Shown: in pieces, positions 1-64,000 of the stretch
Numbering within the stretch: the stretch's first letter is position 1
Layout of the letters: the number at the start of each line of letters is the position of its first letter
Source of the DNA: Terribacillus halophilus
Lineage (GTDB): Bacteria; Bacillota; Bacilli; Bacillales; Amphibacillaceae
Assembly (NCBI RefSeq): GCF_900162685.1
Contig: NZ_LT727828.1
Location: 646,824-710,823, forward strand
Direction of reading: 5' to 3'
DNA: 64,000 nucleotides
Position numbers and translations under genes: made by a program
Notes under the pieces: model-generated
What the model saw: only the letters and a program-made list of their open reading frames with translations
The model's database searches: none
Told to the model about the DNA's origin: nothing

Positions 1-190
1 CCAATCTAAGCGAGATCATGAAGAAGTCCATATTCCGACAGCGAAAAAGCAGCCAAGCAATGTAACGAATTTGATGGATGCTTTACAAGCTTCATTGGAT
101 AAGGCGAAAAAAGATAAACCGGCGACAACGAAAAAGCCGACCAAGAGAAAAACGACAACGAGAGCAAAAAAGAAGCCGGAAGCTGGATAA
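1..190 (+). CDS. C-terminal end of a Ku-like DNA end-binding protein (5' end outside window)
   Basis: The frame is open from base 2 to the TAA at 188-190, so only about 62 residues are visible. They contain a helical stretch (NLMDALQASLDKAKK) followed by a tail rich in Lys, Thr and Arg. Bacterial Ku proteins, homodimers that hold broken DNA ends for the ligase LigD, commonly end in such an LMxAL..S segment plus a lysine-rich DNA-binding tail. The Ku core domain lies outside the window, so the call rests on the tail alone, and another basic-tailed protein is possible. No ligase gene follows on this strand. Confidence 0.5.
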   Translation, partial: QSKRDHEEVHIPTAKKQPSNVTNLMDALQASLDKAKKDKPATTKKPTKRKTTTRAKKKPEAG

Positions 191-341
191 TTCTGCACCT
201 TTCATTACACACAGATTGCAGGTATAACAGCGGTTTAACAGCATACTTACAAGTGGATGAAGAATCAGCGCAAGTGCTAGCATTCCTGCCTTTTGCTCCG
301 TATGATGAGATCATACAAGCAGGAAAAAGGAAGCGATAAGT

Positions 342-1301
342 ATGGAACGTGATGTATATTTTGATAATGCAAGATGGCTTATGATTGCCTTCGTCGTATT
401 TGGACATTTGATTCAGCCATATCAGGACATGTTAATCCTGCAAACAAGCTATACATGGATTTACACCTTTCATATGCCTGTTTTCATTTTTCTGGCTGGG
501 TTCTTTGCCAGAGGAATGGGGCACAAAGCAGGGATTGAGAAGCTTGTGAAAAAGCTGCTGCTTCCGTATCTATTTTTCCAGGTTATTTACACAATCTTCT
601 ATTATGCAATTGGTAAAGAAGACTGGCTGCAGTCCGTATTGATACCGCAATGGGCACTATGGTTCCTGCTCAGCTTATTTTGCTGGCACATGCTGTTAAT
701 TCCCTTCAAGTATGTAAGACCGCTCCTTGGCATCCCGCTTGCCGTTTTAATCGGTGTGCTGGCAGGTTATCTTGATACAATCGGGTCAGAATTAAGTCTT
801 TCCCGCACTTTCGTTTTCTTTCCGTTTTTCTTAATTGGCTATTGGGCAACAAAAGAGCAGCTCGCCGTCCTCAGGCGCATGCCGATTCGGATAGGAGCTG
901 GTGTGGTACTTATTTCTGCAGGTGTCGTATTGTATCACTTTCCTGATCTATCGACTGGCTGGCTGTTAGGCTCAAAATCCTTTACAGAAATAGGTGCTGG
1001 CGAATCTGGAGGATTGATTCGAATGCTTGTCTATGTACTATCGGCAGCGATGATGGCAAGTGTGCTGTCCCTTATACCAGCAAAGAAAACAGTATTTACA
1101 AAATACGGGCAGCGTACCTTATATGTCTATCTATTGCATGGCTTCGCTATTCAATATATCCGTGTGGAAGACTTGTTCGAAGTCAGCAATACACTCGATG
1201 TCCTAGGACTTCTATTTGTCACCTTTAGCATCGTGTGGATCCTATCGCAGCGCTGGATGCTCCGTATTTGGAAGCCGTTAATAGAACTGAAAAGTCCATA
1301 A
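342..1301 (+). CDS. Membrane acyltransferase family 3 protein (YfiQ/OafB-like)
   Basis: The 319-residue protein has about ten hydrophobic segments. Its N-terminus carries the family hallmark of an Arg in the first helix (Arg11 in DNARWLM) and a His about ten residues later (His22 in FGHLIQPY), the likely catalytic residue. Members of this family (acyltransferase 3, COG3594 fucose 4-O-acetylase type) transfer acetyl or other acyl groups to extracellular sugars of polysaccharides or cell-wall glycans. The substrate cannot be told here. It starts at ATG after an AAAAAGGAAG Shine-Dalgarno and is followed by a long terminator shared with the convergent AraC gene. It appears to be a single-gene unit. 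Confidence 0.8.
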   Translation: MERDVYFDNARWLMIAFVVFGHLIQPYQDMLILQTSYTWIYTFHMPVFIFLAGFFARGMGHKAGIEKLVKKLLLPYLFFQVIYTIFYYAIGKEDWLQSVLIPQWALWFLLSLFCWHMLLIPFKYVRPLLGIPLAVLIGVLAGYLDTIGSELSLSRTFVFFPFFLIGYWATKEQLAVLRRMPIRIGAGVVLISAGVVLYHFPDLSTGWLLGSKSFTEIGAGESGGLIRMLVYVLSAAMMASVLSLIPAKKTVFTKYGQRTLYVYLLHGFAIQYIRVEDLFEVSNTLDVLGLLFVTFSIVWILSQRWMLRIWKPLIELKSP

Positions 1302-1323
1302 GAGCTGAGAAAAATATAGAAAT

Positions 1324-1386
1324 CAAAAAAAGCCCGAACTATGTTCAAACTCTAAAGCAGAATTTGACTTAGTTCGGACTTTTTTA
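1324..1386. terminator. Long two-stem bidirectional terminator
   Basis: Outer arms AAGCCCGAACTA and TAGTTCGGACTT flank an inner imperfect stem around GTTCAAA / TTTGAC, and end in T6. A-rich sequence on the 5' side makes it usable in both directions between convergent genes. It resembles the elements at 25978-26042 and 28425-28486. Confidence 0.75.
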
Positions 1387-1387
1387 T

Positions 1388-2125
1388 TCAGCTTGGGCGT
1401 GCATCCCTGAATTGTTTTGGCGTCATTGATGTGTAAAACTTAAATTGTGCAGTGAAATAGCTTTGATTGCAAAAGTTGAATTTTTTCGCCAAGTCCGCAA
1501 TGGACTGACTTGTATGGAGAAGGAAGTATTTTGCTTCCTCAATCTTTTTCTGATTAATAAACTGGACAGTGGATACACCAACTTCTTTCTTAAACAGATG
1601 AGAAAGATAACTTGGATTCACATTGCAATGAGAGCTGATTGCCTGCAAACTAAGGTCCTCGAGAATATGAGACTGGATATATGCAATCGCTTCATTGATG
1701 ATATTCGAATACTGCGTGGCTCTGCTTCTGTTCAGCCCTTCAATAAAACGGACGAGCATATCATACTCTAGCTCTGTGAGTTCCTCTTCGGTCTGACAGT
1801 TTTCGATTTCCAGCATGTACGTCATGTTTAAATTAGAGGCAACTTCTTGGGACGCGCCACCTCTAAGGATAGCTCGTGTGTACAACGTGCAAATGCTGAT
1901 TAATTGATTTTTAGCGGAACGTAACGGCTGAAAGGCATACTTCGGGCGTTCTGAAGTGGATAGGCTCTCAATTATGGACAATGCCTCCGAAAGATTACCG
2001 TTGGAGACCGCCTCCATCAGTTGATTTTCAAGCAGGTAAGAAGGGTACAGATATTGCTTTGTTGACTTTACTTCTTCCGCGGGACGTCTTTCGGGCAGAA
2101 CAGCATTTTTAGATATGCTAGACAT
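1388..2125 (-). CDS. AraC-family transcriptional regulator
   Basis: This 245-residue protein has a C-terminal AraC/XylS double helix-turn-helix (about residues 143-242), with LQAISSHCNVNPSYLSHLFK as the first HTH and IADLAKKFNFCNQSYFTAQFK as the second. The N-terminal 140 residues have no recognisable sugar-binding cupin and look like the helical regulatory region of YesN/YtdP-type regulators. The start is ATG at 2125 after a strong CGGAGG. A CcpA-type cre sequence lies 55 bp upstream. The neighbouring genes are not obviously sugar-related, so its target is unknown. Confidence 0.85.
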   Translation of the reverse strand: MSSISKNAVLPERRPAEEVKSTKQYLYPSYLLENQLMEAVSNGNLSEALSIIESLSTSERPKYAFQPLRSAKNQLISICTLYTRAILRGGASQEVASNLNMTYMLEIENCQTEEELTELEYDMLVRFIEGLNRSRATQYSNIINEAIAYIQSHILEDLSLQAISSHCNVNPSYLSHLFKKEVGVSTVQFINQKKIEEAKYFLLHTSQSIADLAKKFNFCNQSYFTAQFKFYTSMTPKQFRDARPS

Positions 2126-2179
2126 ACTATACCTCCGTTAAGGTTTATTGGATTTATCATCAGTCGTATATATCAACAT

Positions 2180-2193
2180 TGTAAGCGTTTTCC
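2180..2193. promoter_or_regulatory. Putative CcpA cre site overlapping a perfect palindrome
   Basis: TGTAAGCGTTTTCC fits the cre consensus TGWAANCGNTNWCA except for the last base. It overlaps a perfect 14-bp palindrome, TTTTCCGCGGAAAA, at 2188-2201. Position between the AraC gene and the kinase gene suggests catabolite control of the AraC gene, possibly with autoregulation at the palindrome. This is inference from sequence only. Confidence 0.5.
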
Positions 2194-2271
2194 GCGGAAA
2201 AATAAACTGTTTTATTAAAAAATATTTATAAATCTTTAATTATTAGGTTTTATGACACCTTGACAGAATAA

Positions 2272-2301
2272 TAGACAACGAAGGAAAAGACTCGCTATAA
2301 T
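2272..2301 (+). promoter_or_regulatory. Sigma-A promoter of the AarF-like gene
   Basis: A -35 of TAGACA (2272-2277), an 18-bp spacer and a consensus -10 of TATAAT (2296-2301) lie 40 bp before the start codon. A TTGACA at 2260-2265 is too far away for this -10. Confidence 0.6.
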
Positions 2302-2340
2302 AGTAAGAAAGAAGGCAATTGTCAGAAAAAGAGGTGTACC

Positions 2341-3990
2341 ATGCGTGTCAGATCCACCCGCCGTATTTTGACTATCGTATGGATGGTCATCCGTTTTATG
2401 TTTCAGATTTATAAATTTTACCTGCTGCACAGCCGGGTGTGGGATGAACAAGATAAACAGGAATGGGAAGCATTGCTCACCAAACAGGCAAAAGAATATC
2501 GAAAGAACGCAGAAAGAATGGGCGGATTACTGATTAAGCTAGGTCAGTTCCTCAGCTCGCGTGCCGACTTGCTGCCCAAGGTTTTTATTCGGGAGATGGA
2601 AGGACTTGTCGACCGAGTGAAAGCAACACCATTTACATACTCGGAAGCTATATTGCGAAAGGAACTGGGCAGCCGTTATGAATTAGAAATCCAGCATCTT
2701 AATCCGCATGCTGTAGCATCTGCTTCTATCGGGGAAGTATACGAAGCTTATTTAAAGAATGGCAAAAAAATAGCTGTTAAAGTACAACGTCACAATGTTA
2801 GAGAGATCTTTCACCAAGACTTTAAGGCACTGCGAATTGTTTTCTTTCTGCTTCGGAAGTTAACAAGTATCGGGAAGAAGTCAGATATGAAGGCGCTCTA
2901 CGCGGAAGTGGTTACAATTATCAGCCGAGAACTGGATTTTCGGAAAGAATTAGAGCATGCCAATTATTTTAAGAAAAGACTGCAAGATAATCCGGATATC
3001 AAAGTGCCTACGTACTATCCAGAGTTTTGTACAGGAAGAGTACTGGTGATGGATTGGGTGGAAGGACGGAAAGTGACGGATACGGATTATCTGGATGCAC
3101 AAAAAATTTCACGTGAGCAAGTTGCACAAAAGCTATTCCATTTCTTTTCAGATCAATTCTTGAACAGTGGCACGTTTCATGCTGACCCGCATGCCGGTAA
3201 CATTATGATACAGCCTGACGGTATGATTGTGCTGCTTGATTTTGGTATGGTAGGAGAAATCAAGTCCTCCGATACAGACTATTTACGAGAAGCAATTCAG
3301 GGAGTTGTTCTCGATGACTATGATGCAGTCATTCAAGCACTTTACAAGATGGAGTTTTTGCTTCCATCCGCTGATACAGACAAAGTAAAGCGAATCATTC
3401 GGAAGACAGTGGATTTGTACAAAGGCGGACAGCTTGATGTTGGAGACACAGATTCTTTTCTGCAGCTGATGGAAGAACTGCAAGCGATTGTGAAAGAACA
3501 GCCAATTCAATTGCCAGCAGACTTTGCGTTCTTAGGCAGAGCGGTCTCCTTAGCAATTGGTCTTGTCGCCGCTGTATACCCTCAAGCAGACCTTGTTGAA
3601 TGGGGAAAGCCCGTTATTCTGCGCTGGATGCGGGGATCAAAGCGGCATCGTTCAATTTATACTGGTATTCTCACCAATTCTCTTCGTCCATTTTTATCGC
3701 TGCCAAGAGCAGTTGTCGACTGGCTGACGGACGGAGAAAAGCAGCGTGGGTGGGAGCGGGATAAACAGAAGAATCAATTACTGCATCAATTCTATTTCTT
3801 CTATACGATACTGCTTCTAATTTTGACTGCTGGATCTGTATACACAGGCATTCAAGGTATTATCCATCATATGCTATGGCTGATACTCGTTGGATTTATC
3901 CTTACATTCGTTTTCTTTGGATTGTGGTTGATTTTATTTATCAAGCATGTTCTGATGCTTCGTTCCATAAATAAGACTAGGAGGTTATAA
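2341..3990 (+). CDS. ABC1/UbiB (AarF) family atypical kinase-like membrane protein
   Basis: The 549-residue protein has the hallmarks of the ABC1 family. These are the KxGQ motif (KLGQ, residues 66-69), the Ala-rich loop replaced by ASASIGEV (about 125-133), the VAIK-type lysine in IAVKVQR (Lys147), the catalytic-loop HADPHAGN (278-286), and DFG at 300-302. Two membrane helices close the C-terminus (about 480-535). The best-known members (UbiB, Coq8) are ATPases needed for ubiquinone synthesis; in menaquinone users such as Bacilli the role is unclear. The stop is followed after 2 bases by a phasin-like gene, so the two are almost certainly co-transcribed. Confidence 0.85.
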   Translation: MRVRSTRRILTIVWMVIRFMFQIYKFYLLHSRVWDEQDKQEWEALLTKQAKEYRKNAERMGGLLIKLGQFLSSRADLLPKVFIREMEGLVDRVKATPFTYSEAILRKELGSRYELEIQHLNPHAVASASIGEVYEAYLKNGKKIAVKVQRHNVREIFHQDFKALRIVFFLLRKLTSIGKKSDMKALYAEVVTIISRELDFRKELEHANYFKKRLQDNPDIKVPTYYPEFCTGRVLVMDWVEGRKVTDTDYLDAQKISREQVAQKLFHFFSDQFLNSGTFHADPHAGNIMIQPDGMIVLLDFGMVGEIKSSDTDYLREAIQGVVLDDYDAVIQALYKMEFLLPSADTDKVKRIIRKTVDLYKGGQLDVGDTDSFLQLMEELQAIVKEQPIQLPADFAFLGRAVSLAIGLVAAVYPQADLVEWGKPVILRWMRGSKRHRSIYTGILTNSLRPFLSLPRAVVDWLTDGEKQRGWERDKQKNQLLHQFYFFYTILLLILTAGSVYTGIQGIIHHMLWLILVGFILTFVFFGLWLILFIKHVLMLRSINKTRRL

Positions 3991-3992
3991 AT

Positions 3993-4298
3993 ATGGCAGA
4001 TTTATTACGCAAAGGGTTTCTTTTAGGTGTTGGTGCGGCTTTAACTGGGAAAGAAGTTCTGGATTCTAAATTGAAGGAGCTTGTGTCAAAAGGAGAGATA
4101 TCACCTCAGCAGGCGAAGGATCTGATCCAGCGTTTTGTCGAAAAAGGAGAAGCGAAATCTAGTGAGTGGAACGAAAAGAATCAGGAGAATATGCAAAAGA
4201 AAGTGAATGAACTAGGTTTGGCGACAAAAGCGGATGTTGATGAATTAAAGCAGCGAATCAGCCATTTGGAGCTTCGTTTGCAAAATACAGAAGAATAA
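3993..4298 (+). CDS. Phasin-like coiled-coil protein
   Basis: This 101-residue protein has an N-terminal amphipathic segment (LLRKGFLLGVGAALTGKEVL), a charged helical middle and a C-terminal heptad region (ATKADVDELKQRISHLELRL). The pattern is that of the PhaF/PhaI-type polyhydroxyalkanoate-granule-associated or regulator family (COG3937). In many Bacillota such genes sit directly after an AarF/UbiB-like kinase, as here. No PHA synthase is in the window, so a granule role cannot be claimed; coupling to the kinase at a membrane or lipid surface is the more cautious reading. An AGGAGG-type ribosome site lies inside the end of the upstream gene. Confidence 0.7.
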   Translation: MADLLRKGFLLGVGAALTGKEVLDSKLKELVSKGEISPQQAKDLIQRFVEKGEAKSSEWNEKNQENMQKKVNELGLATKADVDELKQRISHLELRLQNTEE

Positions 4299-4412
4299 CA
4301 AGATATTTGGCGAATGTTAATTTGTAGTGAATATTTCGAAAACTTATTGTCAAGCACAGCTTTGTCCATTAAAATGGAATACAGAGGCTATAACCAGAGG
4401 AGGTAATTAGCA

Positions 4413-4553
4413 ATGATTAGCTTTTTATCCTTTGTCGACCAAGTGGAAGAGGAACTTAAGCGCCCCTCCACAGCCACAGAATACGACTTTCTCAAATGGA
4501 TGCATGAACAATACGTTGCCGAACGGTCAGATATACTGAAACAAGCGCTTTAA
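4413..4553 (+). CDS. Small acidic protein of 46 residues, unknown function
   Basis: An ATG at 4413 follows a near-perfect GAGGAGGT at an 8-base spacing and opens a 46-codon frame ending in TAA at 4551-4553. The product (starting MISFLSFVDQVEEELKRP, containing DFLKWMHEQYVAERSDI) is predicted helical with no membrane segment. A terminator follows 11 bases later, so the unit has an RBS, an ORF and a terminator of its own. I do not recognise a family. Confidence 0.65.
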   Translation: MISFLSFVDQVEEELKRPSTATEYDFLKWMHEQYVAERSDILKQAL

Positions 4554-4564
4554 TGACAAGAAAT

Positions 4565-4589
4565 CTCGCCACTATGGCGGGCTTTTTTT
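4565..4589 (+). terminator. Intrinsic terminator after the small ORF
   Basis: Seven-base-pair stem CTCGCCA / TGGCGGG with a three-base loop, followed by a run of seven T. Confidence 0.75.
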
Positions 4590-4665
4590 GTTACAAGTTA
4601 GTTGGGTGAAAAACGCTGGTTAATTGTGCGGATTTCGTCATTTAATTTTTCACGAGCGAATCTGT

Positions 4666-4697
4666 TATAATGCATAATGAAGTACATGATGGAGGTG
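4666..4697 (+). promoter_or_regulatory. -10 element and Shine-Dalgarno that fix the ywdI start
   Basis: A consensus TATAAT at 4666-4671 puts transcription start near 4678, so the in-frame ATG at 4677 would not be transcribed in full. GGAGGTG at 4691-4697 lies 6 bases before a TTG at 4704, which is therefore the likely initiation codon. The -35 is weak. Confidence 0.55.
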
Positions 4698-4703
4698 TTC
4701 GGT

Positions 4704-5006
4704 TTGTTAAGTGAAAAGGCAGTGCTGCGGCAGATGAAAGAGGAGCTGGAGCGGGCGCTGCATATGGATGATGTTCAGAAGCAGCGAGAGCATGTACGTG
4801 CTGTCCGTTCTATGTGTGATCTATTTATGCAAGGTGATTCGCCGGCTAAAGTACAGACGCCTGAACCTAAACGGTCGGAACCATCTGCAGAGCCCTCAGC
4901 AGCAGAGTGGGCAGCGATGACAGGTGAATGGCCGGTTCAGCAGCCGAAAAAGACATTCGAAGACGATGATGAGGAATCAAACGGCAAGTCATTGTTTGAT
5001 TTTTAA
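4704..5006 (+). CDS. ywdI: YwdI family protein
   Basis: The product is about 100 residues long. The N-terminal 45 residues are helical (LSEKAVLRQMKEELERAL), the middle is Pro/Glu/Ser-rich, and the acidic C-terminus ends in SLFDF. Length, ends and position directly before ywdK and gerQ match YwdI of B. subtilis. Function is unknown in the family. The TTG start is preferred because the Shine-Dalgarno GGAGGTG lies immediately before it. The next gene begins 12 bases after the stop, so the two form an operon. Confidence 0.75.
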   Translation: MLSEKAVLRQMKEELERALHMDDVQKQREHVRAVRSMCDLFMQGDSPAKVQTPEPKRSEPSAEPSAAEWAAMTGEWPVQQPKKTFEDDDEESNGKSLFDF

Positions 5007-5018
5007 TAAAGGAGCAGG

Positions 5019-5390
5019 ATGATGAAGGCTTTATTGCTAATAGGAGCTATCAGTGGATTTATTACTGTTGCATTGGGCGCATTTGGTGCGCATGGTTTGG
5101 AGGGCAGATTGTCTGAGAAAGCCATTGCTACGTGGGAAAAAGCAGTCCAATATCAAATGTTTCACACGATAGCGATAATTGGTGTTGCATTATTGCTGCA
5201 AAAAATCCAAGCAGGCACACTGACAACTGCGGGCGGTTTCTTCATAGCGGGTATTCTGCTGTTTTCAGGAACACTGTACATATACGCTGTCAGCGGGATT
5301 ACGTTGTTCGCTTTAATTACACCAGTTGGCGGTGTCGCGTTCTTAATCGGCTGGATTCTGCTCGGTTATACCGCAATGAAACACTTATAA
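5019..5390 (+). CDS. ywdK: YwdK, DUF423 family membrane protein
   Basis: This 123-residue protein has four predicted membrane helices and the conserved DUF423 stretch (GAFGAHGLEGRLSEKAIATW, residues about 21-40). Family members are small inner-membrane proteins of unknown function found across bacteria. It shares an operon with ywdI and ends at a strong bidirectional terminator facing gerQ, as in B. subtilis. ATG ATG doublet at 5019/5022; either may be used after AAAGGAGC. Confidence 0.85.
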   Translation: MMKALLLIGAISGFITVALGAFGAHGLEGRLSEKAIATWEKAVQYQMFHTIAIIGVALLLQKIQAGTLTTAGGFFIAGILLFSGTLYIYAVSGITLFALITPVGGVAFLIGWILLGYTAMKHL

Positions 5391-5392
5391 AG

Positions 5393-5423
5393 AAAACCCT
5401 CTGCCGCTGGCAGAGGGTTTTTC
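5393..5423. terminator. Bidirectional terminator between ywdK and gerQ
   Basis: A perfect stem, AAACCCTCTGCC / GGCAGAGGGTTT, is flanked by A- and T-runs, serving both convergent genes. Confidence 0.9.
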
Positions 5424-5921
5424 TCATCTTGGAGGATATGTCGCGATATTGCCTTGATTGGCGTATGGATACTCGTAATTTAGCGGCTCGTCGAAAGTTA
5501 CATAATCAAGATAAATCATTAATAGTAAGTAGCGGCGGTTATTTTCTGGGTCACGCAGAATAAGGTGATCACGTCCAGCAGCTTCAATAACGCCTTTAAA
5601 AATTTTCGCATTCCAGCGGTCATTATTTTCAAAAGTCATATAAACAGTAGCTAGTTTGTTACGGTTAAGACGTAAAATGTTTTCGATGTAAGACTGTTCT
5701 ACTGGAAGTCCGGTTCCTCCAACGCCTTGCGGGAATCCCATATTGCCGCCTGCTGTTGTAGGCGGTATTGGCTGTTGCTGCTGCTGTGGATAATACGGCT
5801 GGTTCTGCTGTCGATACGGATAGCTGAAGTTAGGAACTTGCGGGTACGAATAAGCCTGGTTTTGTTCCTGGAATTGCGGAGTGCTCGGAGTTTGGTTCTC
5901 TTGGTTTTGGTTCTTACTCAT
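5424..5921 (-). CDS. gerQ: Spore coat protein GerQ
   Basis: This 165-residue protein has an N-terminal half that is Gln/Pro/Tyr-rich and a conserved C-terminal domain (about 75-155: SYIENILRLNRNKLATVYMT ... RDHLILRDPENNRRYLLLM) that defines GerQ. In B. subtilis GerQ is a coat protein needed to localise the germination lytic enzyme CwlJ and is cross-linked by the transglutaminase Tgl through N-terminal lysines. Here only Lys3 is found in the first 80 residues. Convergent with ywdK as in B. subtilis ywdL. Expected expression is in the mother cell (sigma-E); I did not find a clear promoter. Confidence 0.92.
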   Translation of the reverse strand: MSKNQNQENQTPSTPQFQEQNQAYSYPQVPNFSYPYRQQNQPYYPQQQQQPIPPTTAGGNMGFPQGVGGTGLPVEQSYIENILRLNRNKLATVYMTFENNDRWNAKIFKGVIEAAGRDHLILRDPENNRRYLLLMIYLDYVTFDEPLNYEYPYANQGNIATYPPR

Positions 5922-6068
5922 TTTTTAAATCCCCTTTCCATATCCTCTTCATTCAAAGGCGCTCAGACGACTGATGCGGCAGGTCAGCCGTTTGCCTCTT
6001 TTGTCAGATAAACTCATGCCTGTTCTCTTACAAGGTATGTAGGCAAAGCGGGGAGTAGAACATGTGCA

Positions 6069-6098
6069 AATAAAAAAGCCAGACCTATTGGTCCAGCT
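6069..6098 (-). terminator. Terminator of hemQ
   Basis: On the minus strand GCTGGACC, AATA loop, GGTCTGGC (with two G-T pairs) is followed by TTTTTTATTT, directly after the hemQ stop. Confidence 0.7.
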
Positions 6099-6103
6099 TG
6101 TCA

Positions 6104-6850
6104 TTAAATATGAAAGTAAGTTGCAGCGGCATCTTTTTCCATGATATTACCGAAATAGAAATCACCGAACTCGCCGTAACGCGCACTCACTTCATCAAAA
6201 CGCATTTCATATACAAGTTTTTTTATTGGCAGCGGATCGTGTGCGAACAGCGTAACGCCCCATTCCCAATCATCGAATCCGAATGAGCCAGTTATAATTT
6301 GCTTAATTTGACCAGCATATTTGCGTCCAGTTTTACTATGTTCGTACATGAGTTTTGAACGCGCATCTTTTTCTAGAGAATACCAGTTATCATCGTTCAT
6401 CCGACGTTTATCCATCGGGTAGAAGCACATGTAATCCCAGCGAGGCAAGATTGGTTTCAATCGTGCTTGTACTTCTGGTTTGTGTTCAATATCAACGCCT
6501 GGTTTGCTCATATATTTAGAAAGTTCCACAACAGATAAGTAAGAGAAGCTCTTTGTCATGAAAGAGGCGATCTTCGTCTTATCGAAAGCTGTTTCAATCT
6601 CTTGCAGCTCATCCATTGTCGGACGCAAAATCATAAACATGATATCAGCTTTGTGACCGATAATCTTGTAGACTAATTGGCTGCCGTTATTTGCTTCCTC
6701 TACTTGTTCCATATCAGACATCCAATTCTGAAATTCCTCGATTGCCGCTTGGCGATCTTCATTAGATGCTAGTTTCCAGCTTGTCCAATCCATTACACGG
6801 AAATCATGCAGGCAATACCAGCCGTCCATGGTTTCTACTGCTTCTGCCAT
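6104..6850 (-). CDS. hemQ: Coproheme decarboxylase HemQ
   Basis: HemQ converts Fe-coproporphyrin III to heme b in the Gram-positive coproporphyrin-dependent pathway, using peroxide to decarboxylate two propionates. The 248-residue length is typical. The catalytic tyrosine is Tyr144 in CFYPMDKRR and the proximal heme ligand is His171 in MYEHSKTGRKY, matching Y145/H172 of the Geobacillus enzyme within one residue. It was formerly annotated as a chlorite dismutase-like protein (YwfI). It is divergent from pta, the same arrangement as in B. subtilis. Confidence 0.96.
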   Translation of the reverse strand: MAEAVETMDGWYCLHDFRVMDWTSWKLASNEDRQAAIEEFQNWMSDMEQVEEANNGSQLVYKIIGHKADIMFMILRPTMDELQEIETAFDKTKIASFMTKSFSYLSVVELSKYMSKPGVDIEHKPEVQARLKPILPRWDYMCFYPMDKRRMNDDNWYSLEKDARSKLMYEHSKTGRKYAGQIKQIITGSFGFDDWEWGVTLFAHDPLPIKKLVYEMRFDEVSARYGEFGDFYFGNIMEKDAAATYFHI

Positions 6851-6943
6851 GCCTAAACACTCCTTTTTTCGTACACATTTTCAATATAGTGTAACACAAA
6901 CAGCCTTGCTGCATCCCTGTCTGTGCTCACTTGTTCTATCTCT

Positions 6944-6952
6944 ATTATACCA
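6944..6952 (-). promoter_or_regulatory. Extended -10 promoter of hemQ
   Basis: The minus strand reads TGGTATAAT (TGn plus consensus -10) about 95 bp before the hemQ start. The -35 region is weak, as is common with extended -10 promoters. Confidence 0.55.
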
Positions 6953-7111
6953 AGAGTGAACACAGTAAAACGCGTATACTTTGACAAAAAAGGGAACATC
7001 TATAGAGGTGGTTATTTTAATTAAAAAAATCAACGGCGGTCTATATGACTTTAAAAGTAAAACAAAAAGATTTACTATAGAAAAGCAGACATATTCTAGG
7101 AGGGTTTTTAG

Positions 7112-8086
7112 ATGAGTGATTTATTTCAAACATTGCGGGAAAAAGTGACAGGCCAAAATAAAAAGATCGTCTTGCCAGAGGGCTTGGACGAACGTATTTT
7201 GGAAGCAGCTGCAAAGCTTGCAGAAGAGGGCATTATTGCACCGATTCTTATTGGTAATAAAGAACAAGTGGAGAGCAAGGCAAAAGAATTGTCTATCAAC
7301 CTGCATGATGCAACAATCATCGACCCAGATACTTACGAGAAATTCGATGAACTAGTCGCAGCGTTTGTAGAACGCCGCAAAGGCAAAGCAACGGAAGAAG
7401 ATGCAAAGAAAATGCTAAAAGATGAAAACTACTTCGGTACAATGCTTGTTTACACTGGCGAAGCAGATGGTCTTGTTAGCGGAGCGGCTCATTCTACAGC
7501 TGATACAGTTCGCCCAGCGCTTCAAATTATTAAAACGAAGCCAGGTTACAAAAAAACATCTGGTGCATTCGTCATGGTAAGAGACGATGAGCGCTATGTA
7601 TTTGGAGATTGTGCAATCAACATTGCGCCAGACAGCCAAGATCTTGCAGAAATCGCTGTAGCTAGCGCTGAAACAGCAGCTATGTTTGACATCGATCCTA
7701 AAGTTGCGCTTCTAAGTTTCTCTACAAAAGGTTCCGCGAAATCTCCGGAAACAGAGAAAGTATCCGATGCACTAGCAATCGCTAAGGAGAAAAATCCTGA
7801 TCTTGTTGTAGATGGAGAATTCCAATTCGATGCTGCCTTCGTCCCATCTGTAGCAGCGAAAAAAGCTCCAGATGCTGTACTTAAAGGTGATGCGAATGTA
7901 TTCGTATTCCCTAGCCTGGAAGCAGGAAACATAGGTTACAAAATCGCACAGCGCCTTGGTAACTTTGACGCAGTAGGTCCGATTCTGCAAGGCCTTAACG
8001 CCCCGGTAAACGACCTATCTCGCGGATGTAACGCAGAAGACGTGTACAAGCTTACACTAATCACTGCTGCACAATCTGTACAATAA
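7112..8086 (+). CDS. pta: Phosphate acetyltransferase
   Basis: Pta interconverts acetyl-CoA and acetyl phosphate, the first step of acetate overflow. The 324-residue length is that of the short, single-domain Pta/EutD class of Bacilli. Typical sequence includes KIVLPEGLDERILEAAAKLA at the N-terminus, a VSGAAHSTADTVRPALQIIK active-site segment and the GDCAINIAPDSQDLAEIA region. The ATG follows a strong AGGAGGG. No convincing cre site was found in the 261-bp hemQ-pta gap. It is monocistronic, ending in a long terminator. Confidence 0.97.
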   Translation: MSDLFQTLREKVTGQNKKIVLPEGLDERILEAAAKLAEEGIIAPILIGNKEQVESKAKELSINLHDATIIDPDTYEKFDELVAAFVERRKGKATEEDAKKMLKDENYFGTMLVYTGEADGLVSGAAHSTADTVRPALQIIKTKPGYKKTSGAFVMVRDDERYVFGDCAINIAPDSQDLAEIAVASAETAAMFDIDPKVALLSFSTKGSAKSPETEKVSDALAIAKEKNPDLVVDGEFQFDAAFVPSVAAKKAPDAVLKGDANVFVFPSLEAGNIGYKIAQRLGNFDAVGPILQGLNAPVNDLSRGCNAEDVYKLTLITAAQSVQ

Positions 8087-8109
8087 GCACTGCTTGCTAG
8101 GAAGTGCTC

Positions 8110-8166
8110 AAAAAATCCAAACGATGGTGAATCTCAACAAGAGTTCACATAAGTTTGGATTTTTTT
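8110..8166 (+). terminator. Long two-stem terminator of pta
   Basis: Outer arms AATCCAAAC / GTTTGGATT enclose an inner stem GTGAA / TTCAC and are followed by seven T. This is the same design as at 11934-11979 and the argS terminator. Confidence 0.85.
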
Positions 8167-8267
8167 AATGTGTTTATCTATCAATCGACACAAAATGCTA
8201 TCTTTTGTATTTTCTACCTAGCTATAGTAAAATGGCTTTGTTTACATGGTTAAAGGAGTGAGTGTTT

Positions 8268-9071
8268 TTGGTTAAAGATTTCCGCTATTCATCCGAAGTA
8301 ACTGATCAATTTGTAAAACATGCTATCGATTACGTAGGTGCAGGAGTGGTAATCACGGACCCTTCACTACCTGATAATCCGATTATTTATACGAATAGAG
8401 GCTTTGAAGAGCTGACTGGTTATACATCCGAGGAGATTATTGGCCATAACTGCCGTTTTCTGCAAGGTGAAGATACAAGTAAGAATGATGTCACAATCAT
8501 TCGCAATGCTATAGAGCAAGAAGATCCCGTTGTTGTCGAATTAAAAAATTACCGCAAAGATGGCGAGATGTTTTGGAATGAGCTGGAGATTTATCCAATT
8601 TATCTAGATGATAAGAAAAAGACATTTTTCGTCGGGGTGCAAAAGGATGTAACTGAACGAAAGCTCAATGAAGAGCTTGTTGCGCATTATTTAGAGGAAG
8701 TATCAAGGCTGTCAACGCCCATCGTACCAATTACGGATACAACATCGATTTTGCCATTGATTGGTGATGTTGATGACCGCAGACTCAATCAGATACTGGA
8801 GAGAGTCGGGGAGCATGTGCAGCAGACCGGAGAGCAAAACTTCATTATTGACCTGCAAGGGATCATCCGATTTCACAGCGGTGTACATGATGGTGTGCTT
8901 CGCCTGCATCAGCTACTTGAGTTAATGGGGACTCGCTTGATTGTGACAGGTTTTCATCCGAAGATGGCGATGGAAAGTGTGCAACGAGTAGATTTCCATG
9001 AACAGGACATCCCGTTCTATTCAACAGTAAAGCATGCATTAAGCTTCCTTGAAAAAGAGAAAAACCGCTGA
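8268..9071 (+). CDS. ytvA: Blue-light sensor YtvA (LOV-STAS)
   Basis: The N-terminal LOV/PAS domain (about residues 15-125) contains the flavin-binding signature GHNCRFLQG, with the cysteine that forms the photo-adduct with FMN. A linker helix (VTERKLNEELVAHYLEEV) leads into a C-terminal STAS domain (about 145-262). YtvA is part of the stressosome and turns on the sigma-B general stress response under blue light in B. subtilis. A GTG at 8262 is only 3 bases from AAAGGAG; the TTG at 8268, 9 bases away, is the better start. It ends at a terminator facing lipL. Confidence 0.93.
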   Translation: MVKDFRYSSEVTDQFVKHAIDYVGAGVVITDPSLPDNPIIYTNRGFEELTGYTSEEIIGHNCRFLQGEDTSKNDVTIIRNAIEQEDPVVVELKNYRKDGEMFWNELEIYPIYLDDKKKTFFVGVQKDVTERKLNEELVAHYLEEVSRLSTPIVPITDTTSILPLIGDVDDRRLNQILERVGEHVQQTGEQNFIIDLQGIIRFHSGVHDGVLRLHQLLELMGTRLIVTGFHPKMAMESVQRVDFHEQDIPFYSTVKHALSFLEKEKNR

Positions 9072-9099
9072 CCGGGGAACGGTTTAGCGGTTTTTTTGC
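9063..9099. terminator. Terminator between ytvA and lipL
   Basis: The stem AAACCGCT-GACC / GGTT-TAGCGGTTT has a GGGGAAC loop and T7. It overlaps the end of ytvA. Confidence 0.85.
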
Positions 9100-9920
9100 T
9101 GGAAATTTTCATTTCGTTTTAGCATGAGCTTCATTCGTTCTTGCTGCCACTGGATTTCTTGCTCGGTCATCTTGCCGGAAGGTTCAATGCGTGTGATCGA
9201 GGCAAGCCCCTCAACGATTCGTTTACATACTTGCTCGCTTGTTATCGGGACATGCAGCAGTTCTTCTAAAGATGCCATCGTTTCAGGCACTACTTCTGGG
9301 AACGTGAAGCGGGTTTCAGCAGTTTGTTTTGCTCGCTCGTAAAATGCTCGAACTATTTCGGCACGCGCAGCACCGCTGCCGTTTACACATAGGTAGATTT
9401 GTACGGCTGAACCATCCTTGACACGGCGCTGTGAGATACCGGCAAACTTGCGGCCATCTATACTTAAATCATAGGTGCCCGGACAGTAGGAACCTTCTAC
9501 TTCAAAGGCTTCGATTTTCTTTGTTAAATCCAGGAAAATGTATTGAATGAAGGATACCATTGCCTGATAGCCATCATGTATACCGATATGCTTTGCATCT
9601 GGGAAGATGAAAGATAAATTGACGACGCCTTTATCTAAAAGAACAGCTAGTCCTCCTGAATTTCGAACGACTGCTTTATAACCTTGTTCCTCTAAATAAG
9701 CTACGCCTTCTTCTATATGTGGCAGCTGGGAATCGGGAATACCGAGCATAATAGTCCGGTCATGGATCCATAATCTTGCTGTTGGTACAGCTAATTCTTC
9801 CCCAACAGATATTGCGAGTGCATCATCAATGGCAAAAGAAGCCATTGCCTGATCGGGACCGTCTTCCTTGGAATGGTCAATGATGCGGAATTCAGGTGAT
9901 TCAAATAATGTATGCAACAC
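9084..9920 (-). CDS. lipL: Octanoyl-[GcvH]:protein N-octanoyltransferase LipL
   Basis: LipL (YwfL) moves octanoyl from GcvH to the E2 subunits of dehydrogenase complexes, a step of lipoate assembly specific to Bacilli. The BPL/LplA/LipB fold is evident: VVRNSGGLAVLLDKGVVNLS, the nucleophile Cys in EGSYCPGTYDLS, and the lysine in DGRKFAGISQ. The frame is open to an ATG at 9968 that lacks a ribosome site. A GTG at 9920 follows AAAAGGAG by 10 bases and gives 278 residues, close to the B. subtilis enzyme, so I use it. It is next to pta and hemQ as in B. subtilis. Confidence 0.92.
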   Translation of the reverse strand: MLHTLFESPEFRIIDHSKEDGPDQAMASFAIDDALAISVGEELAVPTARLWIHDRTIMLGIPDSQLPHIEEGVAYLEEQGYKAVVRNSGGLAVLLDKGVVNLSFIFPDAKHIGIHDGYQAMVSFIQYIFLDLTKKIEAFEVEGSYCPGTYDLSIDGRKFAGISQRRVKDGSAVQIYLCVNGSGAARAEIVRAFYERAKQTAETRFTFPEVVPETMASLEELLHVPITSEQVCKRIVEGLASITRIEPSGKMTEQEIQWQQERMKLMLKRNENFQQKNR

Positions 9921-10105
9921 GTCATACGCGCTCCTTTTCAACAATATGGCATGAAAACGCCAATACATAGTATAGCAAAAAACTGGGTAGACAAGAAACG
10001 AGTAAAAATTACTTTAAGTTATTTACGTAACAAGCGATATTCTATAAACTAAGTCTATTGGACAAAAATAATCGAGATTCAATGACATAAAGTGAGGCAG
10101 AGGAA

Positions 10106-11401
10106 ATGGCGTATCGAGATGAAAAGCTAGAGGAAGAGAAAGTTTTCAAAGATCCTGTGCATCGTTATGTGCATGTCCGCGACCGGGTGGTATGGGATTT
10201 AATCGCAACACCTGAGTTCCAGCGCCTGCGCCGGATTAAGCAGCTTGGCACCTCTTATATGACGTTTCATGGTGCTGAACACAGCCGTTTTAACCACTCT
10301 CTGGGCGTTTATGAGATTGTCAGACGGATTGTCGGCAATTTCGAGAACCGCCTGAATTGGAAAAAGGAACAGCGCCTGCTGGTGCTTTGTGCTGCTTTGC
10401 TTCACGATTTAGGGCACGGACCTTACTCTCATTCTTTTGAGAAGGTATTCGGCTTGGATCATGAGGAATTCACCCGTAAGATTATTCTTGGTAATACGGG
10501 TGTGAATCATGTACTGCGAAAAGTGAGCGCCAGCTTCCCGAAAAAGGTAGCCGAAGTTATCAATAAAACGTATGACGACAAATTGATTGTCAGCATTATT
10601 TCAAGCCAAATTGATGCAGACAGAATGGATTATTTGCAGCGTGATGCCTATTTCACTGGCGTAAGCTACGGTCATTTTGATATGGAGCGTATTCTCCGGG
10701 TCATGCGGCCGCGTGAAGATCAAGTTGTTATTAAAGAGTCCGGGATGCACGCAGTCGAAGATTATATAATGAGCCGGTATCAAATGTATTGGCAAGTTTA
10801 TTTCCATCCTGTTACGCGCAGCGCGGAGGTTATTCTGACGAAAATCTTGCACCGTGCCAAAGCGCTCTATTTAAGTGATTATACGTTTAAATTGCGTCCA
10901 GAGCATTTTATTTCTTTATTCGACGGAGATATAACGCTGGAAGATTATATTCGTCTTGATGAGAACGTCACAGGATTTTATTTCCAAGCTTGGCTGGAGG
11001 AAGATGATGATATACTAAGGGACTTATGTGAAAGATTCCTTAACCGCAGGCTTTTCAAGTATGTGGAGTTCAACCCGCTCTTGCATATGAAAGAAATGGT
11101 AGAGTTGTCTAAGCTTTTCTATGAAGTCGGCATTGATCCTGAATATTACTTGATTGATGATTCATCTTCGGACTTGCCGTATGACTTCTACAGACCAGGA
11201 GAAGAAGAGGAACGGCTTCCAATTCACTTGCAGCTTCCAAATGGGAAATTGAAGGAATTATCTCGTCAATCGGATATAGTAGAAGCGATTTCGGGTAAGA
11301 AACGAACAGACCATAAATTATATTTTCCACAAGATATATTAGAAGCCTTGCCAGATGACAGCAGACAAAAGCAGCGGATTTTTGAGATTTTATTTCAATA
11401 A
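10106..11401 (+). CDS. ywfO: HD-domain phosphohydrolase YwfO
   Basis: This 431-residue protein has an HD metal-binding core: His64 (SRFNHSLG), His100-Asp101 (ALLHDLGHGPYSH) and Asp in SSQIDADRMDYLQRD. The layout is that of dGTPase/SAMHD1-type dNTP triphosphohydrolases, and the best match in gene order is B. subtilis YwfO. A nucleotide triphosphate is the likely substrate, but which one cannot be told from sequence. It is co-transcribed with ywgA, whose start is 12 bases downstream. Confidence 0.9.
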   Translation: MAYRDEKLEEEKVFKDPVHRYVHVRDRVVWDLIATPEFQRLRRIKQLGTSYMTFHGAEHSRFNHSLGVYEIVRRIVGNFENRLNWKKEQRLLVLCAALLHDLGHGPYSHSFEKVFGLDHEEFTRKIILGNTGVNHVLRKVSASFPKKVAEVINKTYDDKLIVSIISSQIDADRMDYLQRDAYFTGVSYGHFDMERILRVMRPREDQVVIKESGMHAVEDYIMSRYQMYWQVYFHPVTRSAEVILTKILHRAKALYLSDYTFKLRPEHFISLFDGDITLEDYIRLDENVTGFYFQAWLEEDDDILRDLCERFLNRRLFKYVEFNPLLHMKEMVELSKLFYEVGIDPEYYLIDDSSSDLPYDFYRPGEEEERLPIHLQLPNGKLKELSRQSDIVEAISGKKRTDHKLYFPQDILEALPDDSRQKQRIFEILFQ

Positions 11402-11413
11402 GGAGGAGCAGCT

Positions 11414-11917
11414 ATGCTAGCCAATCATGCGAATCTCCTGCAGTTCTTTTCTTCCGCGGAAGAAGTAGTAGGCAGGAAGAAATTGCAAAAGATGATCTAC
11501 ATACTGAAGAAGAATGGAGTTCCGTTCGGTGAGAAATATGAATTCCATTTATTCGGACCGTATTCAGAAGAATTATCTTTGCGTGTAGATGAATTGAGCA
11601 ATCTTGGATTACTCCAGGAGACAAAAGAAGATAAAAGCAGTTATATTCAATACCGTTATACGATGACAGAAGAGGGGCAGCAGTTCCTCACCCACTATGA
11701 TAACCACTTTCCTGATTACCAAGAGGCAGTTCACCTTTTAAAAGAAAAAAGCTCCCGCTTCTTGGAACTTGTTTCGACGATGTTATATTTCGAAGAGCTT
11801 CAGCAAGAGGAAGTAGAAGAGAAGGTACGGACAGTTAAGAAGAAACAAAACTATACAGACGAAGAGATGACCCAAGCATGGGAATTCATCGCTTCGATGA
11901 AAAAGCTAGGACAATAA
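11414..11917 (+). CDS. ywgA: YwgA family protein
   Basis: The 167-residue soluble protein begins LANHANLLQFFSSAEEVVGR and contains KKLQKMIYILKKNGVPFGEKYEFHLFGPYSEEL. The region 20-85 resembles the winged-helix of the DUF4065/SocA-like and YwgA proteins. Its place after ywfO matches B. subtilis ywgA. Function is unknown. RBS AAGGAGGAG sits in the ywfO stop region, so the two are one operon. Confidence 0.8.
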   Translation: MLANHANLLQFFSSAEEVVGRKKLQKMIYILKKNGVPFGEKYEFHLFGPYSEELSLRVDELSNLGLLQETKEDKSSYIQYRYTMTEEGQQFLTHYDNHFPDYQEAVHLLKEKSSRFLELVSTMLYFEELQQEEVEEKVRTVKKKQNYTDEEMTQAWEFIASMKKLGQ

Positions 11918-11933
11918 TGTTTAGCTATAAAAT

Positions 11934-11979
11934 AATCCAAATGATGCTCCGTTAAGAAGAGGTCGTTTGGATTTTTTCT
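11934..11979 (+). terminator. Long terminator after ywgA
   Basis: Arms AATCCAAATGA and TCGTTTGGATT (one G-T pair) plus T6. A short piece of the dispersed repeat (AGAGCACTGCTTCGG) follows at 11987. Confidence 0.75.
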
Positions 11980-12030
11980 TGGATAGAGAGCACTGCTTCG
12001 GGCTTTCACTTCCATGATAAAACAATTGAA

Positions 12031-12060
12031 TTGAAGTAATAATCTGTCGCATGCTACTAT
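12031..12060 (+). promoter_or_regulatory. Sigma-A-like promoter of ywhD
   Basis: TTGAAG (12031-12036), an 18-bp spacer and TACTAT (12055-12060) lie 29 bases before the GTG start. Confidence 0.5.
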
Positions 12061-12088
12061 AGAAGCAAAAGTCGAGGGAGCGGTAGAT

Positions 12089-12589
12089 GTGGAAAAGAAG
12101 AAAAATAATGCTTTCACGATCATGAAAGATGACTCAACAGATGGGCATGGCGGTTACGGCGTCGGTGCGATTAGTCTGGAGAACATGAGCCCAGTTATTG
12201 TGGACCCGCACGAGAAGACGGCTTACGTAGATATGGCAGCCATGCATGCGCGCAGCCAGGTGGAAAGACGCGTGCGCTTCCAGAACGACAAAGAAAAAGT
12301 GCATGACGGCAAACGGTATTGGATTGTTTGGGTAACGGTACAAAATAGTAAAGAAGGCCCTTACTATCTTGGTGCAGCTGCCAGTGAAATTATCGTTGAC
12401 CGTCCAAATCGAATTGCGTATAAGTCTATGCCAGAACATGTTAAACATATGGAGCAATCGATGAAAGGAATGTACGTACTGGAACATATGGATGATTTGT
12501 CGAAAGAATTGCTGCTTGAATTCTTCAAGACATACAAACCGGAATTCTGGGAAAGAACATCGAAAGACCTGGAAAACCAACTTCAATAA
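12089..12589 (+). CDS. ywhD: YwhD family protein
   Basis: This 166-residue soluble protein contains the conserved segments DGHGGYGVGAISLENMSPVI, MHARSQVERRVRF and YWIVWVTV, and has an all-alpha C-terminus. Size and position directly upstream of, and convergent with, pbpG match B. subtilis ywhD. No function is established. The start is GTG at 12089 after GAGGGAGCGG. Confidence 0.88.
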   Translation: MEKKKNNAFTIMKDDSTDGHGGYGVGAISLENMSPVIVDPHEKTAYVDMAAMHARSQVERRVRFQNDKEKVHDGKRYWIVWVTVQNSKEGPYYLGAAASEIIVDRPNRIAYKSMPEHVKHMEQSMKGMYVLEHMDDLSKELLLEFFKTYKPEFWERTSKDLENQLQ

Positions 12590-12592
12590 TCT

Positions 12593-12628
12593 AAAAAGCC
12601 GCTGTCTGCTATGGACAGCGGCTTTTTT
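12593..12628. terminator. Bidirectional terminator between ywhD and pbpG
   Basis: Perfect stem AAAAAGCCGCTGTC / GACAGCGGCTTTTT, with A- and T-runs on both sides. Confidence 0.9.
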
Positions 12629-12629
12629 C

Positions 12630-14660
12630 TTAGAACAACCAGTCAAACCAGCGCTTCCGTCTGGCAGGAGCATCCTCATCCGGATGCAGCGGGTCCCTGT
12701 CTATATCAGCGTGACAATGCTGCTTCGGTTCTGTTCCTTTCACAAAATAGGTGAAACGTCGCTTCTCGCAAGAAGGTGTGGACAAGAGACCTGAATCGGG
12801 ATCGATAAAGACACCGCGTACGCCGGCTGGCGGCTGAAATGCTTCAACCGGCTGTCCTTTATGTGCATCCTCCATAAAACCAGCCCAAATTTGTTTGCTA
12901 TAGGTAAGCTCTTTCACTTTATCCATAGAGCGGTTATCATCATAGCCAGTCCAGACAGCTGTCACTAAGTTAGGACTAAACCCAACCATCCAGCTATCAG
13001 AGCTTGTTGTGCCGGATTTCCCTGCATAAGGACGGCTCAGCTGGTCTTTAATGGTAGCTCCTGTTACACGCATATAACTGCTCAGCGTGTCGTCAAATAT
13101 GCCAGTCATTAAGTTGGTGAGAACAAACAGTCTCTTCGTATCAAGACGGTTTTTCTGCTTGGGCTGTTTATGCGTATAAACCGTTTTTCCTTGCTGGTCA
13201 ACGACTTTTTCAATTGTATAGCTTTCTACTGGTTTACCACCATTGGCAATCCGACTGTAGGCGACGCTCATTTCCTCGACAGTCACCGGCGAGGTCCCGA
13301 GCGCGAGTGAAGGAACAGCTTGCAAGTCACTCATTATCCCAAGCTTTTTCGCATCAGCTGCCACATTCGCTGCGCCAACCATCATATTGGTTTTCACAGC
13401 ATAGATATTATCCGACATCGCAATTGCTTCTTCCATTGTGATTTCTTCGTTGGCATAGTAGCCATGATAATTGCCAGGAGCGTACACTTCGCCATTTGGC
13501 AGATCGAAAGTTGTTTCCTCGCTTTGCAGTTTTGTTGTAGGTGTAAATCCGTGTTTTAACGCTGTGTAATAGACGAAAGGCTTAAAGGCGGAACCAGGCA
13601 TACGCTTGGAAGAAATGGCCCGGTTATATGTACTTGCCTTATAATCCGTTCCTCCAACCATAGCAGCGATGGCGCCGGTCTTTGGATTCATGGCTACAGC
13701 CCCCGTTTGAAGATCCGTGGTAGATGGTATTGTATTTGCCACTTGATGTTCAAGCTGCTGCTGAAGCAATGGATCCATCGTTGTATAGACGCGGTAACCA
13801 GCATCGGAAATCTCGTCTTCGTTCATCTTTAAAACGTCAGCAAGTTCATCTGTTATATGATCTTGAAAGTAACCTGCGCGTTTAATAGTTTCGCGATCTT
13901 GTTCAGTCGATAAAGATACAGCAGGCAGTGTTTCAGGTTCAGTAATATAACCTTCCTTTTGCAGCAGACCATAAATATAAGCTTGGCGTTCGTTAGCAAG
14001 CTCTTTGTTCTGAAACGGAGAGTAATAGGAAGGTCCTTTCGGTATGCCGGCAAGCAGCGCAGCTTCTGCAGCTGTCAGAGAAGCTGGATCTTTGTCTACA
14101 TAATAGTCACTGGCAGCTTTGATGCCATACATGCCATGCCCATAATAGATGCTGTTTAAATAACCTTCCAAAATCTCATCCTTGGAATAAAACATTTCCA
14201 AGCGTATTGTGTAAATCGCTTCTTTAAGTTTTCGAGTCCACGTTTTATCATTGGTAAGATACAAGTTCTTCGCGTATTGCTGCGTAATGGTACTGGCACC
14301 TTCTACTTTGGCACCGGCCTGGAGATCCTTTAAGGCGGCAGCAAAGATACGTTTCCAAGCAAAACCGTGATGGTTGTAGAAATCCTTGTCTTCTGCCAAA
14401 ATGGTAGCATGAATTAAATGAGGAGATACTTCCTCCAACGACTTCCAGCGTTTTGGTGTATTGCCATAGTGCTCTCCAAGGATGGTGTCGTCATTTGCAT
14501 AAAATGTCGTACTCCACTTGCTTGTCATTGGCGGCGGTCCCATCAAATAGCAGATGAGAAGCAGTCCGGTGATTGCCGCAGCGATACTTCCGAAGCCGAT
14601 TAAGAGCAGTCGTTTCGGCCGGAGCCATTTATGCCAACGTCGTATGGGAATCCGAATCAT
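12630..14660 (-). CDS. pbpG: Class A penicillin-binding protein PbpG (PBP 2d)
   Basis: This bifunctional peptidoglycan synthase has 676 residues. It has a short cytoplasmic N-terminus and one membrane helix (about 18-40). The GT51 glycosyltransferase domain carries the catalytic Glu90 in EDKDFYNHHG, followed by GASTITQQYAKNL. The transpeptidase domain has Ser357-x-x-Lys360 (GSAFK), SDN at 416-418 and KSGT at 548-551. In B. subtilis pbpG is forespore-expressed and acts with pbpF in germ-cell-wall synthesis. It is divergent from speE as in B. subtilis, and a sigma-F-like promoter lies upstream. All catalytic motifs are intact. Confidence 0.93.
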   Translation of the reverse strand: MIRIPIRRWHKWLRPKRLLLIGFGSIAAAITGLLLICYLMGPPPMTSKWSTTFYANDDTILGEHYGNTPKRWKSLEEVSPHLIHATILAEDKDFYNHHGFAWKRIFAAALKDLQAGAKVEGASTITQQYAKNLYLTNDKTWTRKLKEAIYTIRLEMFYSKDEILEGYLNSIYYGHGMYGIKAASDYYVDKDPASLTAAEAALLAGIPKGPSYYSPFQNKELANERQAYIYGLLQKEGYITEPETLPAVSLSTEQDRETIKRAGYFQDHITDELADVLKMNEDEISDAGYRVYTTMDPLLQQQLEHQVANTIPSTTDLQTGAVAMNPKTGAIAAMVGGTDYKASTYNRAISSKRMPGSAFKPFVYYTALKHGFTPTTKLQSEETTFDLPNGEVYAPGNYHGYYANEEITMEEAIAMSDNIYAVKTNMMVGAANVAADAKKLGIMSDLQAVPSLALGTSPVTVEEMSVAYSRIANGGKPVESYTIEKVVDQQGKTVYTHKQPKQKNRLDTKRLFVLTNLMTGIFDDTLSSYMRVTGATIKDQLSRPYAGKSGTTSSDSWMVGFSPNLVTAVWTGYDDNRSMDKVKELTYSKQIWAGFMEDAHKGQPVEAFQPPAGVRGVFIDPDSGLLSTPSCEKRRFTYFVKGTEPKQHCHADIDRDPLHPDEDAPARRKRWFDWLF

Positions 14661-14694
14661 GTCTATCGCCTGCTTCCTTCATGGTGTCTAGAAC

Positions 14695-14722
14695 AGTATC
14701 GGCATCATGCGGGATAATAAAC
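14695..14722 (-). promoter_or_regulatory. Putative sigma-F promoter of pbpG
   Basis: On the minus strand GTTTA, a 14-base spacer and GCCGATACT fit the sigma-F pattern GYWTA / GGnRAnAMT (8 of 9 in the -10). Transcription would start about 28 bases before the ATG. The spoIIR promoter has the same -35 and spacing. Confidence 0.5.
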
Positions 14723-14845
14723 CTTCCAAAGGGTTGCTTTTTTTCGGATTTTCACTATAATTTGATTGTTTAAAGCTATAAAAATGACCAACACTAGTTG
14801 CGAGATGATATAGGATTATATACACAGAGGGGTTTTGAGTAGCTA

Positions 14846-15673
14846 ATGGAACTTTGGTATACAGAAAAACAGACAGACAGCTTTGGTATTACAGCTAAAG
14901 TGAAGCGCTCTTTGCATAGCGAACAGACTGAATTTCAAAAGCTGGACATGCTGGAAACAGAAGAATGGGGCAATATGCTGACATTGGACGGCATGGTTAT
15001 GACGACAGAGCGTGATGAGTTTGTTTACCACGAGATGCTGGCCCATGTACCTTTGTTCACACATCCGAACCCGGAAAACGTACTTATCGTGGGTGGTGGA
15101 GATGGCGGTGTTATTCGGGAAGTGCTAAAGCATGACAAAGTAAAAAAAGTAATACTTGTAGATATCGACGGCAAGGTAATCGAATACTCCAAGAAATTCT
15201 TACCTACTATCGCTGGCATGATGGATGACCCGCGAGCGGATGTGCGTGTAGGAGACGGTTTCATGCACATTGCGGAGAGTGAGAATGTGTATGATGTAAT
15301 TATGGTCGACTCAACCGAACCGGTAGGACCTGCAGTGAATCTTTTCAGCAAAGGATTCTATGCTGGTATTGCGAAAGCGCTCAAGGAAGACGGCTTGTTT
15401 GTAGCGCAGACAGATAATCCGTGGTTCAAGGCGGATTTGATTGCACAAGTAAACAAAGATGTAAAAGAAATTTTCCCTGTTACAGAGCTTTATACGGCGA
15501 ATATTCCAACTTATCCAAGCGGTTTGTGGACATTTACAATGGGAAGTAAGGTACACCATCCAAAAGAAGTGGATGCATCACGTCTTCAGCACGTAGAGAC
15601 GAAATACTACACGCCAGAGCTGCACCACGCTGCTTTCGTACTGCCGAAATTTGTACAAGATCTATTAAAATAA
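14846..15673 (+). CDS. speE: Spermidine synthase SpeE
   Basis: SpeE transfers aminopropyl from decarboxylated S-adenosylmethionine to putrescine. The 275 residues cover the N-terminal beta-strand domain and the Rossmann domain, with the signature [17 protein letters not shown] (about residues 79-95) and [10 protein letters not shown] (about 155-164, catalytic Asp). In B. subtilis speE is followed by speB (agmatinase), which makes the putrescine. Here a terminator and ywiB follow instead, so the diamine must come from elsewhere. A GAGGGG lies 14 bases before the ATG. Confidence 0.95.
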
Positions 15674-15679
15674 AAAAGA

Positions 15680-15708
15680 GAGGCGCTTCCTAAGGGAGCG
15701 TTTTTCTT
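15680..15708 (+). terminator. Terminator after speE
   Basis: Stem GGCGCTTCC / GGGAGCG with loop TAA and T5, in the gap where speB would be expected. Confidence 0.75.
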
Positions 15709-15727
15709 GCTGCAAGGGGGAAGCTGC

Positions 15728-16168
15728 ATGAGTCAGACGAAGATTCCAGTATGGATCGAGATGGATACGGCAATAACAGATGAAGAAGATACTGAGAACA
15801 CAACTTTGCAAACAGCCGGTACGTATTCCGCAAATGGCGGACTGACAGTTGTGCGTTTTACAGAGAAATCGGAAGAAGTCGAAGATACAAACACGATGAT
15901 AACTATCACTGCAGATAAGGTGAGTATCAAACGTACTGGCGGCTTTGAAATGAAACAAGTTTTTGTAAGAAATCAGCCGACAGAGAACGTGTACCGGCAT
16001 CCTTATGGTACAATGCATATGGAAACAAGCACACACGCGATGCAGTTCTCGCCGTTGGCTGCTGACAGCCCGGCAGAGCTTACAATAAGCTATACGGTAA
16101 CACTCAATCAAGTGCAGACACGGAAGCATGCATTGACGTTGCGTGTGCAGGAGGAGAGTAACGGATGA
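15728..16168 (+). CDS. ywiB: YwiB, DUF1934 lipocalin-like protein
   Basis: The 146-residue protein is predicted all-beta ([42 protein letters not shown]), as in the DUF1934/YwiB family with a calycin-like barrel. Function is unknown, but the gene precedes argS in many Bacilli. ATG at 15728 follows AAGGGGGAAG; the longer frame from 15707 has no ribosome site. Its TGA overlaps the argS ATG (ATGA), implying translational coupling. Confidence 0.88.
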
Positions 16169-17835
16169 ACATCGTACAACAAACGGAACAAAAATTAAAA
16201 GCGGCAATTCAAGACGCCGTTTATACAGCAGGTCTGGCTGATGAACAGTCCATTCCAGCAATCATTTTGGAGCAGCCTAAGGATAAAGCGCATGGCGATT
16301 ATGCGACAAATATTGCGATGCAGCTTGCACGTGTAGCAAAAAAAGCACCACGCGCCATTGCAGAAGACCTGCAAAAGCACTTCAATTATGAAAATGCACC
16401 AGTTGAGAAAATTGAAATTGCTGGTCCAGGATTTATCAACTTCTTTATGAGAAATGATTATCTTGGGGAGCTTGTATCAACAATCTTAGATGCAGGCGAC
16501 GATTTTGGCCGCACGAATACAGGACAAGGCGAAAAAGTACAAGTTGAGTTTGTTTCTGCAAACCCGACAGGTGACCTACACCTTGGACATGCCCGCGGCG
16601 CAGCTGTAGGAGATGCGCTTAGTAATATTCTTGATGCAGCCGGGTATGAGGTTGGCCGCGAATATTATATTAACGATGCAGGGAATCAGATCGATAATCT
16701 TGCACGCAGTGTACAAGCACGTTACTTGCAAGCATTAGGACAAGATGCTGAAATGCCGGACGATGGCTACCACGGTAAAGACATAATTGGCATTGGACAA
16801 GAGCTTGCTAACGAACACGGAGATAGCTTGACTGAAAAACCGGAAGAAGAGCGTCTTGCGTTCTTCCGTGAATACGGCCTGACATATGAATTGAAAAAGC
16901 TTGAAAAAGATCTTGCCGATTTCCGCGTGCCATTTGATGTATGGTATTCAGAGACTTCTTTATATCAAGATGGAAAAATTGATACAGCGTTAGCGACGCT
17001 TCGCGAAAATGGTTATGTCTTTGAAAAAGACGGAGCTGTTTGGTTCCGCTCGACCGATTTTGGTGATGATAAAGATCGTGTACTAATCAAACAAGATGGC
17101 AGCTACACATACTTAACGCCAGATATTGCGTACCATAAATCAAAACTTGATCGCGGATTCTCCAAACTAATTAACGTTTGGGGTGCTGATCACCACGGCT
17201 ATATCCCGCGTATGCGTGCAGCAATTCAAGCACTAGGTAACAATGCGGATACGCTGGAAGTAACGATTATTCAGATGGTAAACTTATTCGAGAACGGCGA
17301 AAAAGTGAAGATGAGTAAGCGTACTGGTAAAGCCGTAACGCTGCGTGAATTGATGGACGAAGTAGGCATTGACGCAATGCGTTATTTCTTCGTTATGCGT
17401 TCTAGTGATACGCACTTGGACTTCGACATGGATTTGGCTAAATCGCAATCAAATGAAAACCCGGTATATTATGTACAATATGCTTACGCGCGAATTAGCA
17501 CGATGCTTGCGCAAGCTGCGGAGAAAGGCTTCCAAACAGATGGTTCTTTTGATGCTAGTCTTCTGACTGCAGAAAAAGAACTAGATCTCTTGAAACGCCT
17601 TGGTGAATTCCCGCAAGTTGTCGCAGATGCAGCGGAAAAACGGATGCCGCACCGAATGACACAATATGCGTTTGACCTTGCCGGCGCACTTCATAGCTTC
17701 TACAACGCCGAGAAAGTATTGAACCCGGAAAATGAAGCTTTAACAAAAGCGCGTATCGCGTTAATGAAAGCAGTTCGAATTACTATTAAAAATACATTGA
17801 AACTGATCAGTGTAGAAGCACCGGAGAAAATGTAA
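16165..17835 (+). CDS. argS: Arginyl-tRNA synthetase
   Basis: This class I synthetase of 556 residues has an N-terminal Add-1 domain (1-115), the HIGH-type motif HLGHARG in [15 protein letters not shown] (about 131-138), the KMSK motif in [11 protein letters not shown] (about 375) and a C-terminal DALR anticodon-binding domain. Length and motifs are normal. It is translationally coupled to ywiB. Its downstream terminator is split by an insertion sequence, so transcripts may now end in, or read into, the element. Confidence 0.97.
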
Positions 17836-17877
17836 GACGAAAAACGAGGCTTGGACATTAGTGCCTGAGCTAAATTA

Positions 17878-17898
17878 AAAATCCAAACGAGGCTGCTA
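17878..17898 (+). terminator. 5' arm of the argS terminator, separated from its 3' arm by an IS
   Basis: The sequence up to 17898 (AAATCCAAACGAGGCTGCTA) and the sequence from 19185 (TTAACAGCAGCTTCGTTTGG, then T-rich) form one near-perfect hairpin when the IS and one copy of CTA are removed. The arms are ATCCAAACGA.GCTGCT and AGCAGC.TCGTTTGGAT, so the original terminator has been interrupted exactly in its loop. Confidence 0.85.
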
Positions 17899-17938
17899 GG
17901 GACTGACCCCCGTTTCTGAGACAGGGATCAAAAAACCT

Positions 17939-18736
17939 TCAAACAGCCGATTGCCGATATTGTATCGGTGATTGGTTGTTTAGTTTCGTTTGGATACGAA
18001 TATTGTTATAATAATAAATATATTCTTCAACAGTACGTTCTACGATGGCAGTCGAAGTTCGATTTATGCTGTTAAGATAGAATGTTTCAGACTTTAGTAT
18101 GGAATGAAACGATTCGATAGAGGCATTATCAGCGGGCGTTCCTTTTCGGGACATACTCATGGTAATGCCTTTTGCTTTTACAGCTTCTTGGTACTTATAA
18201 GATGTGTACACCGACCCCTGATCACTGTGTAATATGCAGTTCTCAGGCAATGGTGGCAGCTGATCGAGTGTCTCCAACACGAAAGCTGTATCTTGTTTAT
18301 CTCCAATAGAGGACGCCACTACTTCGCCATTGCACAAATCTATTATACTGGAAAGATACATTAGTTTCTGACCATAAGGCAGGTATGTAATGTCGGTTAC
18401 GAGCTTCTCAAGAGGACGATCAGACTGAAAGTTCCGATCCAATAAATTTTCTGCGACGGCATATGGCTGTCCAGTTTTCTTACGTTTCTTCACTTTAACC
18501 CGGCACTGCCATTGATTCTCCTGCATTACTCGCTGCACGACTTTGTGGTTAATGCATTGCTCCTGTCTCAGTAAGGCAGTAATCTTTCTGTAACCGTACC
18601 GATACTTGTGTTCTCGGCACAATATGCCAATTTGCTTTTTAAGTAGTTCTTTCGAATCGTCTTTCTCTTTGTTCTTCCAGCGATAATAAGATGCTCTCGA
18701 GATACCTAAATGTACACAAATATCCTGTATTGTCAT
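17939..18736 (-). CDS. IS3-family transposase OrfB (DDE integrase domain)
   Basis: From the internal ATG the protein has 265 residues. It carries an N-terminal HTH_21 segment (ICVHLGISRASYYRWK), and the rve-type catalytic core has Asp115 (VTDITYLP), Asp172 (HSDQGSVYTS) and Glu208 (ASIESFHS), giving the D(35)E spacing of IS3 elements. The frame is open upstream of the ATG to the A AAA AAG site at 18805-18811. The real product is therefore probably an OrfAB fusion made by -1 frameshifting, in which residues VELVESLHNTMTIQDI precede the HTH. Confidence 0.93.
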   Translation of the reverse strand: MTIQDICVHLGISRASYYRWKNKEKDDSKELLKKQIGILCREHKYRYGYRKITALLRQEQCINHKVVQRVMQENQWQCRVKVKKRKKTGQPYAVAENLLDRNFQSDRPLEKLVTDITYLPYGQKLMYLSSIIDLCNGEVVASSIGDKQDTAFVLETLDQLPPLPENCILHSDQGSVYTSYKYQEAVKAKGITMSMSRKGTPADNASIESFHSILKSETFYLNSINRTSTAIVERTVEEYIYYYNNIRIQTKLNNQSPIQYRQSAV

Positions 18737-18753
18737 TGTGTTATGCAGTGATT

Positions 18754-19086
18754 CTACAAGTTCGACTGCCGTTTCTCTATCAACTTCCTTTCCAATTCCT
18801 TGTACTTTTTTAAAACTTCATTTTGTTGCCTTAAAAATCGGTTCTCAGCTTGTAATTCCTCTACTTCTGAAGAATAGGCTGGCCCTTTCCCGTAGGTGTA
18901 CTGCTTGCCAACTGGCTGTTCAAAACGATGCGTCTCTTCAGATTTATACCATCTGACCCATGTCTTCACTTGCGATCTACTCTTAATATTTAGTTCGTTC
19001 AAAATCTCTTTTACAGGTACGCCTGCCAAGCGCATTTCAACTGCCTTCATTTTTATCTCCACTGGATAACTGACTCTAGTTCCCAT
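18754..19086 (-). CDS. IS3-family OrfA (DNA-binding subunit)
   Basis: The 110-residue protein starts at ATG 19086 after GGAGGTG; the frame is open further upstream but without a ribosome site. A helix-turn-helix (EIKMKAVEMRLAGVPVKEIL) is followed by a leucine-zipper-like helix (VEELQAENRFLRQQNEVLKK). In IS3 elements OrfA binds the terminal repeats and regulates transposition. Near its end is the in-frame heptamer A AAA AAG (18811 down to 18805), the standard slippery site for OrfAB production. Confidence 0.92.
   Translation of the reverse strand: MGTRVSYPVEIKMKAVEMRLAGVPVKEILNELNIKSRSQVKTWVRWYKSEETHRFEQPVGKQYTYGKGPAYSSEVEELQAENRFLRQQNEVLKKYKELERKLIEKRQSNL
18805..18811 (-). promoter_or_regulatory. 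Programmed -1 frameshift site of the IS
   Basis: The minus strand reads A AAA AAG in the orfA frame. A shift of -1 joins orfA to an open orfB frame with no stop codon between. Confidence 0.8.
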
Positions 19087-19184
19087 AGAAAAAACACCTC
19101 CAAGTATTATTTCGGATAACAATCGTCCGTTTTCAACCTTGAAGGTGTTTTTTATTTGTCTCAGCGTATGGGGTCAGTCCCCTA

Positions 19185-19210
19185 TTAACAGCAGCTTCGT
19201 TTGGATTTTT
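19185..19210 (+). terminator. 3' arm of the split argS terminator
   Basis: AGCAGCTTCGTTTGGATT followed by T-rich sequence is complementary to 17880-17897. It is 1.3 kb away because of the IS. Confidence 0.8.
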
Positions 19211-19221
19211 TGCATTGGAGA

Positions 19222-19330
19222 TGAGAGCACCGCTTCGGAAATACACTCCGCTTTCCCACGCTGATTTGTGTATGGGAAACCTTCACTAGTGTAGGGAGAA
19301 TACGAAGACTCCTCGAAAATAAGAAGCGAT
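19222..19330 (-). repeat. Partial copy of a dispersed structured repeat
   Basis: On the minus strand this has AAAGCGGAGTGTATTTCC (within 19232-19253), identical to the right end of the fuller copy at 26162-26267, and continues as CGAAGACTCC-like sequence. It fills the 297-bp gap between the IS and clsB, which otherwise shows nothing I can name. Confidence 0.6.
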
Positions 19331-19478
19331 TTTCTTGTCGGTATCTTACTTCAAGAGCTTTCTTGTCCAACAGGAACAGCAAGAGTTAGAGAGGCTGCTG
19401 CCGTCGGAGGACTGCATTAAAAAAGTTAATCGTTTGCTTTTAGGGTGAATTAATCTAGTTTTGTCCAGGGTCGTTTTT

Positions 19479-20666
19479 TTACAGATAATGACGCAGTGGC
19501 CGGAAAAGGATGCCAGTCAGCTTGGCGAGTAATCGGCGTTTTTGAAAGACAGCGATTGATGCCGAAATACTGGCCTGCTCATCTTTCTTCCAAAGTGCCA
19601 GCATCTGGGCATAAAAGAGGTCATTTTGGCGGATTGTGAGCGTGAGTTCCTTATTAATTAACAGACTCCGACCATCTAGATTAGCAGAACCAACCGCACA
19701 TCTTTCCCCGTCACTAAGCAAGATTTTAGCGTGATAAAAACCGTTTTGATACAAATTGACACGTATTCCATAACGGAGGAGCCGCCGTGCGAAGTGAAAG
19801 GATACTTGGTTAACGATGTAGTGGTCAACTTTGTAAGGTAAAAGCAGCCGAACATCCACACCACGGTCGGAAGCCCGCTTGAGGGCTGCTTCTACACGCT
19901 TCGTAGGAACGCAGTAAGGTGTCCCGATATAAAGATACCTTTTCGCTTGATGAATTTGATGCAGCAGCCAATCTTCATAACCATCTGCTTCGGTTATGAC
20001 AATTTCCACTTGAGCCCCGTCAAGTGCAGGAGCTTCTTTTGGAAACGTAGGAAAGCGCTGGCCCCAGTCGGAGGCGAATACTTGGACGAAGGTGTAAACA
20101 GCTTCTCCTTCCAGTTTGATGACGGCATCTCGCCAAAAACCAAAGCGCGGCTCCTTGCTCAAATACTCTTTCCCGATATTGAATCCCCCGACATAAACGG
20201 TCTGTTGGTCGATAATTGTCACTTTTCGGTGATTGCGGAAGTTAAGGTTATACAGCAGATAAGGAAAACGCGGTATATTGGCGAACCGCAGCATAACACC
20301 GGCCTGACGCAGAAGTCTGCGCTCTTTGCGCGGCAGCCGATAACCGCCTATTCTGTCCAGTAAGAAACGGATTTCAATCCCTTCCTGTGCTCGCTGTTTT
20401 AATAGTTCCGTCAGCTGCTGTGTTGGTTCATCCCATTTTACAAGAAAGAATTGAATGTCTACAGAATGCTTGGCAGCTTTTATATCACGTAGTAGTGCAT
20501 TATAAAAGCTGATACCGTCACCAAATAGGGAAATGAATGCTTGCTTATGGCCAATCAGCCGATTGACAGCCATTCTTTTGCTCTGCTTTTTGCCAAGTAA
20601 TAAATCCACCCATACTAGCACGGCTAAAAGGAACAAAAGCGCCAGCACAAGGAAGAAAATCGACAT
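19479..20666 (-). CDS. clsB: Cardiolipin synthase-type phospholipase D protein (ClsB/YwiE)
   Basis: The 395-residue protein has one N-terminal membrane helix (2-24) and two HKD motifs, HRKVTIID (about residue 146) and HAKILLSD (about 315), each followed by a G(F/S)xN-type segment. These are the two active sites of cardiolipin synthases, which join two phosphatidylglycerols. A second N-terminal helix seen in ClsA is missing, as in YwiE. Position between argS and rpoE is compatible with ywiE in B. subtilis. ATG follows AAAGGAGT. Confidence 0.88.
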   Translation of the reverse strand: MSIFFLVLALLFLLAVLVWVDLLLGKKQSKRMAVNRLIGHKQAFISLFGDGISFYNALLRDIKAAKHSVDIQFFLVKWDEPTQQLTELLKQRAQEGIEIRFLLDRIGGYRLPRKERRLLRQAGVMLRFANIPRFPYLLYNLNFRNHRKVTIIDQQTVYVGGFNIGKEYLSKEPRFGFWRDAVIKLEGEAVYTFVQVFASDWGQRFPTFPKEAPALDGAQVEIVITEADGYEDWLLHQIHQAKRYLYIGTPYCVPTKRVEAALKRASDRGVDVRLLLPYKVDHYIVNQVSFHFARRLLRYGIRVNLYQNGFYHAKILLSDGERCAVGSANLDGRSLLINKELTLTIRQNDLFYAQMLALWKKDEQASISASIAVFQKRRLLAKLTGILFRPLRHYL

Positions 20667-20699
20667 ATACCGTACTCCTTTCTTTAGGTGATAATAGGC

Positions 20700-20729
20700 T
20701 TTACAAATATAGCCAATCTCATGTATGAT
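20700..20729 (+). promoter_or_regulatory. Sigma-A promoter of the rsgA-like leader
   Basis: TTTACA (20700-20705), an 18-bp spacer and TATGAT (20724-20729) put transcription start near 20736, some 210 bases before the GTPase gene. Confidence 0.6.
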
Positions 20730-20782
20730 AAGAACAAATCAACGCAATTCGGCAATGCCGGATGCAGAAAGGGATGATGTTT

Positions 20783-20851
20783 ATGTTGACACGTACGATT
20801 GAATTAAAGTTGTCCGTCGCAATGCACATCCCTTCTGTCTGGCTGAATTAA
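20783..20851 (+). CDS. Putative 22-residue leader peptide of the rsgA-like gene
   Basis: ATG at 20783 lies 9 bases after AAAGGG and opens 22 codons, beginning MLTRTIELKLSV and ending PSVWLN, with stop at 20849-20851. Its codons 15-18 contain the sequence GCACATCCCTTC (20824-20835), which can pair with the 5' arm of the terminator downstream. This suggests a regulatory uORF whose translation controls read-through rather than a protein with its own job. Confidence 0.5.
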   Translation: MLTRTIELKLSVAMHIPSVWLN

Positions 20852-20910
20852 CAGGGTATTCCTGTACTTTTCTAGCTTCTAGTGGAAGGGCTGTGCAAAC
20901 AGTCCTTTTT
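20824..20910 (+). promoter_or_regulatory. Transcription attenuator: mutually exclusive antiterminator and terminator
   Basis: The terminator is AAGGGCTGT (20886-20894), loop GCAA, ACAGTCCTT (20899-20907) and a T-run. Its 5' arm extended, GAAGGGCTGTGC (20885-20896), is complementary at 11 of 12 positions to GCACATCCCTTC (20824-20835) inside the leader ORF. A separate small hairpin, ACAGG / CCTGT (20851-20865), lies between them. Pairing of one form excludes the other. Confidence 0.65.
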
Positions 20911-20945
20911 ATTATGGCCAAAAAAGCTATCACTAGGAGGAAAAC

Positions 20946-22004
20946 ATGAACAAAGTATGGAATCTATTAGGATGGAATGATCAATTAGAAGCAGCAAGGC
21001 AGGAGTATGCGAACGACTGGACCCCTGCGCGTATTGTATTAGAGCATAAGCACATGTACAGAGTAGTAGATCATCACGGCGAACTGCTGGCAACACCGTC
21101 AGGAAAGTTCCGGCAGAACGGAGAATATCCAGCGGTCGGTGATTGGGTATTAGTCGACGCTCGGCATGATGAAGGGAAGGCGACGATTCATCGTTTACTG
21201 CCGCGGAAGAGCAAGTTCTCCAGAAAGGAAGCAGGCAATGTGACGAGGGAGCAGATTGTGGCCGCAAATGTGGATTATGTGTTTCTCGTCATGGCGCTGA
21301 ATCAGGATTACAATGTTCGCCGGCTTGAGCGCTATTTACTCGCTGCTTATGATAGCGGCGCATTGCCTGCTATTATATTAAGCAAGGGAGACTTATGCGA
21401 AGACATCTCAGAGAAAGTGCTGGAAGTAGAAGCGATTGCTCCAGGTGTGGCAATTCATATTACAAGCGCTGTTGATAGGCAAGGTATCGATACTATCCTG
21501 GAACAGCTTCAACCGGGTGTGACGGCAGCTTTTCTCGGTTCCTCAGGAGCGGGTAAATCGACACTCGTCAATATGCTGTACGGAAAAGAAGTGCAGCTTG
21601 CCGGCGATATTCGGGAAGATGACGGCAAAGGTAAGCATACAACAACGCACCGGGAGCTTGTACAGCTTCCGAGCGGCGGAATGATTATTGACACCCCTGG
21701 CATGCGCGAACTGCAGTTATGGGACCAGCAGCAGGATGGCGTGTCAGCTGCATTTGCGGATATTGAACAGCTCGGAGAACGTTGTCGCTTTCGGGACTGT
21801 ACCCACAAGAATGAGCCAGGCTGCCAAGTACAACATGCAATACAAGCCGGAGAGCTAGATGCAGCGCGTCTGCAAAGCTATTTTAAACTGCAGCGCGAAC
21901 TGAAGTATCTTGATGGGAAGTCGTCTGTAAAAGCACAGCTGGAGCAGCGCAAGCAATTTAAGCAGCTGTCTAAACATGTCAAACAGAGCAGAAAAAGCCG
22001 CTGA
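20946..22004 (+). CDS. RsgA-type circularly permuted GTPase (ribosome small-subunit GTPase, paralog)
   Basis: The 352-residue protein has an N-terminal OB-fold (to about 105). Its GTPase is circularly permuted, with G4-like ILSKGDLCEDI first, then G1 GSSGAGKSTLVN (about 198) and G3 DTPGMRE (about 248). A zinc-binding segment, CRFRDCTHKNEPGCQV (about 281-296), follows. RsgA releases RbfA and matures the 30S subunit. The canonical B. subtilis gene (yloQ) lies next to prkC and rpe. This locus has none of those neighbours, so this is probably a second copy with a specialised role. A strong AGGAGG precedes the ATG, and expression is gated by the attenuator upstream. Confidence 0.85.
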   Translation: MNKVWNLLGWNDQLEAARQEYANDWTPARIVLEHKHMYRVVDHHGELLATPSGKFRQNGEYPAVGDWVLVDARHDEGKATIHRLLPRKSKFSRKEAGNVTREQIVAANVDYVFLVMALNQDYNVRRLERYLLAAYDSGALPAIILSKGDLCEDISEKVLEVEAIAPGVAIHITSAVDRQGIDTILEQLQPGVTAAFLGSSGAGKSTLVNMLYGKEVQLAGDIREDDGKGKHTTTHRELVQLPSGGMIIDTPGMRELQLWDQQQDGVSAAFADIEQLGERCRFRDCTHKNEPGCQVQHAIQAGELDAARLQSYFKLQRELKYLDGKSSVKAQLEQRKQFKQLSKHVKQSRKSR

Positions 22005-22016
22005 TTTTAAGAAATA

Positions 22017-22045
22017 TTGCATTTTGATAGGCCTGGCAATATAAT
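22017..22045 (+). promoter_or_regulatory. Sigma-A promoter of rpoE
   Basis: TTGCAT (22017-22022), a 17-bp spacer and consensus TATAAT (22040-22045). Confidence 0.7.
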
Positions 22046-22113
22046 GTAAGGTATGGTTCAAAAACGGAAGACGTGAACATAACCAACTTATTGACAAAGG
22101 GAGTGCTGTGACA

Positions 22114-22659
22114 GTGGGTTTGAAAGAATACAGCCAAGAAGAGCTTGCTGACTTTTCCCTCGTGGAATTGACGAACTTAATTCTTGAGGACGAAAACAAA
22201 GCAACCGATTATAGAGATATATTCAACAAGATTGCAGAGATTAAGCAATTCAGTGCAGATCAACGTGATGACGAATTGCTGCGGTTTTATACAGATCTAA
22301 ACGTAGATGGACGCTTCATGACTGGAGGATCCAATCTTTGGGGACTGAAAAGCTGGTATTCAGTAGATCAGTTTGACGAAGACGTTACAGTCGAACCAAC
22401 GAAGAAAAGAAAGAAACGTGCAGCAGACGAAGAAGAAGATCTTGATGATTTGGAAGAAGACTTCACATTGGATGAAGAAGGCTTCGATGAAGATTTTGGT
22501 GACGAAGAAGATGATGTTGACGGTGATGAAGTCGCAGAGGATGATTACGAAGGTGATTATCAAAGTGACGATACCGACGAAGGAACTCGCGAAGTTGTCG
22601 ACGAAGATATGCAGCTGACTGGTGACGAAGACGAAGACAATGACGAGGAAAACCGCTAA
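22114..22659 (+). CDS. rpoE: RNA polymerase delta subunit
   Basis: The N-terminal HARE-HTH domain (about 1-90; GLKEYSQEELADFSLVEL, FYTDLNVDGRF, WGLKSWY) is followed by a short basic patch (KKRKKR) and a long, unstructured Asp/Glu tail. This is the standard delta layout. Delta binds RNA polymerase, disfavours non-specific nucleic-acid binding and speeds recycling. Synteny with pyrG and spo0F is conserved. GTG at 22114 is 10 bases from AAAGGGAG and gives MGLKEYS, aligned with known starts; GTG at 22108 is too close. Confidence 0.95.
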   Translation: MGLKEYSQEELADFSLVELTNLILEDENKATDYRDIFNKIAEIKQFSADQRDDELLRFYTDLNVDGRFMTGGSNLWGLKSWYSVDQFDEDVTVEPTKKRKKRAADEEEDLDDLEEDFTLDEEGFDEDFGDEEDDVDGDEVAEDDYEGDYQSDDTDEGTREVVDEDMQLTGDEDEDNDEENR

Positions 22660-22680
22660 GCTAATAATCGCTGATTGTTA

Positions 22681-22770
22681 TTGACTTTGACGCAAAGAAT
22701 CAGTAATATTTTATTTGGGCTCTTTAATTGTCCAAAGACGCGTTCCCTTACAAAAGGGAGCGCTTTTTAT
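22681..22770 (+). promoter_or_regulatory. pyrG promoter and CTP-sensing leader (reiterative transcription attenuator)
   Basis: TTGACT (22681-22686), a 17-bp spacer and TAATAT (22704-22709) place +1 at G22717, where the transcript begins GGGCTC. The terminator follows: GCGTTCCCTT (22740-22749), loop ACAA, AAGGGAGCGC (22754-22763) and T-rich sequence. In B. subtilis pyrG, low CTP makes RNA polymerase stutter and add extra G residues that pair with the C/U-rich 5' arm and block termination. Start sequence and C/U-rich arm are both present here. Confidence 0.85.
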
Positions 22771-22827
22771 TTTTTATATAACTTTTTTGACGGACATGGG
22801 TATTCTATAAATAAATGCTAGAAATGA

Positions 22828-24447
<1,620 letters not shown>

Positions 24448-24477
24448 TAGAAGCGGATACAATATTTCGCGGCAAAA

Positions 24478-24505
24478 GCAGGAATTTAAAGCTTTTTACT
24501 AGAAA
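24478..24505 (+). promoter_or_regulatory. Putative sigma-H promoter of spo0F
   Basis: GCAGGAATT (24478-24486) matches the sigma-H -35 RnAGGAWWW exactly. After 12 bases, CTAGAAA resembles the -10 RnnGAAT with two mismatches. A TGTCGAA, an exact Spo0A box, follows at 24538-24544. Both fit the known control of spo0F, but the box overlaps the hairpin and may be chance. Confidence 0.5.
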
Positions 24506-24540
24506 AAAGTGTCATTGCGTCAAAGCAGTGAACATTATGT

Positions 24541-24568
24541 CGAAGCAAGCAAATGCTTGCTTCGTTTT
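24541..24568 (+). terminator. Hairpin terminator between pyrG and spo0F
   Basis: Perfect 10-bp stem CGAAGCAAGC / GCTTGCTTCG with an AAAT loop and TTTT. It lies just 16 bases before the spo0F start, inside the spo0F leader, so it must be only partly efficient or serve as an attenuator for the sigma-H transcript. Confidence 0.75.
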
Positions 24569-24583
24569 CTAGGGGGATTACTG

Positions 24584-24961
24584 ATGGATAAACGCGTTCT
24601 GATAGTGGATGACCAGCCAGGCATACGAATTTTACTGGAGGAAGTCATTCGGGATGAAGGATACGAGGCCGTTTCTGTCTGTACAGGAGCAAAAGCGCTT
24701 GATCAGATTAAAAAACAGGTTCCAGATCTTTTGCTTATTGACTATAAGCTTCCCGTATTAGATGGACCAGCAGTATTGGATAGATTGCAGGAACAAGGTC
24801 TGGTAATTCCGACAATCATGATGAGCGGATTGGCAGAGGAGATAGAAACATTTCGCCAAAGGTATGACTTCTTAATCGATGTGCTTCCCAAGCCTTTCGA
24901 TATTCTAAAAGTGCGGAATATGGTTAATCAAGCAGTAAATCAAGGTACAAATCAAGTATAA
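24584..24961 (+). CDS. spo0F: Sporulation phosphorelay response regulator Spo0F
   Basis: This single-domain receiver has 125 residues. The acidic pocket is Asp9-Asp10, the phosphoacceptor Asp53 (LLIDYKLPVLDG), and the conserved Lys lies in LPKPFD. It has no output domain, as expected for Spo0F, which passes phosphate from sporulation kinases to Spo0B. The pyrG-spo0F-fbaA order supports the name. The switch region reads IMMSGLAEE rather than the IMTAYGELD of B. subtilis, so the kinase/phosphatase contact surface has changed. ATG follows AGGGGGATT. Confidence 0.88.
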   Translation: MDKRVLIVDDQPGIRILLEEVIRDEGYEAVSVCTGAKALDQIKKQVPDLLLIDYKLPVLDGPAVLDRLQEQGLVIPTIMMSGLAEEIETFRQRYDFLIDVLPKPFDILKVRNMVNQAVNQGTNQV

Positions 24962-24974
24962 ACGTCGAGAAATG

Positions 24975-25003
24975 TTGCACCATGACCGGTGACTTGGTAT
25001 TCT
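24975..25003 (+). promoter_or_regulatory. Promoter of fbaA
   Basis: TTGCAC, a 17-bp spacer and TATTCT (24998-25003) with a TGn extension. About 75 bases of leader follow. Confidence 0.65.
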
Positions 25004-25080
25004 AGTATGGAAGCGATTTAACACGACTAGATATACATAGTAGCTGACCGTCGTGCAAACTTTGAAGGAGGAACTTTGTT

Positions 25081-25944
25081 ATGCCTTTAGTCTCAATGAA
25101 AGAAATGCTAGAAGTAGCGAAAAAAGATAACTACGCGGTAGGACAATTTAACATCAACAACCTTGAGTTCACACAAGCAATTCTGCAAGCAGCGCAGGAA
25201 GAAAACTCTCCTGTCATCCTTGGTGTATCCGAGGGTGCAGCTAAATATATTGGCGGCTTCAAAACAGTTGTCTTGATGGTAGAAGGTTTGTTAGAGGACT
25301 ACAGCATTACTGTACCTGTTGCGATTCACCTTGATCACGGTTCAAGCTTTGATACATGTGCGAAAGCAATTCATGCTGGTTTCACATCTGTTATGATCGA
25401 TGGTTCCCATCATCCATTGGAAGAAAACATCGCACTTACGAAGAAAGTTGTTGAGCTAGCTCACTTGCATGGTGTATCCGTTGAAGCTGAGCTTGGCCGT
25501 ATCGGCGGACAGGAAGACGATCTTGTAGTAAGTGATGCAGAAGCTGCATATGCAATTCCTTCCGAATGTAAACAGCTTGTTGAAGAAACTGGCGTTGATT
25601 GCTTTGCACCAGCACTAGGTTCTGTTCACGGCCCTTACAAAGGTGAACCAAACCTTGGTTTCGACCGTATGGAAGAAATCTTCAACACAACAGATCTTCC
25701 ATTAGTATTGCATGGCGGTACTGGAATCCCAACAAAAGATATCCAAAAAGCTATTACCCTTGGTACTTCTAAAATAAACGTAAACACAGAGAATCAAATT
25801 GCCTCTGCTGCACGCGTTCGCGAAGTACTAGCAGAAAAACCTAACGAATATGATCCACGTAAATACCTAGGACCAGCTCGTGAAGCGATTAAAGAAACAG
25901 TAATCGGCAAAATGCGTGAATTTGGTTCTTCAGGTAAAGCGTAA
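25081..25944 (+). CDS. fbaA: Class II fructose-1,6-bisphosphate aldolase
   Basis: This glycolytic and gluconeogenic zinc aldolase has 287 residues. The metal and substrate sites are visible: [14 protein letters not shown] (Zn ligand His), [22 protein letters not shown] and LHGGTGIP. Gene order spo0F-fbaA-tal matches B. subtilis. It follows GAAGGAGG and has a long terminator, so it is monocistronic. Confidence 0.97.
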
Positions 25945-25977
25945 GCTCATTTAACTAGAACATACATGTTTTAGTCC

Positions 25978-26042
25978 AAAGAAAATCCGAACTATGATGA
26001 AAATTCTTCTTGCAGAATAACATCAGTTCGGATTTTTCTTTT
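25978..26042 (+). terminator. Long two-stem terminator of fbaA
   Basis: Outer arms AAAGAAAATCCGAACT / AGTTCGGATTTTTCTTT enclose an inner stem GATG..ATTCT / AGAAT..CATC. It belongs to the same family as 1324-1386 and 28425-28486. Confidence 0.8.
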
Positions 26043-26161
26043 TCATTTCAAAAGTAACTGTAAGATTGTTGAGTTCAATGCCTCCTTGTTGGATTTAGCA
26101 CTTTGGAGTCTCGATATTCCTCTTACGTTAGTGTATGTTTCTCCTAACGCGATTCAGCGAA

Positions 26162-26267
26162 GGAAATACACGGAGACTCCCGCGGGATAAAGGCCTCGGT
26201 TAGACCCCGCAGTGCTTTAGCACGAGGAGGCTAACCAGCCGCCCGCAGGAAAGCGGAGTGTATTTCC
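26162..26267. repeat. Full copy of a dispersed structured repeat
   Basis: A 106-bp element bounded by GGAAATACAC / GTGTATTTCC, with internal inverted repeats GGTTAG / CTAACC and GTGCT-TT-AGCAC, giving a branched fold. It contains AGACCCCGCAG and CGAGGAGGCT followed by CCGCCCGCAGGAAAGCG, the hallmark of a repeat common in intergenic DNA of Bacillaceae. It occupies most of the 467-bp fbaA-tal gap; the rest holds the fbaA terminator and an unmarked tal promoter region. Confidence 0.75.
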
Positions 26268-26411
26268 GAAGTGGAGCTCTGCATCCGATCTTAGGCTTCA
26301 GCTTTCTCTGTCTAAGCCCGAATTAATTGATATTCCGGGAAAGTTGTGCAATCCTATGCCATATAAGGAAAAGTTGCATAAACTATATCGGAGCGCTTAA
26401 GGAGAGGGAAA

Positions 26412-27053
26412 ATGAAATTCTTTGTGGATACTGCGAACTTGGAGGAAATTAAGCTTGCTAACGCACTTGGCGTATTGGAAGGGGTAACAACCAACCCCAC
26501 GCTGGTGGCAAAAGAAGGCGCATCATTTCATGATAGGCTCCGTGAAATAACAGAAATAGTTCCTGGATCTGTCAGTGCAGAAGTCATTTCAGAGCAAGCC
26601 AATGATATGGTAGAAGAAGGAAAAGAGCTCGCTAGAATAGCGTCGAATATAACGGTGAAAATTCCGATGACACTCGAAGGTCTTAAGGCAGTCAAGTCTC
26701 TTTCCGAGTTGAACATTAAAACAAATGTGACCTTGATTTTTAATGCCAATCAAGCATTACTTGCGGCGCGTGCAGGAGCTACATATGTCTCGCCATTTAT
26801 TGGGCGGCTTGAAGACATCGGCCATAGCGGGATGGATCGGATTGGTACGATTGCAGCGATTTTTGATCAGCATGCAATTGAGACAGAGATCATTGCTGCT
26901 TCCATCCGCCATCCGATGCATATCACCGAAGCTGCACAGCAAGGAGCGCATATTGCCACAGTTCCTTTCGATATTCTGAGAAAATTGACAGAGCATCCTC
27001 TGACTGATGCTGGAATCAAACGATTTCTTGCAGACTGGAACAGTCGTATATAG
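26412..27053 (+). CDS. tal: Transaldolase (short, fructose-6-phosphate aldolase-like class)
   Basis: The 213-residue class I aldolase forms a Schiff base at Lys83 (NITVKIPMT). The start [18 protein letters not shown] and [13 protein letters not shown] are family signatures. It belongs to the small transaldolase group (YwjH) that works in the pentose phosphate pathway; some members cleave fructose 6-phosphate instead, and sequence does not separate the two with certainty. The order fbaA-tal-murAB is conserved. The RBS is AAGGAGAGG. Confidence 0.93.
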
Positions 27054-27115
27054 TATAATAATGGTAAAATAGCGAAAACTAACGTTGCTGTTATCCTAAA
27101 TGTGAGGAGTTCCTT

Positions 27116-28405
27116 ATGCAGAAAATATTAGTAGAGGGCGGAAACCTTTTAAAAGGACGAGTGAAAATCAGCGGAGCGAAGAACAGTGCAGTAGCACTGT
27201 TGCCAGCTGCAATTCTAGCTGAATCTCCTGTAACGATAGAAGGGCTGCCCGATATATCAGACGTTGAGACATTGAGTCATTTGCTTGAAGAGATTGGCGG
27301 TGTAGTAACGAAGGAAGAAGATCAAGGTCTAACAATCGATCCTGCCAATATGACATCCATGCCTCTGCCGAACGGAAAAGTGAAGAAACTCCGGGCATCT
27401 TATTATTTTATGGGTGCAATGCTCGGACGATTCAAACAGGCAGTTATCGGTTTGCCAGGCGGCTGTTATCTAGGCCCTCGACCTATTGATCAGCATATTA
27501 AGGGCTTTGAAGCGTTAGGAGCACAAGTGACGAATGAGCAAGGTGCGATTTACTTGCGAGCTGATGAGCTCCGCGGTGCCCGAATTTATCTGGATGTTGT
27601 GAGTGTTGGTGCTACGATCAATATCATGCTTGCGGCAGTACGTGCCAAAGGCAAGACGGTCATCGAAAACGCAGCTAAAGAACCAGAAATAATTGATGTG
27701 GCCACACTGCTGACGAGCATGGGTGCGAAAATTAAGGGAGCAGGTACGGATGTCATTCGTATCGAAGGTGTTGATCAGCTGCACGGCTGTCAGCATACGA
27801 TCATACCGGATCGGATTGAAGCTGGTACGTACACGATTTTAGCAGCTTCCCAAGGAGAAGAAGTAGTTATTGATAACGTCATTCCGCAGCATTTGGAATC
27901 GTTATTAGCTAAACTGCGTGAAATGGGAGTAGAAATCATTGAGGGGGAAGAGCAGCTCACGGTAAGGACGCGGGAGAAACTGAAAAGTGTGGATGTCAAA
28001 ACACTTGTCTATCCTGGATTTCCGACCGATCTGCAGCAGCCTTTCACAGCACTTTTGACAAAAGCACAAGGTACTGGCGTTGTGACGGACACAATTTATC
28101 AGGCTCGCTTCAAGCATATTGACGAGCTTCGCCGTATGAATGCACAGGTCAAGGTGGAAGGCGGTGCTTCCATTGTCACTGGAGCTGTCCAGCTGGAGGG
28201 AGCAAAAGTAAAAGCAAGCGATCTCCGAGCAGGTGCAGCATTGATTATCGCAGCATTGATGGCTGACGGTATTACAGAGATAACTGGAGTAGAACATATC
28301 GACAGAGGATACGAACGCATCACAGAAAAACTGCTTGCACTCGGAGCCAACATCTGGCGAGAAGAAATGAGCGAACAAGAAGTCGAGCAATTCCAGAATT
28401 CTTGA
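27116..28405 (+). CDS. murAB: UDP-N-acetylglucosamine 1-carboxyvinyltransferase 2
   Basis: MurA enzymes catalyse the first committed step of peptidoglycan synthesis, adding enolpyruvate to UDP-GlcNAc. The 429 residues have the EPSP-synthase fold. The fosfomycin-sensitive nucleophile Cys117 lies in [12 protein letters not shown], and Lys22-Asn23 are in ISGAKNS. Low-GC Gram-positives have two copies; this one, between tal and rho, is the MurAB/MurZ type, and murAA is at 53231. The RBS is GTGAGGAG. Confidence 0.95.
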
Positions 28406-28424
28406 TACTAAATAAGTGTTTTGA

Positions 28425-28486
28425 GAGAGAACTCCGAACTGCGGTGGAATTCTAAAGACTGAATTGCCGTAAGTTCGGAGTTTCTC
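28425..28486 (+). terminator. Long two-stem terminator of murAB
   Basis: Outer arms GAACTCCGAACT / AGTTCGGAGTTTCTC and an inner stem GGAATTC / GAATTGCC. The T-run is interrupted (TTTCTC). The following 300 bases up to the rho promoter hold only a vestige of the dispersed repeat (around 28600) and nothing else I can support. Confidence 0.65.
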
Positions 28487-28821
28487 GTCATCTGTTGTAT
28501 GCTAGCAGCGTGTTCTTATGGGATAACCGTTTCATCTCAAGCAGAGTTAAAACTTCATTTGAGTCTTATAGACAAAGCACGTCTTTGGTGCATAATATAC
28601 GGAGACTCTTCAATGAAAGCAGCGTATATTAAACCCATAGCAATAACGTAAAATCACTCTCCGTTACTTACTATCAGCCTCTAACAGCTTAAAAAAAACC
28701 GATTTTCCGCCAAAAATACAGTTGAATATTACAGACTGAAAATGTATGATTAGTTATGCTAAAAATACGCAGCAATGATAAAGTGGTTTAAAAAAGCTGT
28801 ATTGTGGTAAAAAATGATAGT

Positions 28822-29035
28822 TATAATCTTCTATTCTAGTTATACACTACCATCCTTCCTTTTCTTCTAGAGACATGCATAGATGCCAATAGCTTCTCTT
28901 GCACCTCTTCGGCCAAGACTGATGGCCAGCAGCTTAATTAGATTCCAACAGTTTAGAGTAAGAATGTTAGGATATTACATCCAACAGCCAAACAGATAAG
29001 GACAAGTCCTTAAATACAATAGGTGTGGTGATTTT
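28822..29035 (+). promoter_or_regulatory. rho promoter (-10) and 200-base leader
   Basis: A consensus TATAAT at 28822-28827 has a weak -35 (TGTATT, 18 bp upstream). The leader has an unstructured pyrimidine-rich stretch (CCATCCTTCCTTTTCTTC, 28851-28868), a GGCCA / TGGCC hairpin at 28910-28926 and a TAAGGAC-AA-GTCCTTA palindrome near 28997-29012. B. subtilis Rho represses its own gene by terminating in the leader; a C/U-rich entry site fits that model here. Confidence 0.5.
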
Positions 29036-30322
29036 GTGGCTGAACTATCGATTTCTCATCTAGAAACATTAACATTAAAAGATTTATACGCGATGGCTCG
29101 CGAATACCGCGTTTCCTATTATGCAAAATTAACGAAACGTGAACTGATTTTTGCAATTTTGAAAGCGCAGGCAGAAAAGGACGGATTCCTTTTCATGGAC
29201 GGTATTTTAGAAATCATCCCTTCCGAGGGCTTCGGATTCCTAAGACCGATTAATTATGCGCCAAGCGCAGAAGATATTTATATTAGTGCATCGCAAATCC
29301 GACGTTTCGATTTACGTAACGGAGATAAGGTTTCCGGTAAGGTTCGTCCGCCGAAGGAAAATGAACGTTACTATGGCCTTCTCCATGTAGATGCAGTAAA
29401 CAATGAAGACCCGGAAGTAGCGAAGGAACGTGTGCATTTTCCAGCACTGACGGCACTATATCCGGATAAGCATATGAACCTGGAAACGGAAACACGCAAA
29501 GTTTCCACACGGATTATTGATTTGATGACACCAGTAGGTTTTGGACAGCGTGGTTTGATTGTTGCGCCGCCAAAAGCAGGTAAAACGATGCTTTTGAAAC
29601 AGATTGCCAACAGTATCACAACAAATCACCCAGATGCTAAATTAATCATCCTGCTCGTAGATGAGCGCCCGGAGGAAGTAACAGATATCGAACGTTCCGT
29701 ACATCCGGATGTTGATGTAGTTAGTTCTACTTTCGACGAAGTACCGGAAAATCATATCAAAGTATCAGAGCTTGTACTTGAACGAGCGATGCGTCTTGTA
29801 GAGCATAAAAAAGATGTCATCGTACTTATGGACAGTATTACACGATTAGCACGTGCTTATAACCTAGTTATTCCGCCAAGCGGACGTACGCTGTCCGGTG
29901 GTATCGATCCTGCTGCATTCCACCGTCCGAAACGATTCTTCGGAGCGGCTCGTAACATTGAAGAAGGCGGAAGCTTTACCATCTTGGCGACAGCACTTGT
30001 TGATACAGGCTCACGTATGGATGATGTTATTTATGAGGAGTTTAAAGGCACAGGGAATATGGAGCTGCATCTGGACCGTTCTTTGGCAGAGCGACGTATC
30101 TTCCCGGCAATCGACATGGTACGCTCTGGTACGAGAAAAGAGGAGCTGCTCGTGTCAAAAGGACAGCTGGATAAGATGTGGGCAATTCGCAAAACAATGC
30201 AGGATTCCCATGACTTTGCCGACCGCTTCCTGCGCCGTCTGAAGCAATCGAAAAATAACGAGGAATTTCTCGCCAATATGGAAGAAGAGATGAAGCGTAA
30301 AGGCACGAACAAGCGCTCCTGA
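29036..30322 (+). CDS. rho: Transcription termination factor Rho
   Basis: This hexameric RNA helicase has 428 residues. The N-terminal helical domain begins [19 protein letters not shown]; the cold-shock RNA-binding domain follows ([16 protein letters not shown]). The ATPase carries Walker A APPKAGKT (177-184), Walker [13 protein letters not shown] and the secondary RNA-binding R-loop region. The start is GTG at 29036 after AGGTGTGGTG. Synteny murAB-rho-L31-tdk is as in B. subtilis. No insertion or truncation is seen. Confidence 0.97.
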
Positions 30323-30338
30323 TTACAGTGATTTCCTC

Positions 30339-30367
30339 TTGCAATGGGATTATCGGACTGTTATAAT
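30339..30367 (+). promoter_or_regulatory. Promoter of the L31 gene
   Basis: TTGCAA (30339-30344), 17-bp spacer, TATAAT (30362-30367). No Zur-type TCGTAATnATTACGA box is visible around it. Confidence 0.75.
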
Positions 30368-30456
30368 CACGTTATGTGAGCTTTCACGACAGTTATCGGT
30401 CTCTCACAATAAACTCTGTTTCCAAAGGATTCAGGGCAAAAAGGAGTGCTTAACGT

Positions 30457-30702
30457 ATGAAAGAACAAATCCATCCGAAATATAACAAAGTTGTATTTCT
30501 AGATACTAGTTCTGACTACAAATTCTTGACAGGTTCTACTCAGTCTTCCGACGAAACAATTGAATGGGAAGATGGCAACACTTACCCATTGATTCGTGTG
30601 GAAATCAGCTCAGCTTCTCACCCGTTCTATACTGGTAAACAAAAAGCTGACAAAGCTGGCGGCCGCGTAGATCGCTTCAAGAAGAAATACAACTTGGGCT
30701 AA
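30457..30702 (+). CDS. rpmE2: Ribosomal protein L31, zinc-free type B
   Basis: The 81-residue L31 ([20 protein letters not shown], ending [11 protein letters not shown]) has no cysteines at all, so it is the type B form. In B. subtilis this position next to rho holds the zinc-binding type A gene rpmE, while the type B gene (ytiA) sits elsewhere under the zinc repressor Zur. Here the type B protein is at the rpmE locus with an ordinary promoter, so it is probably the main L31. The ATG follows AAAAAGGAG. Confidence 0.95.
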
Positions 30703-30718
30703 TAGCTTAAGATATGAC

Positions 30719-30752
30719 GAAAACAGGCAAACACCCTTTGCCTGTTTTTTCT
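30719..30752 (+). terminator. Terminator after rpmE2
   Basis: AAAACAGGCAAA / TTTGCCTGTTTTTT perfect stem. Confidence 0.9.
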
Positions 30753-30800
30753 GCTTTATAACCAGTTTAAATAGCCTTATATGTACACTGACCATCCAGA

Positions 30801-30863
30801 TTTACATAAATGGTTTTGATATAGTATAGATCAAGATAGTGTACAGCTGCACTATCTTTTTTA
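30801..30863 (+). promoter_or_regulatory. tdk promoter and start-proximal hairpin
   Basis: TTTACA (30801-30806), 18-bp spacer and TATAGA (30825-30830) place +1 near 30836. A hairpin AAGATAGTG / CACTATCTT (30833-30858) followed by T6 lies right there, ending only about 10 bases before the ribosome site. It may insulate tdk from upstream read-through or attenuate it. Confidence 0.5.
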
Positions 30864-30882
30864 TTTGACAAGGAGAAATGAC

Positions 30883-31455
30883 ATGGCACAACTATTTTTC
30901 AAATATGGCGCGATGAACAGCGGAAAATCGATTGAAATATTAAAAGTAGCCAACAATTACGAAGAGCAGAATAAGTCTGTGCTTATCTTCACTTCGGGTA
31001 TCGATACAAGAGATGAAGTCGGCTATGTTTCCAGCCGCATCGGATTGCGCCGCAAAGCAATTCCGATTTTTGAAGAGACAGATATCCTGCAATACGTCAA
31101 AGAACAGGAGCCGACGCCGCATTGTGTATTGATCGATGAGGTACAATTTCTGAGTAAAGAGCATGTGCTTCAGCTCGCAGAAATTGTAGATACATTCGGA
31201 ATTCCTGTCATGGGCTTTGGATTGAAAAATGATTTTCAGAATGAATTGTTCGAAGGCAGCCGCTATATGCTGATTTATGCGGATAAGATTGAAGAAATGA
31301 AGACGATCTGCTGGTTCTGTGCTCGTAAAGCAACAATGAATTTGCGGGTGGATGATAATGGCAAACCCGTTTATACAGGTGATCAAATCCAAATTGGCGG
31401 CAACGATTCGTATTATCCTGTCTGCCGCAAATGCCACAGCAATCCGCCGCTATGA
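30883..31455 (+). CDS. tdk: Thymidine kinase (type II)
   Basis: Salvage kinase making dTMP from thymidine. The 190 residues include the P-loop GAMNSGKS, the DEVQFL Walker B, and a four-cysteine zinc site (CWFCARK and CRKCHS). ATG at 30883 follows AAGGAGAAATGAC; the longer frame from 30865 overlaps the ribosome site and is unlikely. It lies upstream of prfA, as in B. subtilis. Confidence 0.95.
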
Positions 31456-31527
31456 CAATGCGATTCTCTCGGCGATTGCTAGGCTCCGGGAGAGAAGCTA
31501 TAATAAAGCAAAGAAAGAGGTGTCGAT

Positions 31528-32598
31528 ATGCTAGACCGTTTACAGGCATTAGTAGACCGTTACGATAAACTGAACGAATTGTTAAGCGATCCAGATGTGA
31601 TCAGTGATACAAATAAATTACGTGAGTTTTCCAAAGAGCAAGCAAGCTTGACGGATGTTGTGCAAGCTTATCGCGAGTACAAAGATATTAGTGAACAAGT
31701 TGAGGACGCGAAAACAATGCTTGCCGAAGAGAAAGATCCAGACATCTTGGAAATGGCCAAAGCTGAAATTTCCGAGTTATCTCCTCGTCTTCCGGAATTA
31801 GAAGAGCAAATGCGCATTCTAATGCTGCCGAAGGATCCGAATGATGATAAAAACGTTATCATGGAAATTCGCGGAGCAGCAGGCGGAGATGAAGCAGCGC
31901 TGTTCGCCGGCGATTTATATCGTATGTACAGCCGATATGCAGAAGCACAAGGCTGGAAGACAGAAATGATGGAAGCAACATCTACTGGGGTAGGCGGTTA
32001 TAAAGAGATCATTTTCATGATCAACGGTGCAAATGCTTATTCCAACTTAAAATATGAAAACGGTGCCCATCGCGTGCAGCGTGTACCAGAAACAGAGTCT
32101 GGCGGCCGAATTCATACATCGACAGCAACGGTGGTTGTTATGCCAGAAGCAGAAGAAGTGGAAGTAGATATCCAGGAAAAAGATATCCGCGTTGATACAT
32201 TCACTTCCAGCGGACCTGGAGGACAGAGCGTTAACACGACGATGTCTGCTGTTCGATTAACACATATGCCGACTGGTATCGTTGTGTCTATGCAGGATGA
32301 AAAATCCCAAATCAAGAACAAAGAGAAAGCGATGAAAATTCTGCGTGCTCGAATTTATGATAAGTTCCAGCAGGAAGCACAAGCTGAATACGATGATGCA
32401 CGAAAGTCTGCCGTCGGTTCAGGGGACCGTTCTGAACGTATCCGAACGTACAACTTCCCGCAAAACCGTGTTACTGATCACCGTATCGGTCTTACAATCC
32501 AAAAGCTGGATCAGATTCTAGAAGGAAAGCTCCATGAAGTCATCGATGCTTTAATTATGGAAGAGCAGGCGAAGAAGCTTGAGCAAATTGGAGAATAA
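31528..32598 (+). CDS. prfA: Peptide chain release factor 1
   Basis: RF1 reads UAA and UAG and hydrolyses peptidyl-tRNA. The 356 residues carry the catalytic GGQ in [17 protein letters not shown] (methylated by the next gene's product) and the stop-codon recognition tripeptide region [15 protein letters not shown]. Its 3' end overlaps the prmC frame by about 20 bases, implying coupling. The ATG follows AAAGAGGTG. Confidence 0.97.
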
Positions 32599-33466
32599 CA
32601 ACCAAACACCTACTATCATGGAGACGTTGAAGGAAGCGGCAGCCTTCTTGCAATCACATCAGCGTGAAGAGCGAGTAGCAGAGCTTTTACTTCTGTATCA
32701 CTTAGGTCTTAAAAAGACGGAGCTTTTGATGAAACTGCGAGAATCAGTGGATCCTATTCTTTATGCTGCTTTTCGAAAGGACTTGGAAGAGCACGCGAAA
32801 ACGGGAATTCCGCTGCAGCATCTTACTGGAGAAGAAGAATTTCTCGGACGGCGTTATTATGTGAATCATGATGTGCTGATTCCAAGACCCGAAACAGAGG
32901 AACTCGTTTTAGGAATGGAAAAAATGATACAAGAGCGACTTCCCGGAAAGCAGCTGACAATTGCAGATATCGGCACGGGCAGCGGTATTATAGCAACTTC
33001 GTTAAAGTTAGCGTTTCCTGCAGCTAACGTTATCGCAACCGATATATCCGAGCGCGCTTTACTTGTCGCAAAGAGCAATAGCAAGACACTCGGTGCCTCC
33101 ATCACTGTGAAGCAGGGAAGTTATTTGGAACCAATTCACCAATTGGAGCAAAAGGTGAATGTGCTCGTTTCCAACCCTCCTTATATTGATGAAGCGGATA
33201 AAGAACAGATGGCAGATACAGTGAAGGATTTTGACCCTACAATCGCTTTATTTGCTGAAGATAATGGACTGGCTGCCTATAAAGAGATTATTCAGGCTTT
33301 GCCAGATGTGCTTGCCTTACCAGCTGTTGTCGGCTTTGAAATAGGCTGGCAGCAAGGAGAAGCAGTCCGAATGCTATTGCAGAAGAGGTTCCACGCTGCA
33401 GAAGTGGAAGTGCGGAAAGATATGAATGGCAAAGACCGGATGGTGTTTGCTTGGATAGAGCAATAA
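32579..33466 (+). CDS. prmC: Release factor glutamine methyltransferase
   Basis: PrmC methylates the Gln of the GGQ motif of RF1 and RF2. The enzyme is 295 residues with an N-terminal helical substrate-binding domain and a Rossmann SAM domain. It has [16 protein letters not shown] and the catalytic NPPY in [12 protein letters not shown]. The start is uncertain: TTG at 32579 inside prfA has only a weak GCAGGCGAAG site, and an internal ATG at 32618 has none. Confidence 0.92.
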
Positions 33467-33467
33467 A

Positions 33468-33500
33468 GAAGGAATTGTGCAAAGGCGCAGTTCCTTTTTT
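33468..33500 (+). terminator. Terminator after prmC
   Basis: AAGGAATTGTGC / GCGCAGTTCCTT with an AAAG loop and T6; stem imperfect. Confidence 0.7.
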
Positions 33501-33521
33501 GCCGTAAAACTAGATTCATAG

Positions 33522-33549
33522 GTTTAAATCCATTCAGCTTGTTCATACT
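33522..33549 (+). promoter_or_regulatory. Putative sigma-F promoter of spoIIR
   Basis: GTTTA, a 14-base spacer and GTTCATACT share the -35, the spacing and the ATACT core with the pbpG element. SpoIIR is a classic sigma-F gene, which supports the reading. Confidence 0.55.
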
Positions 33550-33582
33550 GTTACCAACAACCAAAAGAAAAGAGGTTACCGT

Positions 33583-34209
33583 ATGAAGAAGCTTTTATTA
33601 TTCCTATTCGCAATCGGTCTTTTATTTGTATATATCTTTTATCCAGGAACTAATACAGAAGCGCAAGTGAGCAATAATTCGCAGGCAGTAAAGCAAATTC
33701 CTGATGAAGCAATTCGGCTTCGTATCTTGGCGAATAGTGATTCAGAAGCGGATCAGCAGCTGAAGCGTTTGATCCGGGATGAAGTGAATAAACAAATTAA
33801 CGAGTGGGTACAGGATATTTCGGATATTGAAGAAGCAAGGAAGATCATTGAAGAACAACTGCCGGAGATTAAGAAAACCGTAGCACGCGTGTTGAATGAG
33901 GAAGGAAAGAGCCAGAAGTTTAACGTGAAGTACAGTGAAAACATTTCATTTCCGGCGAAGCTTTATGGAACTTACTTGTACCCGGCAGGGCAGTATGAAG
34001 CAGTCTTGATCACACTTGGAGAAGGTGAAGGCGAGAACTGGTGGTGTGTACTGTTTCCGCCGTTGTGTTTCTTGGATTTTTCTAGCGGAACGAGTGTAGC
34101 AGAAGCGGAGACAAATGCAGATGCAGAACCAATGGATATCGCAGCAGAAGAACCGCCAAAAGAGGAAAAACCAAAAGTGAAGTTCTTTCTATTAGAATGG
34201 TTCAGCTAG
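33583..34209 (+). CDS. spoIIR: Stage II sporulation protein SpoIIR
   Basis: This secreted forespore signal protein activates the SpoIIGA protease so that pro-sigma-E is cleaved in the mother cell. The 208 residues include a signal peptide or anchor (about 1-21), then the conserved IRLRILANSDSEADQQLKRLIRD and the C-terminal SFPAKLYGTYLYPAGQYEAVLITLG-type region, with WWCVLFPPLCF near 152-162. A 45-residue acidic tail rich in Ala and Glu follows. The gene follows prmC as in B. subtilis and has a sigma-F-like promoter. Confidence 0.94.
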   Translation: MKKLLLFLFAIGLLFVYIFYPGTNTEAQVSNNSQAVKQIPDEAIRLRILANSDSEADQQLKRLIRDEVNKQINEWVQDISDIEEARKIIEEQLPEIKKTVARVLNEEGKSQKFNVKYSENISFPAKLYGTYLYPAGQYEAVLITLGEGEGENWWCVLFPPLCFLDFSSGTSVAEAETNADAEPMDIAAEEPPKEEKPKVKFFLLEWFS

Positions 34210-34221
34210 CATCATATCTTG

Positions 34222-34267
34222 TTCCTCCTGTTCATATAATCTATTAACTAGAATTAGACAGGAGGAA
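34222..34267 (+). promoter_or_regulatory. Inverted repeat hiding the ribosome binding site of the next gene
   Basis: TTCCTCCTGT (34222-34231) is a perfect complement of ACAGGAGGAA (34258-34267), the Shine-Dalgarno region of the gene at 34273. A TATAAT (34235-34240) lies in the loop. Transcripts coming from spoIIR would fold the site shut; those starting in the loop would not. Confidence 0.55.
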
Positions 34268-34272
34268 TTATC

Positions 34273-34641
34273 ATGCAGTTGATACCAGCTCAAGCATTCG
34301 AGCTGACGCAATTGAAAGCTTTTTTGGGGGACAGTTTGCCCCGCTGGGAACAAGAGCAGCAGAAATTATATGAAGAAGGCTATGTGTTGGAAACAAATGA
34401 CGGGTGGCGTGCGTTTTTCTGTCTGGAACAAGACGAACTGGCATTGCGTGTCCATTCCATGTATGTGAAGCCGCCGGCAAACGGCACCATCATATTAACG
34501 TGTATGGAACTTGCCAGCATGGAAGCGAGACGCCGAGAAGCAAGCCATCTGCGGCTGATCAGCCATCATGAGGCGTTGGATCAGCTCATCTCGCTGTATG
34601 GTTTTGAAGCGAAGCAAGGCTGGTGGGAGAAGGCGCTCTGA
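34273..34641 (+). CDS. Uncharacterised protein at the ywlB position, possibly GNAT-like
   Basis: The 122-residue soluble protein contains GWRAFFCLEQDELALRVHSM and a C-terminal EALDQLISLYGFEAKQGWWE. The last segment, with a short helix then LYGF, resembles the end of N-acetyltransferase (GNAT) domains, and B. subtilis ywlB, a GNAT gene, occupies this place. The acetyl-CoA P-loop (Q/RxxGxG/A) is not evident, so the match is weak and activity is doubtful. The RBS is AGGAGGAA, which lies in a potential hairpin. Confidence 0.5.
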   Translation: MQLIPAQAFELTQLKAFLGDSLPRWEQEQQKLYEEGYVLETNDGWRAFFCLEQDELALRVHSMYVKPPANGTIILTCMELASMEARRREASHLRLISHHEALDQLISLYGFEAKQGWWEKAL

Positions 34642-34710
34642 CATTGGGGAATCGCTTTCTCTGTGGTATCATAGCTCATAGTGATATACATGAGAAGGAG
34701 TATCTGATCC

Positions 34711-35730
34711 ATGATGGAAACAAAGCATTGGACTGTGTCAGAGCAGTCTTTCGATAAACAAGCAATGAAGGAAGCCGCAGCTCTCCTTAAGCAAGGGGAA
34801 GCTGTCGCTTTTCCAACGGAGACTGTGTATGGTCTTGGCGCAGACGCAACAAACGTACAAGCTGTCCGGAAGATATTCGAAGCCAAAGGACGGCCTTCCG
34901 ATAATCCGCTTATCGTTCATGTGGCGAATACAAATCAGCTGGAAGATCTTGTTGAAGAGGTTCCAGATGTTGCACAGAAACTTTTGGAGGCATTCAGTCC
35001 TGGTCCGCTTACGCTAATTTTGAAAAGCAAGGGTGCTGTGGCACCAAATGTCAGTGCCGGTCTTGATTCAATTGGTATTCGCATACCGAGCCATCCAGTA
35101 GGATTGCGACTGTTGGAGGAAGCAGCTATTCCGATTGCGGCACCAAGTGCGAACATATCCGGGCGGCCGAGTCCAACCAAAGCAGAGCATGTTGTGCATG
35201 ACTTGGATGGGCGGATTGCCGGCATTATGGATGGCGGGCCAACAGGCATTGGCTTGGAGTCCACCGTTTTGGATTGTACGGAAGCTGTACCAGTCATCTT
35301 GCGGCCAGGCGGAGTGACGGCAGAAGCGATTCAAAAAGTGATTGGGACAGTAATGATTGATCCAGGCCTAGCTGTGGAGCAGAAAGAAAAACCAAAAGCG
35401 CCAGGTATGAAATATACGCATTATGCACCGGAAGCTCCACTGTATTTAGTGGAAGATAATATGCAGCAGCAAGCGGACAAACTTACGAAAGCCGGGGAAA
35501 ATGTCGGCATCATTGCGACAGAAGAACTGGCAGAGACCCTGGACGGTGAGCGGATTCAGATTTGTGGAACAAGAAAGGATCTAGCTACCGTAGCAGAGCA
35601 TTTGTATGATGCATTGCGTCATTTCAAGAAATCAGATGTATCCGTCATTTTATGTGAAAGTTTTCCAAAACAAGATGTTGGAGCTGCTATCATGAACCGT
35701 CTTGAGAAGGCAGCGACAGGCAGTATGTAA
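34711..35730 (+). CDS. ywlC: L-threonylcarbamoyladenylate synthase (Sua5/YwlC)
   Basis: The enzyme makes threonylcarbamoyl-AMP from Thr, bicarbonate and ATP for t6A37 of tRNAs. The YrdC domain spans about 15-210 (AFPTETVYGLGADATN, SPGPLTLILK, PSANISGRPSPT), and a C-terminal Sua5 domain (about 240-339) is connected by the linker with PGMKYTHYAPEAPL. The 339-residue two-domain form is the Sua5 type usual in Bacilli. The ATG follows GAGAAGGAG. Confidence 0.95.
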   Translation: MMETKHWTVSEQSFDKQAMKEAAALLKQGEAVAFPTETVYGLGADATNVQAVRKIFEAKGRPSDNPLIVHVANTNQLEDLVEEVPDVAQKLLEAFSPGPLTLILKSKGAVAPNVSAGLDSIGIRIPSHPVGLRLLEEAAIPIAAPSANISGRPSPTKAEHVVHDLDGRIAGIMDGGPTGIGLESTVLDCTEAVPVILRPGGVTAEAIQKVIGTVMIDPGLAVEQKEKPKAPGMKYTHYAPEAPLYLVEDNMQQQADKLTKAGENVGIIATEELAETLDGERIQICGTRKDLATVAEHLYDALRHFKKSDVSVILCESFPKQDVGAAIMNRLEKAATGSM

Positions 35731-35735
35731 GCAGG

Positions 35736-35767
35736 GAGACGTATCAATTTGGTGCGTCTTTTTTTTA
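35736..35767 (+). terminator. Terminator after ywlC
   Basis: AGACGTA / TGCGTCT (one G-T pair) followed by eight T. mntP, which follows ywlC in B. subtilis, is absent from the 160-bp gap. Confidence 0.7.
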
Positions 35768-35892
35768 TTTCACCATGTATAGCTTCAGGCAGCTTTCCTT
35801 GTTAGACAAGTTGCATAAATCGAAGCATGTAAGATTGTCTGTCCTGTTGTATACTAATGCTAGCACTATTTTAAAAGCAAGGAGAATTCTCG

Positions 35893-36498
35893 ATGAAATT
35901 ATTATTCGTTTGTACCGGCAACACGTGCAGAAGTCCAATGGCAGAAGCACTTGTGCGGAAGCGGCTTCCGCAGGTGAAAGTACAGTCTGCTGGTATTTTT
36001 GCCAGCGACGGTTCACCTGCTTCTCACCAGGCGGTAACTGTTATGGAAGAAACCGGCGTGCTGTTCGGTCACCAATCCAAGCCTGTAACAAGAGAGCGAG
36101 TGGAGTGGGCTGATTTGATTCTGACAATGACAGAACAACATAAACAGCTGCTGCTGGAACAATATCCACACGCTGCCGGCAAGCTTTATACTTTTCCTGA
36201 ATTCGCTTCAGAGGATGCAGGTGCATCCTGGAAGCTGTTGCAAGAAGCGTATGCAGACTTGGAAACAAAACGTGTCCATTTTGCAAGCGGCTATCAAGGT
36301 GACCCGAACCGATTCCAAAGCGAATTTATGCAAGCACATGAGCGAGAAGTGACACATATCCAGGAGCTAGAGGCTGCAATGCCAGCTGCAGATATCATGG
36401 ATCCGTTTGGCCGCTCAGTTGACGTGTATCGAGAAACCTTGAAGGAATTGGAATTCTATGTTGATAAATTGGCAGAAAAGATTCACAATGAGAAGTAG
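35893..36498 (+). CDS. ywlE: Protein-arginine phosphatase YwlE (extended form)
   Basis: This enzyme has the low-molecular-weight phosphatase fold and removes phosphate from arginine residues placed by McsB. The P-loop is CTGNTCRS with Cys7 and Thr11; this Thr gives specificity for phosphoarginine over phosphotyrosine. The general-acid Asp lies in DIMDPFGRSVDVYRET. At 201 residues it is about 50 longer than the usual YwlE. The extra segment (about residues 105-160, SEDAGASWKLLQEAYADLET onward) is charged and helical and sits before the DPFG loop. Confidence 0.9.
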   Translation: MKLLFVCTGNTCRSPMAEALVRKRLPQVKVQSAGIFASDGSPASHQAVTVMEETGVLFGHQSKPVTRERVEWADLILTMTEQHKQLLLEQYPHAAGKLYTFPEFASEDAGASWKLLQEAYADLETKRVHFASGYQGDPNRFQSEFMQAHEREVTHIQELEAAMPAADIMDPFGRSVDVYRETLKELEFYVDKLAEKIHNEK

Positions 36499-36547
36499 GT
36501 AAAAAGACTCTCGTACCAAAATATCAGCATGGAGGCTGGATTATGTC

Positions 36548-37924
36548 ATGAAAAGCTTTAGCTTGCGTTTTAAACTGGCGATTTTCGCCACAGTTCTCGC
36601 ATTGGTCACGTATAGCGTGAGTGCTGTATTCATTTATATTGTACATCCCTTTGTGCAGCGGTATTGGAATATTGATGCAGCCGTACTTGTGCTTCTTACG
36701 CTATTTTTAGGTGTATTATGGACAGGGATTTTAGCGTTTTCTGCAGCCCGTTTCATTACGAAACCGTTAAAGGATTTAGAAGCAGTGGCGACGAAAGCAG
36801 CTGACGGCAGCTTGGAAGGCGAATGGGAAGCCGTTCCTTCCAATGATGAGATTGGAGCACTTTCACGCGCTTTTCAAAAAATGATGCACAACCTCAAATC
36901 AATGATCAGTGATATCGATGCAAATGCAAAAGCAAATGACCAGTATGCCAAACAAATCCAGGCCGAGACAATGACGGCATCGGAAAAAGTGATTGAGATT
37001 GACGGGATTATGCAGACAATGGCTGAAGGAGCTCAATCAACCTCAGGCGCTGTTGGCAAAATCGTCAGGTCGCTCGATAACGCGACAGCTATGTCAGAGG
37101 AAGTTCGCAGGAAGACAGATCAATCCCAGGATCTTTCCAATGGCATGGTTGGCAAATTGCACAGTTCCCAATCTGTGGTGATGGAACTGGTAGAAGGTAT
37201 TCAGCGTATTTCAGAGAAACAGGAGCATTCAATCGGGAATGTAAAGCAGCTCGAAAAGAATGCTTCAGAAATTGAACAAATCATCCGTCTCGTTAGCGAC
37301 ATAGCGGAACAAACGAATCTGTTAGCGCTTAATGCTTCCATTGAAGCAGCACGAGCTGGAGAACAGGGAAAAGGTTTCGCAGTAGTAGCCGACGAAGTAC
37401 GGAAGCTTGCTGATGAAAGCAGACAAGCTGCCCAAGACATTACAGTGAACATCAAGGAAATTCAGTCAAACATTGGACAAGTTGTAACGGAAATTGACGA
37501 ACAGTTGGCACTGGCGCGGAACGAAGCAGAAAAGGGTTCTGAGAGCAGTGTTGTCATGGAAGAGATGACGGCTGCTATTGGACAAGTCGTTTCTTCAATA
37601 GAGGAGATTGGCAAGCTCACACAGCAGCAGAAAGAAGAAATCGCTTCGGTAACAGGTCAGTCTAAAGATGTAGCAGAGCTGGCAGAACAGGCGTCAGCCG
37701 GAGCACAAGAAGTAAGTGCCTCTGTGCAGGATCAAGCGTCTGTCATGCATAACCTCGAGAACTTGGCCGCATCACTCGAAAAACAAGCGGGCACGCTGAG
37801 GGAACAATTAAAGCAATTCCAATTTACACAACAAACATCCGTGCATCATGCGGAATTCGGAAGGAAGGATGAAGAAAATGAAAGTAATTCTAACATCGGA
37901 CCATGGTGGAGTAAATCTTCGTAA
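36548..37924 (+). CDS. Methyl-accepting chemotaxis protein without an extracellular sensor domain
   Basis: The 458-residue protein has two membrane helices (about 10-32 and 42-66) separated by only about ten residues. A HAMP domain (about 67-120) and a cytoplasmic signalling domain follow, including the conserved hairpin tip [36 protein letters not shown]. With almost no outside loop it probably senses the membrane, energy state or a partner protein. It lies between ywlE and rpiB, where B. subtilis has no such gene, and its last 47 bases overlap rpiB. Confidence 0.9.
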
Positions 37925-38318
37925 AGAAATAGCAGATCTTTTGACGGAATTAGGTGTTGCGTTTGTAGATACAGGATGTGATTGTGAAGGTTCCGTTGAT
38001 TATCCGGATTATGGCATTCCCGCAGCAGAGAGAGTAGCAAATGGAGAATTCGATCGCGGTATTCTTATTTGCGGTACAGGTATCGGTATGAGTATTTCGG
38101 CAAATAAAGTACCTGGTGTTCGTGCAGCGCTTGTACATGACGTATTCAGTGCAAAAGCAACGCGGGAGCACAATGACTCCAATATCCTGGCAATGGGAGA
38201 GCGTGTTATTGGAGCTGGTTTGGCTCGTGAAATTGTTCAAACGTGGATTGGAACAGAATTTACAGCTGGGCGTCATCAAAATCGTGTAAACAAAATTACA
38301 GATTACGAAAACAAGTAA
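37878..38318 (+). CDS. rpiB: Ribose-5-phosphate isomerase B
   Basis: The RpiB/LacAB-type isomerase has 146 residues: [13 protein letters not shown] at the N-terminus, catalytic Cys in [16 protein letters not shown], and [21 protein letters not shown] at 37878 is 9 bases from AAGGAAGG and starts [11 protein letters not shown] as in homologs; ATG 37869 is also possible. The start is inside the end of the chemoreceptor gene, so translation is likely coupled. Confidence 0.94.
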
Positions 38319-38334
38319 GAAAAGAAGGGTGTAC

Positions 38335-38874
38335 ATGAAAGCAATCGCAGATCATATGAAATCCGTTGTTCAAGAGCTTGTCTCTTGTGGACACTTGCAC
38401 GCAGGGGATTTGTTTCTGATTGGCTGTTCAACAAGTGAAGTAGCTGGAGAAAGAATCGGCACCTCCGGAAATATGGAAATTGCCAATCTGCTTTTCCAAC
38501 AGCTGGAATGGCTTCGAAAAGAAACGAATATAAATCTCGTATTTCAGTGCTGTGAACACTTAAATCGTGCTATTGTAGTAGAGAAGCAAATCAGTCGGCA
38601 ATACGGTTTGACCGAAGTTTCCGCGATACCTGTTGCAAAAGCCGGAGGTTCTATGGCTGCGTACGCCTATAAGCAGTTTCAGGATCCGGTGTTGGTTGAA
38701 GACATCCAGGCGCATGCCGGAATTGATATCGGAGAGACGATGATTGGAATGCATTTGAAGTCAGTTGCAGTGCCTTTTCGATTACAGCAGCGATTCATTG
38801 GCGGTGCCCGGGTCAATACAGCTTATACAAGACCTAAACTGATTGGCGGCGTAAGAGCTGTGTACCCTGACTAA
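38335..38874 (+). CDS. ywlG: YwlG, UPF0340/DUF436 family protein
   Basis: The 179-residue protein has the family segments [36 protein letters not shown] and [20 protein letters not shown]. The function is not established. The rpiB-ywlG-glyA order is conserved in Bacilli. ATG at 38335 follows GAAGGGTG. Confidence 0.93.
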
Positions 38875-38920
38875 CACCGGCTACGACATACATCAACCAT
38901 ACTCGAGGAGGCATGTTTCG

Positions 38921-40156
38921 ATGAAACATATTCAAGCGAATGATCCAGAACTATTCAAAGCTATGGAAGACGAAAGAGGGCGCCAGCACGATAAAATCGA
39001 GCTGATTGCATCTGAGAACTTCGTATCACAGGCTGTGATGGAAGCGCAAGGCTCCGTACTAACAAACAAATACGCGGAAGGCTATCCGGGCCGCCGATAC
39101 TATGGCGGTTGTGAATATGTTGATGTAGCAGAGAATCTAGCAATCAACCGAGCAAAGGAAATTTTCGGAGCGGAGCATGTTAACGTACAGCCGCACTCTG
39201 GTGCACAAGCAAACATGGCTGTTTATTTCGCCTTTTTGGAACCAGGCGATACAGTACTTGGCATGAACCTCAGTCACGGCGGTCATCTGACACACGGCAG
39301 CCCGGTGAACTTCAGCGGTAAGCTGTATAACTTCACCGAGTACGGTGTGGATCAGGAAACAGAGCAGCTGGACTATGAAGCAGTTCGCGCTAAAGCGCTT
39401 GAAGTAAAGCCAAAAATGATTGTAGCTGGCGCAAGTGCTTACCCGCGTGCAATTGATTTCGCGAAATTCCGTGAGATTGCAGATGAAGTTGGTGCCTACC
39501 TTATGGTTGATATGGCGCATATCGCAGGTCTAATTGCTGCCGGTGTGCACGCAACGCCAGTTCCTTATGCAGATGTTGTAACAACAACAACACATAAAAC
39601 ATTGCGCGGACCTCGCGGTGGTATGATTCTTACAAAAGAGAAATACGCGAAACAAATCGACAAAGCTGTCTTCCCAGCTATGCAGGGCGGTCCATTGATG
39701 CACGTTATTGCAGCAAAAGCGATGAGCTTTAAAGAAATCCTCGACAATGATTTCGAAGCATATGCACAGCAAATCGTTGCAAATGCGCAGCGTCTTGCGG
39801 AAGGCTTAACAAAAGAAGGCGTACGTCTTGTTTCTGGCGGGACAGACAATCACTTGCTTCTTTTGGATGTTAGCAAACTTGGTCTTACTGGCAAAGATGC
39901 AGAGCATGCCTTGGATGAAGTTGGCGTCACAACCAACAAAAACACAATTCCATTTGATCAAGAAGGTCCATTCATCACAAGTGGTGTCCGTATCGGAACA
40001 GCAGCCGTTACAACGCGCGGTTTCAAGCTTGAAGAAATGGATGAGCTCGCGAGCATTATCGCAGATACATTAAAGCATCATGAAGATGCAGCGAAACTAG
40101 AAGAAGTAAAAGTCCGTGTCAAAACATTGGCCGATCGTTTCCCACTTTATAAGTAA
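38921..40156 (+). CDS. glyA: Serine hydroxymethyltransferase
   Basis: This PLP enzyme converts serine and tetrahydrofolate to glycine and 5,10-methylene-THF. The 411 residues carry [33 protein letters not shown], the [11 protein letters not shown]-binding Asp and the Schiff-base lysine in [26 protein letters not shown] 17-bp-stem terminator follows. No riboswitch or purine operator was seen in the short upstream gap. Confidence 0.98.
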
Positions 40157-40224
40157 GGGAAGAATAGGCTGAAGCAGCAGTCTTTCAGCCATTTCACAGC
40201 TGCACTAATTAATAAGTTTTTAAG

Positions 40225-40270
40225 AACACCCAAAAAGTTAGCTTAACAACTAACTTTTTGGGTGTTTTGT
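40225..40270 (+). terminator. Strong terminator of glyA
   Basis: Perfect 17-bp stem AACACCCAAAAAGTTAG / CTAACTTTTTGGGTGTT with an 8-base loop. Confidence 0.9.
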
Positions 40271-40374
40271 TTGTAAACTTCTTGGAGTTTGAAAATATCT
40301 TAATTCGTATAAAACGGAGAGCGGAAAAGACCGTTCAGAAACGAAGGAATAAGCAAGAAGAGGCTGAGAGGGTG

Positions 40375-40495
40375 CTTGTTACCCTGCAGGGCTATTGCTT
40401 ATACCACAGTTTCTGTGCTTTGGAGCTAGCCAATCGCGAGGAGACTGAGGCCGTGCCCGCGGAAAGCGGAGTATTCTGCCGAAGCGGTAATTTCT
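40375..40495 (+). repeat. Degenerate copy of the dispersed structured repeat
   Basis: Contains CCCTGCAGGG, CGCGAGGAGACTGAGG and GCCCGCGGAAAGCGGAG (ending near 40471), then GCCGAAGCGG, in the same order as the copy at 26162-26267. It fills the glyA-upp gap (435 bp) together with the terminator; the rest is pyrimidine-rich upp leader with a TATACT (40548-40553). Confidence 0.65.
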
Positions 40496-40591
40496 GCTCT
40501 CCTTTTTCCTTTCCCTTGTCCCTCTTTTCTTTTGCTTTTATCTTCTGTATACTAGTAAAGATTTGAATATTTTTAGAGGGAGTGTTCGGAA

Positions 40592-41221
40592 ATGAGTAAT
40601 GTTTTTGTTTTAGATCATCCATTAATTCAGCATAAGCTTACGTACATACGTGATAAGAATACAGGTACGAAGGAATTCCGTGAATTGGTTGATGAGGTCG
40701 CGGCGCTAATGGCGTTTGAGATTACGAGGGATCTGCCGATGGAAGAGACGACAATCCAGACACCTGTCGTAGAAACGAAAACGAAAGTACTTGCAGGTAA
40801 AAAGATTGGACTTGTGCCGATCTTGCGTGCTGGTCTTGGTATGACAGAAGGTATCCTGCGTCTGATTCCTGCTGCACGTGTTGGACATGTCGGCATGTAC
40901 CGTGATCCAGAGACGATGCAGCCGGTGGAGTACTATATCAAGCTCCCTTCTGATATTGAAGAACGTGAATTGATTGTCATTGATCCAATGCTTGCGACAG
41001 GCGGATCTGCGAATGATGCAATTCATTCTTTGAAAAAGCGCGGTGCGAAACAAATTCGCCTGATGTGCCTGATTGCTGCACCTGAGGGTGTAGAAGTAAT
41101 TCAGAAAGAACATCCAGATGTCGATATTTATTTGGCAGCTATGGATGAGAAGCTTGATGATCATGGCTATATCGTTCCAGGTCTAGGAGATGCTGGGGAC
41201 CGTTTGTATGGTACGAAATAA
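40592..41221 (+). CDS. upp: Uracil phosphoribosyltransferase
   Basis: Salvages uracil to UMP with PRPP. The 209 residues include [20 protein letters not shown] and the PRPP-binding loop [15 protein letters not shown], and end DRLYGTK. The normal neighbours glyA (upstream) and the atp operon (downstream) are kept, but mnaA and a protease gene are inserted after it. The RBS is GAGGGAG. Confidence 0.97.
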
Positions 41222-42362
41222 AAAGAAAGTGATGCTTGTCTTTGGGACACGTCCTGAAGCGGTCAAGATGGCGCCACTTGTACTTGAGCTGCAAAAACGG
41301 ACGGAGCAATTCGAAACAATTGTCACGGTGACGGCGCAGCAGCGAGAGATGCTTGACCAAGTACTCACTATATTCGGCATCACCCCTGATTATGATTTAA
41401 ATATCATGAAAGCACGTCAGAGCCTGACGCATATCACGACAAAGGTGATGGCAGGCTTGGATGAGCTGTATCAGGAGGTTAAGCCGGATATCGTGCTAGT
41501 CCATGGTGATACCACGACAAGTTTTGCAGCCTCGCTTGCCGCATACTATAACCAGATTCCGGTTGGACATGTGGAAGCAGGGTTGCGTACTTGGAATAAG
41601 TATTCTCCTTTCCCTGAAGAGCTCAATCGGCAGCTCACAGGTGTCATTGCGGATTTACATTTTTCACCGACTGACCAGGCGCGTCAGAATCTGCTTGATG
41701 AAAATAAGAACACGGAAGCAATAATTGTGACAGGAAATACAGCGATTGACGCTATGTCGACAACTGTAGATGCTCATTACGAGCATCCGATATTAGAACA
41801 AGCTGCCGGAAAGCGTTTAGTGCTTGTAACGGCACACCGGCGGGAAAATCTTGGCGATAACATGGAGCATATGTTTGCTGCCATCAGACGAATTGCAGAT
41901 GCATATCCTGATACAATAATTGTTTATCCTATGCACTTAAATCCGGCGGTTCGTGATATAGCGAATCGGATCTTAGGTAATCATGAACGAATCCAGCTGA
42001 TTGAGCCGCTTGGATTAATTGATTTTCATAACTTTGCTTCGCGTTCTTACTTGATTTTAACGGACTCTGGTGGCGTCCAAGAAGAAGCTCCTTCTTTAGG
42101 AGTACCTGTTTTGGTGCTCCGTGATACAACGGAGCGACCGGAAGGTATCCAGGCAGGGACATTAAAACTTGCCGGAACCGATGAAGATAACATCTTTAAA
42201 ATGGCAGATCACCTGCTTCGCGATGGTGAAGCACACGAAGCGATGGCAAAAGCATCAAATCCATACGGAGATGGACATGCTTCCGTTCGTATTGCTGCGT
42301 ATCTTCAATATTATTTCGGTTTCCAGACGGAACCACCTGCTTTTTTTAAACCAGCTGATTAA
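41208..42362 (+). CDS. mnaA: UDP-N-acetylglucosamine 2-epimerase
   Basis: Interconverts UDP-GlcNAc and UDP-ManNAc, the precursor of wall teichoic acid linkage units and surface polysaccharides. The 384-residue protein has [53 protein letters not shown] and the UDP-site [26 protein letters not shown] at 41208 overlaps the end of upp and lies 7 bases after GGGGAC; ATG 41232 is an alternative. It is co-transcribed with upp and ends in a terminator that includes its own stop codon. Confidence 0.94.
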
Positions 42363-42378
42363 TGTCAGCTGGTTTTTT
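42349..42378 (+). terminator. Terminator overlapping the mnaA stop codon
   Basis: AAACCAGCTGA / TCAGCTGGTTT with a TTAATG loop that contains the stop, then T6. Confidence 0.9.
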
Positions 42379-42429
42379 GTATAGGGGATTCTTTCTCGTG
42401 CATGCTAATGGCACGGAGGGGGAGAGTCT

Positions 42430-44616
42430 GTGAAACGTTTGTTCATTTTATTTTTGTCATCATTTTTTATAATCAGTTTTCAAATGCCGGCACAGGCAGC
42501 AGATCAGCAGACAGTCATTGTAGAATTGGATGGCAATGCTGCCGATTACCGTCAATATGTAGAAATGCACTACCCCTTTATTGAAGTTGTCGATGAATTT
42601 GATACGCTGTTTCATGGGCTGGCGCTTCGTGCAACCGAAGACCAATTACATGCATTGTCCGAGCATAGCCATTTGCTGAACATACATCAGGTACATACGT
42701 ACAAAGCGACAGCTAAGAAAGTCGATATACCTTTTGTGACAAAAGATTTTCTTGGCACAAAAACTGCAGGTGTGACTGGTAAGGGAGTTAAAGTTGGCAT
42801 TATTGACACTGGAATCGATTACAATCATCCAGATTTGAAACCCAACTTTAAAGGCGGTTTTGATGTGGTGGACTGGGATGAGGATCCGATGGAAACACCG
42901 TCAGAAGAAGAAGGAGCTACCATTCACGGTACGCATGTAGCTGGTATTATTGGAGCAAACGGGAAGATGAAGGGAATTGCACCTGATGCTGACATATATA
43001 GTTACCGAGCTCTAGGGCCAGGAGGGACAGGTACATCTGTCCAAGTCATCGCGGCAATTGAAAAAGCAGTTGAAGATAAGATGGATATCATTAACCTTTC
43101 GCTGGGGAGTTCCGTAAATGGTCCTGATTGGCCAACAAGTTTAGCCGTAAATAAAGCAGTGGAGCTAGGCGTCAGTGTTGTAACCGCTAATGGCAATGAA
43201 GGACCAGCAAATTGGACAGTTGGGTCCCCCGCTACCGCTACAAAGGCTTTATCGGTAGGGGCAGTCACCACACCACAAACGACAGCTGTATTATATGAGC
43301 GCTTTTACAAAAAAATGATTCCGATTCAGCCTCTTCAAGGAACTGTCCCTTGGAAACAGCGTCCCACATTGCCCGTAATAGATGCCGGAACGGGAGAAAA
43401 AACGCTGAAGGATGCTTCTGGGAGCATTGTGTTATTCAGACGCGGAAAGATACCTTTCGCCCAAAAAGCCCGGATGGCTGAGCGTGCGAATGCGGCAGCT
43501 GTTCTAATCTACAACGACCAGCCAGGAGCATTAAATGCCTCACTTGAGGATGGGGGAGAGCCGATTACTATTCCTGTAGCTGCAGTTACCAAACAGGATG
43601 GACAGTGGCTTTTGGAAAAACAAAAAACAGTGCAGTTAGCCGCAAAGCAAATACAGCTGCAAAATCAAATGGCTGCATTCAGCTCCAGAGGTCCTGTTAC
43701 ACGCAACTGGGCAATCAAGCCAGAGATTTCTGCTCCTGGTGCGCCGGTTTGGAGCACGGTGCCCGATTCCAGTTACCAGGCACTGCAAGGAACTAGTATG
43801 GCAGCGCCATATGTGGCGGGAGCCCTTGCGCTTGTAAAAGAAGCCCATCCAGAATGGACGAACGAGCAGCAAATAGGCGCATTGCTTACAACAGCACAGC
43901 CTTTGCTGCAACCAGATGGCAGCACTTATGCACCGGTAGAACAAGGAATGGGAAAAATGCAGCCAGCGAAAGCCATCGCAGCTCCTGTAATCATCGAGAA
44001 TCCACTGCTTCGCTTTGGGAAGATTGATACAAAGCAAAAGTCTGAATATGAGCTGACAGTTTATAACACAAGCAGCAAAAGACAGCTCATTCGTTTTGAT
44101 CAGCCGAAAGCGTCTGCCGGGGTTCGCTGGGAGCTGCCTATGACAATCGAATTAGCTCCGCGTGAGACAAAACGAATAAAAGTAGGCATTTCTGTCAATC
44201 CTGATATTCAGACATCAGGTGTTCACCAAGGATATGTATCCGCTCGGATTGGAGAGCAAGATATAAAACTTCCATATTTGTTTGTTGTCAAGCAAGCGGA
44301 TAATCCAAAGGCAATGGGCTTAGAGATGGAATGGAAGCCATTGTCAAGACGGGGAGAATACCGTTATCAGATTTATCTTCCAGAAGGGGCAGCTTTTCTG
44401 CAAATCGACTTGTATGATCCGAATACGTTAATCTACCAGAGACGGCTGTTAGCAGCAAAACAAGTAGAGCCTGGACTGCTGAAGGGAACGATGACGAGAC
44501 AGAAAGCAGGCAGTGAAGGTGAGTACCTGGCATTAATCCAGCTTCGTACATTAGATGGCGAATTGGTAAGTGCTGAACTGCCGTTTTATTTGTCAGAGCA
44601 GATGCGGGTGAAATAG
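42430..44616 (+). CDS. Secreted subtilisin-like serine protease with PA domain (Vpr-like)
   Basis: The 728-residue protein has a signal peptide cleaved after AQA (about residue 23) and an I9-type propeptide to about 100. The S8 catalytic triad is Asp126 (IIDTGID), His166 (HGTHVAG) and Ser456 (GTSMAAP), with oxyanion Asn256 (ANGNEGP). A protease-associated domain is inserted between His and Ser (about 310-405), as in Vpr. A C-terminal beta-sandwich region (about 510-610) and a further 110 residues follow, without LPXTG. It probably degrades extracellular protein for nutrition. GTG start after GGAGGGGGAGAG. B. subtilis has no such gene between upp and atp. Confidence 0.92.
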   Translation: MKRLFILFLSSFFIISFQMPAQAADQQTVIVELDGNAADYRQYVEMHYPFIEVVDEFDTLFHGLALRATEDQLHALSEHSHLLNIHQVHTYKATAKKVDIPFVTKDFLGTKTAGVTGKGVKVGIIDTGIDYNHPDLKPNFKGGFDVVDWDEDPMETPSEEEGATIHGTHVAGIIGANGKMKGIAPDADIYSYRALGPGGTGTSVQVIAAIEKAVEDKMDIINLSLGSSVNGPDWPTSLAVNKAVELGVSVVTANGNEGPANWTVGSPATATKALSVGAVTTPQTTAVLYERFYKKMIPIQPLQGTVPWKQRPTLPVIDAGTGEKTLKDASGSIVLFRRGKIPFAQKARMAERANAAAVLIYNDQPGALNASLEDGGEPITIPVAAVTKQDGQWLLEKQKTVQLAAKQIQLQNQMAAFSSRGPVTRNWAIKPEISAPGAPVWSTVPDSSYQALQGTSMAAPYVAGALALVKEAHPEWTNEQQIGALLTTAQPLLQPDGSTYAPVEQGMGKMQPAKAIAAPVIIENPLLRFGKIDTKQKSEYELTVYNTSSKRQLIRFDQPKASAGVRWELPMTIELAPRETKRIKVGISVNPDIQTSGVHQGYVSARIGEQDIKLPYLFVVKQADNPKAMGLEMEWKPLSRRGEYRYQIYLPEGAAFLQIDLYDPNTLIYQRRLLAAKQVEPGLLKGTMTRQKAGSEGEYLALIQLRTLDGELVSAELPFYLSEQMRVK

Positions 44617-44685
44617 TACAGCCAAGTGAAACATGTGTCACAAAATTGTCATATATAAAATGTGCAATATCAGATATAATGATAT

Positions 44686-44723
44686 GGAAAGGCCTATACG
44701 TTTAATACGAGTAGACCTTTCCT
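44686..44723 (+). terminator. Hairpin terminator after the protease gene
   Basis: GGAAAGGCCTA and TAGACCTTTCC form a long stem with inner ACGT/ACG pairs. The T-run is short. It is the first element in the 440-bp gap before atpI. Confidence 0.55.
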
Positions 44724-44801
44724 TAACCACTTCTGTGGAAGCGCATCCAACGTTGTCGTGTAGGTTTTTGTTAACTTTGTAAGTTATTTCACAATCTTGT
44801 A

Positions 44802-45056
44802 TTGACACTGCGATTAACCCTATTGTATTCTATAACTTGCACATGGTGGGTAATCTGCTTCAAGTGTGTGGCGTGGTTTGCGCGCAGCGCCCAGACAGAG
44901 CAATCTATGTACCAGTGCAGAAGACTATAATGGTGGACAAGCAATTATATGTACTTTGTGGTTTGCAGGTCGATCCAAGAGCTTCACGAATTTACCGCTT
45001 TCCATACATAAGTATAAGCAGTAAATGTACGTCTTACACGCATGGGAGTAATGAAA
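44802..45056 (+). promoter_or_regulatory. atp operon promoter and about 220-base leader
   Basis: TTGACA (44802-44807), 18-bp spacer and TATTCT (44826-44831), followed by a long 5' UTR before atpI. The leader has a GC-rich TGCGCGCA palindrome near 44879; I see no riboswitch. A 78-codon open frame here (44837-45073) lacks a ribosome site. Confidence 0.65.
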
Positions 45057-45428
45057 ATGCAGCAGGTCAATAAGATGATACATGCACGACAAAGCAAATG
45101 GATGCTATATTTACTGGCACTTTTGATGCTTGGAGCGGGTTTTACCCCGTACCAGCGCATTTTCCTCGGCTTGTTTCTTGGAGCTTCAGTCAGTTTTTTC
45201 TCCATGTGGCTTCTCCAACGGAAAGTCAGACAGTTCACTGAAGCTGTTGCAACACATGGCAGAATGCCTGCCTTAGGCACCTTTTCCCGCATGGCAGCGT
45301 CTGTGCTTGCAGTAATGCTCGCACTGCGTTTTGACGCTTATTTCCATCTTATCGCAGTAGTTATTGGATTGGCTGCTGGCTACATCATTATCTTTATAGA
45401 TAGTTTCTTCACGAGTTTAAAAGACTAG
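45057..45428 (+). CDS. atpI: ATP synthase protein I
   Basis: A 123-residue membrane protein with four helices, encoded first in the operon. AtpI assists assembly of the c-ring and has been linked to Mg uptake in Bacillus. The frame is open from 45042, but GGGAG at 45044-45048 is 8 bases before the ATG at 45057, which is therefore the start. The family is poorly conserved; position is the main support. Confidence 0.85.
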   Translation: MQQVNKMIHARQSKWMLYLLALLMLGAGFTPYQRIFLGLFLGASVSFFSMWLLQRKVRQFTEAVATHGRMPALGTFSRMAASVLAVMLALRFDAYFHLIAVVIGLAAGYIIIFIDSFFTSLKD

Positions 45429-45449
45429 TAATGAAAGAGGTGAAATTAA

Positions 45450-46416
<967 letters not shown>

Positions 46417-46448
46417 TTCACCTATCGCAAGTACTCTATAATTTGAAT

Positions 46449-46490
46449 GAATGGCGAAATTCTATATCTTGAATCTTCGCCATTCTTTTT
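46449..46490 (+). terminator. Intra-operon hairpin with T-run between atpE and atpF
   Basis: Perfect 10-bp arms GAATGGCGAA / TTCGCCATTC followed by TTTTT. It may be a partial terminator or 3'-end stabiliser that raises atpE mRNA over the rest of the operon, matching the roughly tenfold need for subunit c. Confidence 0.7.
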
Positions 46491-46544
46491 GTAAAGCCCG
46501 AATGATTGGGAAAATGACAGTTCAGCTCGAAAGGAGTGGCACAG

Positions 46545-47054
46545 TTGCAAACACTTACGATTGGTGCTGCAGTAGGTGGATTACCTATCGGTAGCATGTT
46601 AGTCCAACTAATCAGCTTTATCATCCTGCTCTTGCTTTTGAAAAAGTTCGCATGGAAACCATTATTGAAAGTCATGCAGGACCGTCAGGAATATATATCG
46701 AATGAAATCGATATGGCAGAAGCAAGCCGCAAGGAAGCTGAAACAGCAGCAAAGACAGCTGCAGAAGAATTGAAACAAACACGTGCAGAAGCACAAGCTA
46801 TTATAGAAGAAGCAAGAAAAGCCGGGCAGCAGCAGGAAGAAAATATTATTGCTGCAGCACGCCGTGAATCAGAGCGCCTGAAAGAGGCCGCTGTGGAAGA
46901 TATCGCACACGAGAAGGAAAAAGCAATGCAAGCGTTGCAAGCACAAGTGGCAAGCCTTTCCGTTCAGATTGCAAGCAAGATCATCGAGAAGGAGATCTCT
47001 TCCGAAGATCAAGACAAGCTTATCAGTGAATATGTGAAAGAATTGGGGCGATAA
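46545..47054 (+). CDS. atpF: ATP synthase Fo subunit b
   Basis: The peripheral-stalk subunit has an N-terminal membrane helix (QLISFIILLLLLKKFAWKPLL) and a long charged coiled coil. TTG at 46545 is 8 bases from AAAGGAG; the GTG at 46536 overlaps that site. About 169 residues. It binds delta at its C-terminus. Confidence 0.95.
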   Translation: MQTLTIGAAVGGLPIGSMLVQLISFIILLLLLKKFAWKPLLKVMQDRQEYISNEIDMAEASRKEAETAAKTAAEELKQTRAEAQAIIEEARKAGQQQEENIIAAARRESERLKEAAVEDIAHEKEKAMQALQAQVASLSVQIASKIIEKEISSEDQDKLISEYVKELGR

Positions 47055-47057
47055 GCC

Positions 47058-47603
47058 ATGCGTGATGTGACAATTGTAAAACGATATGCAGAAGCACTGT
47101 TCGAAGTGGCAGTAAATCGTGATATCGTCGAGAGCGTGCGATCCGAATTGCACACAGCGAAGCAAGTGGCACAGAACGATGCTGCTTTTGTCCGTTTCCT
47201 TTCAGAGCCGAAGATTGGCTTGGATAAGAAGAAGGAATTGATAGAAACAAGCTTCGCTGCTGGAAGCATCGAAGTTCGTAATACATTAAAGCTGTTATTG
47301 GATGCTGGACGAATCGACAGTATTCCCCAAGTAGCAGACAGCTTTCAAGCTTTGTATGACGAAAGCCAAGGCACTGCCCAGGCAACAGTTTATTCTGTAC
47401 GTGAACTATCTGAGATGGAGAAACAGACAGTAGCTGAGACATTCGCCCAAAAACTCGGCAAAAAAGCTGTTTCTATAGATAACAAAGTTGATCCGACACT
47501 GCTTGGCGGTTTAAAAGTACGGATTGGCAATACAATCTACGACAGCACGATTAAAAACAAGCTGACACGTATCGAACGTAATTTAGTAAATGTGAGCAAA
47601 TAA
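47058..47603 (+). CDS. atpH: ATP synthase F1 subunit delta
   Basis: The 181-residue OSCP/delta protein has an N-terminal helical domain (TIVKRYAEALFEVAVNRD) and the C-terminal GGLKVRIGNTIYDSTIKNKL signature. It links the b dimer to the top of the alpha3beta3 head. It starts 3 bases after atpF stops. Confidence 0.95.
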   Translation: MRDVTIVKRYAEALFEVAVNRDIVESVRSELHTAKQVAQNDAAFVRFLSEPKIGLDKKKELIETSFAAGSIEVRNTLKLLLDAGRIDSIPQVADSFQALYDESQGTAQATVYSVRELSEMEKQTVAETFAQKLGKKAVSIDNKVDPTLLGGLKVRIGNTIYDSTIKNKLTRIERNLVNVSK

Positions 47604-47615
47604 GGATAGAGGTGA

Positions 47616-49127
<1,512 letters not shown>

Positions 49128-49165
49128 TGCTTTATAAATAACGGAATGCTGCACGTATTCCTTAG

Positions 49166-51471
<2,306 letters not shown>

Positions 51472-51497
51472 GCAGCAATCATGTAATAGTAGGATAG

Positions 51498-51914
<417 letters not shown>

Positions 51915-51916
51915 TG

Positions 51917-51950
51917 AAAACAGCATTCCGACAAGGAATGCTGTTTTTTT
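51917..51950 (+). terminator. Terminator of the atp operon
   Basis: AAAACAGCATTCC / GGAATGCTGTTTT perfect stem, then a run of T. Confidence 0.93.
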
Positions 51951-52110
51951 TATAAGAAGGTCTATTTCCTGGGCAATAAACATAGCGAAGCAGGAAGATT
52001 ACCAGTATAATTTGATGAAACGTGTTTAATAGAACGGAAATAAGGATAACTAGGTATTATGTGATAAGAAAGTCAGCATATATCTGCTTATCCGCTAAGG
52101 AGTGTAGCAT

Positions 52111-52344
52111 ATGTTTGCTGTATTAGGCCAAGATGCGATGCTAGGGATTGCTTCCCACATTGCTTTTATGGCACTTACGTGGCGTATTTTGATGGGGGTC
52201 AATGTAGACGCATTAATAAAAAAAGGAAAAGTATTTGAAGCGAGAATGCTAATCATCTTCTTGACTATTGTTATTGGGACAACAGTCAGCAATGTATTTC
52301 TTCAGCTAGTAAGTTGGACGAAGCAACTTCAGTACTTGTTCTAG
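52111..52344 (+). CDS. ywzB: YwzB, DUF1146 membrane protein
   Basis: A 77-residue protein with two membrane helices (about 10-28 and 46-66) and the conserved TWRILMGVNVDALIKKGK between them. Unknown function; located after atpC and before ywmB, murAA and spoIID in Bacilli. The last 12 codons and the stop lie in the first of three tandem 35-bp repeats, so the C-terminus may have been remodelled by duplication. RBS AAGGAG. Confidence 0.85.
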   Translation: MFAVLGQDAMLGIASHIAFMALTWRILMGVNVDALIKKGKVFEARMLIIFLTIVIGTTVSNVFLQLVSWTKQLQYLF

Positions 52345-52405
52345 GAGGATGGATCAAGCAACTCCAGTACTGATACTAGTAAGTTGGGTCAAGAAGGTAT
52401 TCATT
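52306..52405 (+). repeat. Three imperfect 35-bp tandem repeats over the ywzB 3' end
   Basis: Units begin CTAG at 52306, 52341 and 52376. Units 1 and 2 match at 26 of 35 positions; unit 3 matches mainly in its first 18. As 35 is not a multiple of 3, each unit is in a new frame relative to the one before. Read in its own frame, each encodes a similar peptide: LVSWTKQLQY, LGGWIKQLQY and LVSWVKK. Confidence 0.7.
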
Positions 52406-52489
52406 CTAGTAATCTAGCAGGCTCTGTATATATGATTGGTTTTGTGTTCATACTGTTCCTAACAATACAGGGACAGGGGAGAAACAAAA

Positions 52490-53197
52490 ATGAAACATTA
52501 TCTCGCATTAATCGTAATTATATGTATGCTTATCGGTTATGGTATAGAGTCATATGCAGCAGAAGCAGTTCAAGTAACAGAAGATGTGGATCGGATGCAC
52601 ACTATTTTGAAAAGCGAAGGGGCAGACCTGCTTAATTTTGAGGTTACGCTGCGAGAAGCAGTTTCGCAGGCAGAAACACAAGAAGTTTTGACATTAATGG
52701 AGAAGCATGGACATATTTCCAAGGAAATTTCGGAAAATGCCGCAAAATTTGTGGTACATACCCCCCATAAACCATTTGCTGCTGTCGAACGTATATTGCT
52801 AGTAGTACCGACTGATAAGGCGTATCAAGCGGAAATCGTTTATAGTGTTTCCGGTTCAGAATGGACGGACAAGACGCAAGCATTTGTCCAAGACTTGACA
52901 GATGAGGCAGAATCTCGATATTTCACGACTAGTGCAAAAAAATTCGCTTGTCTGAAAGCGGGTTTCGGTGATAAAATAAGCGAGGATATTTTGTTTCAGA
53001 ATGTCATGGAAAAATTAGATGTTCAACAACTCACGAATACGGAAGATAACGTTTACACGACTACAACAGGGTATACAACACAATTGAAAGCCAGCCATTC
53101 CTTAGCTGACAACATGAATGTTCAGCTTGCATTACATGAAGGGAATGGGCAATCAACAATAACTGTAGGAACGCCTATCATAACGACTGAATATTAA
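52490..53197 (+). CDS. ywmB: YwmB family protein (TATA-box-binding-protein-like fold)
   Basis: The secreted or anchored protein has 235 residues, with a signal peptide (about 1-23, ending ESYAAEA). It fits DUF1779/YwmB in length and position just before murAA. No function is known; homologs are exported in spore-formers. The RBS is AGGGGAG. The next gene starts 33 bases later. Confidence 0.85.
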   Translation: MKHYLALIVIICMLIGYGIESYAAEAVQVTEDVDRMHTILKSEGADLLNFEVTLREAVSQAETQEVLTLMEKHGHISKEISENAAKFVVHTPHKPFAAVERILLVVPTDKAYQAEIVYSVSGSEWTDKTQAFVQDLTDEAESRYFTTSAKKFACLKAGFGDKISEDILFQNVMEKLDVQQLTNTEDNVYTTTTGYTTQLKASHSLADNMNVQLALHEGNGQSTITVGTPIITTEY

Positions 53198-53230
53198 TAT
53201 AGTGAAATTGGACGCGGAGGAGAATGAAAC

Positions 53231-54535
53231 TTGGAAAAAATCATCGTCCGTGGTGGAAGGCAGCTGAAGGGATCTGTCAAGGTCGAAGGTGCGAAAAATG
53301 CCGTACTGCCTGTCATCGCAGCAAGTATAGTTGCAAGTAGAGGGAAAAGTGTTATTCACAATGTTCCGGCTTTAGCCGATGTTTATACGATTAATGAAGT
53401 ACTGCGCAGCATGAATGCAGAGGTTAATTTCAGCGATGGAACAATCACTGTTGATGCAGCCAAGCCAATGACGACAGAAGCGCCTTTCGAATATGTTCGG
53501 AAGATGCGTGCATCTGTTTTGGTACTTGGACCATTGCTAGCTCGTTTCGGTCATGCGAAAGTGGCATTGCCAGGCGGATGTGCAATTGGATCCAGACCTA
53601 TCGATCAGCACCTGAAAGGGTTCGAAGCGATGGGAGCAAAAGTGCAAGTAGGGAATGGTTATGTAGAATTACGTACAGAAGGCCGCCTGCAGGGTGCTAA
53701 AGTCTATTTGGATGTACCAAGTGTTGGTGCGACAGAGAACATCATTACGGCTGCCGCATTGGCTGAAGGAACGACGATTCTGGAGAACTGCGCGAAAGAA
53801 CCGGAGATTGTCGATTTGGCTAACTACTTGAATAAGATGGGTGCCAAAATCGTCGGTGCCGGTACGGAAACAATCCGCATCGAGGGTGTCGAAGAATTAG
53901 TTGGTGCTGAGCATACAATGATTGGCGACCGCATTGAAGCGGGAACATTCATGGTTGCAGCAGCTATTACCAAAGGTGATGTCCTAATCGAAGGCGTGGA
54001 GATGGAGCATGTAAGTGCGCTTGCTGCCAAAATGGAAGAGATGGGTGTTTCCATTAAAGAGAAAGCGAATGGTATACATGTCATCGGTCCTGAAAAGTTA
54101 ACAGCAACAGATGTTAAAACATTACCACACCCAGGATTCCCAACCGATATGCAATCGCAGATGATGGCATTGATGCTATGTGCAGAAGGCACTAGCATAA
54201 TTACAGAAACTGTTTTTGAGAATCGTTTCATGCACGTGGAAGAATTCCGCCGTATGAATGCAAATATTAAGATTGAAGGCCGCAGCGTCATCATGGAAGG
54301 CCCAACAGATTTGCAAGGTGCTGAAGTTGCCGCAACGGATCTTCGCGCTGGAGCAGCTCTAATTTTAGCAGGATTGATTTCCGATGGTTATACACGTGTA
54401 ACCGAACTGAAGCATTTGGATCGCGGATACGTCGATTTCCACGGTAAACTTGCTAAGCTGGGTGCGGAAATTGAACGCGTTAACGACGAAGTTTTTGAAG
54501 AAGCGGCAGCAGCTGTAGAAGAAACAACATATTAA
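53231..54535 (+). CDS. murAA: UDP-N-acetylglucosamine 1-carboxyvinyltransferase 1
   Basis: The main MurA of low-GC Gram-positives has 434 residues, with Cys117 in [12 protein letters not shown], Lys22-Asn23 in [10 protein letters not shown] and the conserved [19 protein letters not shown]-type segment. It is about half identical by eye with murAB at 27116. The TTG start at 53231 follows GGAGGAGA. A C-terminal Glu/Ala-rich tail (EEAAAAVEE) is longer than usual. A terminator follows; spoIID, its usual neighbour, is 8 kb away. Confidence 0.95.
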
Positions 54536-54546
54536 AGTGAAATAGG

Positions 54547-54579
54547 AATAAGCCTCTTGAAAAAGAGGCTTATTTTTTT
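54547..54579 (+). terminator. Terminator of murAA
   Basis: AATAAGCCTCTT / AAGAGGCTTATT with a GAAA loop and T7. Confidence 0.93.
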
Positions 54580-54621
54580 GGGCTTTGTAAGATAACCTTC
54601 CGCACAATATAGGAATCTTCC

Positions 54622-54680
54622 TTCCGAACGTAGATAGGCTGTGCTATAATAATTAGAAAATTCACCAAATGCTGAAAATT
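54622..54680 (+). promoter_or_regulatory. Putative dpp promoter with CodY-like boxes
   Basis: TATAAT (54645-54650) lies 17 bp after TTCCGA. AATAATTAGAAAATT (54648-54662) matches the CodY box AATTTTCWGAAAATT at 12 of 15, overlapping the -10; CAAATGCTGAAAATT (54666-54680) matches at 11. dpp is a classic CodY target in B. subtilis. The next 430 bases to dppB include the cre site, a 38-codon ORF (54710-54826) with no ribosome site, and nothing else I can name. Confidence 0.5.
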
Positions 54681-54887
54681 GGAAGAGAGGACAAAATATT
54701 CGGCAAAACATGCCAAGCATCCCAGCATTATTAGACGATACATATGACTGCAGCTTCAAGCATACAGACCGAGAGATTCACGGTGGCTGCGTGATTAACA
54801 GCCGAAAACCAGATACACAGTCTTAAAATCGAATTATCTGTTGATGGAAAAGTTACATGAAGAGGCTTATTTAATAGTAAAGATAAG

Positions 54888-54901
54888 TGAAAACGCTTCC
54901 A
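54888..54901. promoter_or_regulatory. Putative CcpA cre site upstream of dppB
   Basis: TGAAAACGCTTCCA matches the cre consensus TGWAANCGNTNNCA at every fixed position. It lies 207 bp before dppB, inside the predicted leader, where it could act as a roadblock under glucose. Confidence 0.6.
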
Positions 54902-55108
54902 ATCAGAGCTGAAAGACACAAGTCTTTCATGCTTCAAACACCGAAACCAATTCAAGACATGGAAGCGACCGCCACTTATCTATGAATTATCGTTACTTCT
55001 GCATGTAACTTACAGATTTAAATTGAGAAAGAAATCAACGAAGCGGCATGTATGCTTTTACCATATTGTCGCTCGCTGCAAAAGATCTTCCGTTAGGAGT
55101 GAGGACTC

Positions 55109-56044
55109 ATGGCGATTTATCTGATTCGCCGATTTCTGATTATGATTGCAACTATTTTCGTAATTGCGACCTTAACCTTCATCTTGATGCACAGTATACC
55201 TGGTAATCCATTCACGACCCAGGATCGAAGTACAAGCGAAGCTGTCCAGGAAAACTTGAATGCACATTACCATCTGGATGAACCGATGCTCATTCAATAT
55301 GGTATTTGGCTCAAATCCCTGATGACGTTTGATTTTGGACCGTCAATTAAACAGCCGACCGAAACGGTAAATGATCTGCTTAGCAGAGGTTTTCCAATTT
55401 CAGCTGAGCTTGGTATGTGGACAATTACGATTGCCCTTTTATCTGGCATCACGTTAGGTGTGCTGGCAGCACTAAAGCATAATGGCATTATTGATTATAT
55501 AGCTATGACACTAGCAGTGCTTGGTATCTCGGTACCGAACTTTATTCTGGCTACCTTATTAATTCAGCAGCTTGCTGTTAACTTGCAGCTTTTGCCTGCT
55601 GCCACCTGGTCTTCGCCGATGCATATGATTATGCCCATCATTGCGCTGGCTACTGGTCCTACAGCCATCATTGCCAGACTGACAAGGTCCAGTATGCTGG
55701 AGGTTTTGACACAAGACTATATCAAGACGGCACGTGCTAAAGGACTGTCACCAGCAAAGATTGTTATTAAGCATGCACTGCGCAACGCACTAATGCCTGT
55801 TGTGACGATATTGGGAACACTTGTAGCGGCTATTTTAACAGGTACATTTGTGATTGAGCGCATCTTTGCGATACCGGGGATGGGCAAGTATTTCGTTGAA
55901 AGTATTAATAATCGCGATTACCCGGTGATTATGGGTACGACCGTATTTTACAGTGCCTTTCTTATCTTTATGCTGTTTTTGGTTGATGTCGTTTACAGTA
56001 TCCTTGATCCGCGGATTAAGCTGCACAAGAAAGGGGGCAGCTAA
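55109..56044 (+). CDS. dppB: Peptide ABC transporter permease DppB
   Basis: This 311-residue inner-membrane permease of the Opp/Dpp family has six helices. N-terminal IRRFLIMIATIFVIATLTFI and the ATP-contact loop (TRSSMLEVLTQDYIKTARAKGLSPAKIVIKHA) are clear. First gene of the operon dppBCDE-ykfABC; dppA (D-aminopeptidase), first in B. subtilis, is absent. Start ATG after TTAGGAGTGAGG. The cargo is probably small peptides including murein peptides, judging from the ykf genes downstream. Confidence 0.9.
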   Translation: MAIYLIRRFLIMIATIFVIATLTFILMHSIPGNPFTTQDRSTSEAVQENLNAHYHLDEPMLIQYGIWLKSLMTFDFGPSIKQPTETVNDLLSRGFPISAELGMWTITIALLSGITLGVLAALKHNGIIDYIAMTLAVLGISVPNFILATLLIQQLAVNLQLLPAATWSSPMHMIMPIIALATGPTAIIARLTRSSMLEVLTQDYIKTARAKGLSPAKIVIKHALRNALMPVVTILGTLVAAILTGTFVIERIFAIPGMGKYFVESINNRDYPVIMGTTVFYSAFLIFMLFLVDVVYSILDPRIKLHKKGGS

Positions 56045-56046
56045 CG

Positions 56047-57000
56047 ATGGAATATCCGAATCGGCCAACGGAGACAGCAGTACAGCAAATACCAGATGAC
56101 TGGTTTCAGCCAATCGAGAAGGATTTAAACAAAGCGGAAGAAGTTGCACGTCCCAGCCTGTCTTTTTATAAAGATGCGTGGATTCGTCTGAAGAAAAATC
56201 GGCTGGCTGTAACAGGTTTATTCTTCTTAATCGTACTAATCCTTGCCGCAATATTGGCGCCGATCCTTTCGCCATATTCCATTTCAGAAGGAGCTTTGCG
56301 AAATCAAAACCTGGCACCAACTGCATCACATTGGTTCGGTACAGACAGTTTAGGGCGTGATGTGTTTACCCGCTTATGGTATGGAGCCCGTGTGTCGTTG
56401 TTTGTGGGTATAGCGGCCGCATTAATCGATTTCTTTATTGGTATTATCTATGGCGGCATTGCAGGCTACAAAGGCGGTCGTACCGACAGTGCGATGATGC
56501 GCATTATTGAGGTGCTTTACGGACTTCCGCATTTGCTCGTTGTCATTTTATTACTTGTCGTGATGGGACCGAGTTTGTTTACAATTATTATTGCACTAAC
56601 AATTACCGGCTGGATCGGAATGGCCAGAATCGTGCGCGGACAAGTAATGCAGCTGCGAAACTATGAATACGTCCTTGCTTCCAAGACACTCGGAGCGAGT
56701 ACGGCTCGAATCATCCGAAGAAATCTTTTACCGAATACGATGGGGCCAATTATCGTACAAATTACATTGACTGTTCCGTCCGCCATTTTTGCGGAAGCCT
56801 TCCTCAGCTTCTTAGGCCTTGGAATCCAAGCGCCGAATGCCAGTTGGGGGTCAATGGCCAATGATGGATTGTCCGCTATTCTTTCTGGAGATTGGTGGCT
56901 GTTGTTTTTCCCGGCGCTATTCATCAGTTTGACGATGTTCGCCTTCAACGTGCTTGGCGATGGCTTACGGGATGCATTCGATCCAAAGCTGAGGAGGTGA
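56047..57000 (+). CDS. dppC: Peptide ABC transporter permease DppC
   Basis: The 317-residue second permease has an N-terminal cytoplasmic extension of about 50 residues before the OppC_N helix (LAVTGLFFLIVLILAAILAP), HWFGTDSLGRDVFTRLWYGAR, five further helices and the EAA-type loop (MARIVRGQVMQLRNYEYVLASKTLGAS). It starts 2 bases after dppB stops. Confidence 0.92.
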   Translation: MEYPNRPTETAVQQIPDDWFQPIEKDLNKAEEVARPSLSFYKDAWIRLKKNRLAVTGLFFLIVLILAAILAPILSPYSISEGALRNQNLAPTASHWFGTDSLGRDVFTRLWYGARVSLFVGIAAALIDFFIGIIYGGIAGYKGGRTDSAMMRIIEVLYGLPHLLVVILLLVVMGPSLFTIIIALTITGWIGMARIVRGQVMQLRNYEYVLASKTLGASTARIIRRNLLPNTMGPIIVQITLTVPSAIFAEAFLSFLGLGIQAPNASWGSMANDGLSAILSGDWWLLFFPALFISLTMFAFNVLGDGLRDAFDPKLRR

Positions 57001-57004
57001 CAAA

Positions 57005-58006
57005 ATGGAAAAGATACTTGAAATTGATGATCTGCATGTACATTTCACGACATATGGCGGAACCGTGCAGGCTGTCCGAGGTGTAAGTCTGTATTTAAAC
57101 AAAGGAGAGACACTTGCTATCGTCGGAGAATCTGGCAGCGGTAAAAGCGTGACGAGCAATAGCATCATGCAGCTGATACCGTCGCCGCCTGGGAAAATTG
57201 TGAAAGGCTCAATCCGATTTAAAGGCAGAGACTTAGTTCGAACGTCAAAGAAGGAGATGCGTGCGATTCGCGGTGTAGATATTTCGATGATTTTCCAAGA
57301 CCCGATGACAGCACTTAACCCGACATTAACTGTTGGTGATCAGCTGACAGAAGGGCTAAAACAGCATACATCGATTAGCACCGATAGCGCAAAGCAAAAA
57401 GCGATAGATATGCTCAGGCTTGTAGGGATAACTGACCCGGAAAGCAGATTCAAGCAGTATCCGCATCAATTCAGTGGTGGGATGCGGCAGCGTATTGTTA
57501 TCGCGATGGCACTTATATGTGAACCAGATCTTCTAATTGCAGATGAACCAACGACGGCACTTGATGTTACTATCCAAGCACAAATCATGGAGCTGTTCAG
57601 TGAGATTCAGGAGAAAACAGGTGTATCAATTATTCTGGTCACACATGATTTAGGGGTTGTGGCCCGAGTAGCGGACCGGGTTGCTGTGATGTATGGCGGC
57701 AAGATTGTAGAAACCGGCGACAAAGATGCTATCTTTTATAATCCGCAGCACCCATACACAGTTGGCTTACTGCATTCTGTTCCGCGTCTTGATATGCAAG
57801 AAGCGGTGCTGCAGCCGATTGATGGAACACCGCCAGATTTGTTTGCACCGCCACAAGGCTGTCCATTTACCGCACGATGCGCGCATGCGATGCAAGTATG
57901 TGCGAACGTGTATCCACCTGCGACCAATTTGTCTGCGTCACACCAAGTGGAATGCTGGCTGCAGGATGCACGCGCCAATAGGGCAGCCAGTCTGATGAAA
58001 CGCTAA
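57005..58006 (+). CDS. dppD: Peptide ABC transporter ATPase DppD
   Basis: The 333-residue ATPase has Walker [14 protein letters not shown], signature [15 protein letters not shown], Walker [15 protein letters not shown], and a C-terminal OppD/F extension with [14 protein letters not shown], the likely iron-sulfur-type cysteine cluster of this family. No second ATPase (DppF) is encoded, as in the B. subtilis dpp operon, so it may act as a homodimer. Confidence 0.93.
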
Positions 58007-58019
58007 AGGGGGAAAAGAG

Positions 58020-59651
58020 ATGAAAAGAAACTGGAAAGTATCTATGTTTGCTTGTTTGGCTGCATGTGTTCTTTTGCTAGCTGCTTGTACCGCAAATAAC
58101 AGTGCTGGCGGAAGCGGAAACGGCGGAGAAGGAGATGGAGAAGATAAGAAGGTATTACGTCTCAACAACGGGCAGGAACCTACCTCCCTTGATCCTCCAG
58201 AAGGTTTCGATAGTGCTTCTTGGGTAATGGTGAACAACTTAATGGAAGGACTAACACGTCTGGATGAAAACCATCAGCCGCAGGCGGCAATGGCGGAAAA
58301 TTGGGATGTTAGTGAAGATGGCAAAGTATATACTTTTCATTTGCGTGACGATGCAAAATGGTCCAATGGCGACAATGTAACAGCAAATGACTTCGTTTAT
58401 GCATGGAAGCATATGCTCGATCCAGAGCAGGCTTATCAGCCCGCATTTTTGGCATATGTCATTGAAGGAGCAGAAGCATATAACAGCGGGGAAGCTAGTG
58501 CTGATGACGTCGCAATCAAGGCGGTGGATGACAAGACGTTTGAAGTAACACTGACAGCACCGACTGGCTATTTCCTGAACTTGCTCACCAATCCGGCGTT
58601 CTTCCCGGTGAATGAAAAGGTGGCACAGGAAAATCCAGAATGGTTTGCTGAAGCGGACAGCTATGTGAGCAATGGACCTTTTAAAATTGATAGCTGGTCG
58701 CATGACAAAGAGCTTATCATGGCTAAAAATCCAGAATATTGGGATGCTGACACGGTAAAACTCGATCAAGTGAATTGGGCAATGGTAGCAGATATGAATA
58801 CCGAATATCAAATGTATCAAAGCGGGGACTTGGATCGTTCGTCTATTCCAGCTGACAATGCCAAGGATTTGATGAATAGTGAGGAGTTGGTGACCGAGGT
58901 ACAGGCGGGCGATCAATTCCTTCGTTTCAACGTTCAAAAGGAACCATTCACCAATGAAAAGATCCGCAAAGCTTTTGCGATGGCAATGAACCGTGATGAT
59001 ATTGCGGAGTATATTCGCGGTATTGGGGAACAGCCGGCTCGCGGGTTCGTACCGTATGGCTTCGAGACACCAAGCGGCGGTGATTTCCGTGAAGAAAATG
59101 GAGACTTAGTTCAAGATGATCCGGAAGAAGCGAAAAAGCTGCTTGCAGAAGGAATGGAAGAAGAAGGCTGGGATGAGCTGCCGGACGTAACATTGACGTA
59201 CGGAACAAATACAGCCAACGAACGCTTGGCAGAAGGAATTCAGAGTATGCTTTCAGAAAACTTGGGTGTCGACGTGGAGCTGCAAACTGTTGAATCGAGC
59301 GTGTTCAGCGAAGAGCAGACCAAGCTCGTGTATCAGCTCTTCCGCGGTTCTTTCTTGGCGGATTACGGAGACCCTGTCAATTTCCTGGAAAGCTTCACAA
59401 CCGAATCTTCTTCGAACCGCACAGGCTGGTCCAATGAACAGTATGATAAGCTAATTGCAGATTCCAAGTCAGAGAGTGATGAAGCGAAGCGCTATGAGAT
59501 GATGATGGAAGCCGAAAAGATTTTGCTGGTAGAAATGCCGATTATGCCATTGCATTTCTACCAGCATGTGTACCTGCAAAAACCAAATGTCAAAAATGTC
59601 GTGATGCACCCGGTCGGTTATTTAGAGTTGAAGTGGGCTGATATCGAATAG
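58020..59651 (+). CDS. dppE: Peptide-binding lipoprotein DppE
   Basis: The 543-residue extracellular substrate-binding protein of SBP family 5 has a lipobox LLAAC, with lipid-modified Cys23, followed by a Gly/Ser/Asn-rich linker. The domain begins LRLNNGQEPTSLDPPEGFDS and contains WSNGDNVTANDFVYAWK. It captures peptides for DppBCD. In B. subtilis DppE binds the murein tripeptide, consistent with the ykf genes that follow. Confidence 0.93.
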   Translation: MKRNWKVSMFACLAACVLLLAACTANNSAGGSGNGGEGDGEDKKVLRLNNGQEPTSLDPPEGFDSASWVMVNNLMEGLTRLDENHQPQAAMAENWDVSEDGKVYTFHLRDDAKWSNGDNVTANDFVYAWKHMLDPEQAYQPAFLAYVIEGAEAYNSGEASADDVAIKAVDDKTFEVTLTAPTGYFLNLLTNPAFFPVNEKVAQENPEWFAEADSYVSNGPFKIDSWSHDKELIMAKNPEYWDADTVKLDQVNWAMVADMNTEYQMYQSGDLDRSSIPADNAKDLMNSEELVTEVQAGDQFLRFNVQKEPFTNEKIRKAFAMAMNRDDIAEYIRGIGEQPARGFVPYGFETPSGGDFREENGDLVQDDPEEAKKLLAEGMEEEGWDELPDVTLTYGTNTANERLAEGIQSMLSENLGVDVELQTVESSVFSEEQTKLVYQLFRGSFLADYGDPVNFLESFTTESSSNRTGWSNEQYDKLIADSKSESDEAKRYEMMMEAEKILLVEMPIMPLHFYQHVYLQKPNVKNVVMHPVGYLELKWADIE

Positions 59652-59660
59652 GGCAGACTC

Positions 59661-59692
59661 GGAAGAAGTGGTGAAAACCACTTCTTTTCCGT
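59661..59692 (+). terminator. Hairpin between dppE and ykfA, probably a partial terminator
   Basis: GGAAGAAGTGGT / ACCACTTCTTTTCC with a GAAA loop. The T-run is interrupted by CC, so the ykf genes may be read at a reduced level from the dpp promoter. Confidence 0.65.
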
Positions 59693-59732
59693 CTTTACCC
59701 CCATACATATAAGTGAAGGAGGAGATGTGCGT

Positions 59733-60653
59733 ATGAAGCCGTCAGCATGGAAAAAAGGAGATACAATCGGGATTGTTGCCCCAGCAGGTCCTATTAAACA
59801 AGAGGAACTGCAGCGAGGAATAGAGATAATTCAATCACTTGGTCTTTCCGTTAAGCTCGGAAAGCATGTGTATGACAAATATGGTTATCTGGCCGGCAGC
59901 GATGCTGATCGTGCAGCTGACCTGAATCAGATGTTCCAAGATGATGAGGTAAAAGGTATCATCTGCGCTCGCGGTGGATACGGGAGCGGAAGAATAGTGG
60001 AATTGCTAGACTATCAACTAATTAAACAAAAGCCGAAAGTGCTGCTCGGATACAGCGATATCACTTATCTACATACGAGCATACGGCAGCGGACAGGGTT
60101 GGTTACTTTCCATGGTCCAATGGTTGCTTCCGACATGGGCGAATCTGATTTCGCTAAATTGAGTTATGATCTGCTGCAGCAGTTTTTCACCCCAACAGAT
60201 GTGGTGTATACGTCAGCTATCTCTCCGCTAGAAGCGATTGTACATGGCAAAGCTTGTGGGCCGCTAGTAGGCGGCAATTTGTCTTTGCTGGTGAGTACAC
60301 TTGGTACGCCCGATGAAATTGATACAGCAGGCAAGCTGCTTCTGTTAGAAGATATCGAGGAGCCGCCTTACCGGGTTGACAGCATGCTGAATCAATTGAA
60401 GCAGGCAGGCAAGCTGGAGAAGGCGAACGGTATTATCATTGGTGATTTTAGAACTAGCATCCCGGAAGATCCGGAGAATTTACTATCTTATGATCAAGTT
60501 TTTGTTGATTATCTGACCGAATTGCAAAAGCCGGTTATGAAAGGGTTTCGAATCGGCCATTGCAACCCGAATATTACGGTTCCGCTTGGGACAGAAGCAA
60601 CAATGGATACCGAAGCAAAGGTATTGCGTGTAAAGGCAGGAGTATCTGCGTGA
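59733..60653 (+). CDS. ykfA: LD-carboxypeptidase YkfA (S66)
   Basis: The 306-residue serine peptidase removes the terminal D-alanine from murein tetrapeptides. Nucleophile Ser108 lies in LLGYSDITYLHT, the Glu in LLLEDIEEPPYRV, and the His in FRIGHCNPNITVPLG, the S66 triad. ATG at 59733 is 8 bases from GAAGGAGGAG; GTG 59727 is too close. It shares its stop with the next start. Confidence 0.92.
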   Translation: MKPSAWKKGDTIGIVAPAGPIKQEELQRGIEIIQSLGLSVKLGKHVYDKYGYLAGSDADRAADLNQMFQDDEVKGIICARGGYGSGRIVELLDYQLIKQKPKVLLGYSDITYLHTSIRQRTGLVTFHGPMVASDMGESDFAKLSYDLLQQFFTPTDVVYTSAISPLEAIVHGKACGPLVGGNLSLLVSTLGTPDEIDTAGKLLLLEDIEEPPYRVDSMLNQLKQAGKLEKANGIIIGDFRTSIPEDPENLLSYDQVFVDYLTELQKPVMKGFRIGHCNPNITVPLGTEATMDTEAKVLRVKAGVSA

Positions 60654-61747
60654 AAGTCGAACGAATTGATTTATTTCAGACGCGCGTTCCTCTAAAGAAA
60701 CCTTTTAAGACAGCACTCCGCACTGTGACGGAAGCGGAAGCAATTGTGGTAAAAGTCACAACAGATGATGGAATTGTCGGTTGGGGAGAGGCTCCGCCGA
60801 CACATGTTATTACCGGTGACAGCTTGGCGAGTATCCGTTATAGCATCGAAGCGGTTATTAAGCCTATCTTAATTGGGATGCCGCTGTTGGAGCGCGATGC
60901 ACTGTTTGGAAAACTGCAGTCTTGCATCGTCGGCAATACAAGTGCAAAAGCAGCAGTCGATATTGCCTTGCATGATTGCATTGCCCAATACAGCGGTCTG
61001 CCGCTTTTTCAGCTGCTTGGCGGGGCACATCAGACACTGGAGACAGATTATACAGTGAGTGTAAACGACCCGGCAGAAATGGCGAGAGATGCAGCGTCTT
61101 ATGTGAAAGAGGGATTCCAGACATTAAAGGTCAAGGTTGGCAAAGACGATATAGATACGGATATCGAGCGGCTCCAGGCAATACGGCAAGCGGTAGGAAA
61201 AAGTGTCGTACTGCGGCTCGATGCCAATCAAGGCTGGGACAGCAAAACTGCTGTCCGCGCCATCAGCCGGATGGAAGATATCGGATTGGATATCGAATTA
61301 GTAGAACAACCTGTCCAAGCGACTGACCTGCGAGGGTTACAATATGTCACCCAGCATGTGCAAACGCCAATTATGGCAGATGAAAGTCTGTTTTCACCCC
61401 AAGATGCATGCACATTGTTGGAAATGCGTGCAGTTGATTTGCTTAATATCAAGTTGATGAAAGCAGGTGGCCTGCAGCCGAGCTTAGACATCGCTCGAAT
61501 CGCGCGAACATACGGAGTGGAATGTATGGTTGGCTGTATGATTGAATCTCGCATCGGTATTAGCGCGGCAGCACATCTGGCTGCCAGTCAGGTGCAGGTA
61601 ACGCGAGTGGACTTTGATGCGCCGCTCATGCTGCAAAACGATATCGTAACAGGTGGTGTGCGATATGAAGGAAGCAAGCTGATACTCAATGATACGCCAG
61701 GACTTGGTATTGTAACGGTAGATGGGCAAGCGGAGAATGTAACATGA
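60650..61747 (+). CDS. ykfB: L-Ala-D/L-Glu epimerase YkfB
   Basis: This enolase-superfamily enzyme epimerises L-Ala-D-Glu to L-Ala-L-Glu so it can be hydrolysed by ordinary peptidases. It has 365 residues. The catalytic lysines are Lys162 (LKVKVGKD) and Lys268 (LNIKLMKAGG); metal ligands are Asp191, Glu219 and Asp244, numbering identical to the B. subtilis enzyme. GTG start at 60650 overlaps the ykfA stop (GTGA) after GGCAGGAG; the longer frame from 60560 runs inside ykfA. Confidence 0.96.
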   Translation: MKVERIDLFQTRVPLKKPFKTALRTVTEAEAIVVKVTTDDGIVGWGEAPPTHVITGDSLASIRYSIEAVIKPILIGMPLLERDALFGKLQSCIVGNTSAKAAVDIALHDCIAQYSGLPLFQLLGGAHQTLETDYTVSVNDPAEMARDAASYVKEGFQTLKVKVGKDDIDTDIERLQAIRQAVGKSVVLRLDANQGWDSKTAVRAISRMEDIGLDIELVEQPVQATDLRGLQYVTQHVQTPIMADESLFSPQDACTLLEMRAVDLLNIKLMKAGGLQPSLDIARIARTYGVECMVGCMIESRIGISAAAHLAASQVQVTRVDFDAPLMLQNDIVTGGVRYEGSKLILNDTPGLGIVTVDGQAENVT

Positions 61748-62631
61748 AAGAATATACTGTTGCAGTAGCTGTCGCGAATCTGTGGACAAATCCGGCCGCT
61801 CCCCGACAAGTAGATGCCTGCATTATTTCTAATCCTGCTGATCCATCCGCCTGGGTGCATCAGCTCTCGCATACAGACCGTTTAGAACTCCATGAGAACA
61901 ATCTGGTTCAATCGCAGCTTCTTTTCGGTACGTCGGTATGGCAAGTGGATCGAAGAGAAGACTGGGTAAAAGTGGTTGCTCCGACTCAATCAACACCAAA
62001 AGATGCAAGCGGCTATCCTGGCTGGATACCAGCACATCAGCTCGCTTCACCGCTTCCGAAAACGGAACGGCTGATTGAGGTGCGGGCGAAGCAGACTGAT
62101 TTAATCCTGGAAAAGAAGCGTGAAATCGTACCGGTTAGCTTTTTGACCAAATTGCCTTATATAGAAGATACACCATTTGCATATAAAGTTTTGACACCAT
62201 ACGGCACCGGGATAATCTCGAAATCAGCGAGCAGCCTTTGGACAACGCGAGCAGCCAGTGGAAAGGAATTGCTCAAATACGGAGAGCAATTTCTAGGTTT
62301 GGATTACTTATGGGGCGGTATGAGCAGCTGGGGTTACGATTGCTCAGGGTTCAGCTATAACATGCATCTTGCTGGCGGCTATACCATTCCGCGTGATGCA
62401 AGTGCGCAATGTTTACAAGGCAGCTCCATTCAGCTGAATCAAGCAGAGCCTGGCGACTTATTATTTTTTGCTTATGACAAGGGGAAAGGTCGCGTGCACC
62501 ATGTTGGCTTTTATTATGGTAATGGACAGATGCTGCATGCACCGAAGACAGGCAGGCGAATTGAAGTTCTGAACATGGCAGGTACGGTGTATGAAACCGA
62601 GCTTTGTGCGGTTAGAAGATATTGGAGCTGA
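61744..62631 (+). CDS. ykfC: Gamma-D-glutamyl-L-diamino acid endopeptidase YkfC (NlpC/P60)
   Basis: The enzyme cuts murein tripeptide between D-Glu and diaminopimelate, giving the substrate of YkfB. Its 295 residues comprise two N-terminal SH3b-like domains (about 1-165) and a C-terminal NlpC/P60 domain with Cys200 (GYDCSGFSYN), His253 (VHHVGFYY) and His265 (MLHAPKTG). No signal peptide, so it acts in the cytoplasm on imported peptides. ATGA overlap with ykfB. Confidence 0.95.
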   Translation: MKEYTVAVAVANLWTNPAAPRQVDACIISNPADPSAWVHQLSHTDRLELHENNLVQSQLLFGTSVWQVDRREDWVKVVAPTQSTPKDASGYPGWIPAHQLASPLPKTERLIEVRAKQTDLILEKKREIVPVSFLTKLPYIEDTPFAYKVLTPYGTGIISKSASSLWTTRAASGKELLKYGEQFLGLDYLWGGMSSWGYDCSGFSYNMHLAGGYTIPRDASAQCLQGSSIQLNQAEPGDLLFFAYDKGKGRVHHVGFYYGNGQMLHAPKTGRRIEVLNMAGTVYETELCAVRRYWS

Positions 62632-62659
62632 TAGAGTGCATCGTGCGCTCTATTTTTTT
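62630..62659 (+). terminator. Terminator of the dpp-ykf operon
   Basis: ATAGAG.TGCA / TGCG.CTCTAT stem, TCG loop and T7, directly after the ykfC stop. Confidence 0.8.
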
Positions 62660-62733
62660 AGGCGCAAATGTTCTAGCAATCCCTGTCAGTTACATAGAGT
62701 AAAGAGTAGACCAGTCAGATAAGGAGGTCCTCT

Positions 62734-63768
62734 ATGTCCAAAAAAAGCAGATCAAAACGCCGCCTGAAGTCACACATTCTCATCAGCATGCTCATAGCCT
62801 GTTTGTTTGCTGTCATTGTGGCACTCCCTACGTTAATTGTAGTACCATTTATAGACCCTGGCGGCAGTGAGAGGACGGCGACAGCAATGGAACAAGAAAA
62901 GCAAGTGAAAGAAACAGCCAATGTGGCAGTTGAGGTGAGCCGGACAGCGAGCAATACCGTTGAAACCGTACCTTTGGAGACATATGTGACGCGCGTTGTG
63001 GCATCTGAAATGCCGGCTGATTTCGAACTAGAAGCACTTAAAGCACAAGCAGTTGCAGCACGAACCTATGTGGTACGCTATATGGAAGATCATCAGGCAG
63101 AAAAACCGGAAGCAATTGAAGTATCTGACACAGTCAGTCATCAAGTATATAAGAATGAAGAAGAGCTCAGGCAGACTTGGGGCAAGGAATACGATAAGAA
63201 AATGGAAAAGCTGTCCAAAGCAGTGGAAGCAACAAGCGGAGAGATACTTACCTATCAAGGAGAACCAATCACCCCGTCTTTTTTCTCGACGAGTAATGGC
63301 TACACCGAAAATGCAGAAGACTATTGGGAAAATGCCCTGCCTTATTTAAAATCAGTCGAAAGCCCATGGGATAAGCAATCTCCTAAATTTGCTGATCAAA
63401 AGATTTTTGAGATAGCAGAAGCAGAAAAACTGCTAGGCGTTAAAATCAATCCAAATGAGCCGCCAGGTAACGTGAAGCTTACAGACAGCCAGCGCGTTGC
63501 GGAAGTGGAAATCGGTGGCAAACAGTTCACTGGCCGAGACATACGGCAAAAGTTAGGACTCAAATCGACAGATTTCACTATATCAATGAAAGATGGTCAT
63601 CTTATTTTTAAGACAAAAGGATACGGCCATGGAGTTGGGATGAGTCAATATGGGGCGAACGGCATGGCGGGCGAGGGTAAGTCTTATCAAGATATTCTGA
63701 CACACTACTATACGGATACGGAGATTAGTAAACTGCCGGCAAATGGTGCGAAATTAGTATCTAAATAA
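62734..63768 (+). CDS. spoIID: Stage II sporulation protein D
   Basis: This membrane-anchored lytic transglycosylase digests septal peptidoglycan during engulfment with SpoIIP and SpoIIM. The 344 residues have an N-terminal anchor helix (about 13-35), then the SpoIID domain: PLETYVTRVVASEMPADFELEALKAQAVAARTY and, at the end, KTKGYGHGVGMSQYGANGMA. A CATAGAGT about 35 bases upstream resembles a sigma-E -10 (CATACAnT), but the -35 is unconvincing. It is normally next to murAA; here it is separated from it by the dpp-ykf operon. RBS AAGGAGG. Confidence 0.95.
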   Translation: MSKKSRSKRRLKSHILISMLIACLFAVIVALPTLIVVPFIDPGGSERTATAMEQEKQVKETANVAVEVSRTASNTVETVPLETYVTRVVASEMPADFELEALKAQAVAARTYVVRYMEDHQAEKPEAIEVSDTVSHQVYKNEEELRQTWGKEYDKKMEKLSKAVEATSGEILTYQGEPITPSFFSTSNGYTENAEDYWENALPYLKSVESPWDKQSPKFADQKIFEIAEAEKLLGVKINPNEPPGNVKLTDSQRVAEVEIGGKQFTGRDIRQKLGLKSTDFTISMKDGHLIFKTKGYGHGVGMSQYGANGMAGEGKSYQDILTHYYTDTEISKLPANGAKLVSK

Positions 63769-63795
63769 GTATTGGAATTTTTTTCTGTATACAAG

Positions 63796-63824
63796 GTATA
63801 GGAATCTAGCTTTGTGACCACAAT
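63796..63824 (+). promoter_or_regulatory. Putative sigma-F promoter of spoIIQ
   Basis: GTATA (63796-63800), 15-base spacer and GACCACAAT (63816-63824) resemble the sigma-F consensus. The implied leader is only about 14 bases, just enough for GAGGTGATG, so this is tentative. Confidence 0.35.
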
Positions 63825-63844
63825 GGTTGCAGAGGTGATGATCT

Positions 63845-64000
63845 ATGAAGGAAAAAAATAACGTTTCAAAATCCAAATGGAAACGTCTTTTCCGTAAAAA
63901 ATGGTTTTTCCCAGCATTGTATCTTGGTATTTCCGCTTTGCTTCTAACCGCGGTATTGTGGTATCAAAGCGGCACGAATGACGCCGATCAAGCAGAAGAA
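63845..64000 (+). CDS. spoIIQ: N-terminus of SpoIIQ (3' end outside window)
   Basis: ATG at 63845 follows GAGGTGATG. The 52 visible residues have a short basic cytoplasmic part (KSKWKRLFRKKW), one membrane helix (about 19-41: FFPALYLGISALLLTAVLWY) and the start of an outside region. SpoIIQ is the forespore membrane protein that bridges the intermembrane space to SpoIIIAH; its LytM domain would lie beyond the window. Position after spoIID is as in B. subtilis. Confidence 0.88.
   Translation, partial: MKEKNNVSKSKWKRLFRKKWFFPALYLGISALLLTAVLWYQSGTNDADQAEE

Follow-up and report, generated by a model that had tools for sequence, protein, structure and literature searches.

The 64-kb window of Terribacillus halophilus DNA analyzed here carries, behind the leader described in Table 1, a gene for an RsgA-type GTPase. 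RsgA matures the 30S ribosomal subunit and binds RNA within it. The predicted protein scores 164 bits against TIGR00157, for which the cut-off is 100, and scores too low for PRK12288 and PRK12289, two narrower RsgA models (184 versus a cut-off of 360, and 135 versus 483). Solved RsgA structures match it, with the P-loop, GKGKHTTT, DTPG, switch motifs and zinc-site cysteines all aligned. At the G4 motif it has SKGD in place of the NKAD and NKID of the two solved chains compared, and its nucleotide preference might differ. A canonical RsgA, 29% identical to this protein, is encoded elsewhere in the genome (G000:C13:2060186-2061019) by a gene whose start abuts the preceding ORF. By comparison of the two sequences, the gene in the window is thus an extra RsgA beside the canonical copy.

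Relatives of this spare gene occur in 86 of 159 genomes of the family and 187 of 398 genomes of the class (E up to 1e-60), as well as in 140 of 72,556 plasmid records (E up to 1e-40). On the Lysinibacillus fusiformis plasmid pMGMM7 (L226, 5947-10191), a spare rsgA lies in a row with fosM, a HAD hydrolase gene and a methionyl-tRNA ligase gene; only a T-run, and no upstream ORF (uORF) led by a Shine-Dalgarno (SD) sequence, was seen upstream of this copy. A Brevibacillus plasmid copy has an SD-led uORF without a T-run. Elsewhere in the window, Rfam models match an rli23 RNA at 18038-18135 on the plus strand, antisense to a transposase-like ORF (17939-18736, minus strand), and an L31-Firmicutes ribosomal protein leader at 30414-30446 on the plus strand.

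Table 1. Elements of the leader and the GTPase gene in the Terribacillus halophilus window
Feature	Position	Strand	Basis or detail
Sigma-A type promoter, TTTACA-18-TATGAT	20700..20729	+	10/12 matches; -35 20700-20705, spacer 18 nt, -10 20724-20729
Segment 1, anti-antiterminator that pairs with segment 2; uORF SD region AGAAAGGGATGATG	20766..20779	+	MFE fold; pairing p=0.010
uORF Shine-Dalgarno, AGAAAGG	20766-20772	+	Read from sequence
uORF, 22 codons, MLTRTIELKLSVAMHIPSVWLN	20783..20851	+	ATG 20783, TAA 20849-20851; 22 codons in 10/10 genus genomes
Segment 2, in-ORF antiterminator segment GCACATCCCTTC	20824..20835	+	11/12 pairs with 20885-20896
Outer stem 5' arm CTTCTAGTG; the stem encloses the terminator	20876..20884	+	Fold; genus columns
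Segment 3 GAAGGGCTGTGC, antiterminator partner, overlaps terminator 5' arm	20885..20896	+	Sequence; genus alignment
Intrinsic terminator, stem 20886-20894/20899-20907, U-run to 20910	20886..20910	+	Sequence, fold, terminator script
Outer stem 3' arm, overlaps SD of GTPase gene	20931..20939	+	Fold, pairing tests
Shine-Dalgarno of GTPase gene, AGGAGG	20935..20940	+	Read from sequence
Extra RsgA-type GTPase gene, 352 aa	20946..22004	+	TIGR00157 match; alignment with solved RsgA structures

An earlier note on this DNA had described a promoter, an SD-led uORF of 22 codons and a terminator ahead of an extra RsgA-type gene, and all of these are present in the sequence, as is the 11-of-12 pairing that it reported between the uORF and the region of the terminator 5' arm. 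The terminator had been placed 34 bases before the ribosome-binding site; it actually lies ∼25 nt before the SD of the gene and ∼35 nt before its ATG. The promoter site alone is weak evidence, since a scan yields nine promoter-like sites versus 2.8 in shuffled sequences; across ten aligned genomes of the genus, the -35 hexamer is invariant and the -10 element reads TAT(G/C)AT in every case. If translation began instead at one of two in-frame ATGs further upstream (20774 or 20777), the uORF would have 25 or 24 codons. The terminator was found by folding and by a dedicated script and is missing from a simple terminator scan, which in our reading misses it by extending the stem into the U-run. 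It is unlikely to terminate an upstream gene. The upstream neighbors, a cardiolipin synthase-like gene (19479-20666) and IS genes, lie on the minus strand, and therefore the terminator belongs to the transcript of the GTPase gene itself.

The leader as a whole folds at -71.6 kcal/mol (z -5.25), and none of 200 shuffled sequences folds as well. Three competing pairings are seen in the fold: segment 1 with segment 2 (1:2), segment 2 with segment 3 (2:3) and the terminator (3:4). The 2:3 duplex has a computed energy of -20.1 kcal/mol (z -5.4). In addition, the outer stem covers the SD of the GTPase gene, a pairing that in the T. halophilus leader taken alone is not significant against shuffles (p=0.365). 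Formation of 2:3 places the 5' arm of the outer stem in the 2:3 loop, and so should free the SD of the gene as well.

This arrangement resembles leaders known from Bacillota to control ribosome-protection and antibiotic-resistance genes. In a study that tested the Bacillus subtilis vmlR leader by experiment, that RNA consists of an anti-antiterminator with a uORF, an antiterminator, a terminator and an SD-sequestering hairpin (PMC9226507). Lincomycin induces vmlR, with a stalled ribosome leading to read-through and an open SD; of three uORF variants, two match the wild type and the third performs less well (PMC9226507). The T. halophilus leader has the same four-part layout, and the SD of the vmlR uORF (AGAAGGG) is similar to that found here. 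As in leaders of the vmlR/hflXr type, a uORF with its own SD sits between promoter and terminator, the antiterminator overlaps both the uORF and a terminator arm, and an anti-antiterminator competes for the antiterminator. The two differ in that vmlR has a three-codon uORF, an ABC-F resistance gene and measured induction, whereas the present leader has 22 codons in its uORF and precedes an RsgA-type GTPase gene. On the features visible in sequence, the T. halophilus leader would work like that of vmlR. For hflXr of Listeria monocytogenes (lmo0762; PMC6310831) and the hflX uORFC-6-1 motif (PMC8632094), uORF attenuation likewise acts on a gene whose product is paralogous to a ribosome-associated GTPase. 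However, the hflXr uORF has 14 codons with an Arg-Leu-Arg (RLR) sequence, and HflX splits ribosomes (PMC6310831), a task different from that of RsgA stated above. The RLR motif of the hflX uORFC-6-1 leaders is absent from the uORF peptides of the ten genomes of the genus.

We consider it probable that this leader is a uORF-dependent attenuator of the vmlR type, under which the extra GTPase is made only once a ribosome has stalled early in the uORF. The proposal starts from observed features, namely the sequence elements, their potential to pair, the degree to which they are conserved and how much more often they precede orthologs than control genes, and it supposes translation of the uORF, stalling as the signal and a GTPase that answers translation stress. 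With no ribosome on the uORF, segment 1 would hold segment 2, which would leave segments 3 and 4 to pair as the terminator and the SD of the gene hidden in the outer stem. A ribosome running to the end of the uORF would cover segment 2, with the same off result. Conversely, a ribosome stalled at approximately codons 1-9 would cover segment 1 and not segment 2, and segment 2 would then be available to pair with segment 3. This pairing would block the terminator, so that the gene is transcribed, and would leave its SD open.

To examine how widely such leaders occur, we collected 201 regions upstream of spare-gene orthologs (193 distinct), comprising 10 genomes of the genus, 43 genome-contig loci, 60 other loci of the family and 88 loci of the class. 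Nineteen of the 89 matches of the family search were left out, and the class is represented by 88 of its 187 matching genomes, taken from the better-scoring matches. A strict search was made for SD-led uORFs of 14-34 codons, with no terminator required; scripts chose the control genes and called the starts of both genes and uORFs. Such uORFs are present in 145 of the 193 distinct ortholog upstreams, compared with 16 of 145 control genes from the same genome and 5 of 148 from other genomes; control genes needed 150 nt of free upstream sequence, which the orthologs did not. The orthologs are not independent, in that 69 of the 193 come from the window's own family, and 19 of 30 unnamed families contain at least one uORF carrier. 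Among Bacillota, 144 of 182 orthologs are carriers. Of the 11 upstreams counted as non-Bacillota, the sole carrier is L040, whose record is titled only "bacterium"; taxon labels given to genomes without a name are tentative. The uORF spans 18-26 codons in 132 of the 144 Bacillota carriers, with a mode of 22, whereas uORFs that occur by chance before control genes range from 15 to 30 codons. Neither a strict uORF nor a transcriptional attenuator was found before 32 of the 182 Bacillota orthologs, including five named Paenibacillus.

The competing pairings are enriched in the same way (100 shuffles for each ortholog and control). The 1:2 pairing reaches p≤0.05 in 88 of 193 orthologs and in none of either control set, and the uORF pairs at this level with the part of the leader downstream of it in 113 of 193, versus one gene in each control set. 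The two pairings reach significance together in 68 of 193 orthologs versus none and none in the controls, or, among uORF carriers only, in 68 of 145 versus 0 of 16 and 0 of 5. One of the 148 control genes from relatives (L238, 8960, plus strand) has an SD-led uORF with significant downstream pairing and is another attenuator candidate. A leader of this type precedes most of the examined Bacillota orthologs of the spare RsgA, which makes the finding larger than first reported.

The distribution of uORFs bears on the alternative that the RNA senses a protein or ligand, as a ribosomal-protein leader, T-box, riboswitch or autoregulatory target of the GTPase would, with the uORF being accidental. 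The stability of the fold and the ability of RsgA to bind 30S RNA are compatible with such a sensor, as is a RAGATH-7 match that overlaps the L083 leader, a hit far below threshold (24.7 versus 111.8 bits, E 0.2). However, Rfam models give no match at the T. halophilus leader at the gathering threshold, and apart from the RAGATH-7 hit there is no match up to E=1 on the leader in 16 leader-bearing loci, of which the T. halophilus locus is one. An accidental uORF also fits poorly with the frequency of SD-led uORFs before Bacillota orthologs and their rarity before control genes. We judge a sensing leader to be very unlikely.

A subset of the leaders conforms to the transcriptional arrangement seen in T. 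halophilus. We required an SD-led uORF, a terminator within 230 nt, and a duplex between an in-ORF segment and a terminator arm of -12 kcal/mol or lower at z≤-2. These features are found in 57 of the 201 ortholog upstreams, or 53 of the 193 distinct ones if any identical copy may qualify (52 if only the first copy is counted). Within the same genome they are found in 1 of 146 upstream regions, which is the target itself, and in 0 of the 145 others. Named carriers are Ureibacillus, Fictibacillus, Jeotgalibacillus, Pseudalkalibacillus and Bacillus sp. The peptides encoded by these uORFs vary, but in each leader the in-ORF segment suits its own terminator arm, a fit that was itself a criterion of selection. 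By 200 shuffles per leader, the 1:2 pairing is significant (p≤0.05) in 38 of the 53 distinct leaders, and the outer stem in no more than 30; in 48 of the 53, the best outer pairing extends to an SD-like stretch upstream of the gene. For the genus leaders in this test, the uORF start was sometimes an upstream in-frame ATG, which makes the offsets larger. Some of the 53 hits, such as L102, L138 and L192, look like chance.

The earlier note had made its reading depend on whether leaders of orthologs keep both the uORF and the pairing. All ten genomes of the genus carry the spare gene and keep both, together with the promoter, SD, 22-codon uORF length, segments and terminator arms, and GAAAGGGATGATG in segment 1 is invariant among them. 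Eight of the ten genus leaders reach z≤-2 in the pairing test, with L008 and L009 at -1.7. In the ten-genome alignment, 98% of the 120 cells in the 2:3 columns are paired, compared with 34-62% when the columns are slid, as are 100% of the 100 terminator cells and 93% of outer-stem cells (50-69% when slid). Segments 2 and 3 vary so little among these ten genomes that the 2:3 helix shows no double substitutions and the genus yields no covariation for it. Beyond the genus, the pairing is kept with different sequences. In one group of seven leaders (group A), the 2:3 helix is 94% paired versus 27-45% when slid, with double substitutions at two pairs. In another of eight (group B), it is 78% paired versus 20-40%, with double substitutions at five pairs, and the terminator and outer-stem columns are just 66% and 59% paired versus up to 59% and 53% when slid. 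A Fictibacillus-type group has double substitutions that keep 2:3 pairing at two pairs.

We used a partition-function model, computed at equilibrium with the footprint of the ribosome masked, to predict which stall positions favor the 2:3 pairing. For the T. halophilus leader, the probability of 2:3 is 0.34 without a ribosome, 0.76-0.84 with a ribosome at codons 1-9, 0.25-0.40 at codons 10-12, and at most 0.02 from codon 13 onward. The permissive stall would therefore span roughly codons 1-9. The model thus favors the proposal of the earlier note that an early stall is permissive, and moves the last permissive codon from 14 to approximately 9. For L012, the model predicts an on window of codons 1-4 only. 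Without a ribosome, the equilibrium probability of 2:3 in six genus leaders is 0.34, 0.52, 0.45, 0.87, 0.71 and 0.00, and it is at least 0.85 in L152, L022, L027, L188, L060 and L084. Because 2:3 is already likely without a ribosome in such leaders (for example, L007 and L152), the off state would have to come from the order of folding during transcription. The equilibrium model fits several relatives badly, and its predictions of default terminator formation are mixed between relatives.

This poor separation of on and off states in some relatives is compatible with constitutive termination, with a fixed level of read-through and the uORF serving as a non-regulatory buffer. Yet a simple terminator needs no mutually exclusive pairings, and these are kept in several groups despite changed sequences, which makes constitutive termination very unlikely. 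Also very unlikely is an amino-acid-starvation attenuator of the trp/ilv kind, stalled by the lack of one charged tRNA. The uORF, antiterminator and terminator are laid out as in such leaders, but there is no codon run, no residue of codons 4-9 is shared by every one of the ten peptides of the genus, part of codons 1-3 (MLT) falls within the 1:2 hairpin, 327 of 390 scored pairwise codon differences in the genus uORFs are nonsynonymous (0.84), and the downstream gene is not biosynthetic.

The uORF peptide is thus not conserved within the genus, and because it drifts, stalling in the uORF-dependent attenuator probably depends on the state of the ribosome rather than on a specific nascent peptide. 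The 8-mer CAGGAATC occurs in 13 leaders, where it is read in one frame in 10 and in another in 3. L148, L156 and L161 keep the element CAGGAATCCTCC entirely or nearly so in a different frame from leaders such as L092 and L145, encoding QESS versus GILL. The reading of the 8-mer in different frames and the high nonsynonymous share argue that selection acts on the RNA rather than on the peptide. This view is qualified by the tripeptide [E/Q][I/S/N]V, which occurs in frame in 36 of 145 uORFs, versus one and one in the other frames, and is possibly a stalling motif. Among these 36 uORFs, eight have a C-terminal QSV, one has the tripeptide at codon 2, and in 27 it starts at codons 5-10 (L022, L024, L032, L036, L077, L082, L086, L088, L091, L092, L093, L095, L096, L100, L103, L140, L141, L142, L145, L146, L149, L153, L162, L166, L170, L180 and L200).

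Many orthologs that lack a T-run also carry SD-led uORFs. A search for terminators with T-runs alone overlooks these leaders, which were revealed by reading 34 upstream regions by eye; in them, the in-ORF segment resembles or pairs with parts around the SD of the gene. Leaders of this kind, outside the transcriptional set, look translational. Such variants would hide the SD of the gene until a stalled ribosome shifts the fold, as do translational attenuators of the erm type, from which they differ in the gene controlled and in having no established stalling peptide. The hflXr study (PMC6310831) also mentions ermC. The stall model gives varied predictions for these RNAs. In the KMEERS-type leaders L067, L072, L074, L106 and L127, the SD of the gene is predicted to open at approximately codons 8-12, and the first four of these show a second predicted opening close to the stop codon or at it. 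In L117 and L121 the SD opens only once the ribosome is at the stop codon, the response is nearly flat across stall positions in L145, L162 and L164, and the SD is open by default in L032, L036, L140, L142 and L200.

Taken together, these data support the interpretation given in the earlier note, with refinements: in the modeled fold, a third segment, the SD region of the uORF, competes for the antiterminator and a second lock lies over the SD of the gene, and the switch before other orthologs looks translational. The note had also regarded a 30S maturation GTPase under such control as a translation-stress response not known to be described. The idea of an RsgA paralog in a translation-stress regulon has a precedent in Streptomyces coelicolor, where one of two RsgA/EngC genes (SCO6149 and SCO5211) is WblC- and tetracycline-dependent (PMC7157823); from the order in which they are named there, SCO6149 is read as the induced gene. 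The wblC gene is itself under uORF attenuation (PMC7157823). Unlike what is proposed for the spare rsgA, however, the Streptomyces gene, which is compared here as a paralog and not as an established ortholog, is regulated through a transcription factor and not by its own leader (PMC7157823). No description of a leader before rsgA was found in the titles, openings of abstracts and selected passages of the open-access papers listed. The device is of a known kind, and its rsgA target is apparently new, as far as this open-access search shows.

The leader suggests that the cell makes the spare RsgA only when its ribosomes are in trouble. More broadly, though this is somewhat less likely than not, the RsgA paralog may form a translation-stress arm of its own in most of the Bacillota that carry it. 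This 30S quality-control GTPase would be made only when ribosomes stall just after starting on a test ORF, through a transcriptional or translational version of one RNA switch that reads the position of the ribosome and not the peptide. We know of no explanation for the common spare RsgA genes, a large group of which would now be tied to a ribosome-position switch. This would add 30S maturation to the functions released by stalling, which include target protection, rRNA methylation and ribosome splitting, and orthologs with transcriptional or translational control would offer a natural experiment on the evolution of such switches.
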